This document shows, in pieces, positions 1 through 64,000 of a stretch of DNA of 64,000 bases. Positions within the stretch are counted from its first letter, which is position 1, and every line of letters begins with the position of its first letter. The position numbers and the translations under genes were made by a program. The DNA comes from Planctomycetes bacterium MalM25. Lineage in GTDB: Bacteria > Planctomycetota > Planctomycetia > Pirellulales > Lacipirellulaceae. The notes beneath the pieces were generated by a model. The model saw only the letters and a list, made by a program, of their open reading frames with translations. It was not told where the DNA came from and made no database searches. The DNA lies in assembly GCA_007745835.1 (NCBI GenBank), contig CP036424.1, positions 620,001 to 684,000 on the forward strand. The letters run 5' to 3'.

Positions 1-2
1 GT

Positions 3-1391
3 TCGGCGGTCGGCACGACGGAGCTCGGATCGGCCGCCGCGGTGACGGCCGGCGTGGCGACCCTCTGCGCCGTCTGGTGGGTCACCGAGCCGATCCCGAT
101 CCCGGCGACCTCGCTCATCCCGTTGGCGATGTTCCCCGTCACGGGAGTCGTCTCTTCCGGCGACGTCGGCAAGGCGTACGGCCACCCGCTCATCCTGCTG
201 CTGCTCGGCGGGTTCATCCTCTCCACCGCGTTGGAACGCTGCGGCGTCCACCGGCGGCTCGCGTTGGCGATGGTGCGGCTCTGCACGCACGGCCCGGGCG
301 CGCTGTTCGGCGTGAGCGACCGAACGTTGCCAGAGAAGCCCGTCACGGGACGGCGACTCGTGATCGGCTTCATGGCGGCTTCGGCCGCTATCAGCATGTG
401 GGTCTCGAACGCGGCGACCACGCTGATGCTGTTGCCGATCGCCGCCGCCACGCTCGAGAAGAGCCGTGACTCGCGCCTCCGCGTGGCGCTCCTGTTGGGC
501 ATCGCTTACGCGGCAAGCGTCGGCGGCGTCGGCACACCGATTGGCACCCCGCCGAACGTGATCTGCATGCAAGAGTACCAGGCGCTCACCGGCGAGGAGC
601 CGACCTTCGCCCAGTGGATGACCTGGGGCGTGCCGGTCGCGGCGACCATGATCCCGGTCATCGCGCTGTGGCTCACCCGCAACCTGGGCGGCGCCGCCGA
701 GATCGACCTGCCCGAGAGCGGCCCCTGGCGCCCCGCCGAGTGGCGCACGCTCGCGGTGTTCGGCGTGACGGCGCTGCTGTGGGTCACGCGCAAGGAACCG
801 TTCGGGGGGTGGAGCGGCTACTGGGAACTGCCCGGAGCGACCGACGCCACGGTCGCGTTGCTGGCGGTCGTGGTCCTGTTCATGATCCCCAACGGCGAAC
901 CGCCCGAGACGCCCGACGGCCCCCTGCCTCGGTTGCTCGACTGGGAGACCGCCGCGCGCATCCCTTGGGGCATGCTCCTGCTGTTCAGCGGCGGCATGGT
1001 GCTCGCCGCGGCGTTCAAGGCGTCGGGGCTCAGCACGGCGCTGGGTGAGGCGATGGGCGGGCTCGCCGCGTTGCCCACGCCCGTGCTGATCGCCGGGCTC
1101 TGCCTGATGGTCACGTTCATGACCGAGGTCACCAGCAACACGGCGACCACCGCCCTGCTGATGCCGCTGCTGGGCGCCACGGCCCAAGCGAGCGACCTCG
1201 ACCCGCGGCTGCTGATGTTCCCCGCGGCGGTCAGCGCGAGCTTCGCCTTTATGCTGCCGGTTGCTACGGTGCCCAACGCCGCGGTCTACGGAGCCGGTGT
1301 CGCCACGCGCGACATGGCCCGCGAGGGCTTCGTGCTGAACCTCCTGGGCGTGGTGGTGGTGACAGTCTTGGGGAGTCTGTTGCTGTCGTGA
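3..1391 (+). CDS. SLC13-family anion/sodium symporter (5' end outside window)
   Basis: The reading frame is open to the left edge, so the true start lies upstream and about 462 residues are visible. It is an inner-membrane carrier of the SLC13 (DASS/CitT) family, whose members move di- or tricarboxylates, sulfate or phosphate, usually with sodium. The two family signature loops of the inverted-repeat halves are visible as SNAATT about 134 residues in and TSNTATT about 376 residues in, and GTPIGTPPN follows the first. The rest is mostly hydrophobic membrane segments. The substrate cannot be told from sequence. The gene is followed by a perfect inverted repeat rather than a co-directional partner. 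A second SLC13 gene with RCK domains lies at 53450-55396. Confidence 0.9.
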   Translation, partial: SAVGTTELGSAAAVTAGVATLCAVWWVTEPIPIPATSLIPLAMFPVTGVVSSGDVGKAYGHPLILLLLGGFILSTALERCGVHRRLALAMVRLCTHGPGALFGVSDRTLPEKPVTGRRLVIGFMAASAAISMWVSNAATTLMLLPIAAATLEKSRDSRLRVALLLGIAYAASVGGVGTPIGTPPNVICMQEYQALTGEEPTFAQWMTWGVPVAATMIPVIALWLTRNLGGAAEIDLPESGPWRPAEWRTLAVFGVTALLWVTRKEPFGGWSGYWELPGATDATVALLAVVVLFMIPNGEPPETPDGPLPRLLDWETAARIPWGMLLLFSGGMVLAAAFKASGLSTALGEAMGGLAALPTPVLIAGLCLMVTFMTEVTSNTATTALLMPLLGATAQASDLDPRLLMFPAAVSASFAFMLPVATVPNAAVYGAGVATRDMAREGFVLNLLGVVVVTVLGSLLLS

Positions 1392-1403
1392 GGCCGTTCG
1401 TAG

Positions 1404-1476
1404 GGGCGCCCGAGGCTAGCGCCTGCGGCTCACTCAATCCCTTGCCTTGAGCCGCAGGCGCTAGCCTCGGGCGCCC
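1404..1476. repeat. Perfect 29-bp inverted repeat, 15-base loop
   Basis: Positions 1404-1432 are the exact reverse complement of 1448-1476, with a 15-base spacer. The arm contains the core GAGGCTAGCGCCTGCGGCTC. There is no T-run on either side, so a simple Rho-independent terminator is not obvious, but the hairpin could still stop transcription after the transporter gene. It looks like an interspersed REP-type element. It ends just before a TATACT box (1481-1486) ahead of the next gene. Confidence 0.85.
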
Positions 1477-1542
1477 ACGCTATACTGAGCCTTCACCACC
1501 CGTTCCCCGCAGCCTCACCTCCCGCCGACAGGAGCCCCCGCC

Positions 1543-1959
1543 ATGCCGGTCCCGATGGAACTCTCGCGGATCATCATCAGCGAGATCAACGACCAGCAGG
1601 TGGTCTACCTGAAGGAGATCGACGGCGAGCGGACGTTCCCGATCCTGATCGGCTACTACGAGGCGAAGAGCATCGAGCGGCACGTGAAGCAGGAGGAGAC
1701 CGCCCGGCCGCTCACGCACGACCTGCTGGTCTCCGCGATCGAGGAGCTGGGGGGCGAGCCGCAGGACGTGCTGATCACCGAGCTGCGCGAGCACGTCTAC
1801 TACGCGCGCCTGCGGATCCGCCAGGAGGGCGAGCTGGTCGAGGTCGACGCCCGCCCGAGCGACGCCCTCGCCGTCGCCGTCACGTGCGACCCGCCGCTGC
1901 CGGTCTTCGTGAGCGAGGACGTGCTGAACGACGTGATGCGCGAGCAGGACGGGGAGTGA
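1543..1959 (+). CDS. Bifunctional nuclease family protein (DUF151)
   Basis: A 138-residue cytosolic protein that is almost entirely one DUF151/BFN domain. The family signature is visible: an N-terminal strand with FPILIG, then ARPLTHDLL, and the C-terminal VDARPSDALAVAV. Family members have been reported as nucleases or as regulatory proteins, but the physiological role in most bacteria is unknown. The start is supported by an AGGAG box eight bases upstream of the ATG. A TATACT -10-like box at 1481-1486 suggests its own promoter just after the inverted repeat. It converges on the sulfatase gene, with 18 bases between the stop codons. Confidence 0.88.
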   Translation: MPVPMELSRIIISEINDQQVVYLKEIDGERTFPILIGYYEAKSIERHVKQEETARPLTHDLLVSAIEELGGEPQDVLITELREHVYYARLRIRQEGELVEVDARPSDALAVAVTCDPPLPVFVSEDVLNDVMREQDGE

Positions 1960-1977
1960 GAACGCCCAAGGGGCGAT

Positions 1978-3357
1978 TTACTCCGTCACGGCCGCTCCGT
2001 ACGCGTCGACCATTGGCGGTTCGACGACGCCCTTCATCGCCTCGTCGATCGTGAGTTGCAGTTCGGCGGCGGCCGCCAGGTCCTCGAGCTGCCAGTCGTC
2101 TCTCCCGATCCGCTCCTCCTTCAGCGGCTTGGCGCCAAGGCGGTAGAGGCGGCCGTCGCGGAAGAGCTTGTGGGTCTTGTTCACCGCGAAGACGCTCCGC
2201 TCGAACGACTCCTTGCCGACGCCCGGGCGGGGGTCGTACCAGAAGAAGGCCGCGTCGCGCGTCGGGCCCTCGTCGCCCGTGAGCTTGGCCGCGAAACTGA
2301 CACCGTCGAGGGCGTCTCGTGAATGCTTGGCGTCCGCGAGGTCGAGCAGCGTGGGGAAGAAGTCGGACGCGTCGACCAGATCACCCACCACCGCCGGCTG
2401 AAAACGCGCCGGGCAGTGGACGATCAGCGGCACGTGGATGCCGGTCTGCGTACACTTCCCCTTGCCCCCTCGGATCGTGCGACCGTCCCGCATCCGCGAG
2501 GCGACGAGCTGATCGGTCCCGTTGTCGCAGTAGAACAGCACGATCGTGTTCTCCGCCGCGCCCCGCTCCTCGAGGCCGGCCATCAGCTTGCCGACCGCCG
2601 TGTCGGTGTACTCGATCATGTCCGCCGCGTAGGCGGGGTCGTTCTTGGCGGGCCGGTCGGGCGCCCAGTCGGCCGAGTCGGGTGTCGGCTCGAAGGGCGA
2701 GTGGGGCAGCGCCATCGGGTAGTAGACGAACCGCGGCCGATCGGCGTGGCGATCGAAGAATTTCAAGATCTTCTCGACCCACACGTCCTCGCCGTACCGG
2801 CCCGGGTAGGTGTTCAGTTCGCCGGGCTCGCCGGCGCGGCCTTCGAGCATCGTCGGGTTCGCGTAGCGCGAGCCCTTGTCTTCGGTGTGCAAGGCGTGGA
2901 ACAGGGCGTACTCGTCGAAGCCGGTCTCCTTGGGGTGCATCCCCTTCGAGCGGCGCTCGGCGGCGCCCGGGAACTCGGGCGGGTCGTAGGAGGTGAGCTG
3001 CCACTTGCCGAAGATCCCCGTGGCGTAGCCCGCGTCGGAGAGGGCGTGACCGAAGGTCCGTTCGCCCGGCTTCAGCAGGCCGAACGCCAGCCAGTTGCGG
3101 TGGTTGTACCGGCCGGTCATCAGCTGCACCCGCGTCGGTGTGCAGAGGGGCTGCGCGTAGGCCCGCGTGAAGCGGACGCCGTTCTCCGCCAGCCGGTCGA
3201 GGTTCGGCGTGCGGTACGACACACCGCCGTAGCAGCCGAGCCCCTCGATCCCCAAGTCATCCGCGAGGATGAGTACGAGGTTGGGCCGTGAGTCCTCCGC
3301 AAGGGCGAGCGGCGCCGCGAAGATCAACAAGAGCCCTAGCAGCGTTGCTTTTGGCAT
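1978..3357 (-). CDS. Secreted sulfatase, S1 family
   Basis: A 459-residue arylsulfatase-type hydrolase that removes sulfate esters, probably from sulfated polysaccharides outside the cytoplasm. It starts with a clear signal peptide ending near ALA at residues 18-20. The metal-binding pair D33-D34 (LADDLG) is present. The sulfatase signature C-x-P-x-R is C72-T-P-T-R76, followed by LMTGRYNHRNW, so C72 is the residue expected to become formylglycine. A later PHSPF and the DNGTDQ motif supply further metal and substrate ligands. Planctomycetes commonly carry many sulfatases. It lies 99 bases downstream of the DUF1559 gene on the same strand and may be read with it. The sulfated substrate is unknown. 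Confidence 0.93.
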   Translation of the reverse strand: MPKATLLGLLLIFAAPLALAEDSRPNLVLILADDLGIEGLGCYGGVSYRTPNLDRLAENGVRFTRAYAQPLCTPTRVQLMTGRYNHRNWLAFGLLKPGERTFGHALSDAGYATGIFGKWQLTSYDPPEFPGAAERRSKGMHPKETGFDEYALFHALHTEDKGSRYANPTMLEGRAGEPGELNTYPGRYGEDVWVEKILKFFDRHADRPRFVYYPMALPHSPFEPTPDSADWAPDRPAKNDPAYAADMIEYTDTAVGKLMAGLEERGAAENTIVLFYCDNGTDQLVASRMRDGRTIRGGKGKCTQTGIHVPLIVHCPARFQPAVVGDLVDASDFFPTLLDLADAKHSRDALDGVSFAAKLTGDEGPTRDAAFFWYDPRPGVGKESFERSVFAVNKTHKLFRDGRLYRLGAKPLKEERIGRDDWQLEDLAAAAELQLTIDEAMKGVVEPPMVDAYGAAVTE

Positions 3358-3456
3358 CGGTCCGAAGAGGAGAGGAGGCGTCGGTCGTGAACCCGTTAGC
3401 GGAGAGTTTACTCCGGGAGCGATCTCGTTGCGCCGTGTCGATGGCCGCGAACAAGC

Positions 3457-4452
3457 TCACTCCCCTTGGCTTTCCTCACCGCCCGCTCGGGTCCCCATCG
3501 CGTGGTAGATGCCGTAATCGATGCCCTGCTGGACGGCGTGGACCGATCCGTCCGACATCAGAAACTGGGCCAAGCCGCCGTGGGCGGCCGAGACGTCGCG
3601 GTCGTCGCTGCGGGAGTCGTTGGGTGTGTTGCCCGTGTGGAAGAGGGTCATGTGGCCGTGATCGTCGTCGAGTTCGTTGAGGTCACGGACGCTGGCCGCC
3701 CAGGTCGTTTCGTACTCGAAGTGGTTGCCGATCCGCACGCCGGCGCGGAACGGGCCGTTCTGGCGCTCCCCGATCATGAGGGTCTTGGAGAGCCCGTCGG
3801 TGATTTTGCGGAGTTCCAAGCGGCTGCCGCGGGCGAAGACGCCGTTGCTGTTGTCGGGGTAGTCATCCAGGTCGAAACGCTCCGAGTCGGGCAGCGAGTC
3901 GACGCTCACGCCGAAGTGCTCTTCGTAGGCGGTCGGCTCGCCCGGTTGGAAGCGGGACTCGGTGCCGCTGCCGTAGTTCGCGACGTAGCAACCCATCGCC
4001 CACCGCTCGGCGCCCATCTCGATATAACCCGCGGGCGAGATGTCGTCGGTCGGGCAGAGGAAGACCTGGAGGTGCGTCTCGCGGGCGATCTGGTTGCTCG
4101 GGTGAAAGACGGGCAGCGAGAAATCGAGCTGGTCGTAGACCGCCTGCTCTTCCATGAACGGGAGGATCCGCGCTCCCCAACCGTGCCCCGACTGGTTGGC
4201 GCCGGTCGCCGGGTCGGGCTCGTACTCGTAGCCCGCGGGGAGGTGGCCGAAGGAGCTCTCGTAGTTGTGCATCGCCAGGCCGAATTGCTTCAGGTTGTTC
4301 TTGCACTGGCTCAGGCGTGCCGACTCGCGGGCGGCTTGCACCGCCGGCAGCAGCAGGGCGACCAGGATGCCGATAATCGCGATGACGACGAGCAGCTCGA
4401 CCAGCGTGAAACCGGAGCGATCAACGGGAGGGCGGTTCATCGGGCGGGACAT
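3457..4452 (-). CDS. DUF1559 pilin-like protein with prepilin N-terminus and H-X9-DG motif
   Basis: A 331-residue protein beginning with a type IV prepilin signal: RSG at residues 12-14, then FTLVELLVVIAIIGILVALL, with the conserved glutamate at E19 (+5 after cleavage at G14). The DUF1559 region begins at AARESARLSQCKNNLKQ, and near the C-terminus HGGLAQFLMSDG matches the H-X9-DG motif typical of these planctomycete proteins. It is probably processed by a prepilin peptidase and assembled at the envelope as a pseudopilin-like component; the exact role of this expanded family is unknown. The first 32 bases overlap the 3' end of the His-rich lipoprotein gene. A start four codons in (MNRPP) is also possible. 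Confidence 0.92.
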   Translation of the reverse strand: MSRPMNRPPVDRSGFTLVELLVVIAIIGILVALLLPAVQAARESARLSQCKNNLKQFGLAMHNYESSFGHLPAGYEYEPDPATGANQSGHGWGARILPFMEEQAVYDQLDFSLPVFHPSNQIARETHLQVFLCPTDDISPAGYIEMGAERWAMGCYVANYGSGTESRFQPGEPTAYEEHFGVSVDSLPDSERFDLDDYPDNSNGVFARGSRLELRKITDGLSKTLMIGERQNGPFRAGVRIGNHFEYETTWAASVRDLNELDDDHGHMTLFHTGNTPNDSRSDDRDVSAAHGGLAQFLMSDGSVHAVQQGIDYGIYHAMGTRAGGEESQGE

Positions 4453-4636
4453 CTTCGGGGTGGGCGTGTTCGTGGGTGTGGGCGCCGGCGGCGAACTCTT
4501 GGTGCTGGTGCTCGTGGCCGACGTCGCTGGCGTGCAGGTGGTGGTGGCCGTGCCGGTCCGCTTCCAGGGCGGGGGGCGAGTCAGAGCATCCTAGGCAGCA
4601 CAGGGCGGCGCCGACAATGAATTTGTACACGCCCAT
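4421..4636 (-). CDS. Small histidine-rich putative lipoprotein
   Basis: A 71-residue product with a hydrophobic N-terminus ending in LCCLGC, a loose lipobox that would place C17 as the lipidated cysteine. The mature part is strongly histidine-rich, with 12 histidines in clusters such as HGHHHLH and HTHEHAH, and ends in an acidic/proline tail. This suggests binding of zinc or another divalent metal at the envelope. It overlaps the start of the DUF1559 gene by 32 bases, which supports translation of both from one message. No strong ribosome-binding site is visible. The lipobox is not canonical (C at -3), and no named family is recognised. Confidence 0.6.
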   Translation of the reverse strand: MGVYKFIVGAALCCLGCSDSPPALEADRHGHHHLHASDVGHEHQHQEFAAGAHTHEHAHPEDVPPDEPPSR

Positions 4637-4795
4637 GCCTGCTGAGGAAGGTGACGCTGGGAATCAAGTATGTCAGCTGAATCCATGGTGGGACGACCGC
4701 CAAGGGGATCCGAGGCATCCAGAACGGAAACAGGTGTCCGGGGCAGAAGCCGCCTTAATCCCCCGCTTCTCTTGGGGGGACGCAATCGGCTTCGA

Positions 4796-6418
4796 CTAAC
4801 CCTCCGGCTGAACCTCGACGATCACCACAGAGAAACGCCCCGTATCGGGCTTCGTAACGCCCAACCATTTCTTCATGGTGAGGCGCTCGGGCTCCTGGAA
4901 CTCGCCGGTGAAGGGGTCGAACCAGGTGATCGTCAGCTCCCTGCCGTGGTACGACTTGGGCAGGTTCACGCCCATCGCGTCGTTCTCCTTCGGCACGTAG
5001 TAGACGTACCGGTCCACGCCGTTGTGCAGGCAGAAGCCGCTGTTGCTCATCTTGTCGCCCGCCCGCAGCGCATTCAGATCGTAGTGTTCGACGAGCTTTT
5101 GCAGGTGGCGGTAGTACTCGAAGCGGGGGCGTTCGTCCTCCGGCAACTGCTTCCAATCGGGCACGATCACGTTCCACGCCGCCCCCTGCCAGTAGTGCGA
5201 CGGGTACGTCCCCGCGAAGACGCACTGGTACGCCCGTTCGAGGCAGACCTCCGACGAGGTGTACGCGCCGGTGAAGACGGTGTACGGCCCGCGTTCGTAG
5301 CCGCCGTGCTCGATGTTGAGGATCGGCTGGTCGGGGAACTTCTCGCGAACGTTGCGCATCACGTGGTACAGCTCCGACTGCCAGAGCTGCACCGAGATAA
5401 AGTCGACCGTCTCCGGGCGCCGCGCGTTGTAGCCGTAATCGTGCACCGTGATGAGCCGCTGGTAGGCGTCGATCTCGCGGAGGTGCTCGATGCGGCTGGT
5501 GATGTAGCCGACGTCCGTGTGGCCGTAGCCGAGCGCCTCCTTGGAGATGTCCCAGATGAGGTTCGGGAACGCCTGGTAACGCTTCGCGACGTAGTCGAAG
5601 TAGCGGTTGTCTTCGGCCGAGTTCGCCTCGGGCCAGGCGACCCGCTTGTTCCAGACGTAGATCATCAGGTGGGCGGCGATCCCCTCGCGGTCGAGCGCCT
5701 CGATCACGCGGTCGAACCGCTTGAAGTACTCGACGTCCAGCACGCCGTGGTCCGGGTTCTCGTTGTCGCCGCCGAAGGGGAAGACGCGGGGCGAGCCGAA
5801 CTCGTGCTCCGGCTTGAGGCCCGGGTCCTTCGCCCAGTTCACGTCGTACGCGAAGACGTTCAGCACCACCTGGTTGTAGCCGTTCTCGGCGAGGTCGCGG
5901 ATGAACCGCTCGGCGACCGGCGCGCCGTCGGCGTTCTCCGCGTCGAGCGCGAAGAGCCAGTCGGCCTCGAAGGCGATCGGGTAGTACGCCTCGCCGTTCT
6001 CGTAAGCGAGGCGGATGCTCGACTCGGGGTCGATGACGATCCCGCCCCGCCGACCGTCGCGGGCCGGCTCGGCGTTCAGCTCGCCGGCGAGGCCATCGAG
6101 CGACGCCACGGACGACGCGGTCGTGTAGGCCCACTCGCCGGCGGCGGGGGGCGTGAAGCGGACGAGGTACTCGCGGCCGCCGTTGTAAAAGCCGGGCACG
6201 GTGAGCGTTCTGCCGTCGCTCTTGAAGGTCGCGGAGAAATCGGCCTCGAAGGGCTGATCGCCCGCCGCCTCGACGGTGAAGACCAGATCGACCGGTTCCC
6301 ACTGGTGGGCCGGCGCGACGCGGCCGGTTGCGTGGGCCTGGCGTTCAACCGCCGACGCGGTCGTAAGGAGGCTCGCAGCGAGCAGCAGGCCGGCAAGACA
6401 GCGGAGTGCGGGAGTCAT
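4796..6418 (-). CDS. Secreted DUF5060/DUF4038 glycoside hydrolase-like protein
   Basis: A 540-residue protein with a signal peptide (LAGLLLAASLLTTASA). Residues of about 30-115 resemble the DUF5060 beta-sandwich seen in front of apiosidase-like enzymes, including PGFYNGG and the FTPPAAGEWAYTT stretch. The following region, with NGYNQVVLNVFAY, HLMIYVWN, NLIWDISKE and PILNIEHGGYE, looks like the TIM-barrel of the DUF4038/DUF4091-type glycosidases, where the glutamates in WDISKE and NIEHGG are catalytic candidates. A small C-terminal beta domain (ITWFDPFTGE) follows. It probably attacks plant- or algal-type polysaccharide outside the cell, in keeping with the nearby sulfatase. The sugar specificity is not known. 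Confidence 0.82.
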   Translation of the reverse strand: MTPALRCLAGLLLAASLLTTASAVERQAHATGRVAPAHQWEPVDLVFTVEAAGDQPFEADFSATFKSDGRTLTVPGFYNGGREYLVRFTPPAAGEWAYTTASSVASLDGLAGELNAEPARDGRRGGIVIDPESSIRLAYENGEAYYPIAFEADWLFALDAENADGAPVAERFIRDLAENGYNQVVLNVFAYDVNWAKDPGLKPEHEFGSPRVFPFGGDNENPDHGVLDVEYFKRFDRVIEALDREGIAAHLMIYVWNKRVAWPEANSAEDNRYFDYVAKRYQAFPNLIWDISKEALGYGHTDVGYITSRIEHLREIDAYQRLITVHDYGYNARRPETVDFISVQLWQSELYHVMRNVREKFPDQPILNIEHGGYERGPYTVFTGAYTSSEVCLERAYQCVFAGTYPSHYWQGAAWNVIVPDWKQLPEDERPRFEYYRHLQKLVEHYDLNALRAGDKMSNSGFCLHNGVDRYVYYVPKENDAMGVNLPKSYHGRELTITWFDPFTGEFQEPERLTMKKWLGVTKPDTGRFSVVIVEVQPEG

Positions 6419-6639
6419 CGGGTGGAATCCAAAGGGGAAGAGGTCGCGTCGTCACGATACCCATGTCGCCGGCGTGGCCTTCACGCCCAACAAGCAAGGT
6501 CCTGAGTTGTTCACAGGGGGCCCGGACTGGGGGTGGCCAGAAACCTGCGGTGAGCCGAATTGTTTAGCCGGCGCCCCGCTCAAACCCGAGTGCTACGGAC
6601 AAAACGGGGGGTTCGCTTCCAACAATCCATGGCGGCGGC

Positions 6640-8427
6640 TCAGCCGATGACGTCGGCGAACGCGGCCCTTGCCGCCTCGAGCGCCTGGTCGCCCATGGCG
6701 CCGTCGACAACGACCGTGACCTCGACCTCACTGGTGCCGATCAGTTCGACGTTGATCTCCGCCTCGCTGAGCGCTCGGAAGATCCGGGCGCCGACGCCCG
6801 TGTGGCTCCGCACGCCCACGCCGGTGACCGACAGGATGGCGATGCCCGGCTCGGTTGAAACCGTGCCGCCGTTCTTCGCGGCGAGGCCCTCGACGACCTG
6901 CTGAGCGGTCGCCAGGTCGGCCTGCGGAACGGTGAGGCCGAGGTTCGTGTGCCCCTCCTCGCCGATGCTCTGGACGATCAGATCGACCATAACGCCCCGT
7001 TCGGCGATCGCCTCGAAGATGGTCGCCGCCACGCCGGGCGTGTCGGGCACGTCGCGCAGTGAGAGGAGTGACTGCGAACCGTCGAGCTCGCAGCCGTCGA
7101 CCGTGAGCCCCTCCATCGCTTGCAGGCGGGCGATGACCGCGTCGGCGTCGGCGCCGTTGGCTTTCTTGGCGGCGGCGAGCGATTCCTCGAGGGTCGCCGG
7201 CGCGGGCGGGGTCTGATCGAGCTCGAACTCACGGTGCACCAGCCGCAGGGCCTCGAGGCCCTGGTTGCGATCGACGAGGCACGAGACCTTGATCTCGCTG
7301 GTGGAGATCGCCTGGATGTTGACGCCCGCGTCCGCCAGGGCGCGGAACATCCGCTGCGCGACGCCCGCCTGGTTCGCCATGCCGAGGCCCACAACCGACA
7401 CCTTGGCGACCGAGTCGCTGTGGCGGACCTCCTTGGCGCCGACGCTGCGTGCCGCCCGTTCGGTGGCGAAGAGGGCCGCCTCGAGCTCGCCGCTGGGCAC
7501 GGTGAACGAGATGTTCGCCAGGTCGTCGTCGCCCCGGTTCTGAACGATCATGTCGACCGTGATGTTCGCGTCGGCGAGCGCTTGCAGCAGCGCGAAGCTC
7601 ACGCCCGGCCGGTCGGGCACGCCGGCGACGGTGACGCGGGCCTCGCTCTTGGTGAGCGCGGCGCCGCTGACGGCGCGCTCGGGCGATTCGGGCAGCGGGC
7701 CGATGATCGTGCCCGGCGAGTCGGTGAACACGCCCGAGTTCCGCACGTGGATCGGCACGTTGAACTTCTTGCCGAACTCGATCGACCGGCTGTGCATCAC
7801 GCCCGCGCCGAGGCTCGCCAGCTCCAGCATCTCGTCGTGCGAGACGCAGTCCATCTTCCGCGCGGCGGGCTCGATGCGGGGGTCGGTCGTGAAGACGCCA
7901 TCGACGTCGGTGTAGATCTCGCACGACTCGGCGCCGAGCACCGCCGCGAGCGCGACCGCCGTCGTGTCGCTGCCGCCCCGGCCGAGCGTGGTGATATTGA
8001 GATCCTCATCGATCCCCTGGAAACCGGCGGCGATGACGATGCGGCCCGCGTCGAGGTGCTGGCGCATCCGCTCGGTCGAGATCGACTGGATCCGCGCCTT
8101 ACCGTGGGCGCTGTCGGTGCGGATACCGATCTGCCCGCCGGTGAGGCTCACCGCCTGCCCGCCGAGGTCGCTGATGGCCATCGCCATCAGCGCGACGCTC
8201 ACCTGCTCGCCGGTGGAGAGGAGCATGTCCATCTCGCGCGCGGGGGGGGCGTCGCAGACCTGGCCGGCGAGGTCGACCAGGGTGTCGGTGTTCTTGCCCA
8301 TGGCCGACACGACCATGACGACCTGGTGCCCCTGCTGCTGGGCGCGGAGCGCCCGACGAGCGGCGGCGCGGATCTTCTCGGCGTCGGCCACGCTGGTGCC
8401 GCCGAATTTCTGAACAATGAGTGACAT
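6640..8427 (-). CDS. lysC: Aspartate kinase with duplicated ACT pair
   Basis: A 595-residue enzyme that phosphorylates aspartate, the first step to lysine, methionine and threonine. The kinase domain covers about residues 1-245, with KFGGTSV at the start, the LSTGEQVS segment and GRGGSDTTA. It is followed by four ACT-type units rather than the usual two: VTVAGVPDRPGVS, VSVVGLGMANQAGVA, LSLRDVPDTPGVA and LSVTGVGVRSHTGVG, arranged as two copies of the ACT pair. Four-ACT aspartate kinases are known from cyanobacteria. The chosen ATG (8425-8427) begins MSLIVQKFGG, as is normal for the family; the frame is open further upstream, but only through repeat sequence. Last gene of the hom-apgM-lysC operon. 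Confidence 0.95.
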   Translation of the reverse strand: MSLIVQKFGGTSVADAEKIRAAARRALRAQQQGHQVVMVVSAMGKNTDTLVDLAGQVCDAPPAREMDMLLSTGEQVSVALMAMAISDLGGQAVSLTGGQIGIRTDSAHGKARIQSISTERMRQHLDAGRIVIAAGFQGIDEDLNITTLGRGGSDTTAVALAAVLGAESCEIYTDVDGVFTTDPRIEPAARKMDCVSHDEMLELASLGAGVMHSRSIEFGKKFNVPIHVRNSGVFTDSPGTIIGPLPESPERAVSGAALTKSEARVTVAGVPDRPGVSFALLQALADANITVDMIVQNRGDDDLANISFTVPSGELEAALFATERAARSVGAKEVRHSDSVAKVSVVGLGMANQAGVAQRMFRALADAGVNIQAISTSEIKVSCLVDRNQGLEALRLVHREFELDQTPPAPATLEESLAAAKKANGADADAVIARLQAMEGLTVDGCELDGSQSLLSLRDVPDTPGVAATIFEAIAERGVMVDLIVQSIGEEGHTNLGLTVPQADLATAQQVVEGLAAKNGGTVSTEPGIAILSVTGVGVRSHTGVGARIFRALSEAEINVELIGTSEVEVTVVVDGAMGDQALEAARAAFADVIG

Positions 8428-8439
8428 CTGCTTTCTTAA

Positions 8440-8904
8440 CCGCCAAGACGCCAGGAGCGCCAAGGGTCGCCAGGAATTGCTATTGGGTTTGAACGATTCT
8501 CTTGAAGCCATCCTTCAGGAGGACTTCGTTGAAGTTAACTAACAGCCCGAGGTCGAGTTGGGTCGCTTTCAGATAGTTGAGGACTTGGGCGTGGTGGATC
8601 GGGAGCAATGACTCGACCGATTTGAGTTCGACGACGACAAGGCCCCCCACGAGGAAATCGAGACGAGCGTCGCCAACCGGTTGATCCTTATAGCGTAGTT
8701 GAATCGGCTTCTCTCTTTCGAACGGCACTTGGCGTAGCGTCAGTTCATGCTCAAGCGACTTCTGATAAACAGATTCCAAGAAACCGGGGCCGAGGTTGCG
8801 ATGAACCTCTAGCGAAGCCTCGAACACCGCGGAAGCGAGCCGGTCCGATTCTGCACTAGGTTCCCGCATCATGGCGATCCTTGGCGCTCCTGGCGTCTTG
8901 GCGG
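8440..8904 (-). mobile_element. GxxExxY cassette 1: gene framed by 33-bp inverted repeats
   Basis: The left arm 8440-8472 and right arm 8872-8904 are reverse complements at 32 of 33 positions. Each arm is built of short direct sub-repeats of the type CGCCAAG. The GxxExxY gene fills the interior: its ATG (8870-8872) touches the right arm and its stop lies seven bases inside the left arm. The outer left arm ends 12 bases upstream of the lysC start codon, and the stop codon of apgM lies one base outside the right arm. No target-site duplication can be proven. Confidence 0.72.
8480..8872 (-). CDS. GxxExxY protein (PD-(D/E)XK-like nuclease fold), copy 1
   Basis: A 130-residue protein of the GxxExxY family, with the motif G30-F-L-E33-S-V-Y36. 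Family members are assigned to the PD-(D/E)XK nuclease superfamily, and a matching set of acidic and lysine residues is visible: E33, D72 (RLDF) and E82-x-K84 (VELKS). The C-terminal LGLLVNFNEVLLKDGFKRIV is also typical. The biochemical activity of the family is not established as far as I know. It sits between apgM and lysC on the same strand, 33 bases after one and 52 before the other, inside a pair of long inverted repeats. It is clearly related to the copy at 10197-10592. Confidence 0.88.
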   Translation of the reverse strand: MMREPSAESDRLASAVFEASLEVHRNLGPGFLESVYQKSLEHELTLRQVPFEREKPIQLRYKDQPVGDARLDFLVGGLVVVELKSVESLLPIHHAQVLNYLKATQLDLGLLVNFNEVLLKDGFKRIVQTQ

Positions 8905-8905
8905 T

Positions 8906-10153
8906 TTAACCCTTCCCGATGAACCAGTGCATCGCGTCCCAGCCGTTGGGGAAGGCCAGGTCGGAGGCCGCCGCCGTGCCGTCGTGGTAGGCGGTCGCCG
9001 TGTCGGGGGTGACGCCGGCGCCCGCCAGGCAGACGGGGACGTCGCCGTGGGTGTGCTTCTTGGTGCTGATATAGGTCGGGTGGTCGGGGCTGACCATCAC
9101 CCGCCACTCTTCCTGGGAATTGGCGCCCCGGGCGCCGAGTGCCGTGACCAGCGGGCCGACGATCTCGCGGTCGATCGCCTCGATCGCCTTGACCTTCTCG
9201 TCCGCGCGGCCCTCGTGCGAAGCCTCGTCGGGGGCCTCGACGTGGACACAGACGAGGTCGTACTTGTCGAGCGCCTCGATCGCGTAGCGGCCCTTGGCGG
9301 CGTAGTCGGTGTCGAGGTAGCCGGTCGCGCCGGGGACCTCGATCCGATCCCAGCCCACCAGCGCCGCGATGCCACGGAGCAGGTCGACCGCGGTGATCAT
9401 GGCGCCCCGCGGGCCGTACTTCTCGGCGAAGGGGGTGAGGCTCGGCGCGCCCCCCTGGCCCCACAGCCAGGCGCTGGTGATCCGTTTCTTGCCCGCCGCC
9501 TCACGGGCTCGGTTGACCGGGTGGTCGGCGAAGAGTTTTTCGGTGGCGTCCATCAGCTCCACCAGCGCGTCACCGCCCGGGCCCTTCGGATGGGCGTCGT
9601 GGATGACTAGGTCGGTCCAGTCGTGCGGCGCCTCGGTGCGGGTGTCGTTCGTGAAGGGCGCCGACAGCTTGTCACCCCGCCAGAGGAGCAGGTTGCGGTA
9701 GCTCACGCCGGGGACGAACTCGAGGGCGCCGTTCCACTTCGGATCGCTGGCGATCTCCTTCTGGGCTGACTTCAGCAGCGCGGTTGACTCCTCGGTGGTC
9801 GCGTGCCCCGCCGTGAAGTCAATCATGACCGGGCCCTCGCCGAGGTCGTCGATCGTGACCGTGTTGCAGCGGATCGCCCAATCCCCCGGTGCGAGCGTGA
9901 TCCCTTGCGCGGCGGCCTCCATTGGGGCGCGGCCGGTGAAGTGCTCGAACGGGTCGTAGCCGAGTAGCGACAGGTTGCCGATCTCGCTGCCGGCGGGGAG
10001 CGCCTTCGGCGTGTGGCAGGCCCGCGCAACGACGCCCGATGCGGCGAGCGCGTCGAGGTGTGGCGTGCTGGCCGCCTCGAGCGGCGTCTTCCTGCCGAGC
10101 GAAGCCTGCGGCTCATCGGCGGCGCCGTCGGGGATGATGATCGCGTATTTCAT
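8906..10153 (-). CDS. apgM-type phosphoglycerate mutase-like protein, candidate homoserine kinase
   Basis: A 415-residue protein of the COG3635 (apgM) branch of the alkaline phosphatase superfamily. Metal and catalytic signatures are present: IPDGAAD at residues 7-13, the nucleophile region ALPAGSEIGNLSLLGYDP, HVEAPDEASHEG, and the late SPDHPT and HTHGDVP. By homology it could interconvert 2- and 3-phosphoglycerate, but members of this branch located beside threonine genes have been proposed as an alternative homoserine kinase. Here it lies between hom and lysC, and no classical ThrB is seen in the window, so I favour that role (inference). Its stop codon adjoins the outer end of one cassette, and a second cassette ends 11 bases before its ATG. 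No Shine-Dalgarno is evident. Confidence 0.85.
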   Translation of the reverse strand: MKYAIIIPDGAADEPQASLGRKTPLEAASTPHLDALAASGVVARACHTPKALPAGSEIGNLSLLGYDPFEHFTGRAPMEAAAQGITLAPGDWAIRCNTVTIDDLGEGPVMIDFTAGHATTEESTALLKSAQKEIASDPKWNGALEFVPGVSYRNLLLWRGDKLSAPFTNDTRTEAPHDWTDLVIHDAHPKGPGGDALVELMDATEKLFADHPVNRAREAAGKKRITSAWLWGQGGAPSLTPFAEKYGPRGAMITAVDLLRGIAALVGWDRIEVPGATGYLDTDYAAKGRYAIEALDKYDLVCVHVEAPDEASHEGRADEKVKAIEAIDREIVGPLVTALGARGANSQEEWRVMVSPDHPTYISTKKHTHGDVPVCLAGAGVTPDTATAYHDGTAAASDLAFPNGWDAMHWFIGKG

Positions 10154-10164
10154 GGTGAATTATT

Positions 10165-10620
10165 GAACCACGAAGGAACAAAGGAACGAAGGGGTGCTAC
10201 CGCACCACTCGTTTGATGCCGTCCTTGAAGTGGGGGACGTTTAAGTTGAGCAGCAACCCTAGCCGACAATCGGTCAGCTTGAGGTAGGTGAATAGCTGCG
10301 CCTCGTGTACTGGTGCGATGTGATCAACTGCTTTCAACTCGACAACGATGCGATCGCCGACGAACAAGTCGACACGCAGTTCGCTGTTGATGTCGCGTCC
10401 GCCGTAGCGAATGGGAACGGTTGCTTGGCAACGGTAGGGGACGTGGGCCTTTGTGAGTTCGATGGCTAAGCACTTCTCATAGACAGTTTCAAGCAGCCCG
10501 GGCCCTAGTTCTGAGTGAACACGGAACGCAGCATCTAACACGGCCTTTGCCAGTCGCTCATCCGCACCAGCGATCGGCTCGAAACCAGACACCCTTCGTT
10601 CCTTTGTTCCTTCGTGGTTC
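10165..10620 (-). mobile_element. GxxExxY cassette 2: gene framed by perfect 29-bp inverted repeats
   Basis: Positions 10165-10193 and 10592-10620 are perfect reverse complements. The arm differs in sequence from cassette 1 and is made of GAAGGAAC-type sub-repeats. The GxxExxY gene fills the interior, with its GTG start (10590-10592) touching the right arm and its stop three bases inside the left arm. The element lies in the hom-apgM junction and its outer left end is 11 bases upstream of the apgM ATG. The geometry is the same as in cassette 1 despite the unrelated arm sequence. Confidence 0.75.
10197..10592 (-). CDS. GxxExxY protein (PD-(D/E)XK-like nuclease fold), copy 2
   Basis: A 131-residue paralogue of the protein at 8480-8872. 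The family motif is G32-L-L-E35-T-V-Y38, and the nuclease-type residues E35, D75 (RVDLF) and E85-x-K87 (VELKA) are in matching places. The two copies are diverged along their whole length, so they are not a recent duplication. The start is a GTG inside the inverted repeat; no internal ATG fits the conserved N-terminal helix (ADERLAKAVLDAAFRVH). It is co-directional with hom, 39 bases upstream, and apgM, 43 bases downstream. The function of the family is not established. Confidence 0.88.
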   Translation of the reverse strand: MSGFEPIAGADERLAKAVLDAAFRVHSELGPGLLETVYEKCLAIELTKAHVPYRCQATVPIRYGGRDINSELRVDLFVGDRIVVELKAVDHIAPVHEAQLFTYLKLTDCRLGLLLNLNVPHFKDGIKRVVR

Positions 10621-10631
10621 CTCTTTTTTAA

Positions 10632-11921
10632 CTAGCCGTTAACGCGCAGCCGAACGGGCGGGGCGGCGACGGCGGTGAGTTCTCCGATCGCGTCGCACGC
10701 TCGGGCGGCGGCGCCATCGGTCGTTTCGTGGGTCATCAGGACGAGCGGTACGGTGGCTGCCTCGCTCGGTTGCTGCTGGAAGCTGGCGATCGAGATCCCC
10801 TCGGCGCCTAGGGCGTTGGCGACCTGGGCCAGCACGCCCGGCTCGTCGGCCGCTTCGAGGCGCAGATAGAACCGGGCGGTCGCGTCCGCCGGGTCGGCGA
10901 CCGGGGTCCGTTCGGAGTCCTCGCTCCACAGCTTGAGCGTCTGGAAGGTCGCCTTGGTGCGTCCGACGGCCGTGTCGATCAGGTCCGCCACGACGGCGCT
11001 CGCCGTGGGCATCTGGCCGGCGCCGGGGCCTTGGAAGAAGAGCTCGCCGACCGCGTCGGCCGTCACGCGGACCGCGTTCATCGGGCCGGGCACGTCGGCC
11101 ATCGGGCTGCCGTTCTTCACCAACGTGGGACCAACCGAGAGTTGCAAGCCTTTATCCGTGAGCTGCGCCGTGCCGAGCAGCTTGATCGTGTAGCCCATCT
11201 CCTCGGCCATCTTCACGTCGGCCAGGTCGAGCGTGTCGATGCCGGTGCGCGGGATCTCTTCCCACTTCGGCCGGGCGCCGAACGCGAGGTGCGCGAGGAT
11301 CGCCAGCTTCTGCGCCGTGTCGGTCCCATCGACGTCCATCGCCGGATCCGCCTCGGCGTAACCCAGGCGTTGCGCTTCGGCGATGACCTCGCGGTAAGGA
11401 ACCCCCTCGGCGTGCATCTTGTTGAGGATGAAGTTGCACGTGCCGTTGAGGATGCCGGTGAGCGACTCGATCTGGTTGGCGCCCAGGCACTGGCTCAGGT
11501 TCGAGATGATCGGCACCCCGCCGGCGACGGCCGCCTCGAACGCGATGGTGCGCCCCGCTTCGCGGGCGGCGTCGAAGAGCTCGGGCCCGTGGGCGGCGAG
11601 CAGCGCCTTGTTGGCGGTGACCACGTCCTTGCCCGCGGCCAGCAGGCCGAGGACGACCTCGCGGGCCTTGTCGACCCCGCCCATCAGCTCGGCGACGACG
11701 TCGATCTCCGGGTCGGCGAGGATCGCGTCGATCTGGTCGGTGAGCACCCCCTCGGGCAGGTCGCAGCCGCGGGGCTTGCTCAGATCGCGGACGGAAGCCT
11801 TCTGGAGCCACAGCACCCGCCCCGCCTGCCGGGCGGTCCGATCGCCGTGGTCCAGCAGCAAGCGGGCGACGCCCGATCCGACGGTTCCGAGGCCTACCAG
11901 GCCGATGTTGGTCTTTTCCAC
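10632..11921 (-). CDS. hom: Homoserine dehydrogenase
   Basis: A 429-residue NAD(P)H-dependent oxidoreductase that reduces aspartate semialdehyde to homoserine. The N-terminal Rossmann motif GLVGLGTVGSGV (residues 7-18) starts the nucleotide-binding domain. The substrate-binding region includes ANKALLA, AAVAGGVPII, LNGTCNFIL and EAQRLGYAEADPAMDVDGTD. A C-terminal ACT domain (FYLRLEAADEPGVL) suggests feedback control by threonine. The start is a GTG; it directly abuts a 100-bp repeat and has no clear Shine-Dalgarno. It is the first gene of the hom-apgM-lysC operon, which is interrupted by two GxxExxY cassettes. Confidence 0.95.
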   Translation of the reverse strand: MEKTNIGLVGLGTVGSGVARLLLDHGDRTARQAGRVLWLQKASVRDLSKPRGCDLPEGVLTDQIDAILADPEIDVVAELMGGVDKAREVVLGLLAAGKDVVTANKALLAAHGPELFDAAREAGRTIAFEAAVAGGVPIISNLSQCLGANQIESLTGILNGTCNFILNKMHAEGVPYREVIAEAQRLGYAEADPAMDVDGTDTAQKLAILAHLAFGARPKWEEIPRTGIDTLDLADVKMAEEMGYTIKLLGTAQLTDKGLQLSVGPTLVKNGSPMADVPGPMNAVRVTADAVGELFFQGPGAGQMPTASAVVADLIDTAVGRTKATFQTLKLWSEDSERTPVADPADATARFYLRLEAADEPGVLAQVANALGAEGISIASFQQQPSEAATVPLVLMTHETTDGAAARACDAIGELTAVAAPPVRLRVNG

Positions 11922-12018
11922 GGTTCGCGAACTGCCGGGGCGTGAGCGGGGTCAGTCTTTCGAGACCCGCCAGTAGACGCACCCGGCGACCGAAGGTCAA
12001 CGGACGGCGAGGTTTGCG
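11919..12018 (-). repeat. 100-bp repeat, copy A, upstream of hom
   Basis: This segment matches 14207-14305. On the minus strand both copies run from GGTTTGCG (complement) through ACCTTCGGTCGCCGGGT, then a non-matching stretch of 27 bases in each copy, then GACCCCGCTCACGCC and CGGCAGTTCGCGA, ending at a GTG. In copy A that GTG is the start codon of hom. The other end forms the last codons and stop of the PEP-CTERM gene at 11997. Identical spacing around a variable centre suggests a structured or regulatory element rather than a simple duplication. Confidence 0.7.
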
Positions 12019-13349
12019 CCTCGCCGGGGAGCCGCTGAACCAGCCAGAGTCACGAGCAAGAGGGCGGCCGCCGTTGGTTCGGGAACAGGCGTCTGCAAGT
12101 AGATGAGCCTGGGGTCGGCGGTACGGTAGTCAGTGACTTGAGTATCTGCCGTTGCGCTGAGGAACTCACCGGTGTTGGAATCGAAGACGAGGAACCTGCG
12201 AAAGAAATAATCGTCCTCCCACGACTCTCCGCAGTCAGTGCAGGGGCGACTCGTCAGCACATGCAGAGCGCTGTCAGTGCTTGTGGTCTCGATGATCGAT
12301 TCCTCGGGATGGAGTAGATCAGCTCCGGAGGCAAGGTCAGGCAGGCTGACCTCGGAAATGATTTGGCGGAGATTGATGTCATAGGCAATCAGACGCGGGT
12401 CCTCACCGGGCACGAAGGTTCTGAGCAGGCCGTCTTCGCCGAACTCCGAGTGCGATTGGTCGAGCAGGTCGTTCAACTCGCTATGCACCCAGGGATTCGA
12501 AGGGTGCAACGGGCTGCTGGGGTCGCTTGTGTCGTACGGATCAACGCCCAGACGTTCCAAGTCTTCAAAGTGGTGCCAGAAGAGTTGGTAGGGCGTTTCT
12601 GCAGGAGAAAAATCGAGCACACCAAATGGTGTCGCGACGACTGCTCGATCAGGGGTTTGGAAGAGCACCCATGTCTCTCCACGTGTAAACCGCTCTCCTG
12701 CGAGCTGGCTGGGAGGTCGCCACATTGGCGTCGGATGGGTGTCGATACCCGGGCGGTAGCGATGCAAACCGAAGCCGACGTTGACCACTTCGAGCTGGGG
12801 CGGTCCTTCAATCGCGAGGCCCCAGCGATCGATTTCACCGAATCCCCAGATGCCACCGGCATGGTCGCTCGCGATGTCGTAGGTTAGGCGTCCTGCCTCG
12901 CCACCTAGGAAGCAAGCAATCCCACCGATGCTCGGATCGCAACCCGGAGGCGTGATGCGGTAATTCAGCCCGCCATGCGGGTTGTAGTCGTCATCGGACA
13001 CGCTGCTGACAAACAGAGGTTTGGGATAGCCGTCCTCCCATGGATAATCGTCTTCGTAATAAGACGGCGAGAAATCGGGAGGTCCCGTTGTCGATGCGCC
13101 TGTGAGGCGGTCGAACGCATACAGAGGGTAAGCTCCAAGGGAGTTCCCGATGGCGTAGAGCTCGTTGCTCGCCCCGAGGGCGATGCCTTCCATGGTCTCT
13201 TCGTAGAATGCGTATCCGTTGAGCGGCTCTCCAGAATCGTTATACCTTGCGATCTGGGGAGACCAAGCGACGAGGTACTCACCTTGAGCTGAGAGTGGGG
13301 CGGTGAGAATCAGCAAGGTTGCCCATAGGCCTGCACGCATGCGAAGCAC
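11997..13349 (-). CDS. Secreted PEP-CTERM protein of unknown function
   Basis: A 450-residue protein with an N-terminal signal peptide (GLWATLLILTAPLSAQG) and a C-terminal sorting tail of the PEP-CTERM type: VPEP, then a hydrophobic stretch AALLLVTLAG, then arginines. Such proteins are exported and processed by an exosortase. The body contains repeated short beta-like segments (YLVAWSPQIARYND, LYAIGNSLGAYPLYAFDR, ILDFSPAET) that resemble a propeller-type fold, but no named domain is recognised. Base composition is visibly lower in GC than its neighbours, which may point to transfer. The tail after the arginines (GANLAVR) is encoded by the 100-bp repeat, so the natural 3' end may have been altered by that element. 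Confidence 0.75.
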   Translation of the reverse strand: MLRMRAGLWATLLILTAPLSAQGEYLVAWSPQIARYNDSGEPLNGYAFYEETMEGIALGASNELYAIGNSLGAYPLYAFDRLTGASTTGPPDFSPSYYEDDYPWEDGYPKPLFVSSVSDDDYNPHGGLNYRITPPGCDPSIGGIACFLGGEAGRLTYDIASDHAGGIWGFGEIDRWGLAIEGPPQLEVVNVGFGLHRYRPGIDTHPTPMWRPPSQLAGERFTRGETWVLFQTPDRAVVATPFGVLDFSPAETPYQLFWHHFEDLERLGVDPYDTSDPSSPLHPSNPWVHSELNDLLDQSHSEFGEDGLLRTFVPGEDPRLIAYDINLRQIISEVSLPDLASGADLLHPEESIIETTSTDSALHVLTSRPCTDCGESWEDDYFFRRFLVFDSNTGEFLSATADTQVTDYRTADPRLIYLQTPVPEPTAAALLLVTLAGSAAPRRGANLAVR

Positions 13350-13437
13350 CTAGTTGGGAGTAAACGGTGTGTATCGCAGCATCGACTAGGATCCCGAGCA
13401 TGTGCGGAGAACGCTCGGTCGTCAACATTCAGTGAGG

Positions 13438-13466
13438 TTTGCGCCGTTCGGGGCGCGGGATAGACT
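13438..13466 (+). promoter_or_regulatory. Candidate promoter TTTGCG-N17-TAGACT
   Basis: TTTGCG at 13438-13443 and TAGACT at 13461-13466 are 17 bases apart, 50 bases upstream of the membrane protein start. The same pair with the same spacing precedes leuS, which supports it as a sigma70-like promoter. Confidence 0.5.
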
Positions 13467-13516
13467 GCGGCTCCGCGTTCGCTTTTCAACCCCTGCTCGA
13501 TCGAGGTAATGGCGAC

Positions 13517-14161
13517 ATGATCTTCCGGATTCAGATTGCTGCGTTGATCGGTGGCGCCATGCTCGCCTTCTTCGGGGTGCAGGAGTACCGCGTCAGTTCG
13601 TCCGCGACGGTCGGTCCGATCGAGGTCGATCTCGCGGCGGTTGAGAAGGGCGAGGTCGACGAGAACAACCACTGGCGGCTCGGCGAGCACATCGCGATCT
13701 ACGGCGCCTGCGTGTACCAGTACCGGCAGTCGAAGTACGAGACGGGCGAGCCCGGCCCGAGCACCAAGCTCGATTACTGCTACTACCCGGTCGTGTCGTT
13801 CGATCACCCCTTCATTCAACAGTTCGGTGAGGCCGAGTCGGGCGCCGACGTGCCGCTCAATGACTTTCGTGTCTTGGTGAAGACCAAGAAGTACGACACG
13901 CTCGGGTCGATCCCCGATGGCCTGGGCAACCAAGATTCGGTGCAAGGCTTGGTTGTGAATCTGATTTCGGGGTTGGACTCCGAAGAGAAGGAGCTGTTTA
14001 CGGGCAGTTTCCCCGGCCTCGACACGGACAAGCTGCTCCTGCTCGAAGAGGGACGCGCGCCCGCCCCGATCGGCAAGAGCCTCGGCATGATCGGGGGCGG
14101 TTTGGCGCTGGTGCTCGGCTCCGTGCTCTGGTTCTTCAGAGGGGCGAGCGACGCGGCGTAG
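13517..14161 (+). CDS. Membrane protein with two terminal transmembrane segments
   Basis: A 214-residue protein I cannot assign to a family. It has a hydrophobic segment at each end: residues of about 4-19 (RIQIAALIGGAMLAFFG) and about 190-207 (LGMIGGGLALVLGSVLWFF), with a charged domain of about 165 residues between them. This suggests an extracytoplasmic or cytoplasmic loop tethered at both ends, as in the TMEM43/DUF1625-like arrangement (inference). The chosen ATG is preceded by GAGGTAATGGCGAC, giving a GAGG-type ribosome site. It has its own predicted promoter. The 3' end is followed by copy B of the 100-bp repeat. Confidence 0.75.
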   Translation: MIFRIQIAALIGGAMLAFFGVQEYRVSSSATVGPIEVDLAAVEKGEVDENNHWRLGEHIAIYGACVYQYRQSKYETGEPGPSTKLDYCYYPVVSFDHPFIQQFGEAESGADVPLNDFRVLVKTKKYDTLGSIPDGLGNQDSVQGLVVNLISGLDSEEKELFTGSFPGLDTDKLLLLEEGRAPAPIGKSLGMIGGGLALVLGSVLWFFRGASDAA

Positions 14162-14206
14162 CCGACTCGTAGCGGCTGACGGCTGGAGGCCGATGGCGAT
14201 CTTCTT

Positions 14207-14305
14207 CACGGTCGCGAACTGCCGGGGCGTGAGCGGGGTCTGAGAGAGAGTTGCACAGCCGAGCCGTACCCGGCGACCGAAGGTCAACGGACGACGCGGT
14301 TTGCG
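14207..14305 (-). repeat. 100-bp repeat, copy B, upstream of leuS
   Basis: Partner of 11919-12018, with the same order of conserved blocks and the same 27-base variable centre. On the minus strand it ends at GTGAAGAAGATCGCCATC, which resembles the hom start region (GTGGAAAAGACCAACATC), so some similarity continues past the start codon. No hom gene follows here. The GGTTTGCG end supplies the -35 region of the leuS promoter on the plus strand. Confidence 0.7.
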
Positions 14306-14328
14306 CTCGATTCGCCGGCCGGTAGACT
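14300..14328 (+). promoter_or_regulatory. Candidate leuS promoter TTTGCG-N17-TAGACT
   Basis: TTTGCG at 14300-14305 and TAGACT at 14323-14328, 17 bases apart and 50 bases upstream of the leuS ATG. Spacing, sequence and distance to the start match the promoter at 13438-13466. The -35 part lies in copy B of the 100-bp repeat. Confidence 0.5.
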
Positions 14329-14378
14329 GCCCGGTTCGCTGGCTCTCCGCTCCCCCACGCCCGACCTCCCGCTTCGAC

Positions 14379-17030
<2,652 letters not shown>

Positions 17031-17070
17031 TCGGCAACTATGCTGATGTCTCCGGCTCAAGCACTCACCT

Positions 17071-17640
17071 CTGTGGGAGGCGTCTCCCGACGCCGATACC
17101 GCGCACCATGCCGAAACGACCCACCATCGCAGGCAGCTCATCGAGGCTGAGGGCCGGGAGAGTCTCCGAGTCTTACGCCGCCTACCTCGTCACGAAAGTC
17201 GTGCGTGGTCGCCGCCCTCTGCTGCGTGATCGGGAAGCCATTGAGGTCGTGATCAGCTCCCTGAGGCACTTGCGTGAGGCACATCGTGTCAAGCTCTTTG
17301 CCTTCTGCGTCATGCCGGACCACTTGCACGCGACTTTTTGTCTTATGCCGGGGGAAACGCTCCCCGGTGTCGTTGGCGCTTTTTCCAAGTACACGGCACG
17401 TCGCCTGAACGTGCTGGTTAGGGAAGAGGGGGCGTTTTGGCAGGAGGGTTTTCATGACCGACGATGCCGTAATTCGGATGAGTTGCACGCCTTGAGCGAG
17501 TATGTTGAGCACAACCCGGTCCGAGCTGGCCTCGTCGATTGCGCAGTGGACTGGGAGAACTCGTCGGCTTCACCTTCGCGTCGGGGCATGCTCGATCGCG
17601 AGTGGTGGCCTTAATCGGCGTCAGGAGACGCCTCCCACAG
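17071..17640 (+). mobile_element. REP-framed transposase unit
   Basis: A 27-base sequence at 17071-17097 and its reverse complement at 17614-17640 agree at 26 of 27 positions. Each contains GGGAGGCGTCTCC and GACGCC, and so can itself fold, as REP sequences do. The tyrosine-type transposase gene lies between them; its stop codon overlaps the right repeat by one base. A single related palindrome is found at 53416-53447, so the family is dispersed. The unit sits between leuS and glgC. Confidence 0.8.
17108..17614 (+). CDS. REP-associated tyrosine transposase (Y1/HUH family)
   Basis: A 168-residue protein of the RAYT/TnpA-REP branch of the Y1 transposases, single-stranded DNA nickases thought to mobilise or maintain REP sequences. 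The HUH motif is visible as HLH in FCVMPDHLHATF, and the C-terminal helix EYVEHNPVRAGLV carries a candidate nucleophilic tyrosine. The length and the LFAFCVMPDH and FWQEGFHDR segments are usual for the family. Base composition is somewhat lower in GC than in leuS and glgC. It is intact, with no frameshift, and lies exactly between two inverted REP copies, which are its likely substrate. Confidence 0.9.
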   Translation: MPKRPTIAGSSSRLRAGRVSESYAAYLVTKVVRGRRPLLRDREAIEVVISSLRHLREAHRVKLFAFCVMPDHLHATFCLMPGETLPGVVGAFSKYTARRLNVLVREEGAFWQEGFHDRRCRNSDELHALSEYVEHNPVRAGLVDCAVDWENSSASPSRRGMLDREWWP

Positions 17641-17673
17641 TTTTTTCCGCTGGCTCCCTAGCGCATAGACACC

Positions 17674-18972
17674 ATGAAAAACGTCGTCGCTCTGATCCTG
17701 GGTGGTGGTCGCGGGACGCGGCTGATGCCGCTCACCGGGTACCGCTCGAAGCCCGCCGTGCCGCTGGCGGGCAAGTACCGGCTGATCGACATCCCGATCA
17801 GCAACTGCATCAACTCGGGGATCAGCAGCTGTTACGTGCTGACCCAGTTCCTCTCGGTGAGCCTGCACCAGCACATCCGCGGCACCTACCGCTTCGACGC
17901 GTTCAGCGGCGGCTTCGTCGAGATCCTCGCCGCGCAGCAGACCATCGAGGACGACGCCAAGCGCGACTGGTACCAGGGGACCGCGGACGCGGTCCGCAAG
18001 AACCTCAGTTACTTCCTGGAGTCGAACTTCGACTACGTGCTGATCCTCTCGGGGGACCAGTTGTACCGGATGAACTTCGAGCGGATGCTGGACGACCACC
18101 TCCGCTCGAACGCCGAGGTCACGATCGCGACCAAGCCGGTCGATCGCAAGCAGGCGAGCGGCCTCGGCCTGATGCAGGCGGACGACACGGGCCGGGTGAC
18201 CGGTTTCGTCGAGAAGCCCAAGACCAAGGAAGAGCAGGACCGCGCTGCGGTCGATCCGGCCTGGATCGACGCCCGCGGCATCCCCTCGAACGGCCGCGAC
18301 TGCCTGGCGTCGATGGGCATCTACCTGTTCAACCGGCAGACGCTGATCGACCTGCTGCAGAACGAAGAGCACAGCGATTTCGGCAAGGAGATCTTCCCCT
18401 CGGCGATCAACGAGCGGCGCGTCCAGATCCACCTGTTCGACGGCTACTGGGAGGACATCGGGACGATCCGCTCGTTCTACGAGTCGAACCTCGAGCTGGC
18501 GCAGGCCAGCCCGCCGTTCTCGATGTCGTCGGCCAGCTCGCCGATCTACACCCGCCCCCGCTTCCTGCCGCCCACCCGGGTCGACGGCGCCGAGATCAAC
18601 CGCACCCTGGTGGCGGACGGGTGCGTGATCGAGCCGGGGGCGAAGATCGACAACAGCGTGATCGGCCTCCGCTGCCGCATCGGTCGCGACGTCACGATCC
18701 GCAACACGGTGCTGATGGGAGCCGACTTCTACGAGAGGACCTCCCGCGTGGCCGAGAACGACGCCGCCGGCACGCCGCGGATCGGCATCGGGCCGGGGGC
18801 GGTGATCGACGGCGCCATCATCGATAAAAACTGCCGGATCGGCGCCGGCGCCCGCATCGTCAACGACGACGGCCGCCAGGATTTCGACGCCGACCATGGC
18901 GTCGTGGTCCGCGACGGGGTGATCGTCGTGCCGAAGAACACGGTTCTGCCGCCCGATTGGCGGCTGGTCTGA
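17674..18972 (+). CDS. glgC: Glucose-1-phosphate adenylyltransferase
   Basis: A 432-residue enzyme that makes ADP-glucose from ATP and glucose 1-phosphate, the committed step of glycogen synthesis. The nucleotidyltransferase domain starts with LILGGGRGTRLMPLT (residues 8-22) and contains KPAVPLAGKYRLIDIP, LILSGDQLYRMNF and GFVEKPK. The C-terminal left-handed beta-helix region (from about residue 305) has hexapeptide-like turns such as GCVIEPGAKIDNSVIG. The length is normal. It has no other glg gene beside it. The ATG lies 33 bases after the REP-framed transposase, so its promoter must be within or overlap that element, or transcription comes from upstream. Confidence 0.96.
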   Translation: MKNVVALILGGGRGTRLMPLTGYRSKPAVPLAGKYRLIDIPISNCINSGISSCYVLTQFLSVSLHQHIRGTYRFDAFSGGFVEILAAQQTIEDDAKRDWYQGTADAVRKNLSYFLESNFDYVLILSGDQLYRMNFERMLDDHLRSNAEVTIATKPVDRKQASGLGLMQADDTGRVTGFVEKPKTKEEQDRAAVDPAWIDARGIPSNGRDCLASMGIYLFNRQTLIDLLQNEEHSDFGKEIFPSAINERRVQIHLFDGYWEDIGTIRSFYESNLELAQASPPFSMSSASSPIYTRPRFLPPTRVDGAEINRTLVADGCVIEPGAKIDNSVIGLRCRIGRDVTIRNTVLMGADFYERTSRVAENDAAGTPRIGIGPGAVIDGAIIDKNCRIGAGARIVNDDGRQDFDADHGVVVRDGVIVVPKNTVLPPDWRLV

Positions 18973-19092
18973 ACCGCGCGGGCCCCGGAGGGCCCCGGGC
19001 TCGTAGACTCCGCCGCGGACCGCGGTAGAATGCGAGACTCAGGGCGCCGAGACCGGCGTCGTTCTGCAGCCCGTGTTCTCCTGGTGGGATCG

Positions 19093-19896
19093 ATGTCGAG
19101 CCGTCGTTTGCGTCTGTTGTCCGTTGGTTTGGCGATGTCGGTCGGGCTGCTGGCGGCCCTCCCGGCCCGCTCCCAAGAGGGGTCCGCCGCCCCCAAGCGG
19201 GAGTCGGCCAAGATCGAGGCCTACACCGGCCCGCCGATCTACCTGCCGACCGGCGACGCCCCGCCCGCCCCCGCGCAGGTGCAATCGAAGGTCGTCACGG
19301 AGAACTTCCCGAACACCGAGACCGTTCGTTTCGAGCGGCGGGTCGTCAAGTACTCGGACAACTCGATTGTCAGCGACGGTTCCCACAAGGAGTACTACTC
19401 CAGCGGCCAGCTGTACGTCTCGGGCGAGTACTCGGTCGGCAAGGCGATCGGCAAGTGGACCTACTACCACCCCAGCGGGAAGGTCGCCAAGGAGGTGACC
19501 TTCAAGGATGGCAAGCCGGACGGGCCGGTCGTGGTGAACTCGCCCGAGGGCAAGCCGATCGCGCGTCGCGAGTACGCCGAGGGTCGCCGCGCCGGCACGT
19601 GGGAGAGCTTCACCCCCGACGGCGAGCAGAAGCTCCGTGAGGAGCGGTACGCCGAAGGCAAGGCCAACGGCGAGTTCAAGGTTTGGTACACGAACGGGCA
19701 GCTCCGCCAGCAGATCAACTTCGTCGACGGCAAGCGAGAGGGCCTGGCGACCGAGTGGAGCCGGGTCGGCGACAAGCGTGCGGAGGTCAACTACCGCGAC
19801 GGCAAGAAGGACGGCGTCGCGACGATCTACGGGCGCGACGGCAAGGTCGTCAAGCAGACCTACGAGGCGGGCCGGCTCGTGTCGCGCGAGGGCTGA
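19093..19896 (+). CDS. Secreted MORN-type repeat protein (YwqK-like)
   Basis: A 267-residue exported protein. It has a signal peptide (RLRLLSVGLAMSVGLLAALPARSQ), a proline-rich linker, and about seven MORN_2-type repeats of roughly 22-24 residues, for example KEYYSSGQLYVSGEYSVGKAIGKW, TYYHPSGKVAKEVTFKDGKPDG and VWYTNGQLRQQINFVDGKREG. Such repeats form an extended beta-hairpin stack and are found in proteins labelled YwqK-type antitoxins, but that label says little about function. The ATG chosen is the one directly before the signal peptide; a frame-internal ATG 21 codons upstream would add a charged leader. A TAGAAT box at about 19025-19030 may be its -10. Confidence 0.8.
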   Translation: MSSRRLRLLSVGLAMSVGLLAALPARSQEGSAAPKRESAKIEAYTGPPIYLPTGDAPPAPAQVQSKVVTENFPNTETVRFERRVVKYSDNSIVSDGSHKEYYSSGQLYVSGEYSVGKAIGKWTYYHPSGKVAKEVTFKDGKPDGPVVVNSPEGKPIARREYAEGRRAGTWESFTPDGEQKLREERYAEGKANGEFKVWYTNGQLRQQINFVDGKREGLATEWSRVGDKRAEVNYRDGKKDGVATIYGRDGKVVKQTYEAGRLVSREG

Positions 19897-20010
19897 GACG
19901 CACCACACGCGTTATTGGCGTTCCGGGAACCAGCGCTTAGGGTTGGTTAGGCCCTAAGTTGAAGGCCCGGAGTCCGCCAGTAGCTAGCGAAGCACCACGA
20001 TTCAATCGAC

Positions 20011-22041
20011 ATGCCCGAAGATCGCCCCCACGACTCGCCGCCTCCTCAGGGCGAGGGCCCTCGCACCGGGTCCCGGCCTGCGGGGCGTCCTTCTCAATCG
20101 CTGCTGCTCATCGCCCTGATGGTGCTGGCGCTCGGTTTCCTGTTCGCTCAGGCGTTCACGCAGGTCGCCGACATCGATTACGGCTTCTTCTGGCGGCAGG
20201 TCGAGCAGGGCAACGTCGCGAAGGTCGAGGTCTCCGGCCAGACGCTGCTGGGCGAGTTCAAGTCGCCGCCGCTGCCGCCCACCAAGGAGGGGGAGGAGCC
20301 GAGCACCGACCCGCTGCCCAAACGGTTCGCGGTCGTGCTGCCCCCGGAGGGGCTGGACGACACGCTGAAGGCGAAGCTGGTCGAGCTGAACGCGGGGCCG
20401 AGCTACACGCTGCCGTTCAACCTGGACGCGCTGCTCACGCTCTTGTGGCTGGCGCTGATGATCGGCATGGCCTATTTCATGTGGACCTTCATCCGCCGCA
20501 CCCGCGACCAGATGGTCGGCGGGGGGATGCTGGGCGGGGTCACCAAGAGCCCGGCCCGCCGGTACGAGGTCGAGGAGGGCGAGGAGAAGACCTTCGAGGA
20601 CGTCGCCGGACTGAAGGGCGTGAAGAAGGACCTGCAGGAGATCGTCGATTTCCTGAAGGAGCCTGAAAGGTTCCAACGCCTTGGCGCGCGGGTCCCCAAG
20701 GGCGTGCTGCTCAACGGTCCCCCCGGCACGGGCAAGACGCTCCTCGCCAAGGCGATCGCCGGCGAGGCGGGCGTGCCGTTCTATTCGATCAACGGCTCGG
20801 AGTTCATCCAGCTGTTCGTGGGTGTCGGCGCCAGCCGGGTCCGCGACATGTTCAAGACCGCCAAGGCGACCGCGCCCTGCATTTTGTTCATTGACGAGAT
20901 CGACGCCGTCGGGCGTCAGCGGGGCGCCGGCCTGGGCGGCGGGCACGACGAGCGCGAGCAGACGCTCAACCAGATCCTCAGCGAGATGGACGGCTTCACG
21001 CCGACCGAGACCGTCATCGTCATCGCCGCCACGAACCGGCCCGACGTGCTCGACCCGGCTCTGCTGCGCCCGGGCCGCTTCGACCGCCACATCACGGTCG
21101 ATCGCCCCTCGATCGAAGGCCGCGAGCAGCTGCTGGAGGTCCACACCCGCGGCGTGCCGATCGCCGACGACGTCGACTTCGTCAAACTGGCCCGCGCCAC
21201 GGTCGGCATGACGGGCGCCGACATCATGAACCTGGTCAACGAAGCCGCCCTGTGGGCGACGCGGCACGACAAGCGGTTCGTCGACAACGACGACTTCGAG
21301 TACGCACGCGACAAGCTGCTGATGGGCGACACCCGCGAGGACGTGCTGACCGAGAAGGAGAAGCAGGTCACCGCGTTCCACGAAGCGGGGCACGCGATCC
21401 TCGGCTGGCTCATCCCCAGTGGCGCCCGCGTCCACAAGGTGACGATCATCCCCCGCGGACGCGCCCTCGGCGTGACGCAGTACGTGCCGACCGAAGACCG
21501 GCACAACATGTCCGAGAGCGAGATGCGCGCCCGTCTCGCGATGACCCTCGCCGGTCGCTCGGCGGAGGAGCTGGTCTTCAGCGAGTTGAGCGCCGGCGCC
21601 GAGAACGACCTGAAGCAGGCGACCAGCCTGGCCCGCAAGATGGTCGCCCACTGGGGCATGAGCGACCGGATCGGCCCGGTCGCCTACCACGCGGGGCACG
21701 ACGACCCCTTCCTCGGACGCGAGATCGTTCAGGAGACCCGGCCCTACAGCGACCACACGGCCCGCGTCATCGATGAGGAGGTCACGCGCACCCTCACCGA
21801 GGCGGCCGAGCTCGCCCAGCGGGTGCTCGGCGAGAACCGTCAGAAGCTCGAGGCCTTGGCGATGGCCCTGCTGGAGCGTGAGGAGGTCGACGAGGACGAG
21901 CTCACCGAGCTGATCGGCCCCGCCGTCGAGCCGGCGGACTCGCCGCTCGGTCCGCCCGACCCGGCGTACCTCGACCCGGCGGCGCTCGCGGAGGCGCTCC
22001 GCGAGAACGCCGAACGAGACTCGCAGGACGACCCCGCTTAA
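20011..22041 (+). CDS. ftsH: ATP-dependent zinc metalloprotease FtsH
   Basis: A 676-residue membrane-anchored AAA+ protease that removes misfolded and short-lived membrane and cytosolic proteins. It has a proline-rich N-terminal tail, a first transmembrane segment at about residues 31-50, an extracytoplasmic domain, and a second segment at about 130-152. The AAA domain carries Walker A GPPGTGKT (about 233), Walker B ILFIDEID and the second region of homology [19 protein letters not shown]. The zinc site HEAGH is at about 457, followed by the peptidase domain. The C-terminal tail is acidic. The length is within the normal range. It precedes ppk1 on the same strand with a 244-base gap. Confidence 0.97.
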
Positions 22042-22285
22042 TCGGCCTCGAGGCCCGTTATTTAATGGCTCGCCGGGCCCTGCAGAACCATGTGCGGGCG
22101 GGGTGGTGTAGGATTAATAGCCTTTTGTGCCCGTTCCCCTAGTTCTCGGGGGGGTCGGTTTTCACGGACCGATTAAAAAGTCGGCACAATAGGCGCAAAC
22201 CACCTAAACTGCCAAACTGGGCCCGCCTCGCGACGGGTCGGTGTGAAGCCTCCCCGAAGCCCGACGGGGCCTCAGCAGGGACCAC

Positions 22286-24499
22286 ATGAGCACGCTCGAA
22301 TACCAGCCGCAGCACTTCCTCAACCGCGAGTTGAGCTGGCTGGAATTCAATGCGCGGGTCCTGGAGGAGGCGGCCGACGAGACCAACCCGCTGCTGGAGC
22401 GGGCCAAGTTCCTCTCGATCTTCTCGTCGAACCTCGACGAGTTCTTCATGGTCCGCGTGGCCGGGCTCCGCGAGCAGGCGTTCGGCGCCATGGCGCCGCA
22501 GGACCCGCCCGCCGACGGCCAGACCGCCATCGCGCAGCTCAAGCAGATCGTCGGCAAAACACGTGGCCTCGTCGCCAAGCAGTACGAGTGCTGGAACGAG
22601 TCGGTCCGCCCCGCCCTGTCGGCGGCGGGCATCCGTGTGCTGAGCGAGGACGATCTGTCGATCGACCAACGCCGCACGGTCGACGCCTACTTCCAGCACC
22701 GGGTGCTGCCGGTCCTCACGCCGATGGCGATCGACCCCAGCCACCCGAGCCCGAGGTTCCACAACCGCGGTCTCTACCTCGCCGCCAAGCTGCGGCGGCT
22801 GAAGGGGATCGGGCCCGAGCTGATGTTCGCGGTCGTCCAGCTCCCGCAGATGATCCCCCGGTTCGTGCCGACCGAGCCGGGCCAGCGGAGCGACTTCCTG
22901 CGGATCGAGGAGGTGGTCGCCAACCGGTTGCCCGAGGTCTTCGGCGGGTACGAGATCCTTTCGTGCGGCGCCTTCCGTGTGACGCGCGACATGGACTACG
23001 ACCTCCTCGACGAGGAGGGCGACGACATGCTGCGGGCGATCGAATCGCGCCTCCGCCAGCGCCAACAGAGCGAGGCGGTCCGGCTCGAGGTCTCGACCGA
23101 CCTGGACGACGAGCTGCTCGCGATGCTCGTCGGGCAGGAGGAGCTCCGCGTCGCGCCCGAAACCGACGCGCCGGCCTACGACGAGGTTTACCGCGTCGAT
23201 GGCCCGCTCGACCTGACGTCGCTCATGGGTCTGGTGAAGCAGGTCGATCGGAGCGATCTGCTGCACCCCCGTTTCACACCGCACACCCCCGCGAACCTGG
23301 CCGAGGACAAGGACCTGTTCGAGGAGATCGATCGGGGCGACATCCTGCTGCACCACCCGTTCGATTCGTTCCGGCCGGTGGTTCGATTCATCTCCCGCGC
23401 GGCGGACGACCCGGATGTCCTGGCGATCAAGCAGACGCTCTACCGGACCAGCGGCGACAGCCCGATCATCGACTCGCTCATCAAGGCGGCCGAAGCGGGC
23501 AAGCACGTCACCGCCCTCGTGGAGCTCAAGGCGCGTTTCGACGAGCAGAACAACATCTCCTGGGCGCGCAGCCTGGAGCGAGCCGGCGTGCACGTCGTCT
23601 TTGGTTTCATGGACCTCAAGACGCACTGCAAGCTCGCGTTGGTTGTGCGTCAGGAGGGCGATCGCGTGCGCCGTTACGCCCACCTCGGCACGGGCAACTA
23701 CAACCCGAGCACGGCCCGCCTGTACACGGACGTCGGCCTGTTCACCGCCGACGAGACGATCACCGACGAGGTCTCCGCCCTCTTCAACTTCCTCACCGGC
23801 TACGCGCAGCACAACCAGTGGAAGAAGCTGGTCGTGGCTCCGCAGGACCTGCACGATCGCACGCTCGCGTTGATCGCCGAGCAGGCCGATCGCGCCCGCC
23901 GCGGCAAGAAGTCGTGGATCTTCGCGAAGCTCAACTCGCTGGTCGATCGCCGCACCATCGAGGCGCTCTACGACGCCTCCCGAGCCGGCGTGCCGATCGA
24001 CCTGGTGGTCCGCGGCGTCTGCTGCCTCCGCCCCGGCATGCCGGGCGTGTCGGAGACGATCCGCGTGCGGAGCATCGTCGATAAGTTCCTCGAGCACAGC
24101 CGCATCTTCGTGTTCGGATCCGGCACCAGGCAGCAGGTCTTCCTGAGCAGCGCCGATTGGATGCCGCGCAACTTCGAACGCCGTGTCGAGGTGATGTTCC
24201 CGATCGAAACCGGCGAGCTGAAGCAGCGGATCGTGAACGAGATCGCCCCGGTCTACCTCCGCGACAACCAGCGGGCCCGCCTCCTCGAATCGACCGGGAA
24301 TTACACCCGATCCCGGCCCGCGGCCAACGAGGCGCCACGCCGAAGCCAGCTCGACCTCTGCCGCCTCGCCGAAGGCGCTCCGCCCCCCGATGACGCCGTC
24401 GAGGGCGCCGCCAAGCCGGCCAAGCCCAGCGGCGGAAGGAGCAACGGCGTGCGTGGCGAAGGGACGAAGAAGCGTTCTCGCAAGAACCGCTCGCGCTGA
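22286..24499 (+). CDS. ppk1: Polyphosphate kinase 1
   Basis: A 737-residue enzyme that reversibly transfers the terminal phosphate of ATP onto polyphosphate. The N-terminal segment FLNRELSWLEFNARVLEEA and SNLDEFFMVRVAGL is typical. The phospholipase-D-like catalytic halves contain HHPFDSF, IKQTLYRTSGDSPII, ARFDEQNNI and HLGTGNYNPSTARLYTD, the last carrying the histidine that is phosphorylated, and later SSADWMPRN. A basic, low-complexity tail of about 30 residues (RSRKNRSR at the end) extends beyond the usual domain. It is 244 bases downstream of ftsH and probably has its own promoter in that AT-richer gap. No exopolyphosphatase gene is adjacent. Confidence 0.96.
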   Translation: MSTLEYQPQHFLNRELSWLEFNARVLEEAADETNPLLERAKFLSIFSSNLDEFFMVRVAGLREQAFGAMAPQDPPADGQTAIAQLKQIVGKTRGLVAKQYECWNESVRPALSAAGIRVLSEDDLSIDQRRTVDAYFQHRVLPVLTPMAIDPSHPSPRFHNRGLYLAAKLRRLKGIGPELMFAVVQLPQMIPRFVPTEPGQRSDFLRIEEVVANRLPEVFGGYEILSCGAFRVTRDMDYDLLDEEGDDMLRAIESRLRQRQQSEAVRLEVSTDLDDELLAMLVGQEELRVAPETDAPAYDEVYRVDGPLDLTSLMGLVKQVDRSDLLHPRFTPHTPANLAEDKDLFEEIDRGDILLHHPFDSFRPVVRFISRAADDPDVLAIKQTLYRTSGDSPIIDSLIKAAEAGKHVTALVELKARFDEQNNISWARSLERAGVHVVFGFMDLKTHCKLALVVRQEGDRVRRYAHLGTGNYNPSTARLYTDVGLFTADETITDEVSALFNFLTGYAQHNQWKKLVVAPQDLHDRTLALIAEQADRARRGKKSWIFAKLNSLVDRRTIEALYDASRAGVPIDLVVRGVCCLRPGMPGVSETIRVRSIVDKFLEHSRIFVFGSGTRQQVFLSSADWMPRNFERRVEVMFPIETGELKQRIVNEIAPVYLRDNQRARLLESTGNYTRSRPAANEAPRRSQLDLCRLAEGAPPPDDAVEGAAKPAKPSGGRSNGVRGEGTKKRSRKNRSR

Positions 24500-24666
24500 G
24501 CCGATTCCGCCTTGCCCGTCCCCGAACGGGCTCCTAAGCTCCTCCCGGCCGCTCAACCCGGGCGGCGGAGAGGCAGGCGGCTCTCCGACCTCAAGACGCC
24601 TTCGAGTTCTGCACCCCCGATCCATCGCACCGCGGCGTCTTCTCCCGATCTTTCTGGAGGAGGCAG

Positions 24667-24993
24667 ATGGAACCGCTCACTCGCGTGCTGACGATGCTCA
24701 CGCTCTCGGTGGTGGCGACGCAAGCGGTCTACACGCTCACGGTCGCCGGCCTCTGGCTGTACGTCGCTGAGCGATTCGTCTGGTGGGCCGTCTTGGGCGG
24801 CGCGATGACCGCTCTGCTGACCGCCGGATCGTGGTGGGTGGTTCAGACAACACGCCCCACGGCGGTATCGCGGAGCGATGGAGAGGCCGCGCCCGCCCCC
24901 CCGGGCATCGCCGGGCGGGTCGGGCCACGGGCCTCTCCGTTGGATCAAGCCCGCGGGTTGAACCAAGCCGAGGGCTCACGGCGGGTCGCTTGA
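24667..24993 (+). CDS. Small two-helix membrane protein
   Basis: A 108-residue protein without a recognised family. It has two hydrophobic segments: residues of about 8-30 (LTMLTLSVVATQAVYTLTVA onward) and about 38-58 (WWAVLGGAMTALLTAGSWWVV). The C-terminal 45 residues are low complexity. The start has a very strong ribosome-binding site (TGGAGGAGGCAG directly before the ATG), which is the main reason to accept it as a gene. The C-terminal part is encoded by a palindromic GC-rich repeat (24880-24938), so the protein may have been extended by repeat insertion. It converges on the Hint-domain gene with seven bases between stop codons. Confidence 0.6.
   Translation: MEPLTRVLTMLTLSVVATQAVYTLTVAGLWLYVAERFVWWAVLGGAMTALLTAGSWWVVQTTRPTAVSRSDGEAAPAPPGIAGRVGPRASPLDQARGLNQAEGSRRVA
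24880..24938. repeat. Imperfect GC-rich palindrome inside a gene end
   Basis: GGAGAGGCC at 24880-24888 is mirrored by GGCCTCTCC-type sequence ending at 24938, with further complementarity between GCCCGCCCCCCCGGGC and GCCGGGCGGG inside. It lies in the last third of the small membrane protein gene and is read through as coding sequence. Confidence 0.45.
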
Positions 24994-25000
24994 CGGCTGC

Positions 25001-26794
25001 TTAGCGGCTGGCTGTCAGGCCCACGGCGGGCTGGCGTGGCGTGTTGTCGTGGACGAGCACGCCCGCCTCGCCGACGTAGTAGTTCGCTGCTCCCTCGACG
25101 ACGAGGTTGTGCGCGGTCCGGTCGGCGTGGTTTTCGACATGGTCCAGCTCCAGCGGCCCTTTGACGGTGCTCAGCACGTCGCCCGCGGCGAGGTCCTTGG
25201 CCATCGTCCAGCCCGCGCCGATCACCCAGAAGGGGTGCCCGATGGTGGCGACGATCGTCTCGCCGCCGGCGGTGAGCTGGACGGTCGGACTCGGTTCACG
25301 CACGGTCGTATCGATAACCGAGCGGTAGACCAGCCCGCCGACGTGCGGGTCGCGCGCCAGCACCAGATCGCCCGGCTCGAGGTCCTCGATCGCCGTCTTG
25401 CCCGTGCGGGTCCAGACCGGTGTGCCGGCGATAAAGCACTCGCAACGACGTTCCGGTGGGGCTTCGACGTAGTAGTCGATTGTATCGAAGTCGTAGCTGC
25501 GATCGTACTGCGGAGCGTACCGATCGTAGCCCGAGTGCTCTTGCCAGTGTTTCCACCAGGCGACCGGGTCCTCGCCGGCGTCGAGGCCTGAGATAGCGCG
25601 CAAGACCGGCAGCACACGCGAGTTCATCTCCTCCGAGGTCTTGTTGTGCGCGGCCACCTGCTCTTCGAGCTTCTGGGACTCCAGGCGGAACTCGAGCTCT
25701 GGCAGGATCGTGCTCATGCGCGTGTCGTACATCACGCGCGCCCGGGCTGCTGCCCAATCCGCTTGAGTCACCAGTCGATCGTTGCTGGGCAGCTGGTTCA
25801 CCGCGGCGGTCCAGTGTCGGCGGTGGTCGGAGTGGACTTCGCGATCACGGTGGAGCAAGCGGTGCTCATAGGTGAGGCTCCCCTGGGCGTCGCGTGTGAT
25901 GGTCGCTTTGCTCTCGATCGGGGCGATGAGCGCTGAGAGCAGCAGCGGCATCGTGTCGAATTCGGGTCGCGATTTGAGGAGCTCGGTCGCTTCGCTCCGT
26001 ATCGCCTCGTCGCCGAGGATCGCGGTCCGACAGAGCGACGCGGTCACCTCGACCTCATCGAGGCGATCGACCGCGTCGAACCAAGCCCCGATCAACTGGC
26101 GTGAGCGTTCCGCCGCGGCGGCGCCCGGCTCGGCGGCCAGCCGCTCGACGCGGCGTTCGATCGGCTCGATCGCTCCCGCATCGAGTTCGGTGCTCAGCAC
26201 CGCGAGGACCTCTTCCCGCACGGTGTGCCGTGCTTCGAGTTGCCGGAATCGCTTCTCCCAAGCGTTCGCGGATCGTTGCAACTCCCGGGCTCGTTCGCTC
26301 GCCTGGGCGGCGAGGGTCAGGTCCCAAAGCTCGCCGTCCCGCCAGCCGGCGTTGAGCCGTTTGAGCGCCTCGGGGTGCTTGGGGCGTTCTTGGAGCACGT
26401 TCAGCCAGTGGGCACGCGCCTCGTAATCGAGCCCCTGCTTCTCGCACCAGCGGGCCAAGCGGAGCGAGCCCCTCTCCGGGTCGGCCTTCTCCGACAGCTC
26501 GTGGTAGGCCTCCAGCCGGGGGTCTTCGGAGGCGAGGTGCTGCGCGTAGTCGACCGGCAGCCAGCGGCCGTCGATCCGAACTTCGCCGAGCTCGGCCCGC
26601 GCCGGCTCGTAGTCGGGCGCGTCGGCAACGATCGCTCGCATGAGGGATTCGTGGTCGGCCGATTCGGAGCCGAGCGAGGCTTCGATCGCCTCGTGGTAAC
26701 GCCGCTCGATCTCCGCTTGGTCGGATGCTCGAACCCCCGAGTTCAATACCAGGGCCAGAGCCATCCCTAATAGACAACAGCAGTCCCGTAGCAT
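25001..26794 (-). CDS. Secreted protein with C-terminal polymorphic-toxin-type Hint domain
   Basis: A 597-residue exported protein. The signal peptide is LLGMALALVLNSGVRAS. The middle region has helical, TPR-like pairs (LARWCEKQGLDYEARAHWLNVLQERPKHPEALKRL). From C453 (CFIAGTPVWTRTGKTAIEDLEPGDLVLA) to about residue 590 there is a complete Hint module of the PT-HINT type, with GHPFW and the terminal HNLVVEGAANYYVGEAGVLVHD block. Hint domains self-cleave. In polymorphic toxins a toxin follows, but here only about a dozen residues remain. The ATG at 26792-26794 has a good AAAGGAG ribosome site. Its function is unknown; self-processing or anchoring is possible. Confidence 0.85.
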   Translation of the reverse strand: MLRDCCCLLGMALALVLNSGVRASDQAEIERRYHEAIEASLGSESADHESLMRAIVADAPDYEPARAELGEVRIDGRWLPVDYAQHLASEDPRLEAYHELSEKADPERGSLRLARWCEKQGLDYEARAHWLNVLQERPKHPEALKRLNAGWRDGELWDLTLAAQASERARELQRSANAWEKRFRQLEARHTVREEVLAVLSTELDAGAIEPIERRVERLAAEPGAAAAERSRQLIGAWFDAVDRLDEVEVTASLCRTAILGDEAIRSEATELLKSRPEFDTMPLLLSALIAPIESKATITRDAQGSLTYEHRLLHRDREVHSDHRRHWTAAVNQLPSNDRLVTQADWAAARARVMYDTRMSTILPELEFRLESQKLEEQVAAHNKTSEEMNSRVLPVLRAISGLDAGEDPVAWWKHWQEHSGYDRYAPQYDRSYDFDTIDYYVEAPPERRCECFIAGTPVWTRTGKTAIEDLEPGDLVLARDPHVGGLVYRSVIDTTVREPSPTVQLTAGGETIVATIGHPFWVIGAGWTMAKDLAAGDVLSTVKGPLELDHVENHADRTAHNLVVEGAANYYVGEAGVLVHDNTPRQPAVGLTASR

Positions 26795-27062
26795 GACCCG
26801 ACTCCTTTGTGTGCGACGCTTGAAAAGGGAGACTGCCTCCCGATTGTAGGCGTTTCGATACACACGCCGCGCGTTATTGCACACGGCCCAACTCTTGGCC
26901 TAGATGTTAAAATGGGCAATCTCGTTGGCGTGAGCTAGCGCTCCGCCATGCCTCTTCGGGCGGCGGTTTCTTATGCGCGCCCAAGCCCGGCCGTCCTGCG
27001 GCGACGACGCCTGGGGGCTGGTCCCGCGTGGCCAATGCCAAGTCGAACAGCGCCGACGGCGC
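26795..27062. other. Intergenic region between the pfkA terminator and the Hint-domain gene
   Basis: No credible gene. The first 20 bases hold the ribosome-binding site of the Hint-domain gene. AT-richer sequence around 26900-26925, with TTAAAATGG on the plus strand and CCATTTTAA on the minus strand, is the likeliest place for that gene's promoter. The rest is GC-rich and unremarkable. Confidence 0.5.
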
Positions 27063-27100
27063 AAAGAAAAACGGAGCGGGCCGCCAATCGGCGACCCACC
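27063..27100 (-). terminator. Rho-independent terminator of pfkA
   Basis: On the minus strand a GC-rich stem (GTGGGTCGCC, loop GATT, GGCGGCCCGC) is followed by TCCGTTTTTCTTT. The stem covers 27077-27100 and the T-run 27063-27071. It lies about 32 bases after the pfkA stop codon. Confidence 0.75.
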
Positions 27101-27131
27101 CCGCGGGAAGATAGCTTGGGGGGCTCGGCGC

Positions 27132-29141
27132 TCAGTCGGAGAGCGCCGCTTCCAGGGCGGATCGCGCCTCGGCGACCAAGTCCTCGTCGTGCGGCTTATC
27201 GACGGGCTCCTCGAGCGTGGCCTCCGATTGCGGCGTGATCGACGCGGCGGCGAGCTTCTGCTTGACCAGCTCCGCGACGCTCAGCCCCGAGGTCTCCGCG
27301 TCGAACGTCGGATCGTTTGGCGCTTCTCCGCGTTTCTCCTTGGCGGCGCCTGAGATCTGGTCGGCGAGCTGAGCCTGCAGGGCCGAGGTGTCGAGCGCCG
27401 GCATCGCGGGCGCCGCCGGGGGGGCGGGCTCCTCGGCTTCGGCGGCGAGCGCCTCGCTCGCCTGTCCGAGATCGGCCTCTTCGAGCGAAGGCGGCGTCAG
27501 CGTCGGCGCTGCGGTTTCGACGGACTCCACGCTGGGGGCCTCGTCGGTTTCGGGGAGTTCGGGTTCACGCTCGGGGTCGGCGCCCGCCGGATCGGTCTCC
27601 TCAGGCTCGTTCTCGGGCTCGGCGACCTCACCGTGGATCGCCTCGTCGGCGTCGGAGACCATGTCGAGGATCGTCTCGGCGACGGTCTCGGCGGCCTGGT
27701 CTTCGTCCATCGCGACGGCGGTTTCCGTGGCCGGCTCCTCGGTCACAGCGACCTCGGGGCTCTCGACGCTCGGCGCGGCCTCTTCAACGACCTCGCCCTC
27801 GGCGGTTTCTGTTTCCGCAACGGGCTCTGGCTCGGCCGGGGTCTCTTCAACGAGGGCGACCTCCTCAGAGACCGCCTCGACAACCGCGGTCGTCTCTTCC
27901 GGCGCCACCTCAGCGACGGCCTCTTCGATGACCGGCGTGGCTTCGGCGGTCGCCTCCTCGGCTCCGTCGGCGAAGGCCTCCGGGTGGTGCTCGACGAACT
28001 CGGGCACGTGCGACACCGGCTCAAGCCGGTCGAAGACGCCCTCGCCGATCTCGTCCGCCTTGCGGTCGCCGAAGCTGATGCCCAGGGCGCGGGCCGCCTG
28101 CACGGCGGGGCCGTGCGCATCGACCTGACGCAGCTCGTTGACCGCCTCCATGATGGGGACGCTAGTCATCTCGGGCGGGCGGCTGCAAATCATTTCGCCA
28201 AAGCGCCCTTCCTTTACCAGACGCACCGCGTGGGCGCCGAACTGGGTGGCGAGGACCCGGTCGAACGTGGTCGGTTTGCCCCCGCGCTGCAGGTGCCCCA
28301 GCACGCAGAGGCGCGCCTCGCGGTGCAGGCGGTTCTGAATCTCCTCGGTGACCGCGCGGCCGACGCCGCCCAGCTTCATCTGCTGGCCGCTGCGCTGTTC
28401 ACCGACGAGCTCGCCGCTAGGCAGCTCAGCGCCCTCCGCGACAACGATCAGCGTGAACTTCTTGCCCTGGCTCTCGCGGTGCAGGATCTTGTGGCAGAGG
28501 TCGTCGTAGTTCCATTCGATCTCGGGGATGAGGATCACGTCGCCGCCGCCCGCGATGCCCGCGTGCAGGGCGATCCAACCGGCGTGGCGGCCCATGACCT
28601 CGAGCACCATGATCCGCTCGTGGCTGGATCCCGTGGTGTGCAGGCGGTCGAGCGCGTCGGTCGCGCACTCGATGGCGCTGTCGAAGCCGAAGGTGAACGC
28701 GGTGGCCGACAGGTCGTTGTCGATCGTCTTGGGGACGCCGACGACCGGGATGCCCTGTTCGTGGAACTGCTGAGCGACCGCGAGCGAGCCGTCCCCGCCG
28801 ACGCAGATCAGGCCGTCGATGCCGAGCTGGTCGATCGTCTGCTTGACGCCCTCGACGAGCCGCGGCTCGAGCTCCTGGCGGTCCTGCACGCCGACCGTGG
28901 CGGCGAAACGCCCCTTGTTGGTCGAGCCGAGGATCGTGCCCCCTTGGTTGAGGATGCCGCGGGTGCTGTCGGGGGTGAGGTGAACGTACTGGACCGGGTC
29001 GTAGAGACCCTCGTAACCCTTCAGGAAGCCGACGCAGTCGTACCCGAGCTGGTGCGACGCCTTCACGGCTCCGCGGATCACCGCGTTGAGGCCCGGGCAG
29101 TCTCCGCCCGAGGTGAGGATGCCAATGCGTTTCTTGCTCAT
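27132..29141 (-). CDS. pfkA: 6-phosphofructokinase with long acidic C-terminal extension
   Basis: A 669-residue protein. Residues of about 1-365 are a complete phosphofructokinase that phosphorylates fructose 6-phosphate: GILTSGGDCPGLNA at 6-19, GGDGS at the phosphoryl-donor site, PKTIDNDL with the catalytic aspartate, MGRHAGWIALHAG and LGHLQRGG. Glycine in GGDGS with lysine in PKTIDND is a mixed signature; the glycine favours ATP over pyrophosphate. The remaining 300 residues are low-complexity, rich in Glu, Ala, Pro, Val and Thr, and presumably disordered. A short helical end (LVAEARSALEAAL) closes the protein. Bacterial enzymes are usually 320-420 residues long. The frame is uninterrupted across the join. 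The ATG at 29139-29141 matches the family start (MSKKRIGILTSGG). Confidence 0.92.
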   Translation of the reverse strand: MSKKRIGILTSGGDCPGLNAVIRGAVKASHQLGYDCVGFLKGYEGLYDPVQYVHLTPDSTRGILNQGGTILGSTNKGRFAATVGVQDRQELEPRLVEGVKQTIDQLGIDGLICVGGDGSLAVAQQFHEQGIPVVGVPKTIDNDLSATAFTFGFDSAIECATDALDRLHTTGSSHERIMVLEVMGRHAGWIALHAGIAGGGDVILIPEIEWNYDDLCHKILHRESQGKKFTLIVVAEGAELPSGELVGEQRSGQQMKLGGVGRAVTEEIQNRLHREARLCVLGHLQRGGKPTTFDRVLATQFGAHAVRLVKEGRFGEMICSRPPEMTSVPIMEAVNELRQVDAHGPAVQAARALGISFGDRKADEIGEGVFDRLEPVSHVPEFVEHHPEAFADGAEEATAEATPVIEEAVAEVAPEETTAVVEAVSEEVALVEETPAEPEPVAETETAEGEVVEEAAPSVESPEVAVTEEPATETAVAMDEDQAAETVAETILDMVSDADEAIHGEVAEPENEPEETDPAGADPEREPELPETDEAPSVESVETAAPTLTPPSLEEADLGQASEALAAEAEEPAPPAAPAMPALDTSALQAQLADQISGAAKEKRGEAPNDPTFDAETSGLSVAELVKQKLAAASITPQSEATLEEPVDKPHDEDLVAEARSALEAALSD

Positions 29142-29444
29142 CTGACGGGTTCGCTCATCTGAAGGAGGCGTGGCGGCGCGCTCGAGGGGGGAGCGCAGCA
29201 CGCGGCGCGCAATGCCAGTTTCTCGGCAAAGCTAGGTCACACCCCGTGGCGTGCGGGGCGGAGCCTGAGAGAACTTCCCACACGCCGATCGATCGTCATG
29301 AGCGTCACCATCGGTCCCCCTCCCCCGGGGGTTGGACGCGGCGGTCTTGATCTGGAGGCGAACCGCCATTGCGGCTAGAAGAACGATAGGCGTCAGTTAG
29401 CGCGCCGGCCCGGACCGATAGCGGCGCCAGCGTCTCCCCCTGCC
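29142..29444. other. Divergent intergenic region between pfkA and a glycosyltransferase-like gene
   Basis: No gene seen. It must hold the pfkA promoter on the minus strand and any promoter of the plus-strand gene at 29445. No strong -10/-35 pair stands out. A CCCCCTCCCCCGGGGG-like run lies near 29318-29333. Confidence 0.4.
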
Positions 29445-30428
29445 ATGAAGAGCACGATGCGATTCATCACCGTCACCCCCGCCGGCCGCCGGCGGTACCT
29501 CGAGGTGCTCACCGAGTACCTGCTCCGCAACCGCCACGAGATCGACGAGCACCATTGGTGGGTGAACACACGCAACCCGGATGACTTGGCCTACCTGCAC
29601 GGGCTGATCGACGAGCACCCCGATTTCTTCAAGCTGGTCGCCAAGCCGATCGACCACACGGCGCGGATCGGGTGGCAGATCTGGCACTACATGAGCGATT
29701 GCGTCGAGCCGGACACCGTCTACCTGCGTTTGGACGACGACATCTGCTATGTGGCGGACGACGCGATCCCGCGAATGCGGGACCACCGCCTCGAGAACCC
29801 GGAGCCCTTCTTGGTGCTCGGGTCGATCGTCAACAACGCGATCTGCTCGCACGCGTACCAGCGGGCGGGCGTCATTCCGCGCTCCTGGGGCGAGGTGCAT
29901 CCGGACTGCCTCGACCCGGTCGGCTGGGGAAGCGGCGCCTTCGCCAAGCGGTTGCACGAGCTCTTCCTGTCCGACCTGGAGTCGGGGCGAGAGGAGCGTT
30001 GGATGAACCAGGACATGTCGTTCGACGGCGTTCGCCGGTTCAGCGTCAACGCGATCTGCTGGCGTGGTGAGGACATGGCCCCGGTCGCCGAACGGGGGCA
30101 CAACCAGATCGACGAGGAGGAATGGCTGACCCAGGTGCTGCCGGCCCGCTACGGCCGTCCGAGCCAGGTCTGCCCCGGCGCCCTCTTCGGTCACTACGCC
30201 TTCTACAGCCAGAGGAAGCGGCTCGACCTGACGGCCCCCGAGCTGCTGGATCGCTACCGCCGACTGGCGATGCGGGAGGCCCCGGCCGGGCTGGTGGATG
30301 GCGCTCGGATCGCCTCGCAACGGGCCTACGGAAAGACGGTTTGGGGCGTCCGGGCGGGCATTCATGCGGCCAAGCACGGAGCCAAACGGCTGCTCGGCCA
30401 GGACGATTCCTCGAACAAGGCGGCCTAG
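29445..30428 (+). CDS. Putative glycosyltransferase
   Basis: A 327-residue cytosolic protein that looks like a GT-A-type glycosyltransferase without a confident family. The N-terminus FITVTPAGRRRYLEVLTEYLLRN is a typical start of a nucleotide-sugar fold, and VYLRLDDDICYVADDAI contains a DxD-like metal site (about residues 94-98). A later YGRPSQVCPGALFGHYAF segment may bind acceptor. It faces the DUF707-glf cluster tail to tail, with no base between the two stop codons. A role in the same surface glycan is inferred from position only. A second in-frame ATG four codons in (MRFITVTP) is an equally good start. Confidence 0.65.
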   Translation: MKSTMRFITVTPAGRRRYLEVLTEYLLRNRHEIDEHHWWVNTRNPDDLAYLHGLIDEHPDFFKLVAKPIDHTARIGWQIWHYMSDCVEPDTVYLRLDDDICYVADDAIPRMRDHRLENPEPFLVLGSIVNNAICSHAYQRAGVIPRSWGEVHPDCLDPVGWGSGAFAKRLHELFLSDLESGREERWMNQDMSFDGVRRFSVNAICWRGEDMAPVAERGHNQIDEEEWLTQVLPARYGRPSQVCPGALFGHYAFYSQRKRLDLTAPELLDRYRRLAMREAPAGLVDGARIASQRAYGKTVWGVRAGIHAAKHGAKRLLGQDDSSNKAA

Positions 30429-30437
30429 CTAGGCCGC
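30420..30437. terminator. Perfect 18-bp palindrome made by two abutting stop codons
   Basis: GCGGCCTAG at 30420-30428 is followed at once by CTAGGCCGC at 30429-30437. The plus-strand gene ends with TAG at 30426-30428, and the minus-strand gene ends with TAG at 30429-30431. Imperfect pairing extends to 30417-30440. It could act as a two-way terminator, though a tight loop is required. Confidence 0.5.
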
Positions 30438-31220
30438 TTTGCCCAGCCAGCCGCCGAACCGAGGGCGGTTCCAGCCCTCGGCGCCATCGAGCAGCACGCC
30501 ACGCATCCGCGCGGTCCCTTTCACCAGGGCACGGCGGTAGCGGCGGTTGTGGATGCCGTGCCGGTAGCGGAGGTCGCGGAACTCATCGTTCGGCGTGACC
30601 CCGTCGCCCGTGAGTTGCTTGTAGAGGCTGCCCGTCGCGAGGGGCCGCGTGTGATCGACCGCGACGGCGTCGATGATCGCGATCTCTTCCTCGTCGTAGC
30701 GATGCGACCAGAGCCAATCGAGGCCCCAGGAAGATTTGGTCTCGTGGAAGGTGGGCAGGCACTCCAGCAACGCTTGACGCGTGAACAGGGGGCACATCAC
30801 CTCCACGTACTTCGAGTAGCGGATCTCGAAGCGGCGATCGACCCGCAGCGCGGCGTACGACAGCGCTCCCTGATCGATCGCGGGCTGAGCCACCGAGAGG
30901 TGGTGCTTCTCGAAGAGTTCGAACAGGCGGTTCACCTGCGCCGTGCTGGCGCGGATGTCGTCGTCGGGCAGCCAGACGCGCTCGTACCGCTCAAACAACT
31001 CGTTGAAGTGCGACTCGGCCAGTTCCTTCAGCAGCCAGAACTTGAACCCCTTGTGGGCCAGGTAAAAGTCGGCCTGTTCCTCGTACCGCCCCGGGGTGTC
31101 GCCGTAGTAGACGAGCCCGAGGTCGAAGTCGCGTTCGGCCGGTCCCTCGATCCACGAGGGGTGGACGGAATCGTCACCCACGAACGAGAGCACCAGGTTG
31201 CCGTGATCTTGGCCGGGCAT
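30429..31220 (-). CDS. DUF707 glycosyltransferase-like protein
   Basis: A 263-residue protein of the DUF707 family, which has a glycosyltransferase-like fold and is often found in surface-sugar gene clusters. Typical segments are LVLSFVGDDSVHPSW, DFDLGLVYYGD, HKGFKFWLLKELAESH, WLPDDDIRAS (DxD-like) and SSWGLDWLWSHRY. The ATG at 31218-31220 follows the glf stop codon with one base between them, which points to translational coupling with glf; an upstream in-frame ATG would overlap glf. The coupling suggests that it acts in the galactofuranose pathway, but the reaction is not known. Confidence 0.85.
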   Translation of the reverse strand: MPGQDHGNLVLSFVGDDSVHPSWIEGPAERDFDLGLVYYGDTPGRYEEQADFYLAHKGFKFWLLKELAESHFNELFERYERVWLPDDDIRASTAQVNRLFELFEKHHLSVAQPAIDQGALSYAALRVDRRFEIRYSKYVEVMCPLFTRQALLECLPTFHETKSSWGLDWLWSHRYDEEEIAIIDAVAVDHTRPLATGSLYKQLTGDGVTPNDEFRDLRYRHGIHNRRYRRALVKGTARMRGVLLDGAEGWNRPRFGGWLGKAA

Positions 31221-31221
31221 A

Positions 31222-32349
31222 TCAGGCGGACCTGCGGAGGGGCGTCGGGACACCGAGCTCGCGATCGGCTGCGGTGAGGGCTTCGGCGATGACTTGGTGC
31301 ATGTCGTAGTAGCGGTAGCTGCCGAGCCGCCCGCCGAAGAGCACGCCGGGCTTCGTCGTCTTGGCGAGTTGGTTGTACTGCTCGAAGAGGGCCGTGTTGG
31401 CCTCGTCCCGTATCGGGTAGAAGGCCTCCCCCCCCGGCTTGTAGGCCTGCGGGAACTCGCGCGTGATGACGCTGTTCTCGCTTGTCTGCATCGCGAAGTG
31501 CTTGTGTTCGACGGTGCGGGTGTAGGGCACGTTGACGTCGGCCGAATTCACGATCGCGGCCCCCTGATGGTCGCCAGCGACACGCTCGGTTTCGAAGCGA
31601 AGCGAGCGGTACTCCAACGCGCCGAATCGGTAGCCGAAGTACTCGTCGATCTTGCCGGAGTAGACCAAGCGTTCTCCCGCCGCTTCGAGCTCTTTCTGGT
31701 TCTCGAAGAAGTCGACGCCCGTTTGCACCTCGATGTTGTCGTGATCGAGCAGGTTCTCGAACATCGCGGTGTAGCCGTTCTCGGGAATCCCCTGGAAGCG
31801 GTCGTTGAAGTAGCGATCGTCCCAGGTCAGGCGGATCGGGATCCGCCGGATGATCGAAGCGGGCAGGAGCTTGGGGTCGCGTCCCCACTGCTTGGTGGTG
31901 TAGCCCCGGACGAAGATGTCGTAGAGCTCGTGGCCGACCTGAGAGAGGATCCACTCCTCGAGGTTGCTCGGCTGCGAGATCGGCTCGCGCACCTCCGCGA
32001 GCTTCGCCTCGGCTTCGCCCGGCGTGGTCACGCCCCAGAGTTGGTGCAGCGTGAGCAGGTTGATCGGGAAGGAGAACAGGCGTTCCCCGTGCCGGACGAC
32101 GCAGCGATGACGGTACGCGTTCATCGGCGTGAACCGCAGCACGTACTCCCAGACCCGCTCGTTGTTGGTGTGGAAGATGTGCGGCCCGTAGCGGTGGACG
32201 TCGATCCCCTCGACGCGCTCCGAATAGCAGTTGCCCGCGATGTGGGAGCGGCGATCGACGAGCAGAACCCGCTTGCCCGCCTCGGCGGCTTGCCGCGCGA
32301 AGACGCTTCCAAACAGCCCTGCGCCAACAAGGACGTAGTCGTTAGCCAC
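31222..32349 (-). CDS. glf: UDP-galactopyranose mutase
   Basis: A 375-residue flavoenzyme that converts UDP-galactopyranose to UDP-galactofuranose, the donor for furanose-containing surface glycans. The FAD-binding motif GAGLFGSVFARQAAE is at residues 8-22, followed by DRRSHIAGNCYSE and HRYGPHIFHTNNERVWEYV, all characteristic. Further matches are TTKQWGRDP and the C-terminal GRLGSYRYYDMHQVI. The length is normal for the bacterial enzyme. It is the first gene of a coupled pair with the DUF707 protein and lies in a cluster of glycosylation genes. Mannosyltransferase-like and epimerase genes lie just upstream on the same strand. Confidence 0.95.
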   Translation of the reverse strand: MANDYVLVGAGLFGSVFARQAAEAGKRVLLVDRRSHIAGNCYSERVEGIDVHRYGPHIFHTNNERVWEYVLRFTPMNAYRHRCVVRHGERLFSFPINLLTLHQLWGVTTPGEAEAKLAEVREPISQPSNLEEWILSQVGHELYDIFVRGYTTKQWGRDPKLLPASIIRRIPIRLTWDDRYFNDRFQGIPENGYTAMFENLLDHDNIEVQTGVDFFENQKELEAAGERLVYSGKIDEYFGYRFGALEYRSLRFETERVAGDHQGAAIVNSADVNVPYTRTVEHKHFAMQTSENSVITREFPQAYKPGGEAFYPIRDEANTALFEQYNQLAKTTKPGVLFGGRLGSYRYYDMHQVIAEALTAADRELGVPTPLRRSA

Positions 32350-32388
32350 CTTGAGACTCCAACCGTGGTGTGGGCGCAGGCCCCCGGG

Positions 32389-32409
32389 AACGCCGCCTCA
32401 TGCGGCGTT
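32389..32409 (-). terminator. Eight-base-pair hairpin between the polyprenol glycosyltransferase gene and glf
   Basis: AACGCCGC (32389-32396) pairs with GCGGCGTT (32402-32409) around a five-base loop. There is no clear T-run, so termination is uncertain. Confidence 0.4.
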
Positions 32410-32486
32410 TGAGCTGCGGAGACTAGTAGAAAGCCGACCGAGCTCCAACGCCGAACCGGCGGCGCCGGCGCCGCTGGCGCCACGGG

Positions 32487-33191
32487 TCACGCCCGGGAGG
32501 TCAGGCAACGCCACAGCATGGCGAACTTGCCGCGGGCCTCGGCGAGGTTCGCCTTGGACGAGCCGACCGTCCGGTCGCGGAAGGTGATCGGGTGCTCGGC
32601 GAAGGTGGCGCCCGCGGCCGCCAATCGCCAGACGATCTCTTCCAGGTAGGCGTAGCCGCTGGAGCTGATGCGGCCGAGGTCGATCCTCCCGAGCGCCGAG
32701 GCCCGATAGACCCGGAACGCCCCGCTCGAATCCTTCACGGGCACACGGAGCAGGAACCGCGTGAGCCGGTTCATGACCCGGCTTATCACCCGCCGCGAGA
32801 AGGGCCAGCCCTCGATCTTGCCCCCGGGGGCGTAGCGTGACCCGATGGCGACGTCGCACGACTCGGTCAACGCCAGCAAAGCGGGCAGCTCCTCGGGCGG
32901 GTGGCTCCAGTCGGCGTCCGTGGTGGCGACACGCTCGTACTCCCGCTCCAGCGCCCAGCGGAACGCGGTGATCGTCGCCGAGCCGAGGCCGAGCTTCCCT
33001 TCGCGGTGGATCACCGAGAGCCGCGGGTCGGAGGCGGCCCGCTCGTCGGCCCACCGGCCGGTGCCGTCGGGCGAGTTGTCGTCGATGATCAAGACATCGG
33101 CCTCGGGCAACGCGGCCTCGACCGCATCGACGAGCGTCGGCAGGTTCTCCCGTTCGTTGTAGGTCGCGATGGCGACAAGCGTGCGGTGCAT
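32487..33191 (-). CDS. Polyprenol-phosphate mannosyltransferase-like glycosyltransferase (DPM1 type)
   Basis: A 234-residue GT2 enzyme. The N-terminus LVAIATYNERENLPTLVDAV and LIIDDNSPDGTG are the classical start of dolichol/polyprenol-phosphate mannose synthases, and VATTDADWSHPPEELP carries the DxD metal site. The later RVPVKDSSGAFRVYRASAL and GYAYLEEIVWRLA segments also fit. There are no C-terminal transmembrane helices, so it is the short soluble form that works at the membrane surface. It would load mannose or a related sugar onto a polyprenyl phosphate. It lies in the surface-sugar cluster between the epimerase and glf genes. Confidence 0.9.
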   Translation of the reverse strand: MHRTLVAIATYNERENLPTLVDAVEAALPEADVLIIDDNSPDGTGRWADERAASDPRLSVIHREGKLGLGSATITAFRWALEREYERVATTDADWSHPPEELPALLALTESCDVAIGSRYAPGGKIEGWPFSRRVISRVMNRLTRFLLRVPVKDSSGAFRVYRASALGRIDLGRISSSGYAYLEEIVWRLAAAGATFAEHPITFRDRTVGSSKANLAEARGKFAMLWRCLTSRA

Positions 33192-33269
33192 CGCCAGATG
33201 ATGGACTGCGTCGAACGGCGCGTCGAGCGCCTGCTGGCGAGATCATCGGTGGAGAGGCCGGGCGGCCGC

Positions 33270-34211
33270 TCACGCGCCCGCGATCGACTTGTAGTATTCG
33301 ATCGAGCGCTTGAGCCCCTCGGCGAAGGGGACCTTGGGCTCGTAGCCCAGTAGTTGGCGCGCCCGGGTGATGTCCGCCAGGCTCTCGCGCACGTCGCCGA
33401 CGCGGGCCTCAGCGAAGACCGGCTCGAGGTCGGTCCCCGCGGCGGCGTTGATCGCGGCGATCAGGTCAAGGAGCGTCGTGTGACGCCCGGTCGCCACGTT
33501 GAGGACTTGGCCGTTCGCCTCGGGAGCGTCCGCGGCGAGCAGGTTCGCCTGGACCACGTCCTCGACGAACACGAAGTCGCGGCTCTGCATGCCGTCGCCG
33601 AAGACGGTCGGCCGCTCGCCGGCGATCATCTTCGTCACGAAGATCGGGATCACCGCCGAGTACTCGCTCTGCGGGTCCTGCCTCGGTCCGAAGACGTTGA
33701 AGTACCGCAGCGCGACCGCCTCCAGGTCGAACGACTCCGCGAACGCCTGGCAGTACAGTTCGCTCGCGATCTTCGAGGCCGCGTAGGGCGAGAGCGGATC
33801 GACCGGGTCGGTCTCACGCTTCGCCGCGAAGGGCCGGTCGCCGTACGCGGCGGCCGAGGCGGCCATCACCACGCGGCGGGCGCCCCGCCGGCGGGCGGCG
33901 TCGAGCACGTTGACCGTGCCGGTCATGCACGCGGCGTGCGATTCGAGTGGCGTCCTCTGGCTGGCGGGCACCGAGGCCATCGCCGCCTCGTGGTAGACGA
34001 CCTCCACGCCCTCGGTCGCGGCGAAGACCGCGTCCGGGTCGGCGACGTCGCCCTCGACCAGCTCGACGCGATCGCCCAGGTGCGCGAGGTTCTTCTTGTA
34101 GCCCGAGACCAGGCTGTCGAGCACGCGCACCCGGTCGCCCCGTTCGACGAGCGCCGTTGCCAGATGCGAGCCGATAAAACCGGCGCCGCCGGTGACCAAG
34201 TAGGTGCTCAT
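33270..34211 (-). CDS. NAD-dependent nucleotide-sugar epimerase/dehydratase
   Basis: A 313-residue extended short-chain dehydrogenase. The Rossmann motif TGGAGFIGSHL is at residues 7-17. The catalytic set is visible as a serine in ASAAAYGD and the Y-x-x-x-K in SPYAASK. FGPRQDP, and DFVFVEDVVQANLLA near the substrate site, are typical of UDP-glucose or UDP-GlcNAc 4-epimerases of the GalE/WbpP group. It could supply UDP-galactose to the UDP-galactopyranose mutase encoded downstream, which fits the cluster. The exact substrate cannot be told. It is co-directional with the glycosyltransferase gene, with 78 bases between them. Confidence 0.9.
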   Translation of the reverse strand: MSTYLVTGGAGFIGSHLATALVERGDRVRVLDSLVSGYKKNLAHLGDRVELVEGDVADPDAVFAATEGVEVVYHEAAMASVPASQRTPLESHAACMTGTVNVLDAARRRGARRVVMAASAAAYGDRPFAAKRETDPVDPLSPYAASKIASELYCQAFAESFDLEAVALRYFNVFGPRQDPQSEYSAVIPIFVTKMIAGERPTVFGDGMQSRDFVFVEDVVQANLLAADAPEANGQVLNVATGRHTTLLDLIAAINAAAGTDLEPVFAEARVGDVRESLADITRARQLLGYEPKVPFAEGLKRSIEYYKSIAGA

Positions 34212-34248
34212 AAAGCGAACTCTAGCACGCGGGCGTGGCGCTGCCCGC

Positions 34249-35805
34249 TCAGCCCTGGCGGAGGTTGGCGAACAGGTCGGCGTAGTCCTGCCGGTGGGCG
34301 GCCGGAGCGGGCGTCGCTTCCTCCGAATCGACGACCAGGATGTCGTCCACTTCCTGCTGGGTCACCGTATCGTCGTTAGCGTTCTGAAGCACCGCCTCGG
34401 AATCGTCGGCGAGCGATTCGACGGTCTCGAGCGCCTGGTACGCCTTCTCCAGGTCGGTCGGCTTGTCGCTCACGACTTCGGGCGCTGCCGGGATGACGCG
34501 CTCGTGGTCCGCGTACGGATCCAGGACGATCTCTTCCTCGTCGAACGACTCGTTGAACGGGTCCGGAGTCGGGGCCGGTTCGACTTGGGCGGCGGGCTGC
34601 TCTTCGTCGATCTCGTAGGGCTCGTCGTCGGTGAGCTCTTTGATCAGGTCGTCGAGGTGCTCGTCGGCGTCGATCGTCTCTTCCGCGACGGTCGGGAAGG
34701 CGAAGGCGACGGGGCCCTCGTCCTCGTCTTCGGTGGTGGGTGGAGCGGCGGGGGTCGGCAGGTCGTGCAGCTTGTCGCCCGCGTCCCACACGCCGCCGCG
34801 GGCGGCGATCTCGGCGGTGAGGGCGGTGACCGCCTCGGCCTCCGCTTGCAGGGCGTCCGCCTCCTCGTCGTCGAGCATACCGAACTCGATGCCCGGGTCC
34901 TCCGCGGCGAGGGCGCTCTCGGTGACCGCCGTCAGGCCGGGCGACGAAGCGGCCGCCAGCGGCGCGCTGGCCGGCGCCTGCCACGGCGCGGCGAGGCGGT
35001 GCAGGTCGGACCAGGCGTCGCCGATCGACTGACGGTCGATCGCCACGTCTCCCCGCTCGGCGGCGAGCGTCAGCGCGCGATCGGCGACCTGGTTGATCAG
35101 GCGTGGCAGGCCGTCGCTCGCTTGAGCGAGCGCTTCGTAGGCGTCGGCCGCGAGGATGCGATCCGCGTCTCCGCCCGCCGCGGCGACATGCGCTCGAACG
35201 TATTGTCCGATTTCCTCACGCGTGAGCGGCTCCAGGTAACAACGGGCCGCGATCCGCTGGCTGAACGCTTCGAGCGACGGGTCGGTGAACGACTCGTCCA
35301 GCGAGTGCGCGCCGGCGAGCACGAGCCTGAGGCGGGGCGCGCCGTCGAGGGCGATGTTGGTCAGCAGACGCAGCTCCTCGAGCAAGCGAGTCGGCAGGGT
35401 CTGCGCTTCATCAACGAGCAAAGCCACGCCCGCGCCGGTCTCGGATTGGTCGAGCAGCAGGTCGGTGAGCGACAGCCGCAGCTCCCCCTCTTCGCGATCG
35501 CGGTACGGTCCGCCCAGACCGTGGAGGATCGCTTGCAGCAGGGCCCGGCGGGTGCAGAGTTGGGTGCTCGCGAGCCGGACCACGTGCAGCTTGCCCGCCA
35601 GGTCGTTGGCGAGCACATCGATGAGCATCGACTTCCCCACCCCCGGGGCGCCCAGCAACAGAGCCGGGCCGTCGCCACGGAGCAGGCACTGACCGAGCCG
35701 CTGGCGGGCCGCTTCGCTCGTCGACGAGCCGAAGTACCTGTCTAAACGCGGGTGGGCCGGGAACGCACGCGAGGCGGTGTTGCTGGCGGGCGAGGGCGAC
35801 GGCAT
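34249..35805 (-). CDS. ExeA-like AAA ATPase with long acidic tail
   Basis: A 518-residue protein. Residues of about 20-270 form an ExeA/GspA-type AAA ATPase: HPRLDRYFG, Walker A GAPGVGKS, Walker B VALLVDEAQ, then LRLLTNIALDGAPRLRLVLAG and RCYLEPLTREEIGQYVRAHV. The C-terminal 240 residues are very acidic and low complexity (EDEDEGP, DDEPYEIDEEQ, DPFNESFDEEE), probably disordered. There is no transmembrane segment or peptidoglycan-binding domain as in classical ExeA. Planctomycetes commonly have such ATPases; links to type II secretion or type IV pili are by family only. The ATG that begins MPSPSPASN was chosen because the upstream extension is unlike the family and runs into the trpF promoter area. 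Confidence 0.75.
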   Translation of the reverse strand: MPSPSPASNTASRAFPAHPRLDRYFGSSTSEAARQRLGQCLLRGDGPALLLGAPGVGKSMLIDVLANDLAGKLHVVRLASTQLCTRRALLQAILHGLGGPYRDREEGELRLSLTDLLLDQSETGAGVALLVDEAQTLPTRLLEELRLLTNIALDGAPRLRLVLAGAHSLDESFTDPSLEAFSQRIAARCYLEPLTREEIGQYVRAHVAAAGGDADRILAADAYEALAQASDGLPRLINQVADRALTLAAERGDVAIDRQSIGDAWSDLHRLAAPWQAPASAPLAAASSPGLTAVTESALAAEDPGIEFGMLDDEEADALQAEAEAVTALTAEIAARGGVWDAGDKLHDLPTPAAPPTTEDEDEGPVAFAFPTVAEETIDADEHLDDLIKELTDDEPYEIDEEQPAAQVEPAPTPDPFNESFDEEEIVLDPYADHERVIPAAPEVVSDKPTDLEKAYQALETVESLADDSEAVLQNANDDTVTQQEVDDILVVDSEEATPAPAAHRQDYADLFANLRQG

Positions 35806-35953
35806 GGTGGCGGGCTCCGGTACGGCGATCGGCTTGGCGTCGGCGCACGCTCGGCGCAATACGCTCAACCGTCCTTGCCATCGGCGCTCGGCGGGCTCCT
35901 GCTTCACTCCGACGCCAGAAGCTGTGCCGGCAAGCATCGAAGCGGCCGGCCTG

Positions 35954-35959
35954 TATACT
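35954..35959 (+). promoter_or_regulatory. TATACT -10-like box upstream of trpF
   Basis: TATACT at 35954-35959 is followed by a short palindrome overlapping it (CTGCTAGCAG, 35958-35967). It is 44 bases upstream of the trpF ATG. No good -35 is seen. GTATAC is itself palindromic, so it could also serve the divergent ATPase gene. Confidence 0.35.
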
Positions 35960-36002
35960 GCTAGCAGTGAAGGTTGTCGTCATACGCTCCCCGATGTTGT
36001 CC

Positions 36003-36686
36003 ATGTTTCGAATCAAGATCTGCGGCGTCACGCAAGTCGACGACGCCCTCGTGGTCGCCGACGCCGGCGCGGACGCGATCGGGCTCAACTTTTACAAGAA
36101 GAGCCCCCGCTCGATCTCCGCCGAGACCGCGGCGACGATCGTCGAGGCGTTGAAGGAGCGCTTGCTCACGGTTGGCGTCTTCGTGAACCACTCGCCGGCC
36201 GAGATCGCCACGATTGTCGATCGAACGGGCCTCGGCGCCGTCCAGCTGCACGGCGATGAGCCGGACGAGATGGTCGCCGACCTGCCCGCTGGCTTGCCCA
36301 TCATCCGGGCGATCCGCATGGGGCCCGAGGGCCTCGGGCCGGTCGCCAAGCGATTGGCGGCGGCGCAGAAAGCGGGAAGTGAGTACGCCGCCCTGCTGGT
36401 CGACGCCGCCGTGAAGCCCGCCCCCGGCCAAGCGACCGAGTACGGCGGCACCGGGCACACCGTCGATTGGGCGGGCGTCCGCAGCGGAAGGGAGCTCCTG
36501 GGCTCGACGCCCCTGATCCTGGCCGGCGGATTGAAGCCGGGCAACGTGGCCGAAGCCCTCCAAGCCACCGGGGCGGACGGTGTCGACACGGCGTCGGGCG
36601 TCGAAACCTCCCCGGGCGTGAAAGATCCTGATCAGGTGCGGCGATTCGTCGAGAACGCCCGGAAGGGCCTCGATTCGGGACGTTGA
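36003..36686 (+). CDS. trpF: Phosphoribosylanthranilate isomerase
   Basis: A 227-residue TIM-barrel enzyme of tryptophan synthesis that converts N-(5-phosphoribosyl)anthranilate to its deoxyribulose form. The first strand KICGVTQVDDALVVADAGADAIGLNFY holds the catalytic cysteine (C6), and the general acid aspartate is in the LLVDAAV strand. LILAGGLKPGNVAEAL and GVDTASGVETSPGVKD are the phosphate-binding ends. The ATG that begins MFRIKICG was chosen because it fits the family start; two upstream in-frame ATGs would add a non-conserved leader. No other trp gene is near, so the pathway is dispersed in this genome. Confidence 0.95.
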   Translation: MFRIKICGVTQVDDALVVADAGADAIGLNFYKKSPRSISAETAATIVEALKERLLTVGVFVNHSPAEIATIVDRTGLGAVQLHGDEPDEMVADLPAGLPIIRAIRMGPEGLGPVAKRLAAAQKAGSEYAALLVDAAVKPAPGQATEYGGTGHTVDWAGVRSGRELLGSTPLILAGGLKPGNVAEALQATGADGVDTASGVETSPGVKDPDQVRRFVENARKGLDSGR

Positions 36687-36725
36687 TCGGCCCCGGGATT
36701 TGCGGTTAGAGCCCCGGATAACGGC

Positions 36726-36755
36726 TTGAGGGTCGAGCGGAGCAGCCGCTACAAT
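36726..36755 (+). promoter_or_regulatory. Candidate ahcY promoter TTGAGG-N18-TACAAT
   Basis: TTGAGG at 36726-36731 and TACAAT at 36750-36755 are 18 bases apart, about 95 bases upstream of the ahcY start. The leader between them and the gene has no match to the SAH riboswitch consensus that I can see. Confidence 0.55.
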
Positions 36756-36850
36756 CGCACGATTCCCCGCCTAATCCCCCGGACGGCCCTCTTCTGGCCG
36801 CATCCGGTTGAAGTCCTGAGCACTCCCACCCCCGCCTACGGAGCTCCCCC

Positions 36851-38224
36851 GTGTCGACCGCGACGTCTGAGAAGCTGGCTTACAAGGTTCTGGATTGCAC
36901 GCCCGAAGAGTTCGAGCGTCTGGCCGCGTTCGGCCGCAAAGAGATCACGTTGGCCGAGAACGAGATGCCGGGCCTGATGGCTCTGCGTGAGAAGTACGGC
37001 CAGGAGAAGCCGCTCAAGGGCGCCCGCATCGCGGGGTGCCTCCACATGACGATCCAGACGGCCGTCCTGATCGAGACGCTCCTCGAGCTGGGCGCCGAGG
37101 TGACCTGGTCGAGCTGCAACATCTTCAGCACCCAGGACCACGCTGCCTGCGCCATCGCCGCGGCGGGCATCCCGGTCTTCGCTTGGAAGGGCGAGACCGA
37201 CGAGGAGTTCGATTGGTGCATCGAGCAGACGCTCACCGCCTTCCCGTCGGGCGAGCCGCTCAACATGATCCTCGACGACGGTGGCGACCTGACCGACATG
37301 GTCCACGCCCGATTCCCCGAGCTGCTCGCGGGCATCAAGGGCCTTTCCGAGGAGACCACCGCCGGCATCCACCGCCTGGACGTTTTGGCCAAGAACGGCA
37401 AGCTCGCCGTGCCGGCGATCAACGTCAACGACTCGGCGACCAAGAGCAAGTTCGACAACCTCTACGGCTGCCGTGAGTCGCTCGCCGACGGCGTGAAGCG
37501 GGCCACGGACATCATGCTGGCCGGCAAGGTCGCGGTCGTCTGCGGCTACGGCGACGTCGGCAAGGGCTGCGCCCACTCGCTGCAGCGTTACGGCTGCCGT
37601 GTGCTGGTCACCGAGATCGACCCGATCAACGCCCTGCAGGCGGCGATGGAGGGCTTCGAGGTCGTGACCATGGAGGACGCCTGCAAGGAGGGCAACCTGT
37701 TCGTCACCACGACGGGCAACAAGGACATCATCCTCGGCAAGCACATGGTCGAGATGGCCGAGGACGCGATCCTCTGCAACATCGGCCACTTCGACACCGA
37801 GATCGACATCGCCTGGCTCGAGGCGGAGGTCGCCGCCGGCCGCGTGACCAAGGACGAGATCAAGGGCGAGAAAGAGGGCGCCGTCGATCGCTACACGTTC
37901 AAGAACACGGGCCGCTCGATCCTGACCCTCGCCAAGGGCCGCCTCGTGAACCTGGGCTGCGCCACGGGCCACCCGAGCTTCGTGATGAGCACCAGCTTCA
38001 CGAACCAAACGCTCGCCCAGATGGAGCTCTGGCAGGACGCCCAGTCGGGCGCCGGCAAGTACGAGGTCCAGGTCTACCTCATGCCCAAGCGGCTCGACGA
38101 GGAGGTCGCCCGCCTGCACCTCGAGAAGATCGGGGTGAAGCTGACCAAGCTCAGCCAAGAGCAGGCCGACTACATCGGCGTGCCGGTCGAGGGCCCCTAC
38201 AAGCCCGAGCATTACCGCTACTGA
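36851..38224 (+). CDS. ahcY: Adenosylhomocysteinase
   Basis: A 457-residue NAD-dependent enzyme that splits S-adenosylhomocysteine into adenosine and homocysteine, recycling the by-product of methylation. Substrate-binding segments [35 protein letters not shown]-type sequence (here [11 protein letters not shown]), and [13 protein letters not shown] are present. The NAD domain motif [14 protein letters not shown] follows, and the C-terminal end KPEHYRY is the usual completion. The start is GTG (36851-36853). It is a single-gene unit with its own candidate promoter and a strong hairpin after the stop codon. Confidence 0.97.
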
Positions 38225-38270
38225 GTCTTGCTGAAAAACCACCCCGCAGAGGGGTGCCGATTCATATCGC

Positions 38271-38307
38271 CAGAACGCCCGGTGTCCCCGTGACACCGGG
38301 CGTTCTG
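38271..38307. terminator. Perfect 16-bp hairpin after ahcY
   Basis: Positions 38271-38286 pair perfectly with 38292-38307 around a five-base loop (CCCGT). The T-run is weak, but position and strength suggest termination of ahcY. Confidence 0.7.
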
Positions 38308-38561
38308 CCTGTTCTGGGCCGTTGGCTTGAGGCCGATTGGCCGATTAGACGATTTTTTCTGATTGCCGCATGAGTTTTCTAAACGGCGGTACGTGAGCTT
38401 AATGAGCCTCCGACCGCTCGGAGCCGCTCTCTCCTCAGGCCGGCTGGATTCGGCCTCCACTCATCACCTGTTCAGCTCGTTTGGCCTGCGTCGGAAGGCA
38501 GTTCCATCGAAGCCTTTGCAGCATCCTGTTCCTCACCCTTTGTATTTCGGAGTGCGTTCTA
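38308..38561. other. Leader region before the tandem PEP-CTERM genes
   Basis: No gene seen. It contains an AT-rich patch with GATTTTTTCTGATTG near 38350, then a long stretch that probably holds the promoter and untranslated leader of the first PEP-CTERM gene. CGGAGT shortly before its ATG is the likely ribosome-binding site. Confidence 0.45.
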
Positions 38562-39353
38562 ATGAGGTCTTTGAGCCTGTTGGCGGCCGTGGCCGCCTTT
38601 CTATGCGCTGGCGTTGTGAACGCTGGCACGGTGAGCCTGATCGGCCCCGGGATCGGTGAAGGCAACGGCGATTTCAATTACGAGGGTGGCGGCACTCTCT
38701 CGGGCGTCGGCACTGCGACCCCGGGCGAGGACATCCCACGCGACCGCTTCTTCGCTCCCTCGCCGAACATCGGCGCGACGGTCGATGTCGACGATTGGAC
38801 CCTGGTGCGCGTCGCCTACAGCGGCGGCAACAACGCCTTCGGTCTGGACGGGCACTACGGATTCGATGCGGCCTCGTTTGAGCCCAACAACACCGGCTCG
38901 GGCCAAGCGTTCACCAACGGAAACAGCAACACGATCGTCGATGTGATCGCGGACACGATCTCCGGCGTGGCGGGCAGCGCGGGCGACGTGATCGATCTCA
39001 GCTACCTGCTGGGCAGCGACTCGAACAGCGGCACGGCCAACGCGAACGCCACGGTCACGTTGACCCTCGACGCCGGCTTGCCGTCCGAGCAGGTGTCGGC
39101 CTTCGCGCTGCAGAACCGGGCCGGCTTTGCTCGCGACGGTTCGACCCTGGTGACCGAGCAGTACATCTCGACCGGCGCGTTCAGCACGGTCGATCTGACA
39201 ATCCAGATGAACCCGGGCAACGGCACGCGTTCGCTGGTCGATGACGTCCGCCTGACCGCGGACCTCGCCATCCCCGAGCCGGGCAGCGTCGCCCTGTCGA
39301 TGCTGGCCCTCGCCGGCTTCGGCGCGGTCAGCATGCGGCGCCGACTCGGCTGA
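38562..39353 (+). CDS. PEP-CTERM protein, tandem copy 1
   Basis: A 263-residue exported protein. It has a signal peptide (LLAAVAAFLCAGVVNAG), a body rich in Gly, Asn, Ser and Thr with beta-strand character and calcium-like DxD turns, and the C-terminal sorting tail IPEPGSVALSMLALAG followed by RRR. An exosortase would process the tail. The body shares the layout of the next gene, including the YxGGNNAFG/YIGGNNALG segment, and the tails are nearly identical, so the pair arose by tandem duplication. Their function is unknown; surface or matrix proteins are likely. The chosen ATG directly precedes the signal peptide and has CGGAG upstream. Confidence 0.85.
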   Translation: MRSLSLLAAVAAFLCAGVVNAGTVSLIGPGIGEGNGDFNYEGGGTLSGVGTATPGEDIPRDRFFAPSPNIGATVDVDDWTLVRVAYSGGNNAFGLDGHYGFDAASFEPNNTGSGQAFTNGNSNTIVDVIADTISGVAGSAGDVIDLSYLLGSDSNSGTANANATVTLTLDAGLPSEQVSAFALQNRAGFARDGSTLVTEQYISTGAFSTVDLTIQMNPGNGTRSLVDDVRLTADLAIPEPGSVALSMLALAGFGAVSMRRRLG

Positions 39354-39369
39354 ATCTTTGACGACATCA

Positions 39370-39416
39370 AAGGCGAGCCGGCTTCGCGCAGCGAAGCCGG
39401 CTCTCGCCTTGTCTTT
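39370..39416. terminator. Strong hairpin between the two PEP-CTERM genes
   Basis: AAGGCGAG and CCGGCTTCGC pair with GCGAAGCCGG and CTCTCGCCTT (39370-39410) with a two-base bulge, followed by GTCTTT. It probably ends or attenuates transcription between the two paralogous genes. Confidence 0.65.
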
Positions 39417-39459
39417 CACCTTTGTTTCTCTTCTTCCAGCTAAGTCGGAGTCAGTCCTC

Positions 39460-40251
39460 ATGAGAATCACAACCATGGCGGCCGCGTTGGCCGTCTGCCT
39501 CTGCATCGGATCGGCGGATGCAGCCCCGATAACCTTGATCGATTACACGTCGGGCGCCGCCAGCCCCGGCAACGGCGCCTTCTTCAGCGATCCTGCCGGC
39601 GTTGTGGCGCCAGCCGGCGTGTCGGTGAACGCCGCCGGCGCCATCAACCAGAACGGGAACGGCCGTGCTCTGGCCGCTGCCGACCAGAACGACACGATTG
39701 ACTTCACCGATCTCACGGACATCACGGAGAACAAGGGCGTTGAGATTTCCGGCTGGGGCAACTACCGTTGGACTTACATCGGGGGCAACAACGCTTTGGG
39801 GTTCTTGGAGAACGGCGGTCGCCTAGGAAAAGCCAACGCCGCGAACGATGGCCAAGTTTTCGCGAACAGCGGCCCTTACATCTTGGTTTCAGACGCTTAC
39901 TCCGAGGGGAGCCTCGGTGACGCCGGCGACAGCTACGACTTGAGCCTCTTGACCGGATCGGACAACGGGTCTTTTGATCTCGAAACCTTCTTGGTTCTTG
40001 ATGACACGACCTTCGTGAGCATCGACGACCGCAACATCAGCTCCACGGGCGAGACGGTCAGTCTGTCCGGCACGATCGGCAGCTCGTACAGCACCATGCG
40101 TGTCGTGTTCGCCGTCGATGCCCCCAACGGCTCCCGGGGCCTGATTGACGATGTCAGCCTCGCGGTGACCTCGGCCATCCCCGAGCCGAGCACCGTCGCC
40201 CTGTCGATGCTGGCCCTCGCCGGCCTCGGTTTCCGCCGCCGCCTCGCCTGA
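39460..40251 (+). CDS. PEP-CTERM protein, tandem copy 2
   Basis: A 263-residue exported protein, equal in length to the preceding one. It has a signal peptide (MAAALAVCLCIGSADA), a beta-rich body with the segment WTYIGGNNALGF, and the tail IPEPSTVALSMLALAG followed by FRRRLA. No catalytic motif is recognised. It is separated from copy 1 by a strong hairpin and followed by a good terminator, so each gene may be expressed separately. Divergence in the body suggests the duplication is old while the sorting tail has been kept. Confidence 0.85.
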   Translation: MRITTMAAALAVCLCIGSADAAPITLIDYTSGAASPGNGAFFSDPAGVVAPAGVSVNAAGAINQNGNGRALAAADQNDTIDFTDLTDITENKGVEISGWGNYRWTYIGGNNALGFLENGGRLGKANAANDGQVFANSGPYILVSDAYSEGSLGDAGDSYDLSLLTGSDNGSFDLETFLVLDDTTFVSIDDRNISSTGETVSLSGTIGSSYSTMRVVFAVDAPNGSRGLIDDVSLAVTSAIPEPSTVALSMLALAGLGFRRRLA

Positions 40252-40278
40252 TGCGGCGACCGGCTTAGTTCTCGACTT

Positions 40279-40315
40279 GAGCCGGCCCTGTCGTGTGACG
40301 GGGCCGGCTCTTTTT
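40279..40315 (+). terminator. Rho-independent terminator after PEP-CTERM copy 2
   Basis: GAGCCGGCCC pairs with GGGGCCGGCTC around TGTCGTGTGAC, followed by TTTTTA. It has the classical stem plus T-run. Confidence 0.85.
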
Positions 40316-40450
40316 AGGCGCCCCGAGCCTTGCCCTTGTTGTTGGGCACTTCACGTTGCGTGACGGCACGGCTCGCTCCGCTGCGGCATCCGAGGTAGCC
40401 TCAGCATTCACCGAGGTTTGAGAGGCCTGGCACTTGGAGAGGATGAGCCG

Positions 40451-41047
40451 ATGGTTTGGAGATCGCGTTGCGTAGGGGTCTTGCTGCTTATCTTGGCCCA
40501 AGGGGTGGTGGGGCGAGCCGGCGAGCCCGAGCTGCCGACGCCTCCCGAGGAGCACGCCTCCTGGGAGCCGATGGGCGAGCTGGCGAAGTTGCTCAAGAAG
40601 ATGCGGGCCTCCTGCGAGAAGTCGCAGAAGGTCTTCCGCCCCCTCAGCCGCGAGCAGATGAACTGGCGCCCGCCCAATGGCACGCACACCCCGCGCTGGA
40701 ACGCCGAACACCTGATGGGCCGGCAGCTCCTCTTCTTCAGCCAGATCTACGCGGCGATCGATCCCGATCGGCACGAGGCGATCGACCTCAACCCGGCTCA
40801 GATGCCCCCCGACTACAAGCCGGCTCACCCGGAGTGGACTGGCGAGGGGGAGGCCGACTGGATGCTCCGCGTGAGCGACTACGTGCAGGGCCACGCCTAC
40901 CTGCTGGAGGGCCTCGACCTCGACGCGAAGGCGCCCGGCAGCCGCTGGAAGCTCCGTGCCCTGCTCAAGCAGATGGACCGCCACTTCACCGAACACACGG
41001 CGAACGTGGTCAAGAAGATGAAGCTGCCCGAGTGGCCGGCGGAGTAA
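40451..41047 (+). CDS. Exported DinB-like four-helix protein
   Basis: A 198-residue protein with a signal peptide (VGVLLLILAQGVVGRAG) and a helical domain of the DinB/DUF664 type. Candidate metal-binding histidines are in WNAEHLMGRQ and in MDRHFTEHTANV near the C-terminus, the usual places in this superfamily. DinB-like proteins are mostly thiol-dependent or metal-dependent enzymes in the cytosol, so an exported member is less usual, though many planctomycetes have them. The ATG was chosen for the signal peptide and a GGAGAGG ribosome site upstream. The gene ends nine bases before the first parS site. Confidence 0.78.
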   Translation: MVWRSRCVGVLLLILAQGVVGRAGEPELPTPPEEHASWEPMGELAKLLKKMRASCEKSQKVFRPLSREQMNWRPPNGTHTPRWNAEHLMGRQLLFFSQIYAAIDPDRHEAIDLNPAQMPPDYKPAHPEWTGEGEADWMLRVSDYVQGHAYLLEGLDLDAKAPGSRWKLRALLKQMDRHFTEHTANVVKKMKLPEWPAE

Positions 41048-41055
41048 TCCCGCGG

Positions 41056-41071
41056 CGTTCCACGTGAAACG
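41056..41071. other. parS: parS-like site 1
   Basis: CGTTCCACGTGAAACG matches the ParB-binding consensus TGTTCCACGTGAAACA at 14 of 16 positions, with both end bases changed. It is 40 bases from site 2 and about 1.1 kb from parA. Confidence 0.8.
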
Positions 41072-41095
41072 ATCCTGCCCCTCAGGCGGGTCGGG

Positions 41096-41111
41096 TGTTC
41101 CACGTGGAACA
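41096..41111. other. parS: parS site 2
   Basis: TGTTCCACGTGGAACA is a perfect 16-base palindrome and matches the parS consensus except for one internal base. It is the centre of a cluster of three sites with nearly equal spacing. Confidence 0.9.
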
Positions 41112-41112
41112 G

Positions 41113-41991
41113 TCAAGCGGCGTCGCCGGTGGCGGTTGTTTCACGTGGAACGCCCGCCGCGAGGCGTTTCTCTTGGCGGCGCCGGAGGCGGCGGTCGGCC
41201 CAGCGGTGGAAGAGCCACGCGACCGGCCAGCTCGCCAGGTAAGCGGTGACCCCCGCCGCGAGCATCGCCAGGGCGGTTGGCAGGGTGAGCAACTCGGCCC
41301 GGCGGAGCAGGCTGAGCGTCAGGGAGAGCGGGATCATCGCGGCCATCAGCCGCCAGAGCGTGAGCCGGAAGGGGGTCCGATGCAGCCGGTTGGAACGCCT
41401 CCGCCGCGCGTCGGCGATCGATCCCTGAAGCCCCGCGACCTGGCCCAGCACCAGGGCGAGGGTTAGCAAGCCGTAGCTCAACAGCAGCCCGAACCAGTCG
41501 GTCGTGCTGGAATAGTTCGAGCTCAGATACAGCCAGAGCGGCGAGGTCGTGAGGAACGCGACCAGCGAACCGGTGAAGACGCCCACTCGGTCGAGAGGCG
41601 GTTCATCGCCGAGCAGCTTGAGCGTCAGGGCCAGTGAGGGGACCGTGAAGCTGCAGACAATCGCGGTATAAATGAACCCGAGCCCGAATAGGAACGGGAC
41701 CGCAAAGAGTGGGTAGGCGAGGCTCAGCAGGAAGACGATGCCCAATTCCTGCGTGCCTCTAAATAAATCAACAAGCAGGTAGTAGGTAATAGGGATGAGA
41801 GCGAGCAGCCCAATCAGCAACGGATAGACCCCGCCCGCGATGGCGATCCGAACGCCGACCTGCGGCCAGAACTCATCGCGGGGATTCGCGAGCCCATGCC
41901 ACCGCCAGCGGTCCCGGGGGTTGGAGTTCGAGTTGGGCAGGGTGGGCACGGCCACGGCGGGCTCTCGGAAGATTGGTGATGGCGCCAGCAT
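41113..41991 (-). CDS. Polytopic membrane protein of unknown function
   Basis: A 292-residue inner-membrane protein with about six to seven hydrophobic segments, starting at about residue 46 (VRIAIAGGVYPLLIGLLALIP) and ending at about residue 255 (AMLAAGVTAYLASWPVAWLF), then a basic C-terminal tail (RRLRRRQEKRL). No named family is recognised. Its 3' end contains one parS site and abuts a second, so it marks the partition locus. It is divergent from parA. The tail sequence may be constrained by ParB binding rather than by protein function (inference). Confidence 0.8.
   Translation of the reverse strand: MLAPSPIFREPAVAVPTLPNSNSNPRDRWRWHGLANPRDEFWPQVGVRIAIAGGVYPLLIGLLALIPITYYLLVDLFRGTQELGIVFLLSLAYPLFAVPFLFGLGFIYTAIVCSFTVPSLALTLKLLGDEPPLDRVGVFTGSLVAFLTTSPLWLYLSSNYSSTTDWFGLLLSYGLLTLALVLGQVAGLQGSIADARRRRSNRLHRTPFRLTLWRLMAAMIPLSLTLSLLRRAELLTLPTALAMLAAGVTAYLASWPVAWLFHRWADRRLRRRQEKRLAAGVPRETTATGDAA
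41137..41152. other. parS: parS-like site 3, inside a gene end
   Basis: TGTTTCACGTGGAACG is a parS match with two deviations from the canonical TGTTTCACGTGAAACA form. It lies within the last codons of the membrane protein gene at 41113-41991, where it encodes VPRET. It is 41 bases from site 2. Confidence 0.85.
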
Positions 41992-42137
41992 AGACGCAAA
42001 CCGTTCGACTGGCGTTCCCGTTCACCCGGCGGGTCTCTACACTCCGCCGCCCACCCGCCCCGGCCTAGGACGAGACGTCTAGGCTCACCGCGCGTTGGGA
42101 TCGATCCCCTGCCATCTAACCTCGGTCATCTCCCACG

Positions 42138-42881
42138 ATGGGCCGCGTCCTCTGCATCGCCAATCAGAAAGGTGGCGTCGGCAAGACGACCACCGCCGTG
42201 AACCTCGCCGCCGCGCTGGCGGCGTCGGGCGGGCGGACGCTGCTAATCGACCTCGACCCGCAATGCAACGCGACCAGCGCCATCGGCGGCGAGCCGACCG
42301 AGCGGCACCCGCTGGTGCAGCGGACTCCGCTCCGCGAGGCGGTCGCGCCGACCCAGGTCGAGAACCTCGAGCTGCTCCCCGGCAGCCGCTCGTTCCACGA
42401 TGTGGACCACCTCGCCACCGCCGGCGGCAGCGAGTCGCAACTGGTCGCCGAGCACCTGGCGGCGAGCCTCAGCGTGTACGACGCGGTTCTGGTCGACTGC
42501 CCCCCGTCGCTCGGCGCCCTGACGGAGACCGCCCTGGCCACGGCCGACGAGGTCGTCATGCCGCTGGAGTGCGAGTACTTCGCGATGGAGGGGCTCACCC
42601 AGATGATCGAACTGGTGAAGCGGGTCATGCAGCGGCGGAACAGCCGTTTGCGGCTCGGCGGGATCCTGCTAACCAAACACGACCCGACCCTTGAGCTGAC
42701 CCATGAGGTCGAGCGCGAGGTGCGGGAGTTCTTTGGCGGGGCGGTCTTCCAGACCGTCGTGCCGCGCGATGTCGCTCTGGCCGAGGCGCCCAGCCACGGC
42801 CAATCCATACTCGAATACGATTGCCGCTCGCGCGGAGCGCGGGCCTACATCGAAGTCTGCCAGGAGGTCCTGTCGCCATGA
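42138..42881 (+). CDS. parA: Chromosome-partitioning ATPase ParA/Soj
   Basis: A 247-residue Walker-type ATPase that drives origin segregation with ParB. The deviant Walker A motif is KGGVGKTT (residues 11-18), Walker A' is LIDLDPQCNAT, and Walker B is VLVDCPPSLG. The protein has the short N-terminus typical of chromosomal Soj-like ParA, without a DNA-binding N-terminal domain. It overlaps parB by four bases (ATGA), so the two are translationally coupled. Three parS sites lie about 1 kb upstream. This layout is typical of origin-proximal chromosomal par loci. Confidence 0.95.
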   Translation: MGRVLCIANQKGGVGKTTTAVNLAAALAASGGRTLLIDLDPQCNATSAIGGEPTERHPLVQRTPLREAVAPTQVENLELLPGSRSFHDVDHLATAGGSESQLVAEHLAASLSVYDAVLVDCPPSLGALTETALATADEVVMPLECEYFAMEGLTQMIELVKRVMQRRNSRLRLGGILLTKHDPTLELTHEVEREVREFFGGAVFQTVVPRDVALAEAPSHGQSILEYDCRSRGARAYIEVCQEVLSP

Positions 42882-43882
42882 GCAAGGAACGCCGTTTGGG
42901 TCGTGGGCTGGAAGCGCTGCTCGGTCGTTCGCTCGACGAGCCGGCGCCAACGCACGCGCCGGTCCCCCAGGCCACCCCCGCCGAAGCGCCTACCACCTCG
43001 CCGGCCGACGACGCCACGCACGAGGGCGTCATGTCGCGCGACGGGGAGGGCCAGAAGTGGCTCGACCTGAGCGTGATCGAGCCCAACCCGTTCCAGCCGC
43101 GTAAGCGCTTCGACGAAGAAGAGATCGCCGACCTGGCCGACAGCATCCGCGAGCACGGCGTGCTCCAGCCGCTGGTCGTGCGGCGGATCGACGGGCGGTT
43201 CGAGCTGGTCGCGGGCGAACGCCGGCTGCGGGCGATCCAGTCGCTCGACTGGAAGCAGGTCCCGGTCACGGTGCGCGACCTGGAGGACCGTCAGACCGCC
43301 GAGCTGGCGCTGGTCGAGAACTTGCAGCGCAAGGACCTGAACCCGCTTGAGAAGGCGGCCAGCTTCGAGCGCTACCTCCGCGACTACGACTGCACCCAAG
43401 AGGACCTGGCCCGCCGGGTGAGCGTCAATCGCTCGACGGTCGCCAACCTGATCCGTCTGCTCGAGCTGCCCGAGGACGTGAAGGGGATGGTCGTCGCCGG
43501 CGACCTGAGCCAGGGCCACGCCCGGGCGTTGTTGTCGCTCGACACGGCCGAGCAATCGAGCGTCGCGAAGCGGGTCTCGGGCGAGGGGCTCTCGGTCCGC
43601 AAGACGGAGCAACTGGTCCAAGAGCGGCTCGCCGACGCGGCCGACGAGGCGCTTCGAGTTGTCGGCGAGGACGGTGTCAGCCGCCCCCAGCCGCCCACCC
43701 GCAGCGAGCAGCTCGCGTCCCTGGAGACCGAGTTGGCCCGCTCGCTGGGGACCAAGGTGAAGCTGACCCAGACCGCCAAGGGATCCGGGAAGATCACCCT
43801 CCACTTCGCCAACGGCGACGAATTCGAGCGCCTCCGCGGCCTGCTAACCCCCCCCGCCCAGCGGGCGTCGGAAGCCGCCTGA
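42878..43882 (+). CDS. parB: Chromosome-partitioning protein ParB/Spo0J
   Basis: A 334-residue ParB that loads onto DNA at parS as a CTP-dependent clamp. The N-terminus RRLGRGLEALLGRS is the usual ParA-contacting segment. The CTPase/ParB-N domain contains PNPFQPRKRF, LADSIREHGVLQPLVVR and the AGERRLRA motif. The helix-turn-helix (CTQEDLARRVSVNRSTVANLIRLLELPEDV) recognises parS. A C-terminal dimerisation region with LGTKVKL and KGSGKITLHFANGDEFERL follows. The ATG overlaps the parA stop codon. It is followed by an imperfect hairpin and by tRNA-Pro. Confidence 0.96.
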   Translation: MSKERRLGRGLEALLGRSLDEPAPTHAPVPQATPAEAPTTSPADDATHEGVMSRDGEGQKWLDLSVIEPNPFQPRKRFDEEEIADLADSIREHGVLQPLVVRRIDGRFELVAGERRLRAIQSLDWKQVPVTVRDLEDRQTAELALVENLQRKDLNPLEKAASFERYLRDYDCTQEDLARRVSVNRSTVANLIRLLELPEDVKGMVVAGDLSQGHARALLSLDTAEQSSVAKRVSGEGLSVRKTEQLVQERLADAADEALRVVGEDGVSRPQPPTRSEQLASLETELARSLGTKVKLTQTAKGSGKITLHFANGDEFERLRGLLTPPAQRASEAA

Positions 43883-43906
43883 CCTCGCGATTAGGCACGG
43901 TCCTAC

Positions 43907-43978
43907 CGGGAGGGCGAGGCTCCTGCCGAGCTTGAAGCGGGCGTCCGGGACCGGCTCCGCGGGAGCGTTGCCCTCCCG
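43907..43978. repeat. Imperfect inverted repeat after parB
   Basis: CGGGAGGGCGAGGCTCC at 43907-43923 is mirrored by GGGAGCGTTGCCCTCCCG at 43961-43978, with some mismatches. The left end lies 24 bases after the parB stop codon, so it may serve as its terminator. It looks like another REP-type intergenic element. Confidence 0.55.
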
Positions 43979-44044
43979 ATCCCGCGATGCCTGCCGCCTC
44001 GTTGTGGCGAACCGGCTCTCCGCTTAGGATGTCTGCTTCCCAGA

Positions 44045-44118
44045 CGGGGCGTGGCGCAGCCTGGTAGCGCGACTGCTTTGGGAGCAGTAGGTCGCACGTT
44101 CGAATCGTGTCGCCCCGA
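44045..44118 (+). tRNA. tRNA-Pro (anticodon TGG)
   Basis: A complete cloverleaf of 74 bases. The acceptor stem is CGGGGCG/CGCCCCG, the D arm is GCGCAGCCTGGTAGCGC, the anticodon stem ACTGC/GCAGT encloses loop TTTGGGA (anticodon TGG), and the T arm has loop TTCGAAT. The discriminator base is A and CCA is not encoded. It reads CCA and probably other proline codons. Confidence 0.95.
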
Positions 44119-44159
44119 CTTGATTTCTGGCTGCTCGACATGGCTACGTCATGATCTCG

Positions 44160-44972
44160 CTACGCTGTAGTTGAGCGAGTCAAGCCGTCCGGGCGGAGGC
44201 GGTCGGCGAGCAGACCGGTGGCTCGTTCTAGGTCGAGATCCACGACCAGCAGGCCGTGTTCGCCGTACGGTTGGTGGGCGACGAGCCGCCCCTCTGGGTC
44301 GATCACCGCTGACGTGGTCGTGCCGCCGGGCAGGGCGGCGTTGCAGCTGGCGAAGTAGATCGTGTTCTCCGCGGCCCGGCAGAGCATCGCCTTCTCGTGG
44401 AATGTGTTGGCCGGGTCGGCGAACCGAGCGGGCGTCGATGCGCCCGCTTCGGTGATCTCAAAGTGTGGGTGGAAGACGACCTGGGCCCCCGCTCTTGCGG
44501 CCCAGCGAACCGTCTCGGGATAGCGCCAGCCTTCGTGGCAGATCACGATGCCGAAGCGGAGGCCGCCGATCTCAAAAAGCCGCCGGCCGTGGCCCGGTTC
44601 GTAGGTCGACTCCTCCGAAGGATCGAGCTGCACCTTGTCTTGGTAGCCCGCCAGGACGCCGTTCGGTCGCGTGACCCGGGCGGTGAGCCGGAGTCCCTTG
44701 TCGACTCGCCGTTCGGTGCCGAGCACCACGCCGATCTCGCTTTCCATCGCCGCTTGATCGATCCGCTGCCAGGCCTCGTCGAGCCAGTCCGGGTCGAACG
44801 GTTCGACCGCACCGCCGGCGCGGTACCCGGGGACATAGCCCTCGGGAAAGACCACGATCTGGGCGCCCGTTCCCGAAGCCCTGAGGACCGCTTCTTGGAT
44901 TAGCAGGAGCGCCTCGTCCCGATCGACGCCCGGCCGCAAGTTCGCGAGGGCTATCCTGAAGGTGGGCATCAC
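44160..44972 (-). CDS. Nitrilase-superfamily carbon-nitrogen hydrolase
   Basis: A 270-residue cytosolic amidase-type enzyme. The catalytic triad of the superfamily is visible: glutamate in VVFPEGY (about residue 44), lysine in YQDKVQLDPSEE (about 113), and cysteine in GIVICHEGWRYP (about 145). It is a single-domain member with no fused synthetase. The substrate (an amide, nitrile or carbamoyl compound) cannot be told. It is co-directional with the L-2-hydroxyglutarate oxidase gene, 10 bases downstream of it, so they may share a message. Two adjacent ATGs are possible as the start. Confidence 0.88.
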   Translation of the reverse strand: MMPTFRIALANLRPGVDRDEALLLIQEAVLRASGTGAQIVVFPEGYVPGYRAGGAVEPFDPDWLDEAWQRIDQAAMESEIGVVLGTERRVDKGLRLTARVTRPNGVLAGYQDKVQLDPSEESTYEPGHGRRLFEIGGLRFGIVICHEGWRYPETVRWAARAGAQVVFHPHFEITEAGASTPARFADPANTFHEKAMLCRAAENTIYFASCNAALPGGTTTSAVIDPEGRLVAHQPYGEHGLLVVDLDLERATGLLADRLRPDGLTRSTTA

Positions 44973-44982
44973 TGTGGGGGGG

Positions 44983-46215
44983 CTAGTGAGTTCGCTCGAC
45001 GAGCTGATCGACGACCAGAGCGCCGATGTTGAGCGACGCGGTCGCCGCCGGGCTGGGGGCGTTCAAGACATTGACGATCCGATCGCTCTGGTCGATCAAG
45101 AAGTCGTCCACCATCGAGCCGTCGGAGAGGACGGCCTGCGCCCTGACGCCGGCGGGGGCCGGCTCGAGCGCGTCGGCGGTGATCTCGGGGACGAGTCGTT
45201 GCAGCGCCTTGACGAAGGCCCGCTTGCTCACGCTCCGCCACATCTCGCCGGCGCCCATCCGCCAGTGTTTCGCGGCGAGCTTCAGGAAGCCGCCGTAGCT
45301 GAGCGACTCGGCCAGGTCGGAGAGGTTCAGGGTGGTCTTGCCGTACCCCTCGCGAGCCAGAGCGAGGACGGCGTTGGGGCCGCACTCGATTTGGTTCTTG
45401 CCTCCGTGGTTCTGGCCTCCGGGGCCGTCGATCATCCGCGTGAAGTGAACGCCCAAGAAGGGGAACGCGGGGTCGGGGGTCGGGTAGATCAGGTTGCGAC
45501 AGAGGTGCTTGGCGCCGTCGCGCAGCTTGAAGTACTCGCCCCGGAAGGGGACGATCCGCGCGTCCGGCGTGGCGCCGGTGAGCTTGGCGACCCGGTCGCT
45601 GTGCAGGCCGGCGCAGTTGACGACACGCTCCGCCGCGAAGGCGCCCGTGGTGGTCTCCACGACGACTTCGCCCGTGGAATGCTTCACGGCGGTCGCCCGG
45701 GCGCCGGTGACGACGCCCCCCTCGGTGGCGTTGAGGATCTCGGCCAGTCGGCGGCAGACGGCGCTGTAATCGACGATGCCCGCTTCGGGCACGTGGATCG
45801 CGGCGACGCCCCGGGCGTGCGGCTCGAGCTCCGCCAGCCGCTCGACGCCGATCCGCTCGCATTGGACCCCGTTCGCTTGGCCCCTTTCGAAGATCTTCTC
45901 GAGCGCGGGCAGGTCGCCCTCGTCGACGGCGACAATGACCTTGCCGCAGAGTTCGTAGGGGACGCCCTCCGCAGCGCAGAAGGCCTCCATCGCCTTCTTG
46001 CCTTCGCGGCAGTTGATCGCCTTGAGCGATCCCGGCTTGTAGTAAATGCCCGAGTGCAGCACGCCCGAGTTGTGGCCGGTCTGGTGCTGGGCGACCGCGG
46101 CCTCCTTCTCCAGCACCCGGACGACCGCGTCGGGGAACCGTTCTAGGTAGCGGTGCGCCGTCGCCAGGCCGACGATGCCGCCGCCGATCACCAGCAAGTC
46201 ACTGCGGGGCGTCAT
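44983..46215 (-). CDS. lhgO: L-2-hydroxyglutarate oxidase
   Basis: A 410-residue FAD-dependent oxidase that converts L-2-hydroxyglutarate to 2-oxoglutarate. The dinucleotide-binding motif [17 protein letters not shown] is near the N-terminus, and [22 protein letters not shown] is highly characteristic of Lhg[13 protein letters not shown] and [16 protein letters not shown] also match. The length is as expected. Its ATG shares one base with the stop codon of the flavin reductase gene upstream (TGATG), so they are translationally coupled; the reductase might supply reduced flavin or simply share regulation. Confidence 0.94.
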
Positions 46216-46700
46216 CAGTAGTGATCCCCACGTTTACGCACGTGGGTCATCGGCGCGGCGTCGTGTTGCAGACGGCCGGCGATCACCTCGGCGACGATCA
46301 GGCGGTGGTCGCCCGCGTCGACGCCCCCCGTGGCGCGGCACTCGAGCACGCCGACCGCCTCGGCGAGGGCGGGCGTCCCGCTCTCGGTCGCCGCGAGCTC
46401 AAGCCCCTCGAACGCCGGCTCGCCCGGCGCGAAGCCCTTGCCGAAGTGGCCGAGCAGGTGCTTTTGGGTCGCGCCCACGATGTTGATCGCAAACGGCTCC
46501 CCCGATTCGATCCGCTCGTTGATCGGGCGCCCGCTTTTCAGCGCGACGCTCACCTGCGGCGGCTCGAAGCCCGCTTGCTGCACCCAGCTTGCCAGCATGC
46601 CGGTCGACTCGTCTCCGGCGCCGATCGTGAGGATATAAATCCCGCTGGGGACACGCCCCAACGCCGCGAGCAGCTCTTCTTGGGTTTCCTCGGCCATCAT
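46215..46700 (-). CDS. Flavin reductase family protein
   Basis: A 161-residue FMN-binding split-barrel protein of the flavin reductase-like family. The usual N-terminal segment [14 protein letters not shown] and the [17 protein letters not shown] and [13 protein letters not shown] blocks are visible. Such proteins reduce FMN with NAD(P)H or use bound flavin as electron carrier. It is coupled to the L-2-hydroxyglutarate oxidase gene by an overlapping stop/start codon. The thiamine-binding-like gene lies 11 bases downstream of the far end, and all three read in the same direction. Confidence 0.9.
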
Positions 46701-46711
46701 TGCTCGGTGGG

Positions 46712-47017
46712 TTAGTCGTTGCTCGTCGTCATCTTGTCACGCACGCTCTGCACCTTGCTTTGCAAACGGCCAGTGTGCCCCGGGCGATAGTCGAGCTTCG
46801 CCGAGCAAGTGACGCGTTGGCTCTCTTTCGCGACGTGCTCGATGCAGGATTGCATCAGTGCTAGCACTTCAGGCAGGTCGCCTTCGACGATGGTGCCCAT
46901 CGCGTGCAGTTCGTACGCCAGCCCGCTCCGGTCGATCAGCGAGACGCACTCCGCGACCTGGCGGCTAACGCTCTCGCCGGCGTCCATCGGGACGAGGCTC
47001 AGTTCCAGCAGGACCAT
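46712..47017 (-). CDS. Thiamine-binding/MTH1187 family protein (DUF77)
   Basis: A 101-residue protein of the MTH1187/YkoF-like family (DUF77), which forms a ferredoxin-like dimer and in some cases binds thiamine or hydroxymethylpyrimidine. The N-terminal VLLELSLVPMDAGESVSRQVAECV and the YELHAMGTIVEGDLPEVLALM block are typical. The internal ATG (47015-47017) was chosen because it gives the normal family start; the twelve residues upstream are not conserved. It is the first gene of a minus-strand run with flavin reductase, LhgO and the nitrilase-like enzyme. Confidence 0.87.
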   Translation of the reverse strand: MVLLELSLVPMDAGESVSRQVAECVSLIDRSGLAYELHAMGTIVEGDLPEVLALMQSCIEHVAKESQRVTCSAKLDYRPGHTGRLQSKVQSVRDKMTTSND

Positions 47018-47250
47018 GGGTTGCAGCCTTCGTGCGGGCGTGAGGCGTTTCACCGTGCCAGCGGTGAGTCTGCCGTTTGTAGGGCTTGGGAGGGCGCACG
47101 TCGAGTCCCAACAACGCGCAAACTCTTGCCCGCAAGCGGCTTACGGATCGTCAAGTTTGCCCTGTCGGGTGACCGATGTAACCGCTACGTTCCGCACCGT
47201 TGCGATGACCCCGCGTCGCTGCGTGCTTCGCTGCCGACCCAGACAGACCC

Positions 47251-48324
47251 GTGATTCAATCCTTCAAAACCGGTCTCGCCCTCGTGGCGATCGCCCTTGG
47301 TGTGGGCGGTTCGTGCGCTCGCGCCGCCACGCCGACGGTCGATCCGTTCTTGGCGGCGGTCCGCGTCGCCGACGCTCGAACGGCGGACGGGGGCGTGCAG
47401 CTGACGAGCGCCTACGCGACCGACTACGGCGCCTCCGATTACGGCGGCGCCCCGTTCGGTCCGCCCGGCGGGCCCGTTCCGGGGACGCACCTCGGCCCGG
47501 TTGGCGAGTCGGTCGAGACCGCCTCGTGGGGTTACAACGCCCCGGCCACGCACTGCGGCTGGGAAGTGATGCCGGACGGGTTGATCTACCGCAGCTACCT
47601 CGCCGGGCCGCGCGAGTCGCGCCTCGCGCTGCACGCGATCCACAACAGCCACGCCGCCGAGAACAGCGAGTGGCTGTGGGACGCCACCCTCGGTGGCCGC
47701 CGTGGACTGCTGCGTTACGGCAACAACAACCCGATGAACCCGGTCGGTTGGCAGCTCGACATCGAGGGCTCGACCGTCGTGCGGCTGAACCTCGACGAGA
47801 ACCGCGACGTCGACGCCAGCGACTTCCGCTTCGGCGTGCCGCTCACTTACACGGCGGGTGACGGCGTCAGCTACAAGATGGGCTACTACCACGTCAGCTC
47901 GCACCTCGGCGACGAACTGATCGCCCGCACCGGCGTGAACAGCCGGGTCAATTACGTCCGCGACGCGATCATCGCCGGCGTCTCGTACCAGGCGACCCCC
48001 GCGTTGCGGGTGTACGGCGAGACGGCCTGGGCGTTCTTCACCGCGGGCGGCGCCGAGCCGTGGGAGTTCCAGTTCGGCGCCGAGTGGGCCCAGCCCGGAC
48101 CGACCGGCATGGCGGGAACGCCGTTCGTCGCCACCAACGCCCACCTCCGCGAGGAGACCGACTTCGGCGGCGACTGGACCTTCCAGACCGGTTGGCTGTG
48201 GCGCGGCGACACGGGCAGCACGATGCGGCTCGGCCTGCACTACATGAACGGCAAGAGCACCCAGTACCAGTTCTTCACGCGCAGTGAAGAGCAGATCGGC
48301 TTCGGCATCTGGTACGACTTCTAG
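47251..48324 (+). CDS. DUF1207 outer-membrane-like protein
   Basis: A 357-residue exported protein. It has a signal peptide (TGLALVAIALGVGGSCARA) and a DUF1207 domain recognisable from WEVMPDGLIYRSYLAGPRESRL through GGRRGLLRYGN. The alternating beta-strand pattern and terminal aromatic residue (GIWYDF) suggest an outer-membrane beta-barrel. The family is common in planctomycetes and its function is unknown. The start is a GTG. The N-terminal 60 residues after the signal are low complexity (Gly/Pro). It stands alone between divergent and co-directional neighbours. Confidence 0.85.
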   Translation: MIQSFKTGLALVAIALGVGGSCARAATPTVDPFLAAVRVADARTADGGVQLTSAYATDYGASDYGGAPFGPPGGPVPGTHLGPVGESVETASWGYNAPATHCGWEVMPDGLIYRSYLAGPRESRLALHAIHNSHAAENSEWLWDATLGGRRGLLRYGNNNPMNPVGWQLDIEGSTVVRLNLDENRDVDASDFRFGVPLTYTAGDGVSYKMGYYHVSSHLGDELIARTGVNSRVNYVRDAIIAGVSYQATPALRVYGETAWAFFTAGGAEPWEFQFGAEWAQPGPTGMAGTPFVATNAHLREETDFGGDWTFQTGWLWRGDTGSTMRLGLHYMNGKSTQYQFFTRSEEQIGFGIWYDF

Positions 48325-48396
48325 AGGCTTTAGGCGCTAGGCCTCAGGCTGTAGGTTGATGGCTTCCAAGAAGCCTACGGACTACATCCTAGAGCC
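48325..48396. repeat. Imperfect inverted repeat before tsaD
   Basis: AGGCTTTAGGCGCTAGG and CAGGCTGTAGG (48325-48355) are mirrored by AAGCCTACGGACTACATCCT and AGAGCCT (48371-48396). The right arm ends five bases before the tsaD GTG. It is of the AGGCT(G/T)TAGG type and is non-coding, although an open frame runs through part of it. Confidence 0.5.
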
Positions 48397-48400
48397 TCCC

Positions 48401-49426
48401 GTGATCCGCCTGCTCTGTATCGAATCGACCTGCGACGAGACGGCCGCCGCCGTCGTGACCGACGGCCTGGAGGTGCTCGGCTCGGTCGTCGCCTCGCAGA
48501 ACGACCTGCACGAGCGTTTCGGCGGGGTTGTGCCGGAGATCGCCTCGCGGGCGCACGTCGAGCGGGTGCTGCCCGTGATCGACGAGACCCTCCGCCGAGC
48601 GGGCGTGACGCTCGACGACCTCGACGCGATCGCCGTGGCGAACCAGCCTGGCCTGGTCGGCTCGCTGCTGGTCGGCGTCTGCGCGGCGAAGGCGCTCTGC
48701 GTGGCGACCGGGCTGCCGCTCATCGGCGTGAACCACCTGCAGGCGCACATCTACGCCTGCAAGATCGCCAGCGGCGAGGAGGTCTTTCCCTGCGTCGGCC
48801 TGATCGTCAGCGGCGGGCACTCGAACCTCTACCTCTGCGACGCCCCGACCGACTTCACCCCGCTGGGCGGCACGATCGACGACGCCGCCGGCGAGGCGTT
48901 CGACAAGGTCGGCGCCTTGCTCGGGTTGCCCTTCCCCGGCGGACCGAACGTGTCGAAGCTCGCCGCGAAGGGCGACCGCAGCGCGATCCGCTTCCCGCGC
49001 CCGTTGCTCGATGACAAGTCGCGGCTGGCGTTCAGCTTCAGCGGGCTGAAGACGGCCGTCCGCTACGAGATCGCCGGCCCCGGGGGCGACCCGGAGCAGG
49101 TCAGCCTCTCCGAGCAACGCCGCGCTGATATCGCCGCCGGCTTCGAGGAGGCGGTCGTCGATTGCCTCGTCGGCAAGTCGGAGCTGGCCCTCCGCCAGAG
49201 CGGTTACGACACGCTCTGCGTCGGCGGGGGCGTGGCGGCGAACGGCCGCCTCCGCGAGCGCCTCAACGCCTCGGCCGAGGAGCACGGCCACCGGCTCTAC
49301 ATCCCCCCGATGTCGCTCTGCACCGACAACGCGGTGATGGGCGCGATCGCCATCGAGCGCTACCGAGCCGGCCTGTTCGAGCCGCTCGACCTCGACGTTT
49401 ACCCGGGCCTGGAACGGATCGGCTGA
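48401..49426 (+). CDS. tsaD: tRNA N6-threonylcarbamoyladenosine transferase TsaD
   Basis: A 341-residue enzyme of the Kae1/Gcp family that transfers threonylcarbamoyl to A37 of ANN-reading tRNAs. The N-terminal LLCIESTCDETAAAVV, the metal-binding HLQAHIYA, VSGGHSNLYL, DDAAGEAFDKV and the C-terminal CVGGGVAANGRLR and PMSLCTDNAVMGA are all present. The GTG at 48401 is preferred because it gives the usual N-terminus and length. An upstream TTG or ATG (48356/48359) would translate an inverted repeat as a 15-residue leader. The start is therefore the one uncertain point. Confidence 0.94.
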   Translation: MIRLLCIESTCDETAAAVVTDGLEVLGSVVASQNDLHERFGGVVPEIASRAHVERVLPVIDETLRRAGVTLDDLDAIAVANQPGLVGSLLVGVCAAKALCVATGLPLIGVNHLQAHIYACKIASGEEVFPCVGLIVSGGHSNLYLCDAPTDFTPLGGTIDDAAGEAFDKVGALLGLPFPGGPNVSKLAAKGDRSAIRFPRPLLDDKSRLAFSFSGLKTAVRYEIAGPGGDPEQVSLSEQRRADIAAGFEEAVVDCLVGKSELALRQSGYDTLCVGGGVAANGRLRERLNASAEEHGHRLYIPPMSLCTDNAVMGAIAIERYRAGLFEPLDLDVYPGLERIG

Positions 49427-49941
49427 GCCCCGTCGAGCGCGAATTGTTGGAAGCGAGCCACCCGTTTTCGGCCTAGAACCCGGGATTCATCGCCGGGTCG
49501 CGCAAACAACTCGGCGGGCCTTGCTTTTGGCCACTTATCGGAAGGCAGCCGTCACGGTCTCGTGTCAGCGTGGGCCTCGATAACACGCTCTGTCCGACGT
49601 TCTACCTGCCCCCTGCGACTCCTCTGGGGCGATTGCTCTTTGCGGCAAGCCTGGCTGCTCACCACATGTCCTGAGCGGCAGATCCCGCACTACCGGCTCT
49701 TCTGCTCGAGGTGAATGTGTATTAACGCATCCTCTGAGTGTGGGAACCGCATGTCTGGAGCCTCTTGGCTCCGCATGTCCCGAACAGTCCGCAGGACAGG
49801 GGGGGAAACCGCAAGTATTCGCTTATGCGAACCACGTGATCGCTAAACGAACCGGAGTTGCGGAGTAACATTTTCTCGATGGCGGTTTCTACCCATTTCT
49901 TTGGACAACCCTCACAGACACTCTAGGCGGAGCTAGTCAGC
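49427..49941. other. 515-base region without a gene, upstream of the PilZ protein
   Basis: No open frame with coding character on either strand, and GC is lower than in the flanks. It contains a small hairpin (GGAGCC-TCTT-GGCTCC, about 49759-49774), two GCATGTC repeats around it, and an AT-rich patch (GTGTATTAACGC, about 49717-49728). It may be a long regulated leader. No known riboswitch consensus is recognised. Confidence 0.5.
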
Positions 49942-50661
49942 GTGGAAAACTCACTTTTTAAACAGATGGTTCCACAGCATGGGGGGGGCTCAGCTACAGC
50001 AACCCAGGCCGAGGAGTCGATGTCGGCCGAGCTGGTCGAGTTCATGTGCACGGTTAGTGCGAAGCTGGATCAGATCGAGCACATGCATCGGAAGACAACG
50101 CCAATCATCGGGGACTGCCAGGGTTGTGGCAGGTACCTCCCTTGGCCCAGCCCGCGTGCCGGCGCTTGGGTCGCCCCGGTGGCGTGCCCCCAGTGTCGGC
50201 GTTGGTACTACTGCGAGTCGCGTAACGACACCTCGTTCGACCCCGACGAGATGGAAGAGACGCTCAGAGCGAGCTTGGTCTCAGTCTCCCAGGCCAACCG
50301 GCCGTCTGAATCCGCGGCGGTTGCGACCGTGCGAGAGTCCTTAATCGGCGACGAGGTGTACTTTGGAGCCGAACGCCGGGGGGCGACCCGCGTGCCGGTG
50401 TCGGCCACGGTCGTCGTGGCGCCCCTCGACGAGCGGTTTGTCCCGGTGGCGATGGCGCAGCAGATGACGTTGATCGACTTCTCGATCCACGGCGCCGGCT
50501 TCATGGGTCGGGCGATGGAGCAATCGGAGTACGCCCTGGTCGATTTCAGCCCGAGCTGCCCCAGGAACACCCAGCTGATGGCGCGCGTGGTGAGCCAGCA
50601 GCAGCTGGACGATTTCGCGAAATATGGCTGTGAATTTGTGGTCGATGTCGCCGAACTCTGA
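49942..50661 (+). CDS. Zinc-ribbon plus PilZ domain protein
   Basis: A 239-residue cytosolic protein. The first half contains a four-cysteine ribbon (CQGCG at about 59-63 and CPQC at about 82-85, followed by WYYC). The second half is a PilZ domain: RRGATR at its start gives the RxxxR motif, and DFSIHGAG gives D-x-S-x-x-G, the two elements that bind cyclic di-GMP. The start is GTG. The protein probably senses cyclic di-GMP and changes motility, adhesion or secretion, but its target is unknown. It follows a 515-base non-coding stretch and is followed seven bases later by a small hypothetical gene. Confidence 0.8.
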   Translation: MENSLFKQMVPQHGGGSATATQAEESMSAELVEFMCTVSAKLDQIEHMHRKTTPIIGDCQGCGRYLPWPSPRAGAWVAPVACPQCRRWYYCESRNDTSFDPDEMEETLRASLVSVSQANRPSESAAVATVRESLIGDEVYFGAERRGATRVPVSATVVVAPLDERFVPVAMAQQMTLIDFSIHGAGFMGRAMEQSEYALVDFSPSCPRNTQLMARVVSQQQLDDFAKYGCEFVVDVAEL

Positions 50662-50668
50662 GGGCAAA

Positions 50669-50989
50669 ATGTCGCACACCCTTTCGCGTCTGACGCTTTA
50701 CCAAGAACCCGGCTTCTGTGGCAATCACTTGGTTTTCTTCCCGTCCCGGGGTGAGCACCAGCCGACCGATCTCGATTGCTGGGTCCGATACACGGTCGGC
50801 TCGGTTGTCCTTGAGCTCCCCGAGGGGAGGGGCGTCAGGGTGGTCGCGACCGATGGCCGGGTGACCGAGCTAGCCGGCGCCGATGAACCGCAGTTCTTGG
50901 ATCAGTACACCTTGATGGAGAACGGCTTATACACGGGGCTCACGCTGATCGTCTGGGACCCGAAGTCTTGCCGTGAACCGTCCGTGTAA
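50669..50989 (+). CDS. Small protein of unknown function
   Basis: A 106-residue protein I do not recognise. It has no signal peptide or membrane segment and is predicted to be beta-rich (LTLYQEPGFCGNHLVFFPS, YTVGSVVLELPEGRGVRVVA). The N-terminal EPGFCGNHLVF segment vaguely recalls crystallin-like Greek-key motifs, but this is weak. The ATG at 50669 was chosen for a GAGGGCAAA ribosome site; earlier in-frame ATGs overlap the PilZ gene. It may be co-transcribed with the PilZ protein, from which it is separated by seven bases. A terminator-like hairpin follows. Confidence 0.6.
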   Translation: MSHTLSRLTLYQEPGFCGNHLVFFPSRGEHQPTDLDCWVRYTVGSVVLELPEGRGVRVVATDGRVTELAGADEPQFLDQYTLMENGLYTGLTLIVWDPKSCREPSV

Positions 50990-51020
50990 ATGGCGTAGCG
51001 CATCCGCCCCTCAGTCAACC

Positions 51021-51059
51021 AAATAAACACCCGGCCTGCATTCGCGTGCGGGCCGGGTG
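51021..51059 (-). terminator. Terminator hairpin after the thioredoxin-like gene
   Basis: CACCCGGCC (51028-51036) pairs with GGCCGGGTG (51051-51059), and the minus strand continues with TTTATTT (complement of 51021-51027). It fits the minus-strand gene at 51096 best, and might also stop the plus-strand gene. Confidence 0.7.
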
Positions 51060-51095
51060 GCGTCGTTTCGATTGTCACCGCGGTGAGCCAGGGGC

Positions 51096-51638
51096 TCAGC
51101 GGTTGCGGAGCTGGCAGCTCGGGCAGTAGGGCGGCGGCGAGCTGTAGCTCGGGTAGCTGATGGCGCCCGTCGACGGGGTGACGACCGCGGGGGTCGACGT
51201 GACCGGCTTGGCGACCGTGTGCCGCTTCGCGTTGGCGCGGAGGCCGTCGGCGTGGCTCTTGAGGGCCTTGGTCCACTCGGCGACCGTGATGTCGCCCGAC
51301 ACGCGTTGCAGGATCACCGAACCCGACTTGTCGATGATCGCGACGTGCGGGAAATCGGTCACTTTGAAGCCCGCGGCGACCTTCTTGCCGTACTCGGTGG
51401 TCGCGTCGATGTGGCAGAGGGCGTAGCTGTCCAGCGGGAACGCTCCGGTCTCGGCCGAAAGCAGTGCCGGGTCGAGTTGCTTCGCTTCGTCGCCGGGAAC
51501 GTCGAGCACGACCAGCAGGGGCTGGTTGTCCTGCTTGGTCTCGGCCAGGGCCTTGCCGTAGTCGGCGTGCCAGTTGTCGGCCGGTTGGGCGTTGCCGGTG
51601 AGGGCCGCGACGGCGGCGAGCATCCAAGTCGAAAGCAT
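51096..51638 (-). CDS. Exported thioredoxin-like protein
   Basis: A 180-residue protein with a short signal-like N-terminus (MLSTWMLAAVAALTGNAQ) and a thioredoxin-type fold, suggested by QPLLVVLDVPG, YALCHIDATTEYGKKVAAGFKVTDFPHVAII and the cis-proline position DFPHV. The usual CxxC at the end of the first strand is missing; D-V-P-G-D stands there instead. A different CPSC appears in the proline/serine-rich tail (PPPYCPSCQLRNR). It may be a non-redox or relocated-thiol member; a role in envelope stress is only a guess. It precedes a terminator on the minus strand. Confidence 0.72.
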   Translation of the reverse strand: MLSTWMLAAVAALTGNAQPADNWHADYGKALAETKQDNQPLLVVLDVPGDEAKQLDPALLSAETGAFPLDSYALCHIDATTEYGKKVAAGFKVTDFPHVAIIDKSGSVILQRVSGDITVAEWTKALKSHADGLRANAKRHTVAKPVTSTPAVVTPSTGAISYPSYSSPPPYCPSCQLRNR

Positions 51639-52204
51639 CCTTCTTCTCCTAGTGGGGACAACGCCGCCTCGGCAGGGCTCACTGCGGGGTCGCAGCGCCG
51701 GCGATTGCGAGCCTGCGCTTGCGGCGTCGGTGGGAGGAACACGCCTCGCGGAGGCTTCGGTAGGAAGCGGTGAGCGAGCGGTTCCGGTTGGGTCGTCAGT
51801 TAAGGAACTGGCGCCGGCGGGGGGCGACGCCCGACTGAGCGGGCGAAGCCGACGTGCTGTGTTGAGGAAACTCGGTGGGTGCGAATCAAACGTCGAGCAA
51901 CGACCCTACCGGAGCCTCGAAGGCGCACAAGGGGCTGCTGGGGGGATCCGTAACGATCGGGGTGAGATATCTCACCAGAGCGGATCGGGCGACGAGGCGC
52001 TTAAGGGGACGAATAGCCCAGTAAAAACAGGCCCATTGCGAGGTTGGTACGCGACGGATCGAGGCCGCAAGAAGCCGCCTTAGCGGTGGAAAAAAAGTCG
52101 ATTGCGTCGCAGCGACCCGGGGGTCTGCGCAGTCTTCGCAAGATGCGTCCGCGTCAAAATGGACCCGGGAAAGTGCTTGACATTCACAAGCCGTTCGGGG
52201 TGCC
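51639..52204. other. 566-base intergenic region between a protease gene and the thioredoxin-like gene
   Basis: No convincing gene. Open frames on both strands here have no family features and run into neighbouring genes. The region contains a perfect 16-base palindrome (51961-51976), a run of eight A (52090-52097), and TTGACA near 52175. It must hold the promoter of the thioredoxin-like gene on the minus strand near 51640-51700. Confidence 0.5.
51961..51976. promoter_or_regulatory. Perfect 16-bp palindrome, possible operator
   Basis: GGTGAGATATCTCACC is fully self-complementary and lies in the middle of a 566-base gene-free region. Its form fits a dimeric regulator's operator. No flanking promoter is certain. 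Confidence 0.4.
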
Positions 52205-53314
52205 TCACGCGGCCCCGAGCGTGACCGGGACCCGCACCTGCTGGCCGTCTCGCAGCACAGTGAAGACGACCCGATCGCCCGGCTGGTAGCCGTCCATCCG
52301 CTCGAGGAACTCGGGGTGGGTCGAAACGGCTTGCCCGTCGATGGCGAGGATGTAGTCGGCGTAGTCCTTATCGAGTTCTTTGACGCGATACACGATCGGT
52401 CCTTCCCGACGCCGATGCTCCAGGACCCGGAACGCACGCAAGCCGGCGCGCTCGGCGGGGCCGTTCTTGCTGAGCTTCGCGATCCTCAGGCCGCGCGACG
52501 ACTCCTCGAGCACCACGATGCCGTGGTACGCGCGGACGATCTTGCCGTTCTCGATCAGCTCCGGCACGAAGCGGCGGATGCGGTCGATCGGGATCGCGAA
52601 CCCGACACCCGAGTTCTGGCCGACCGAGCTGCGGATGGCGACGCACATGCCGATCATCTCGGCGGACGTATTGAGCAACGGCCCGCCCGAGTTGCCCGGG
52701 TTCATCGCGGCGTCGGTCTGGACCATGCCGTCCATGATCGCCCCTTTGACGCGGCTGGGGAGCGAGCGGTTCAGGCTCGACACGACGCCGCAGGTGAGCG
52801 TGTGGTCGAGGCCGAACGGGTTGCCGAGGGCGTACGCCTTCTGGCCGACGCGGAGGTTGTCGCTGCGGCCCAGCGGCAGGGGGGTGAGCTCTTCGCCCTT
52901 GGGATCGATCTTCAGGACCGCGATGTCGTACTCGGCGTCTTCTCCGACGAGCGTGGCGTCGTACATGCGGTCGTTGGTCAACGCGACCTTGATCTCCCGC
53001 GCGCCGTCGATGACGTGCTGGTTGGTGATGATGTGCCCCTGCCGGTCCAGGATCGCCCCCGAGCCGGCGCCCTCGCCCTCGATCGGCAGGCCGAACGTCG
53101 GGTCGTACTGCACCGTGCTGGTGGTGATGTGGACGACGCTCCGATTGGCCGCCTCGTACACGCGGATGTTGGCCAGCTCTTCCGGCGTGAGGTTCGCGGG
53201 CGGGGGCGCCGGCGCCTGGCGCACGATCGGCGTGGGGGCGGTCCGCTGGGCGGCGACGTAGGTCGCCACCCCGGCCAGTCCGATCAGGGCGAGCAAGGAG
53301 ATTCGACGGTTCAT
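52205..53314 (-). CDS. Trypsin-like serine protease with PDZ domain (DegP/HtrA type)
   Basis: A 369-residue exported S1C protease. The N-terminus (ISLLALIGLAGVATYVAA) is a signal peptide or membrane anchor. The catalytic triad is visible as H in HIITNQHVID, D in EYDIAVLKID and S in MNPGNSGGPL. A single C-terminal PDZ-like domain follows (GLRIAKLSKNGPAERAGL, DYILAIDGQAVSTHPEFLERM). It would degrade or chaperone misfolded envelope proteins. The ATG at 53312-53314 was chosen because it directly precedes the hydrophobic segment; one further ATG upstream (53350) is possible. Only one PDZ domain is present, as in DegS-like proteins. Confidence 0.92.
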   Translation of the reverse strand: MNRRISLLALIGLAGVATYVAAQRTAPTPIVRQAPAPPPANLTPEELANIRVYEAANRSVVHITTSTVQYDPTFGLPIEGEGAGSGAILDRQGHIITNQHVIDGAREIKVALTNDRMYDATLVGEDAEYDIAVLKIDPKGEELTPLPLGRSDNLRVGQKAYALGNPFGLDHTLTCGVVSSLNRSLPSRVKGAIMDGMVQTDAAMNPGNSGGPLLNTSAEMIGMCVAIRSSVGQNSGVGFAIPIDRIRRFVPELIENGKIVRAYHGIVVLEESSRGLRIAKLSKNGPAERAGLRAFRVLEHRRREGPIVYRVKELDKDYADYILAIDGQAVSTHPEFLERMDGYQPGDRVVFTVLRDGQQVRVPVTLGAA

Positions 53315-53415
53315 ATGGTGTGTCGATTGGCGTAGGGAGGGGCGGTTCATGCCAATACGCGGCACGATACCGCATCGTTCGCCGCGGGGCAGCAGCTGTT
53401 GATGGCCTGCCATCC

Positions 53416-53447
53416 CTGTAGGAGGCGTCGGAGACGCCTCGCTACAG
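53416..53447. repeat. Solitary REP palindrome, same family as the transposase repeats
   Basis: CTGTAGGAGGCGTC and GACGCCTCGCTACAG form a hairpin around GGA. It shares CTGT(A/G)GGAGGCGTC with the repeats flanking the tyrosine transposase at 17108-17614. It lies two bases beyond the stop codon of the SLC13-RCK permease gene. Confidence 0.75.
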
Positions 53448-53449
53448 AA

Positions 53450-55396
53450 TCAGAAGCCCCAGATCCCGCCGATCAAGGCGACCCCCGCCACCGCGATCAC
53501 CGCTGCGAGCGGTCCGCCGACGCGGAGGAAGTCCCGGGGGTGGTAGCCGCCCGGGCCCATGACCATGAGGTTGGTCTGGTAGCCGATCGGCGTGGCGAAG
53601 CTGAGCGACGCCGCCACGGCGACCGCCAGGATAAAGGGCCGTGGGTTGTAGCCAGCCTGGGCGGCGATGCCGATCGAGATCGGGATCATCAGCGTGGCGA
53701 CCGCGGCGTTGGTGATGCACTCGGTCATCAGCATCGACAGGAGATAGACCACCGCCAGCAGCAGCCAGGGCAGGGCGGCCTCCGAGACCGGCGCCGCCTG
53801 AACGATGGTGACCACGCCGTCGGCGAGCCACTTAGCGGCGCCGCTCTCGTCCAGCGCGTTGCCCAGGCCGATCGCCGCGGCGATCGTGATGAGCACCTGC
53901 AAGTCGACCGCGCCGCGGGCCTGGTTGGTCGACAGGCAACGCGTGCCGACCATCAGCACCACCGCCGCGAAAGCCGCGAGCGGTTGGGCGAAACGCGTCA
54001 GCCACGCGGGCCCGTCGCCCGGGTCGGCGCCGTTCCAGTCGATCGACATCGCGACCAGCCACCCGAGCAGCAACAAGAAGATGCCGCCGGCGACCAGCGC
54101 CCGGTCGTGCCGGCGGGCGGAGGAGCCGCCGACCTGGCTGACCAGGAAGAAGTCGCGGCTGTTGCGGTAGGTCTCGACGAACCCCGAGCGGGCCTGCAGC
54201 AGCAGGGTGTCACCCGCTTGCAGGCGGATGTCGCCGATCTTGGTCCCCAGCCGCTCGCCGCCGCGGTGCACCGCGACGATCGCCGCGTTGTAGCGCTGGC
54301 GAAAATTGGCGTCGCGGACCGTGCGGCCAATCACCGGCGAGGTCCGCGACAGCACCGCCTCGGCCAGCTGGCGGCGAGCCCGCTCGGCGGGGCGGAACTC
54401 GTAGGTGATGTCGGCCGCCGGCACGAGGCCCGGGATCCGCTCCAGGTCGGCGATCGTCCCCACGACCCCCGTGAAGACCATCCGGTCGTGCGCCTGGATC
54501 ACGTCGCCCGGCGTGACGGGCGTGATCACCTCGGCGCCCCGGCTGATCTCGATGAGGAAGAGCCCCGGCAGCTGCCGGAGCCCCGCCTCCTCGACTGTCT
54601 TGCCCACGAGGGCGCAGCCCGGCTGGACCATCATCTCCACAAGGTACTCGCGCCGGCTCTCGCCCAGGTCCTCGATCAGGTCGCGCCGGTTCGGCAGCAA
54701 CCGGGGCGCGACCCAGATCAAGTAGGCGATGCCCAGCAGCGCCAGCGGAACGCCGGCGTAGCCGATCTCGAGCAGGCCGATCGGATGAGCGTTGTCGTAG
54801 AAGGCCGGCGGCACGGAGTCGGCCGCCTGGTCCATCTGCTCCGCCATCCGCGCGCGGATCTTGGCCAGCTGTGCGTTGCAGACGAGCGTGGTGCTCGTGC
54901 CGATCACCGTGCCGACGCCCCCCAGGATCGTCAGGTAACTGAGCGGCATCAGCAGCCGCGACGGGGAGACCTTCCGCTTGCGGCACCAATCGATCACCAC
55001 CGGGGCGAGCATCGCCACGAGCGGCGTGTTCAGCACGAAGGCCGAGGTGGGCGCCACCAGGGTCAGCCGCCACAGGGCGGCCCGTTCGGTCGTCGCCGAG
55101 CCGAGCAGCCAGCCGCCGATCCAGTCGAGGGCGCCGGTGGTCCGCAGCCCCGCGGCGGCGGCGAAGAGGGCCCCGATCAGCAGGACCGGGCCGCTGGCGA
55201 AGCCGGCGAGGGCCTTCTCGGGCGAGATCGCCCCCCCGAGGGTCACCACCACCAGACCCGCCAGAAAGAGCAGGTCGACCGGCAGCGCCCGGCGGACCAT
55301 GAGCGTGACGAACACCCCGGCGACGACGGCGATCGCCAGCCCCCCCACGCCGGTGAGCGGCTCGTGCGCGGCGGCGGCAAGAAAGGGGGAGAGCAT
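53450..55396 (-). CDS. SLC13-family permease with internal RCK-C domains
   Basis: A 648-residue inner-membrane carrier. The membrane part is split: an N-terminal block of helices (residues of about 14-240), then a soluble insert of about 200 residues, then C-terminal helices (about 440-648). The insert holds two RCK-C (TrkA-C) regulatory domains, seen in GCALVGKTVEEAGLRQLPGLFLIEI...DRMVFTG and PVIGRTVRDANFRQRYNAAIVAVHRGG...GDTLLLQA. STNQARG and CITNAAVATLMIP stand at SLC13 signature positions. RCK-C domains suggest control by a nucleotide or other ligand. The substrate is unknown; sulfate or dicarboxylates are common in the family. Confidence 0.92.
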   Translation of the reverse strand: MLSPFLAAAAHEPLTGVGGLAIAVVAGVFVTLMVRRALPVDLLFLAGLVVVTLGGAISPEKALAGFASGPVLLIGALFAAAAGLRTTGALDWIGGWLLGSATTERAALWRLTLVAPTSAFVLNTPLVAMLAPVVIDWCRKRKVSPSRLLMPLSYLTILGGVGTVIGTSTTLVCNAQLAKIRARMAEQMDQAADSVPPAFYDNAHPIGLLEIGYAGVPLALLGIAYLIWVAPRLLPNRRDLIEDLGESRREYLVEMMVQPGCALVGKTVEEAGLRQLPGLFLIEISRGAEVITPVTPGDVIQAHDRMVFTGVVGTIADLERIPGLVPAADITYEFRPAERARRQLAEAVLSRTSPVIGRTVRDANFRQRYNAAIVAVHRGGERLGTKIGDIRLQAGDTLLLQARSGFVETYRNSRDFFLVSQVGGSSARRHDRALVAGGIFLLLLGWLVAMSIDWNGADPGDGPAWLTRFAQPLAAFAAVVLMVGTRCLSTNQARGAVDLQVLITIAAAIGLGNALDESGAAKWLADGVVTIVQAAPVSEAALPWLLLAVVYLLSMLMTECITNAAVATLMIPISIGIAAQAGYNPRPFILAVAVAASLSFATPIGYQTNLMVMGPGGYHPRDFLRVGGPLAAVIAVAGVALIGGIWGF

Positions 55397-55738
55397 GGAC
55401 GAAGGGTTGCTGGAGCCCGGGATTTCGGGGGTTCGGGCTTATCGTAGATCGCCCCGATCGACCCCGCGCGGCTCGCCGCGAGCCGCCGGCCGACCGCGAC
55501 CGCTACAATCGACCCAAACGGCAAGTTGAAATGGCTGATTTCTGGTGGAAGGGCTTCTGACAGGCGGATAAGATAGAGGCTCTTGGCTAAATACGCAGCC
55601 GGCAACGGTTTGCGCCGCCAGGATTACATCGTGACCTGGAGGGATGCGGGGTGGCACGCCTCGCGGCCGAGGGAAACGTTGTACGGACCAGAGTTTCTAG
55701 AGACCTCCCGGCTTTCCCCACGCGGAGCAGCCCGAAAG
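55397..55738. other. Divergent promoter region of the SLC13-RCK permease and the vWA protein
   Basis: No gene seen. A hairpin GCGGCTCG-CCG-CGAGCCGC lies at 55468-55486. TACAAT occurs at about 55503-55508 and GATAAGAT at about 55567-55574 as possible -10 boxes of the plus-strand vWA gene. An open frame continues upstream of its ATG but has no signal peptide or family features. Confidence 0.5.
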
Positions 55739-58700
55739 ATGACGATTACGACGCCCCTCAGCCGGTTGGCGGCTGGAACCCTCGTTGGCGCGCTGCTGTT
55801 GGCCGGCGCCGTTTCGACGGCCGTGGCCGATGACCTCCAGCTGCGGGTCTTCGACTCGCCCGAGGGTCAGCGGTACTACGCCGCCAGCTTCGGCCCGGTT
55901 GCAGCGAGTTCGCGACCCACGCCGATCGACGTGGTGATCGTCGTCGACACCTCGGCCAGCCAGGTCGGTCCCTTCCGCAAGACGGCCCTCGCCGCCGTCG
56001 AGGCGTGCCTCGCCAGCCTGCACCCGCAGGACCGGGTCGAGCTGCTCGCCGCGGACCTCGACGCGACGCCGCTCACCGAGGGCCCCGTCGCCCCGGGCGA
56101 AGCCGACATGACCGCATCGCTCGATTCGCTGCGTGGCGTGACGCCGCTGGGCGCGTCGGCCATGCGGGATACGATCGAGTCGGCCGCCGACTTGCTCGCC
56201 CGCCGCGAGGGCGACCGCCCCCGCGCCGTGATCTACCTGGGCGACGGCGTCTCGATGGACGGCGCCCAGCTCACCGGCGAATGGGCCGCCACCGCCAGCA
56301 TGTTGCGGCGCGACCGCGTGGCGGTCTCCAGCTTCGCCGTTGGCCCGAAACGCAACCCCGCCCTCCTGGCCGCCCTCGCGAACTACACGGGCGGCAACCT
56401 GTACGTCGACGAGCCCGGGATGGCCTCCGGCGATGACCAGGCAGCCCGCCGCGGCGCTCAGGTCGGCCGCGTGCTGGCCGATTGGGCGCACGCCGAGGTG
56501 GTGTGGCCCGAGTCGGCCACCGCCAACGACGCGGTCCTCTCCGCCTTCCCGGCCGAGATGCCCCCGCTCCGCAGCGACCGCGACACGATCGTTATCGGCC
56601 AGATGAAGCCGGGCGCCCCGACGCTGGCGGTCGACGCCCTCACCGGCGGCGAGACGCTCGCCTGGTCGGCCGAGGCGCCCGCCTCGAACGAAGACAACGC
56701 CTACCTCGTAACGCTGGTCGAGTCGGCCCGCGCCGACGGCGGCCTCTCGCTCACGACGCTCGGTTCGTCCGGCCTCACCGAGACGGCCCGCGCCATCCGC
56801 CACGAGACCGACCAGCTGACCCGCCTCGCGGAGCAAGCCGTCGCCCTGGGCGACGCCGAGGGCGCCGCCCGTATCAGCCAGGCCGTCCTCCGCCGCGACC
56901 CGGGCAACCTCCGGGCGAAGACGGTCCAGCAGAGCGATTCGGAAGAGGGCCTCAGCCTGATCCGCACCGCCCAGCTCGAGGTGGTCGAGCCCCAGCCGGC
57001 CGACCCGTTCAGCGCCCCGGCCCTGCCCGCCCCACAGCAAGCGGCTCCGGTCGAGCCCGCCTTCGAAGACCAGGGTTACTACCCGCCGTCGGAGGTGGTC
57101 GTCGATGGCCGCTTCCTCAACGGGGTCGATCGCAACCGGAGCGTGATGGCTCAGCTGCTTGAGAAGGAAGTCCAGAACTCGGTCGTCGACGCCCGTGAGC
57201 TGATGTCGTCCGACCCGGAGCAAGCGACCCAGTCGCTGAAGCTGATGCTCGAGAGCATCGAGCGGGCGCCGGAACTGGTCGCCTCGGTGAAGGCCGGCCT
57301 GGTCGACAAGCTCCAATCGGCCCTCCGCGAAGCGGCCCGCCAGGCCGTCATCAAGGACGACCTCGACCGCCAGGCCCAAGAGAACCTGGCCGCCGCCGAA
57401 GAGCGTCGTCTGCTGCTCGACCGCATGGCGTTGCGTCGTGAGCGGATGAAGCAGCTCGTCGAGCGCTTCAACGCCCTGATCGACGAGCGCCGCTTCGCCG
57501 AAGCGACCGAGGTCGCTCTGATCACCGAAGAGCTCGACCCGGACGGCGTGGTGCCGCGGGTCGTCCGCGTCTGGGGTGAACAGAAGCGATACCACGAACT
57601 GAACCAAGAGCTCCGCAACCGCCGGGCCGCGATGTACCTGGAGACCATGGCCCAGGTCGAGCTCTCCGCCGTACCGTTCCCGGACAACGTGCCGATGGTC
57701 TACCCGGACGCCGAGCGCTGGCGTGAGATCACGGCTCTCCGCGAGAAGTACAAGGCGGTCGACGTCGCGGGCGAGAGCCCCTCGGAGAAAGCGATCACCG
57801 AGGCCCTGGCCAGCCCACTCCCCGCGGGTGGACTCGACTTCCAAGAGGGCACGCCCCTGGAAGAGGTCGTCGACTACCTGCGGACCGAGTACGAGATCGA
57901 GATCGTGCTCGACAACCTCGCGCTCGACGAGCTGGGCCTCGGTCCGGACGAGCCGATCGAGGTGAACCTGCGCAACGTCTCGCTCCGTTCGGCCCTCCGC
58001 CGGATGCTCGAACCGCTCGAACTGACCTACGTGATCGACGATGAGGTGCTCCTCATCACCACCGAGGACGAAGCCCTCACCAAGCTGAGCGTGAAGGTCT
58101 ACCCCGTGGCCGACCTGGTCATCCCGATCCCCATCGCCCAGCCGGGCGGCGGAGCCGGTCTGGGTGGCGGCGGTGGCGGCGGCGGTGGCGGCCTGGGCGG
58201 CGGCGGCGGTGGCGGCCTCGGCGGTGGAGGCGGTGGCCAAGGCGGCGGCGGCTTCGGCGGTGGCGGCGGCGCGTTCAGCGTCCCCTCCGACGCCCAGCCG
58301 GTGCGCCTCACGCAGCGGAGCTTCCGCGTCCTGAGCATCGACGAAGAACAACCGGCCGAGACCCCCGAGGCGGCGGTCGAGGCCGCTCCCGCGGTGAGCG
58401 ACTCCCTCTGGCTCCCCTCGCCCGACGCCGTGTCGGCCGAGTGGGACACGGTCCTCACCAAGCCCGAAGCGACCCCCGCCGCGGTCCGCCAAGCGACCCG
58501 CCGGCTGATGAAGCAGAAGCGTTACGGCGACACGGCGGAGCTGATCTCCGCGGCGATCCGCGCCGGCCAACAGCAGGCGTGGATGTACGAGTCGCTCGGC
58601 ATCGCGATGCAACTCAGCGGCGCCGAGGCGCCAGCCGTCGAGCGGGCTTTCCTGTCGGCCGCTGATCTGGCCAACGAGCCGAGCCAACTGGTCGCCATCG

Positions 58701-59860
58701 CCGACTACCTCGCCGGCATGGGGATGGACCGTCGCGCGGTGCAGGTCTACCGCATGGCGCTCGGCCGCGCCCCGCTGCTCCAAGAGATCCTCGGCCCCGC
58801 CCTGGCGGCCGCCAAGCGTTCGGATGACGCCAAGTCGCTCCGCTGGGTGACGACCGCCATCCTCGAGCGGACTTGGTCGCGTGAGCTCCAGGCGATCGCC
58901 GACGAGGCCGACCTGGTGAGCAAGTCGCTCCTCGGTCGCCTCGAAGCGGAGGGCGACGCCCGCCTCGCCGAGCGTTACCGCGCCGAGCTGGCCGAGGCCC
59001 GCCGCCGCGACTGCGTGGTGAAGATCACCTGGACCGGCGACGCCGACATCGACCTCGCCATCAAAGAGCCGACCGGCGGCGTCTGTTGGGCGGGAGCCCA
59101 GCGCACCTCGGGCGGCGGCGTGCGGGTCGAGGGTTCGGCCGACGCCTCCGACGGCGCGGTCCACACCGAAACGTACGAATGCCCCCGCGCCTTCGCGGGC
59201 GACTACGAGGTGCTGATCAGCAAGATCTGGGGCGAGGTGGTCGCCGACGCGGTGAACGTGGAGATCACGGTCGCCGCCGGCACGCCCGCCGAGACGACCC
59301 AGTCACGCCAGATCAAGCTGGCCGACGACGGCCGCGCGAAGGCCGAGTTCAACGCCCCCGTCGGACGCCGCGCCGAGCCGATCGCCGAGCACCAGCTCGC
59401 CGACGCCCTGCAGCGGCAGGACGCGATCAACCGTTCGGTGGTCGCCCAGCAGCTCAGCTCGATGGCCGACGAGTCGAACGTCTCGCTCCGACCCGAGCAG
59501 CGGCGCCGCCGGCGCCAGGCGCTCGCGGGCGCCGGAGCGGTCGGCTTCCAGCCGATCATCCAGACCCTCCAAGAGGGTGTCCAGCTCGGCGCCCAGGCGG
59601 TGGTCTCCGCGGACCGACGCTACGTCCGCGTCACGCCGACGCCCGTCTTCTCGGTCATCGGCGACGTCGCCCAGTTCACCTTCTCCGGCGGCGGCGTGAA
59701 CCCGGCGACCGCGTTCGCCGCGGCGGCGGGAGCCCAGGCCGACCCGACCGGCTTTGGCGTCGGCCAAGGTGGCGCCGGCGGCGGTGGCCTCGGAGGTGGT
59801 GGTGGTCTCGGCGGCGGCGGTGGCGGCCTGGGCGGTGGTGGCGGTGGTGGAGCCTTCTGA
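55739..59860 (+). CDS. Giant exported von Willebrand A protein with secretin-N-like and DUF2135-like regions
   Basis: A 1373-residue exported protein. The N-terminal signal peptide is LAAGTLVGALLLAGAVSTAVA. A vWA domain follows with a MIDAS motif DTSAS at about residues 69-73. Middle helical regions resemble TPR/coiled-coil sequence. At about 698-797, TPLEEVVDYLRTEYEIEIVLDN...VNLRNVSLRSALRRML looks like an STN/secretin N-terminal short domain. A Gly-rich hinge at about 801-842 follows. Further TPR-like helices lead to a DUF2135-like beta domain at about 1094-1198 (VVKITWTGDADIDLAIKEPTGG). The C-terminus is again Gly-rich (about 1340-1373). Likely a surface or periplasmic scaffold; function unknown. 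The ATG before the signal peptide is preferred. Confidence 0.85.
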   Translation: MTITTPLSRLAAGTLVGALLLAGAVSTAVADDLQLRVFDSPEGQRYYAASFGPVAASSRPTPIDVVIVVDTSASQVGPFRKTALAAVEACLASLHPQDRVELLAADLDATPLTEGPVAPGEADMTASLDSLRGVTPLGASAMRDTIESAADLLARREGDRPRAVIYLGDGVSMDGAQLTGEWAATASMLRRDRVAVSSFAVGPKRNPALLAALANYTGGNLYVDEPGMASGDDQAARRGAQVGRVLADWAHAEVVWPESATANDAVLSAFPAEMPPLRSDRDTIVIGQMKPGAPTLAVDALTGGETLAWSAEAPASNEDNAYLVTLVESARADGGLSLTTLGSSGLTETARAIRHETDQLTRLAEQAVALGDAEGAARISQAVLRRDPGNLRAKTVQQSDSEEGLSLIRTAQLEVVEPQPADPFSAPALPAPQQAAPVEPAFEDQGYYPPSEVVVDGRFLNGVDRNRSVMAQLLEKEVQNSVVDARELMSSDPEQATQSLKLMLESIERAPELVASVKAGLVDKLQSALREAARQAVIKDDLDRQAQENLAAAEERRLLLDRMALRRERMKQLVERFNALIDERRFAEATEVALITEELDPDGVVPRVVRVWGEQKRYHELNQELRNRRAAMYLETMAQVELSAVPFPDNVPMVYPDAERWREITALREKYKAVDVAGESPSEKAITEALASPLPAGGLDFQEGTPLEEVVDYLRTEYEIEIVLDNLALDELGLGPDEPIEVNLRNVSLRSALRRMLEPLELTYVIDDEVLLITTEDEALTKLSVKVYPVADLVIPIPIAQPGGGAGLGGGGGGGGGGLGGGGGGGLGGGGGGQGGGGFGGGGGAFSVPSDAQPVRLTQRSFRVLSIDEEQPAETPEAAVEAAPAVSDSLWLPSPDAVSAEWDTVLTKPEATPAAVRQATRRLMKQKRYGDTAELISAAIRAGQQQAWMYESLGIAMQLSGAEAPAVERAFLSAADLANEPSQLVAIADYLAGMGMDRRAVQVYRMALGRAPLLQEILGPALAAAKRSDDAKSLRWVTTAILERTWSRELQAIADEADLVSKSLLGRLEAEGDARLAERYRAELAEARRRDCVVKITWTGDADIDLAIKEPTGGVCWAGAQRTSGGGVRVEGSADASDGAVHTETYECPRAFAGDYEVLISKIWGEVVADAVNVEITVAAGTPAETTQSRQIKLADDGRAKAEFNAPVGRRAEPIAEHQLADALQRQDAINRSVVAQQLSSMADESNVSLRPEQRRRRRQALAGAGAVGFQPIIQTLQEGVQLGAQAVVSADRRYVRVTPTPVFSVIGDVAQFTFSGGGVNPATAFAAAAGAQADPTGFGVGQGGAGGGGLGGGGGLGGGGGGLGGGGGGGAF

Positions 59861-59878
59861 GGCGCCCCGTCCGTACAG

Positions 59879-59910
59879 CCCCCAACCCCGGTCACCCCCA
59901 ACCCCGGTCA
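59879..59910. repeat. Tandem duplication of a 16-base unit
   Basis: CCCCCAACCCCGGTCA occurs twice in direct succession, at 59879-59894 and 59895-59910, between the vWA gene and rph, which converge here. Purpose unknown; slippage is a sufficient explanation. Confidence 0.7.
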
Positions 59911-59924
59911 ACGGGCAAGCCTAG

Positions 59925-60659
59925 TCAGCGGGCGATCGCCGCGTGCTGTTTGTCGCGGATCTGCGCGAGGCCCTCGATCGCTAGGCTCAACAGCCCGTCG
60001 AACTGCCCGCGGCTGAAGGTGGCGCCCTCGCCGCCCCCTTGGACTTCGATGAGGTCGCCCGAGCCGACGCCCACGACGTTCATGTCGACCGCCGCGGTCG
60101 AGTCTTCCGGGTAGTCCAGGTCGAGCACCGGCTCGCCGTTAACGAGCCCAACGCTCACCGCGCCGAGCGTGTCGGTGAGCGGCCCGCCGGCGCCGATGAG
60201 CTTCGCCGGGTCGAAGCTGGGCGCGCCCTCCTCGTCGGTCAGCGTGGCGAGCGCGTCGTGCAGGGCGATCCAGCCCGCCGTGATGCTCGCGGTGCGGGTG
60301 CCGCCGTCGGCTCGGAGCACGTCGCAGTCGACGGTGAGGGTCCGCTCGCCGAGCGCCTCGAGGTCGATCCCCGCGCGGAGCGAGCGGCCGATGAGCCGCT
60401 GGATCTCGGTCGAGCGCCCGTCCGTCTTGCGTGCCTTGCGTGGGCTGGTGGAGCCGGGCAGCATGTTGTACTCGGCGGTGACCCAGCCGCGGCCCTTGCC
60501 GGCGAGCCAGGGGGGCGTGTCGGCGCCGACGCTCGCGGTGCAGAGGATCGTGGTGTTCCCCCACTCGACCAGCACACTGCCGGCCGCCGCGGAGGCGTAG
60601 CCGCGGGTGAACTTGAGAGAGCGGAGTTGGTTCGGCGCGCGGCCGTCGTGGCGTGGCAT
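59925..60659 (-). CDS. rph: Ribonuclease PH
   Basis: A 244-residue phosphorolytic exoribonuclease that trims tRNA 3' ends. The N-terminus RHDGRAPNQLRSLKFTRGYASAAAGSVLVEWGNTTILCTASV is typical. GRGWVTAEYNMLPGST, KTDGRSTEIQRLIGRSLRA, DCDVLRADGGTRTASI and DLDYPEDSTAAVDMN are the conserved catalytic and phosphate-binding blocks. The ATG at 60657-60659 gives the family start. The length is as expected. It follows a small lower-GC gene on the same strand and ends 15 bases from a tandem duplication near the convergent vWA gene. Confidence 0.97.
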   Translation of the reverse strand: MPRHDGRAPNQLRSLKFTRGYASAAAGSVLVEWGNTTILCTASVGADTPPWLAGKGRGWVTAEYNMLPGSTSPRKARKTDGRSTEIQRLIGRSLRAGIDLEALGERTLTVDCDVLRADGGTRTASITAGWIALHDALATLTDEEGAPSFDPAKLIGAGGPLTDTLGAVSVGLVNGEPVLDLDYPEDSTAAVDMNVVGVGSGDLIEVQGGGEGATFSRGQFDGLLSLAIEGLAQIRDKQHAAIAR

Positions 60660-60699
60660 AGTGTATCGAGTGGCTAGGGCTGACGGCGACAGAACCGTT

Positions 60700-61221
60700 T
60701 CAGAAGTTGGACTTGTGCCAGACTCTAAGGGCTCCGCTCTCTTTGTTGTAGACCGCGAAAAAATGCTCACCGTCGTTGCCGCGATCATGCAGGCTAAAGA
60801 ATGAGCTTATGAACATCTGAGCATCTTCGTCGGTGTCGGATCGCCACCAAGTTGGTTGTCGGCGTTCGAACATCTCGGGCGTTGGCAACTCCCAATCGAT
60901 CGACTCCAAGTCCAATTCATCGATGACGAGTTCGAGTTGATCCGGCTTGATATCAAGTCGCCAGAGATACTCCTCGTCGAGAAAGAAGTCACGCGCGCCG
61001 ATGCTGTAGACACGCGGCCTCTTTGCGTTTTCCTGACCTAGTTGCTTCGTCAAGACTTTTAGCGAGTAGGGCCAGCCTTCGGAGGCATAGATCTCTCCTG
61101 TCCCGGTAAGACGGTACGAGAAGCGTTCGACTAGCCAGTGCAGCGTACCGAGTAAGACGCATATCGTGGTAACGATCGCGAGCAGCGTTCGCGTCTTGAA
61201 TCGGGGCTTCAAACTGATCAC
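60700..61221 (-). CDS. Small membrane-anchored protein of unknown function
   Basis: A 173-residue protein with one N-terminal transmembrane segment (RTLLAIVTTICVLLGTLHWLV, about residues 11-31) preceded by basic residues, and a soluble domain with no recognised family. The RFKTRTLL start is common in small planctomycete proteins. The start is GTG, touching the argF stop codon without a gap (TGA then GTG). GC is clearly lower than in argF and rph, suggesting acquisition. The position in the arginine operon may be incidental. Confidence 0.68.
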   Translation of the reverse strand: MISLKPRFKTRTLLAIVTTICVLLGTLHWLVERFSYRLTGTGEIYASEGWPYSLKVLTKQLGQENAKRPRVYSIGARDFFLDEEYLWRLDIKPDQLELVIDELDLESIDWELPTPEMFERRQPTWWRSDTDEDAQMFISSFFSLHDRGNDGEHFFAVYNKESGALRVWHKSNF

Positions 61222-62145
61222 TCACGCCCCGTGTGCCGCCAGCAACCACACGAGCACGCCCTTTTGGGCGTGCATGCGGTTGCCGGCCTGTTCGACGATG
61301 ACGCTCCGCTCGTGGTCCATGACGCCATCGGTCACCTCCTCGCCCCGGTTGGCGGGGAGGCAGTGCATGAAGATCGCGTCGTCCGGGGCCGCGGCGAAGA
61401 GCGACTCGTTCACCTGGTAGGCGGCGAAGTCACGGCGACGCTGCTCCTTCTCCTTCTCCTGGCCCATGCTGACCCACACGTCGGTGTAGATCGCCGCGGC
61501 GCCGGCGGCGGCCTCCCGCGGGTCATCGACGACCGAGAGCTTTACCTCGGGGTGCTTGGTCTTGAGCGTATCGAGGAAGACGGGGTCCATCACGTAACCC
61601 GCGGGGCTGGCCATGACGAACTCGACGCCTAGCTTGGCGCAGCCGCGGGCGAGGCTCACCGCGACGTTGTTGCCGTCGCCGATCCAGGCGAGCTTGCGGC
61701 CGCTGAGCGAGCCGAACCGCTCGCGGATGGTGAACAGGTCGGCGATCGCCTGGCAGGGGTGCGACTCGTCGGTCAGGCCGTTGATGACCGAGCAGGTCGC
61801 GTGCTGGGCGAACTCGGTGACGGTCTCGTGCCGCTTGCTGCGGATGACGACCACGTCGACCATTTGCGACAGGACACGCGAGAAGTCCTCCATCGATTCC
61901 CGGTCGCCGCCGAAGCCGGTGTCGGCGCCCAGCATGAGGCTCCCGCCCCCCAGGTGCGCCATGCCCGACTCGAAGCTGACGCGTGTCCGCAGCGACTGCT
62001 TCTCGAACAGCAGCGCGAGCATCCGCCCCGGCAGGAGCGGCTCGCGCACGCCCTCGCGGAACTTGCTCTTCAGGTCGGCGGTGATCGCGAAGATCGTCTC
62101 GAGCTCGGCGGCCGAGACGTCGTCGAGGGTGATGAGGTGACGCAT
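61222..62145 (-). CDS. argF: Ornithine carbamoyltransferase
   Basis: A 307-residue enzyme that makes citrulline from ornithine and carbamoyl phosphate. The carbamoyl-phosphate site appears as SLRTRVSFESGMAHLGG (S-x-R-T-R), the HPCQAIADL motif is present, and HCLPANRGEEV closes the ornithine site. The length is normal. It follows argD on the same strand; the 49-base gap is filled mostly by a repeated GAATGCGGAAT unit that ends four bases before the ATG. The small lower-GC gene starts exactly after its stop codon. Confidence 0.96.
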   Translation of the reverse strand: MRHLITLDDVSAAELETIFAITADLKSKFREGVREPLLPGRMLALLFEKQSLRTRVSFESGMAHLGGGSLMLGADTGFGGDRESMEDFSRVLSQMVDVVVIRSKRHETVTEFAQHATCSVINGLTDESHPCQAIADLFTIRERFGSLSGRKLAWIGDGNNVAVSLARGCAKLGVEFVMASPAGYVMDPVFLDTLKTKHPEVKLSVVDDPREAAAGAAAIYTDVWVSMGQEKEKEQRRRDFAAYQVNESLFAAAPDDAIFMHCLPANRGEEVTDGVMDHERSVIVEQAGNRMHAQKGVLVWLLAAHGA

Positions 62146-62149
62146 TATC

Positions 62150-62181
62150 GAATGCGGAATGGGGAAGGGGGAATGCGGAAT
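62150..62181 (-). repeat. Two GAATGCGGAAT units before argF
   Basis: GAATGCGGAAT occurs at 62150-62160 and 62171-62181, 21 bases apart, filling most of the argD-argF gap. The near unit ends four bases upstream of the argF ATG and so occupies the ribosome-binding site. Confidence 0.7.
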
Positions 62182-62194
62182 CCGTTGCGGAGGG

Positions 62195-63412
62195 CTACGA
62201 GACTTCGGCCGCGCGGAGCACGTCGGTCAGGATCTCGCAGCCCTGGTCGACCTCGGTGTCGGTCAGGGTCATCGCGGGCAGAAGGCGGATCACCGTCCCT
62301 TGGGTGCAGTTGATCAGCAGGCCGCGTTTCATGCACTCGGCGACGATCGGCACGCCGTCGGTCAGCAGCTCGAGGCCGACCATCAGGCCGCAGACCCGCA
62401 GCTCTCTAGCGAACGGCAACTCATCGACCAGCGGCGATAGCTTCTGGCGGAACCGCTCGCCAAGCTCTTTCGCCCGGGGCAGCAGGTTGTCGCGCTCGAT
62501 CGTCTCGATCGTGGCGATGCCCGCCCGCGCGGCGAGCGGGTTGCCGCCGAACGTGGCCGCGTGCATGCCGGGGCGGAGGCTGGGGGCGATCTCGGCGGTG
62601 GTCAGCATCGCCGCGCCGGCGACCCCGCCGCAGAGGCTCTTGGCGAGGGTCATCACGTCGGGCGTGACGCCGCCGAGCGACTCGTTCTGGTGAGCGAACC
62701 ACTCGCCGGTCCGCCCCGTGCCCGCCTGCACCTCGTCGAAGGCGAGCACCAGGCCGTGCTCGTTCGACAAGTCGCGGAGGCCTTGGAGGAAGCCCTCGGG
62801 CGGCAGGCGGATTCCGCCCTCGCCCTGGATCGGCTCGACCAGGATGCCGGCGGTCTCGTCGTCGATCGCCTCGCGGACCGCGTCGAGGTCGCCGAAGGGG
62901 CAGTAGGTGAAGCCGGCGACCAGCGGGCCGAGGCCTTCGTGGTACTTCGGCTGTGCGGTCGCGCTGGTCGCGCCGAGCGTCCGGCCGTGGAACCCGCCGG
63001 TGAACGTGATGATCTTGTAACGCTCTTCGGGCGTGTGCAGCCGGATGAGCTTGATGGCCGCCTCGTTCGCCTCGGCGCCCGAGTTGCAGAAGAAGGCCTG
63101 CCCGCCGAAGGAGCGCTCGCTGAGCAGCTTGGCCCACTGACCCTGGGCCTCGGTGTACCAGCTGTTGGGGACGTGGATGAGCTTGGCGACCTGGTCCTGG
63201 ACCGCCTCGACGACCGCCGGGGGGCAGTGCCCCAGCAGGTTGCAGCCCCAGCCTGGGAAGAGGTCGAGGTACTTGCGGCCCTGGTCGTCCCACACCCAGG
63301 AGCCCTCGCCCTTCACGAGCGAGACGGGGTAGCGCCCGTAGTTCGGCACGACGAACTTGCCGAACACCTCGGCCGTGGCGGGGGACATGGTCGTTTCGGC
63401 TGTCGCGGTCAT
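62195..63412 (-). CDS. argD: Acetylornithine aminotransferase
   Basis: A 405-residue PLP-dependent class III aminotransferase of arginine synthesis. [42 protein letters not shown] and [11 protein letters not shown] (the PLP lysine) are all present, as is the GNPLAARAG block. It may also accept succinyldiaminopimelate, as many family members do. The ATG at 63410-63412 starts [11 protein letters not shown]. An emptied inverted-repeat cassette lies just upstream. It belongs to the argB-argD-argF run. Confidence 0.95.
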
Positions 63413-63424
63413 GTTCTTTTCTTA

Positions 63425-63623
63425 AACCGCCAAGGACGCCAAGAGCGCCAAGGCTTATTGCGAAACGGGACAGGTTAGTGTTTGGGCAGGATCAGCAGGA
63501 AGCAGGTCGAGAATGCCCGACGATGGTGGAGCTGTCGCCACCGATCATCATGTCGATCTTGTTCATCCTGTCTAACTGAATTTTCTTGGCGAACCTTGGC
63601 GCTCGCGGGCGTCCTTGGCGGTT
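63425..63623 (-). mobile_element. Emptied cassette: inverted repeats without a GxxExxY gene
   Basis: The left arm 63425-63453 and right arm 63594-63623 are near reverse complements, with a few mismatches and one base of length difference. The shared core is AACCGCCAAGGACGCC and GAGCGCCAAGG, close to the arms of cassette 1. The interior of 140 bases has no GxxExxY gene and instead contains a degenerate palindrome with CAGGAT-type ends. The left arm ends 12 bases upstream of the argD ATG, the same position as in the two full cassettes. Confidence 0.65.
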
Positions 63624-63662
63624 CCCCTCCTCTCTGCTGAACTAGGCGGGACAGCCGCGGCG

Positions 63663-64000
63663 TCAAACGGGTTCGTTCACGATCTGGGTGCCGACGCCCT
63701 TATTGGTGTAGATCTCCAGCAGGAGCGAGTGACGCAGGCGGCCGTCGATGATGTGGACCTTGCCGACGCCCTTGCCGAGGGTCTCGAAGCAGGCCTCGAC
63801 CTTCGGGATCATGCCGGCGGCGATGGCGCCGCTGTCGATCAGCTCCTGCGACAGGTCGGGCGTCAGCGTGCCGATCAGCGACTCGGGGTCTTCCTTGTCC
63901 CGCAGCACGCCGGCGACATTGCTCAGGAAGACCAGCTTGTCGGCGCCGAGCGTCTCGGCGACCGCCATGGCGGCCGTGTCGGCGTTCACGTTGAGCAGCT
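63663..64000 (-). CDS. argB: Acetylglutamate kinase (5' end outside window)
   Basis: The frame stays open to the right edge, so only the C-terminal 111 or so residues are seen. The visible part contains the conserved [32 protein letters not shown] and the [26 protein letters not shown] block, which identify acetylglutamate kinase, the second step of arginine synthesis. It is upstream of argD and argF on the same strand, with the emptied repeat cassette in the argB-argD gap. The N-terminal nucleotide-binding half is not in the window. Confidence 0.95.

Follow-up and report, generated by a model that had tools for sequence, protein, structure and literature searches.

GxxExxY nuclease genes between short-word inverted arms: an apparent, little-noticed type of mobile DNA in many bacterial phyla

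The window analysed here, a 64,000-nt stretch of the Planctomycetes bacterium MalM25 genome (contig CP036424.1, positions 620,001 to 684,000), carries a hom-apgM-lysC operon with two GxxExxY genes (PF13366/TIGR04256), each lying flush between the inverted arms of an element, A or B (Table 1). The arms of element A are 38 nt long with 36 matched positions (95%), and those of element B are 29 nt long and 100% matched. Their local inverted-repeat (IR) scores are 66 and 58, whereas shuffling single bases 60 times for each gave at most 27 and 26, which bears out the long inverted repeats that a sequence-only reading had reported around both genes. Among 418 tiles of comparable geometry taken across the window, only 3 score 36 or more: one lies on element B, and two fall on a RAYT-type transposase, inside that gene's own inverted repeat; the tile grid happened to skip element A. 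In both elements the start codon touches or enters one arm and the stop codon lies 3–4 bases from the other, in line with that reading. Its claim that the arms end just before the next start codon also held, at a distance to the ATG of 10–11 bases rather than 11–12.

Table 1. Elements and related features in the window (positions are those of the 64,000-nt stretch).
Feature	Position	Strand	Remarks
Element A downstream arm	8438..8475	-	10 bases 5' of lysC ATG
Element A GxxExxY gene	8480..8872	-	130 aa; gA lineage (profile matches, tree)
Element A upstream arm	8869..8906	-	outermost base shared with apgM-like stop codon
Element B downstream arm	10165..10193	-	11 bases 5' of apgM-like ATG
Element B GxxExxY gene	10197..10592	-	131 aa; gB lineage (profile matches, tree)
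Element B upstream arm	10592..10620	-	innermost base is first base of GTG start
RAYT-like unit	17071-17640		own inverted repeat, unlike the element arms
Element C left arm, gene-less	63425..63453	.	CGCCAAGR word; exact pattern match 63426-63452 (G000:C1:683426)
Element C right arm	63594..63623	.	27/30 columns matched, score 42; loop 140 nt

An element consists of two inward-facing arms around a loop. Each arm opens at its outer end with TT[A/G/C]ACC, followed by typically three purine-rich 8–9-base words of the form C[AG]CNNAG[AG]. What lies in the loop varies: it can be a GxxExxY nuclease gene, some other ORF, a further hairpin or hardly any sequence. The arms of elements A and B had been taken as unrelated in sequence, which is wrong: both fit ACC[AG]C..AG[AG] with a period of 8–9 bases. 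Within the gene-less element C, an inner repeat glimpsed by eye scored 13, not above chance. In 139 of 143 comparisons, an element's own arms score better than arms borrowed from different elements that share its word. Over short evolutionary range words and proteins are co-inherited; five genomes (L058, L060, L063, L064 and L067) combine a gB-lineage protein with CACGACG-type arms at junction J2, and the arm word tends to go with the protein lineage, not with the site. Below 55% identity the association is gone (9/150 vs 9.4 expected; 40 of the 190 elements were dropped for a too weak IR or no callable word), which counts against the model proposed below.

Both proteins match PF13366 (1.6e-40 and 5.8e-39) and TIGR04256, with profile scores of 133.5–139.5 bits against curated cut-offs of 22 and 35, and a Pfam scan returned PF13366 only. 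Of the PD-(D/E)XK-like residues suggested earlier, E35, D75, E85 and K87 of the element B protein are conserved without exception across an alignment of 15 sequences. The nearest PDB folds to an AlphaFold model (pLDDT 92.6) are Cas4 SSO0001 and lambda exonuclease, a weak match (best E 6.4e-3) that counts against the model proposed below, and no sequence relative was found in the PDB at E<1. We take GxxExxY to be a small RecB/Cas4/lambda-exonuclease-type PD-(D/E)XK nuclease. The pN/pS values of its genes (~0.15–0.40) resemble that of the neighbouring gene and indicate purifying selection. The family is widespread and has almost no literature: among open papers, 2 contain its name and 2 its accessions or a look-alike term. 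A search of open-licence PMC papers, with subscription papers outside its scope, turned up none that describes GxxExxY genes lying between inverted repeats.

Flanking arms are frequent well beyond the window. In the host order, an IR score of at least 30 was found around 98 of 113 GxxExxY genes, compared with 3/113 for swapped partners (12 of 125 unique genes were left out for incomplete flanks or length); across many phyla, the figures were 58/77 and 8/77 (3 of 80 loci left out). These counts support the possible cassette family proposed from the window alone: most genes examined have arms, the opposite of what would have refuted it. The 15/113 and 19/77 genes scoring below 30 count against the model proposed below. 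By genome, arms occurred in 44 of 48 GxxExxY-positive genomes and 1 of 11 GxxExxY-negative ones (Fisher 1.6e-7), and four positive genomes (G049, G050, G054 and G056) gave no match with the two arm patterns used, a further point against the model.

Most arms in the host genome lie away from any GxxExxY gene: only three of 61 exact arm matches are at such genes, and a reversed control gave none. Half of the 36 host places fetched are hairpins lacking a gene; these places hold 20 gene-less arm pairs with loops of 1–130 nt, and some hairpins are nested inside others. At least eight host arm pairs enclose other, unrelated ORFs. Nine cargo ORFs of this kind, mechanical predictions only, were scanned with Pfam, which named one (dual-specificity-phosphatase-like) and found no transposase. 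We doubt a putative 2.1 kb cargo with hisS (L302), since pairing with a closer arm there gives an element of only 130 nt (L291). Among single arms re-fetched with wide flanks, 9/13 had no strong inward partner, which counts against the model. Since many copies are gene-less or carry another ORF, the family appears to be a form of mobile DNA that has drawn little notice.

We favour, at a probability of roughly 0.55, a reading in which A and B represent a DNA hairpin element in its gene-bearing form. The GxxExxY nuclease would recognise or process the arms when these fold into hairpins in DNA, and would thereby spread or maintain copies with and without a gene, the part proposed for RAYT with REPINs; the nuclease would do the moving, hairpin DNA would be its substrate, and the purine-rich arm would serve as ribosome-binding site for the loop ORF. 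Another account would make GxxExxY a chromosomal repair or defence nuclease whose arms are accumulated expression signals, a ribosome-binding site and a terminator. The purine-rich sequence beside the start codon and the purifying selection on the genes would suit it, but the gene-less pairs, the nested hairpins and the near absence of arms from genomes lacking the gene make it highly improbable.

Because unrelated ORFs also lie between host arms, GxxExxY may be one more passenger gene. The hairpins would then be MITEs moved by another transposase, RAYT or an IS, with GxxExxY one of several cargoes, as in mobile insertion cassettes. Such a view gains from genome G030, where the sole GxxExxY gene has CGCAGAGR arms and the 18 dispersed matches read CGCCAAGR, a mismatch that also speaks against our model, and from the presence of Y1 transposases in 54/59 genomes, in numbers that rise with GxxExxY gene number (rank correlation 0.60). 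However, among Y1-positive genomes arms go with GxxExxY (43/47 with the gene, 1/7 without), and the partial rank correlation of GxxExxY with arms given Y1 is 0.61, whereas that of Y1 with arms given GxxExxY is -0.18. This PF01797 test did not support RAYT as mobiliser, Y1 counts showing no positive relation to arms once GxxExxY is accounted for. Against passenger status also stand the different inverted repeat of the window's RAYT-like gene and the lack of Pfam transposases among the nine cargo ORFs, with Y1 the one family compared genome by genome. We regard this alternative as unlikely.

Element mobility is something that we infer. Some operon junctions are wholly empty (J1 of L041, 12 nt; J2 of L068, 30 nt), as expected if arms and gene come and go together. 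This holds in part only: four loci (L050, L056, L057 and L066) have arms with the gene lost or decayed, so that arms can outlast the gene. Among 30 operon loci, the closest pair (L045/L048) shares 86% identity across the apgM-like gene, and its J2 sequences do not align by eye; exact insertion boundaries were thus not obtained from this set. A Flavobacterium pair (L195/L210) is, by eye, a better empty-site candidate. An automatic pairing of 96 elements revealed no target-site duplication: the only end repeats above shuffles were flush 3-mers (7 vs 1.6 expected) and offset-7 2-mers (14 vs 6.8), although duplications of some age may have decayed. This result and the fact that we saw no transposition event count against the model.

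The gene might instead be looped out of RNA: once the operon is transcribed, the two arms would pair, RNase III would cut the stem as in 23S rRNA intervening sequences (IVS), and selection on RNA would keep the arms complementary. The IVS layout described in passages on Coxiella (PMC4990558) is similar, and relatives of the IVS protein S23p (TIGR02436, a four-helix bundle) likewise have a single ORF between complementary arms, with period-7 words by eye and an IR of at least 30 in 23 of 31 loci, a count that keeps short-flank loci such as L142, L144 and L158. Elements in tandem contexts are strongly co-oriented with their neighbours (88/99), which also fits the model favoured above. On the other hand, convergent or divergent neighbours flank 52 of 151 elements (39 of 190 left out for lack of an IR of at least 28 or of two callable neighbours), and gene-less hairpins are scattered in the host genome. 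Over 197 elements, mismatches between arms are symmetric, as for DNA (201 of G.U type, 223 of A.C type); those of the wide set tilt away from RNA pairing (72 vs 97). This lack of G.U excess does not support RNA pairing, put forward by the sequence-only reading, as what maintains the arms. RNA excision is weakly supported and the IVS-like account as a whole improbable, though the transcript may be cleaved. GxxExxY is moreover a different protein from S23p, its arms show no RNA-level signal, and elements A and B lie between protein genes, not in rRNA, of which the window contained no match; around four-helix loci rRNA was found in 0 of 20 scanned.

REP palindromes carry a tetranucleotide tag, mobile insertion cassettes and MITEs are bounded by terminal inverted repeats and may or may not contain passenger genes, and STRR are dispersed heptamer repeats of cyanobacteria. 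GxxExxY elements resemble the second group in this layout. They may differ from it in target-site duplication and parent IS, neither of which was found, and they do differ in that arms vary between copies and match within a copy. REPINs, as passages of one account portray them (PMC3116915), combine a single protein gene in inverted hairpin repeats with dispersed gene-less hairpins between genes. The GxxExxY elements share this combination, and their genes are likewise rare outside chromosomes (8 of 72,556 plasmid and 0 of 50,697 phage records). Unlike RAYT, a Y1 (HUH tyrosine) transposase, GxxExxY is a PD-(D/E)XK nuclease, and its arms are arrays of 8–9-base words of ~28 bp, whereas REPs are short palindromes. 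The reading we prefer is of a DNA hairpin element working like RAYT/REPIN and paired with a RecB/Cas4-like nuclease.

Short-word arrays also link the elements to dispersed heptamer repeats. Xanthomonas campestris has 70 convergent pairs of GGGAATC heptamers (PMC4692102), and the passages concerned tie neither these nor the TAACTGA heptamers of Beggiatoaceae to a gene family. The arms of the host genome's four-helix element are of GGGAATG type, a candidate link between such repeats and four-helix elements from this one genome. More broadly, there may be a bacteria-wide, transposase-less mobile DNA in which short-word hairpins are propagated by small proteins that process nucleic acids: RecB/Cas4-like GxxExxY nucleases for period-8 words, and IVS proteins of the four-helix-bundle type for period-7 words. 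The preferred targets would be hairpin loops of other copies and sites following operon stop codons. Such hairpins could carry arbitrary single genes and would be the hidden source of dispersed heptamer/octamer repeats and 23S rRNA intervening sequences; we consider this wider proposal doubtful. If true, the hairpin-element role would give the GxxExxY family a function and add a new nuclease type to the mobile-DNA enzymes, and the origin of dispersed short-word repeats and rRNA intervening sequences, a long-standing puzzle, would become testable.

Both of the GxxExxY genes that the sequence-only reading had placed between long inverted repeats were found as claimed, in an operon that runs hom, element B, apgM-like gene, element A, lysC (names read from the translations, without database matches). 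The proteins of both elements gave strong matches to PF13366 and TIGR04256. Inverted repeat (IR) scores were 66 for element A and 58 for element B (shuffle maxima 27 and 26), and only 3 of 418 window tiles of like geometry reached IR ≥36, one being element B and the other two overlapping a RAYT-type transposase that has an inverted repeat of its own.

Coordinates of the three elements of the family in the window
Feature	Position	Strand	Detail
Element A arms	8438-8475 and 8869-8906		36/38 matched
Element A ORF	8480-8872	(-)	130 aa
Element B arms	10165-10193 and 10592-10620		29/29 matched
Element B ORF	10197-10592	(-)	131 aa
Element C, third of the family, gene-less	63425-63623		arms, 27/30 columns matched

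The 4.72 Mb host genome holds eight GxxExxY genes, of which seven score IR 32–66 (null maxima 23–27); the eighth, L006, contains an internal stop and reaches 29 versus 23. The possible cassette family proposed earlier extends across the window's order, where 98 of 113 unique GxxExxY genes with full flanks lie between repeats of IR ≥30, a score reached by 0/113 shuffled and 3/113 partner-swapped controls. By eye, short-word arms are still visible at most of the 15 genes below this threshold, and none were seen at L122, L120 and L033. In a wide set, the best 80 matches of a genome contig scan for GxxExxY (77 usable), IR ≥30 was found in 58/77, and swapped partners reached it in 8/77 because, in our reading, the word grammar is common to the arms. 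The wide matches listed came from Proteobacteria, Acidobacteria, Bacteroidota, Verrucomicrobia, Chloroflexi, Cyanobacteria, Gemmatimonadetes, Spirochaetes, Planctomycetes and one archaeon; eight of the 77 loci, the archaeal one included, showed no such arms by eye.

The earlier view that the arms of the two copies are unrelated in sequence was wrong: both fit ACC[AG]C..AG[AG] in units of 8–9 bases, the form most often seen in the family being TT[A/G/C]ACC[AG]C..AG[AG]. By a strict count (IR ≥30), three units occur in both arms of 46/98 order-wide and 22/58 wide elements and in no shuffled arms of either set; by a looser one, the word is callable in 150 of 190 elements. Words differ between elements (CGCCAAGR, CACGAAGG, CACAGAGR, CGCAAAGG, CACGACGG and others), with a minority, such as L003, L006, L100 and L127, using other words, and the two arms of one element score higher with each other than with arms of other elements that use the same word in 139/143. 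When each element is compared with its closest protein relative of less than 80% identity, the word agrees in 60/150 elements (expected 8.4, maximum 17 in 100 permutations), and below 55% identity this signal is gone (9/150), which argues that gene and arms are passed on as one, with words drifting over time. Template-switch correction between quasi-palindrome arms is a known process that would match arms within a copy and leave words differing between copies.

The supposition that arms and gene come and go together held in part when the hom-apgM (J1) and apgM-lysC (J2) junctions were compared in 30 family genomes, loci lacking one flank being left unscored. Fully empty junctions exist (12 nt at J1 of L041, 30 nt at J2 of L068), but so do arms around a short or decayed loop (J2 of L050 and L066, both junctions of L056). 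J1 of L045 and L048 holds some other ORF within a repeat of another type, and further junctions hold gene plus arms. The small protein of L045/L048 has a zinc-ribbon-like CPACQRIVRTPVAKQCLWCGHDWH tail and lies inside inverted repeats of GATTTCGGATTGCGG type; a similar tail occurs near an unpaired arm at L271, whose pairing was not confirmed on refetching with wide flanks. Protein phylogeny places the J2 copies that are of the window's type in one lineage and J1 copies in another. J2 of L058, L060, L063, L064 and L067 carries a protein of element B's lineage with CACGACG-type arms, so that here the word went with the protein rather than with the junction; these five group with support 100/94 and the wider clade with 93/93, many deeper forks being open.

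Most host arms lie elsewhere. Three-unit patterns gave 39 (ACCACNNAGR..) and 22 (ACCGCNNAGR..) exact matches, reversed patterns none, and only 3 of these 61 are at GxxExxY genes. Among 36 fetched regions, 18 contain arms that face each other across loops of 1–130 nt, too small for a gene (20 pairs, counting the second at L272), seven have long loops (by regex) and 11 lack a partner; when 13 places were refetched with wide flanks, four proved to have a strong partner (score ≥32) and nine did not. At L302 (G000:C1:4302800-4307800), matching CGCCAAG arms 2.1 kb apart surround two ORFs, one of them hisS-like, a doubtful large cargo, since a nearer partner arm makes a 130-nt element (L291). Another inverted repeat of ≥30 was nested in 10 of 24 loops versus 5 of 240 control window stretches, the 24 including L311 and L312, fetched because nesting showed in the match list. 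Not every inner repeat is of the octamer kind: at L269 and L318 the octamer-hairpin loops contain long palindromes such as CACGGTCTCCCGACCGTG, perhaps REPs. In one genome (L311, L312, L317; G048), hairpins nested two to three deep repeat the same word order at several sites, which suggests copying of the nested composite as a whole. L314 (G044:C6:5300-6200) has four tandem arms in one orientation, spaced 31–46 bases, instead of convergent pairs; its genome gave no Y1 transposase match.

Could the hairpin be moved by something else, with GxxExxY and other cargo genes as passengers? We consider this main rival less likely than the reading that we favour. Its strongest support comes from arm pairs around eight single ORFs unrelated to GxxExxY (L264, L272, L274, L280, L282, L296, L297, L304; Pfam match in one of nine such cargo proteins, J1 cargo included) and a genome, G030, whose sole GxxExxY gene has CGCAGAGR arms while its 18 dispersed arm matches read CGCCAAGR. 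Across 59 genomes, arms occur in 44/48 with GxxExxY and 1/11 without (counts including arms at the GxxExxY genes themselves, 3/61 in the host), and in family f1 in 32/32 versus 1/4; three members of the window's genus have 6–8 GxxExxY genes and 54–61 arm matches, and a fourth has neither. Y1 transposases, found in 54/59 genomes, correlate in number with GxxExxY (0.60). Among genomes with Y1, arms occur in 43/47 with GxxExxY and 1/7 without, and the partial rank correlation with arms is 0.61 for GxxExxY and -0.18 for Y1. The window itself carries a RAYT-like Y1 gene (17108-17614, plus strand, PF01797 match) inside inverted repeats (17071-17640, 26/27 matched) containing a REP-like palindrome, a known kind of system with the same geometry as the GxxExxY elements.

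The four-helix-bundle family TIGR02436, known from 23S rRNA intervening sequences, is flanked similarly: 23/31 loci reach IR ≥30 (swapped 1/31), with period-7 words by eye, and the host's single gene scores 45 versus 29 with GGGAATG-type words. That gene (L009, 1501-1800) lies directly behind the RNase P RNA gene (1030-1440). No rRNA was found in a scan of 20 such loci. A period-7 TCAGC pattern (at least five matches) occurs in 22/45 genomes with four-helix genes and 0/14 without; in three of these 22 (G014, G022, G042) the reversed pattern equals or exceeds it, so that 19/42 is the safer figure. Four-helix gene counts correlate with period-8 arms at 0.42, more weakly than GxxExxY. To judge by their published descriptions, the heptamer repeats of Xanthomonas and Beggiatoaceae, for which no cause was given, are candidate members of this period-7 branch (PMC4692102, PMC4679880).

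GxxExxY elements resemble 23S intervening sequences in layout, but they are not in rRNA and lack an RNA signal. Complementarity maintained by RNA pairing should favour G.U over A.C mismatches, whereas 197 elements gave 201 G.U and 223 A.C and the wide set alone leaned the opposite way (72 versus 97, p 0.06); we therefore think that the arms are a DNA feature. Strong co-orientation stands against a pure DNA-feature reading: 88 of 99 elements run with their neighbours (longest open frames within 900 nt) where both are co-directional. This orientation would be explained equally well if a promoterless gene were selected for expression by read-through. The upstream stop codon lies -8 to 25 bases from the arm in 83% of co-directional cases.

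The PD-(D/E)XK-like residues proposed earlier are supported, E35, D75, E85 and K87 of the element B protein being invariant among 15 diverse sequences, as are Y38 and Y103, with Q99 nearly so; QxxxY is a mark of the RecB/Cas4 group. AlphaFold predicts the structure with confidence (pLDDT 92.6, pTM 0.85), and among solved structures the model comes closest to Cas4 SSO0001 and lambda exonuclease, no match reaching E 1e-3. At the two junctions, pN/pS of GxxExxY (0.15–0.40) is similar to that of the apgM-like gene (0.15–0.44), with synonymous sites near saturation. By analogy with RAYT transposases and their dispersed REPIN hairpins, we favour, at a probability of roughly 55%, a relationship in which the GxxExxY protein, although not a Y1 enzyme, would be a nuclease whose DNA substrate is the hairpin of its own kind of element.
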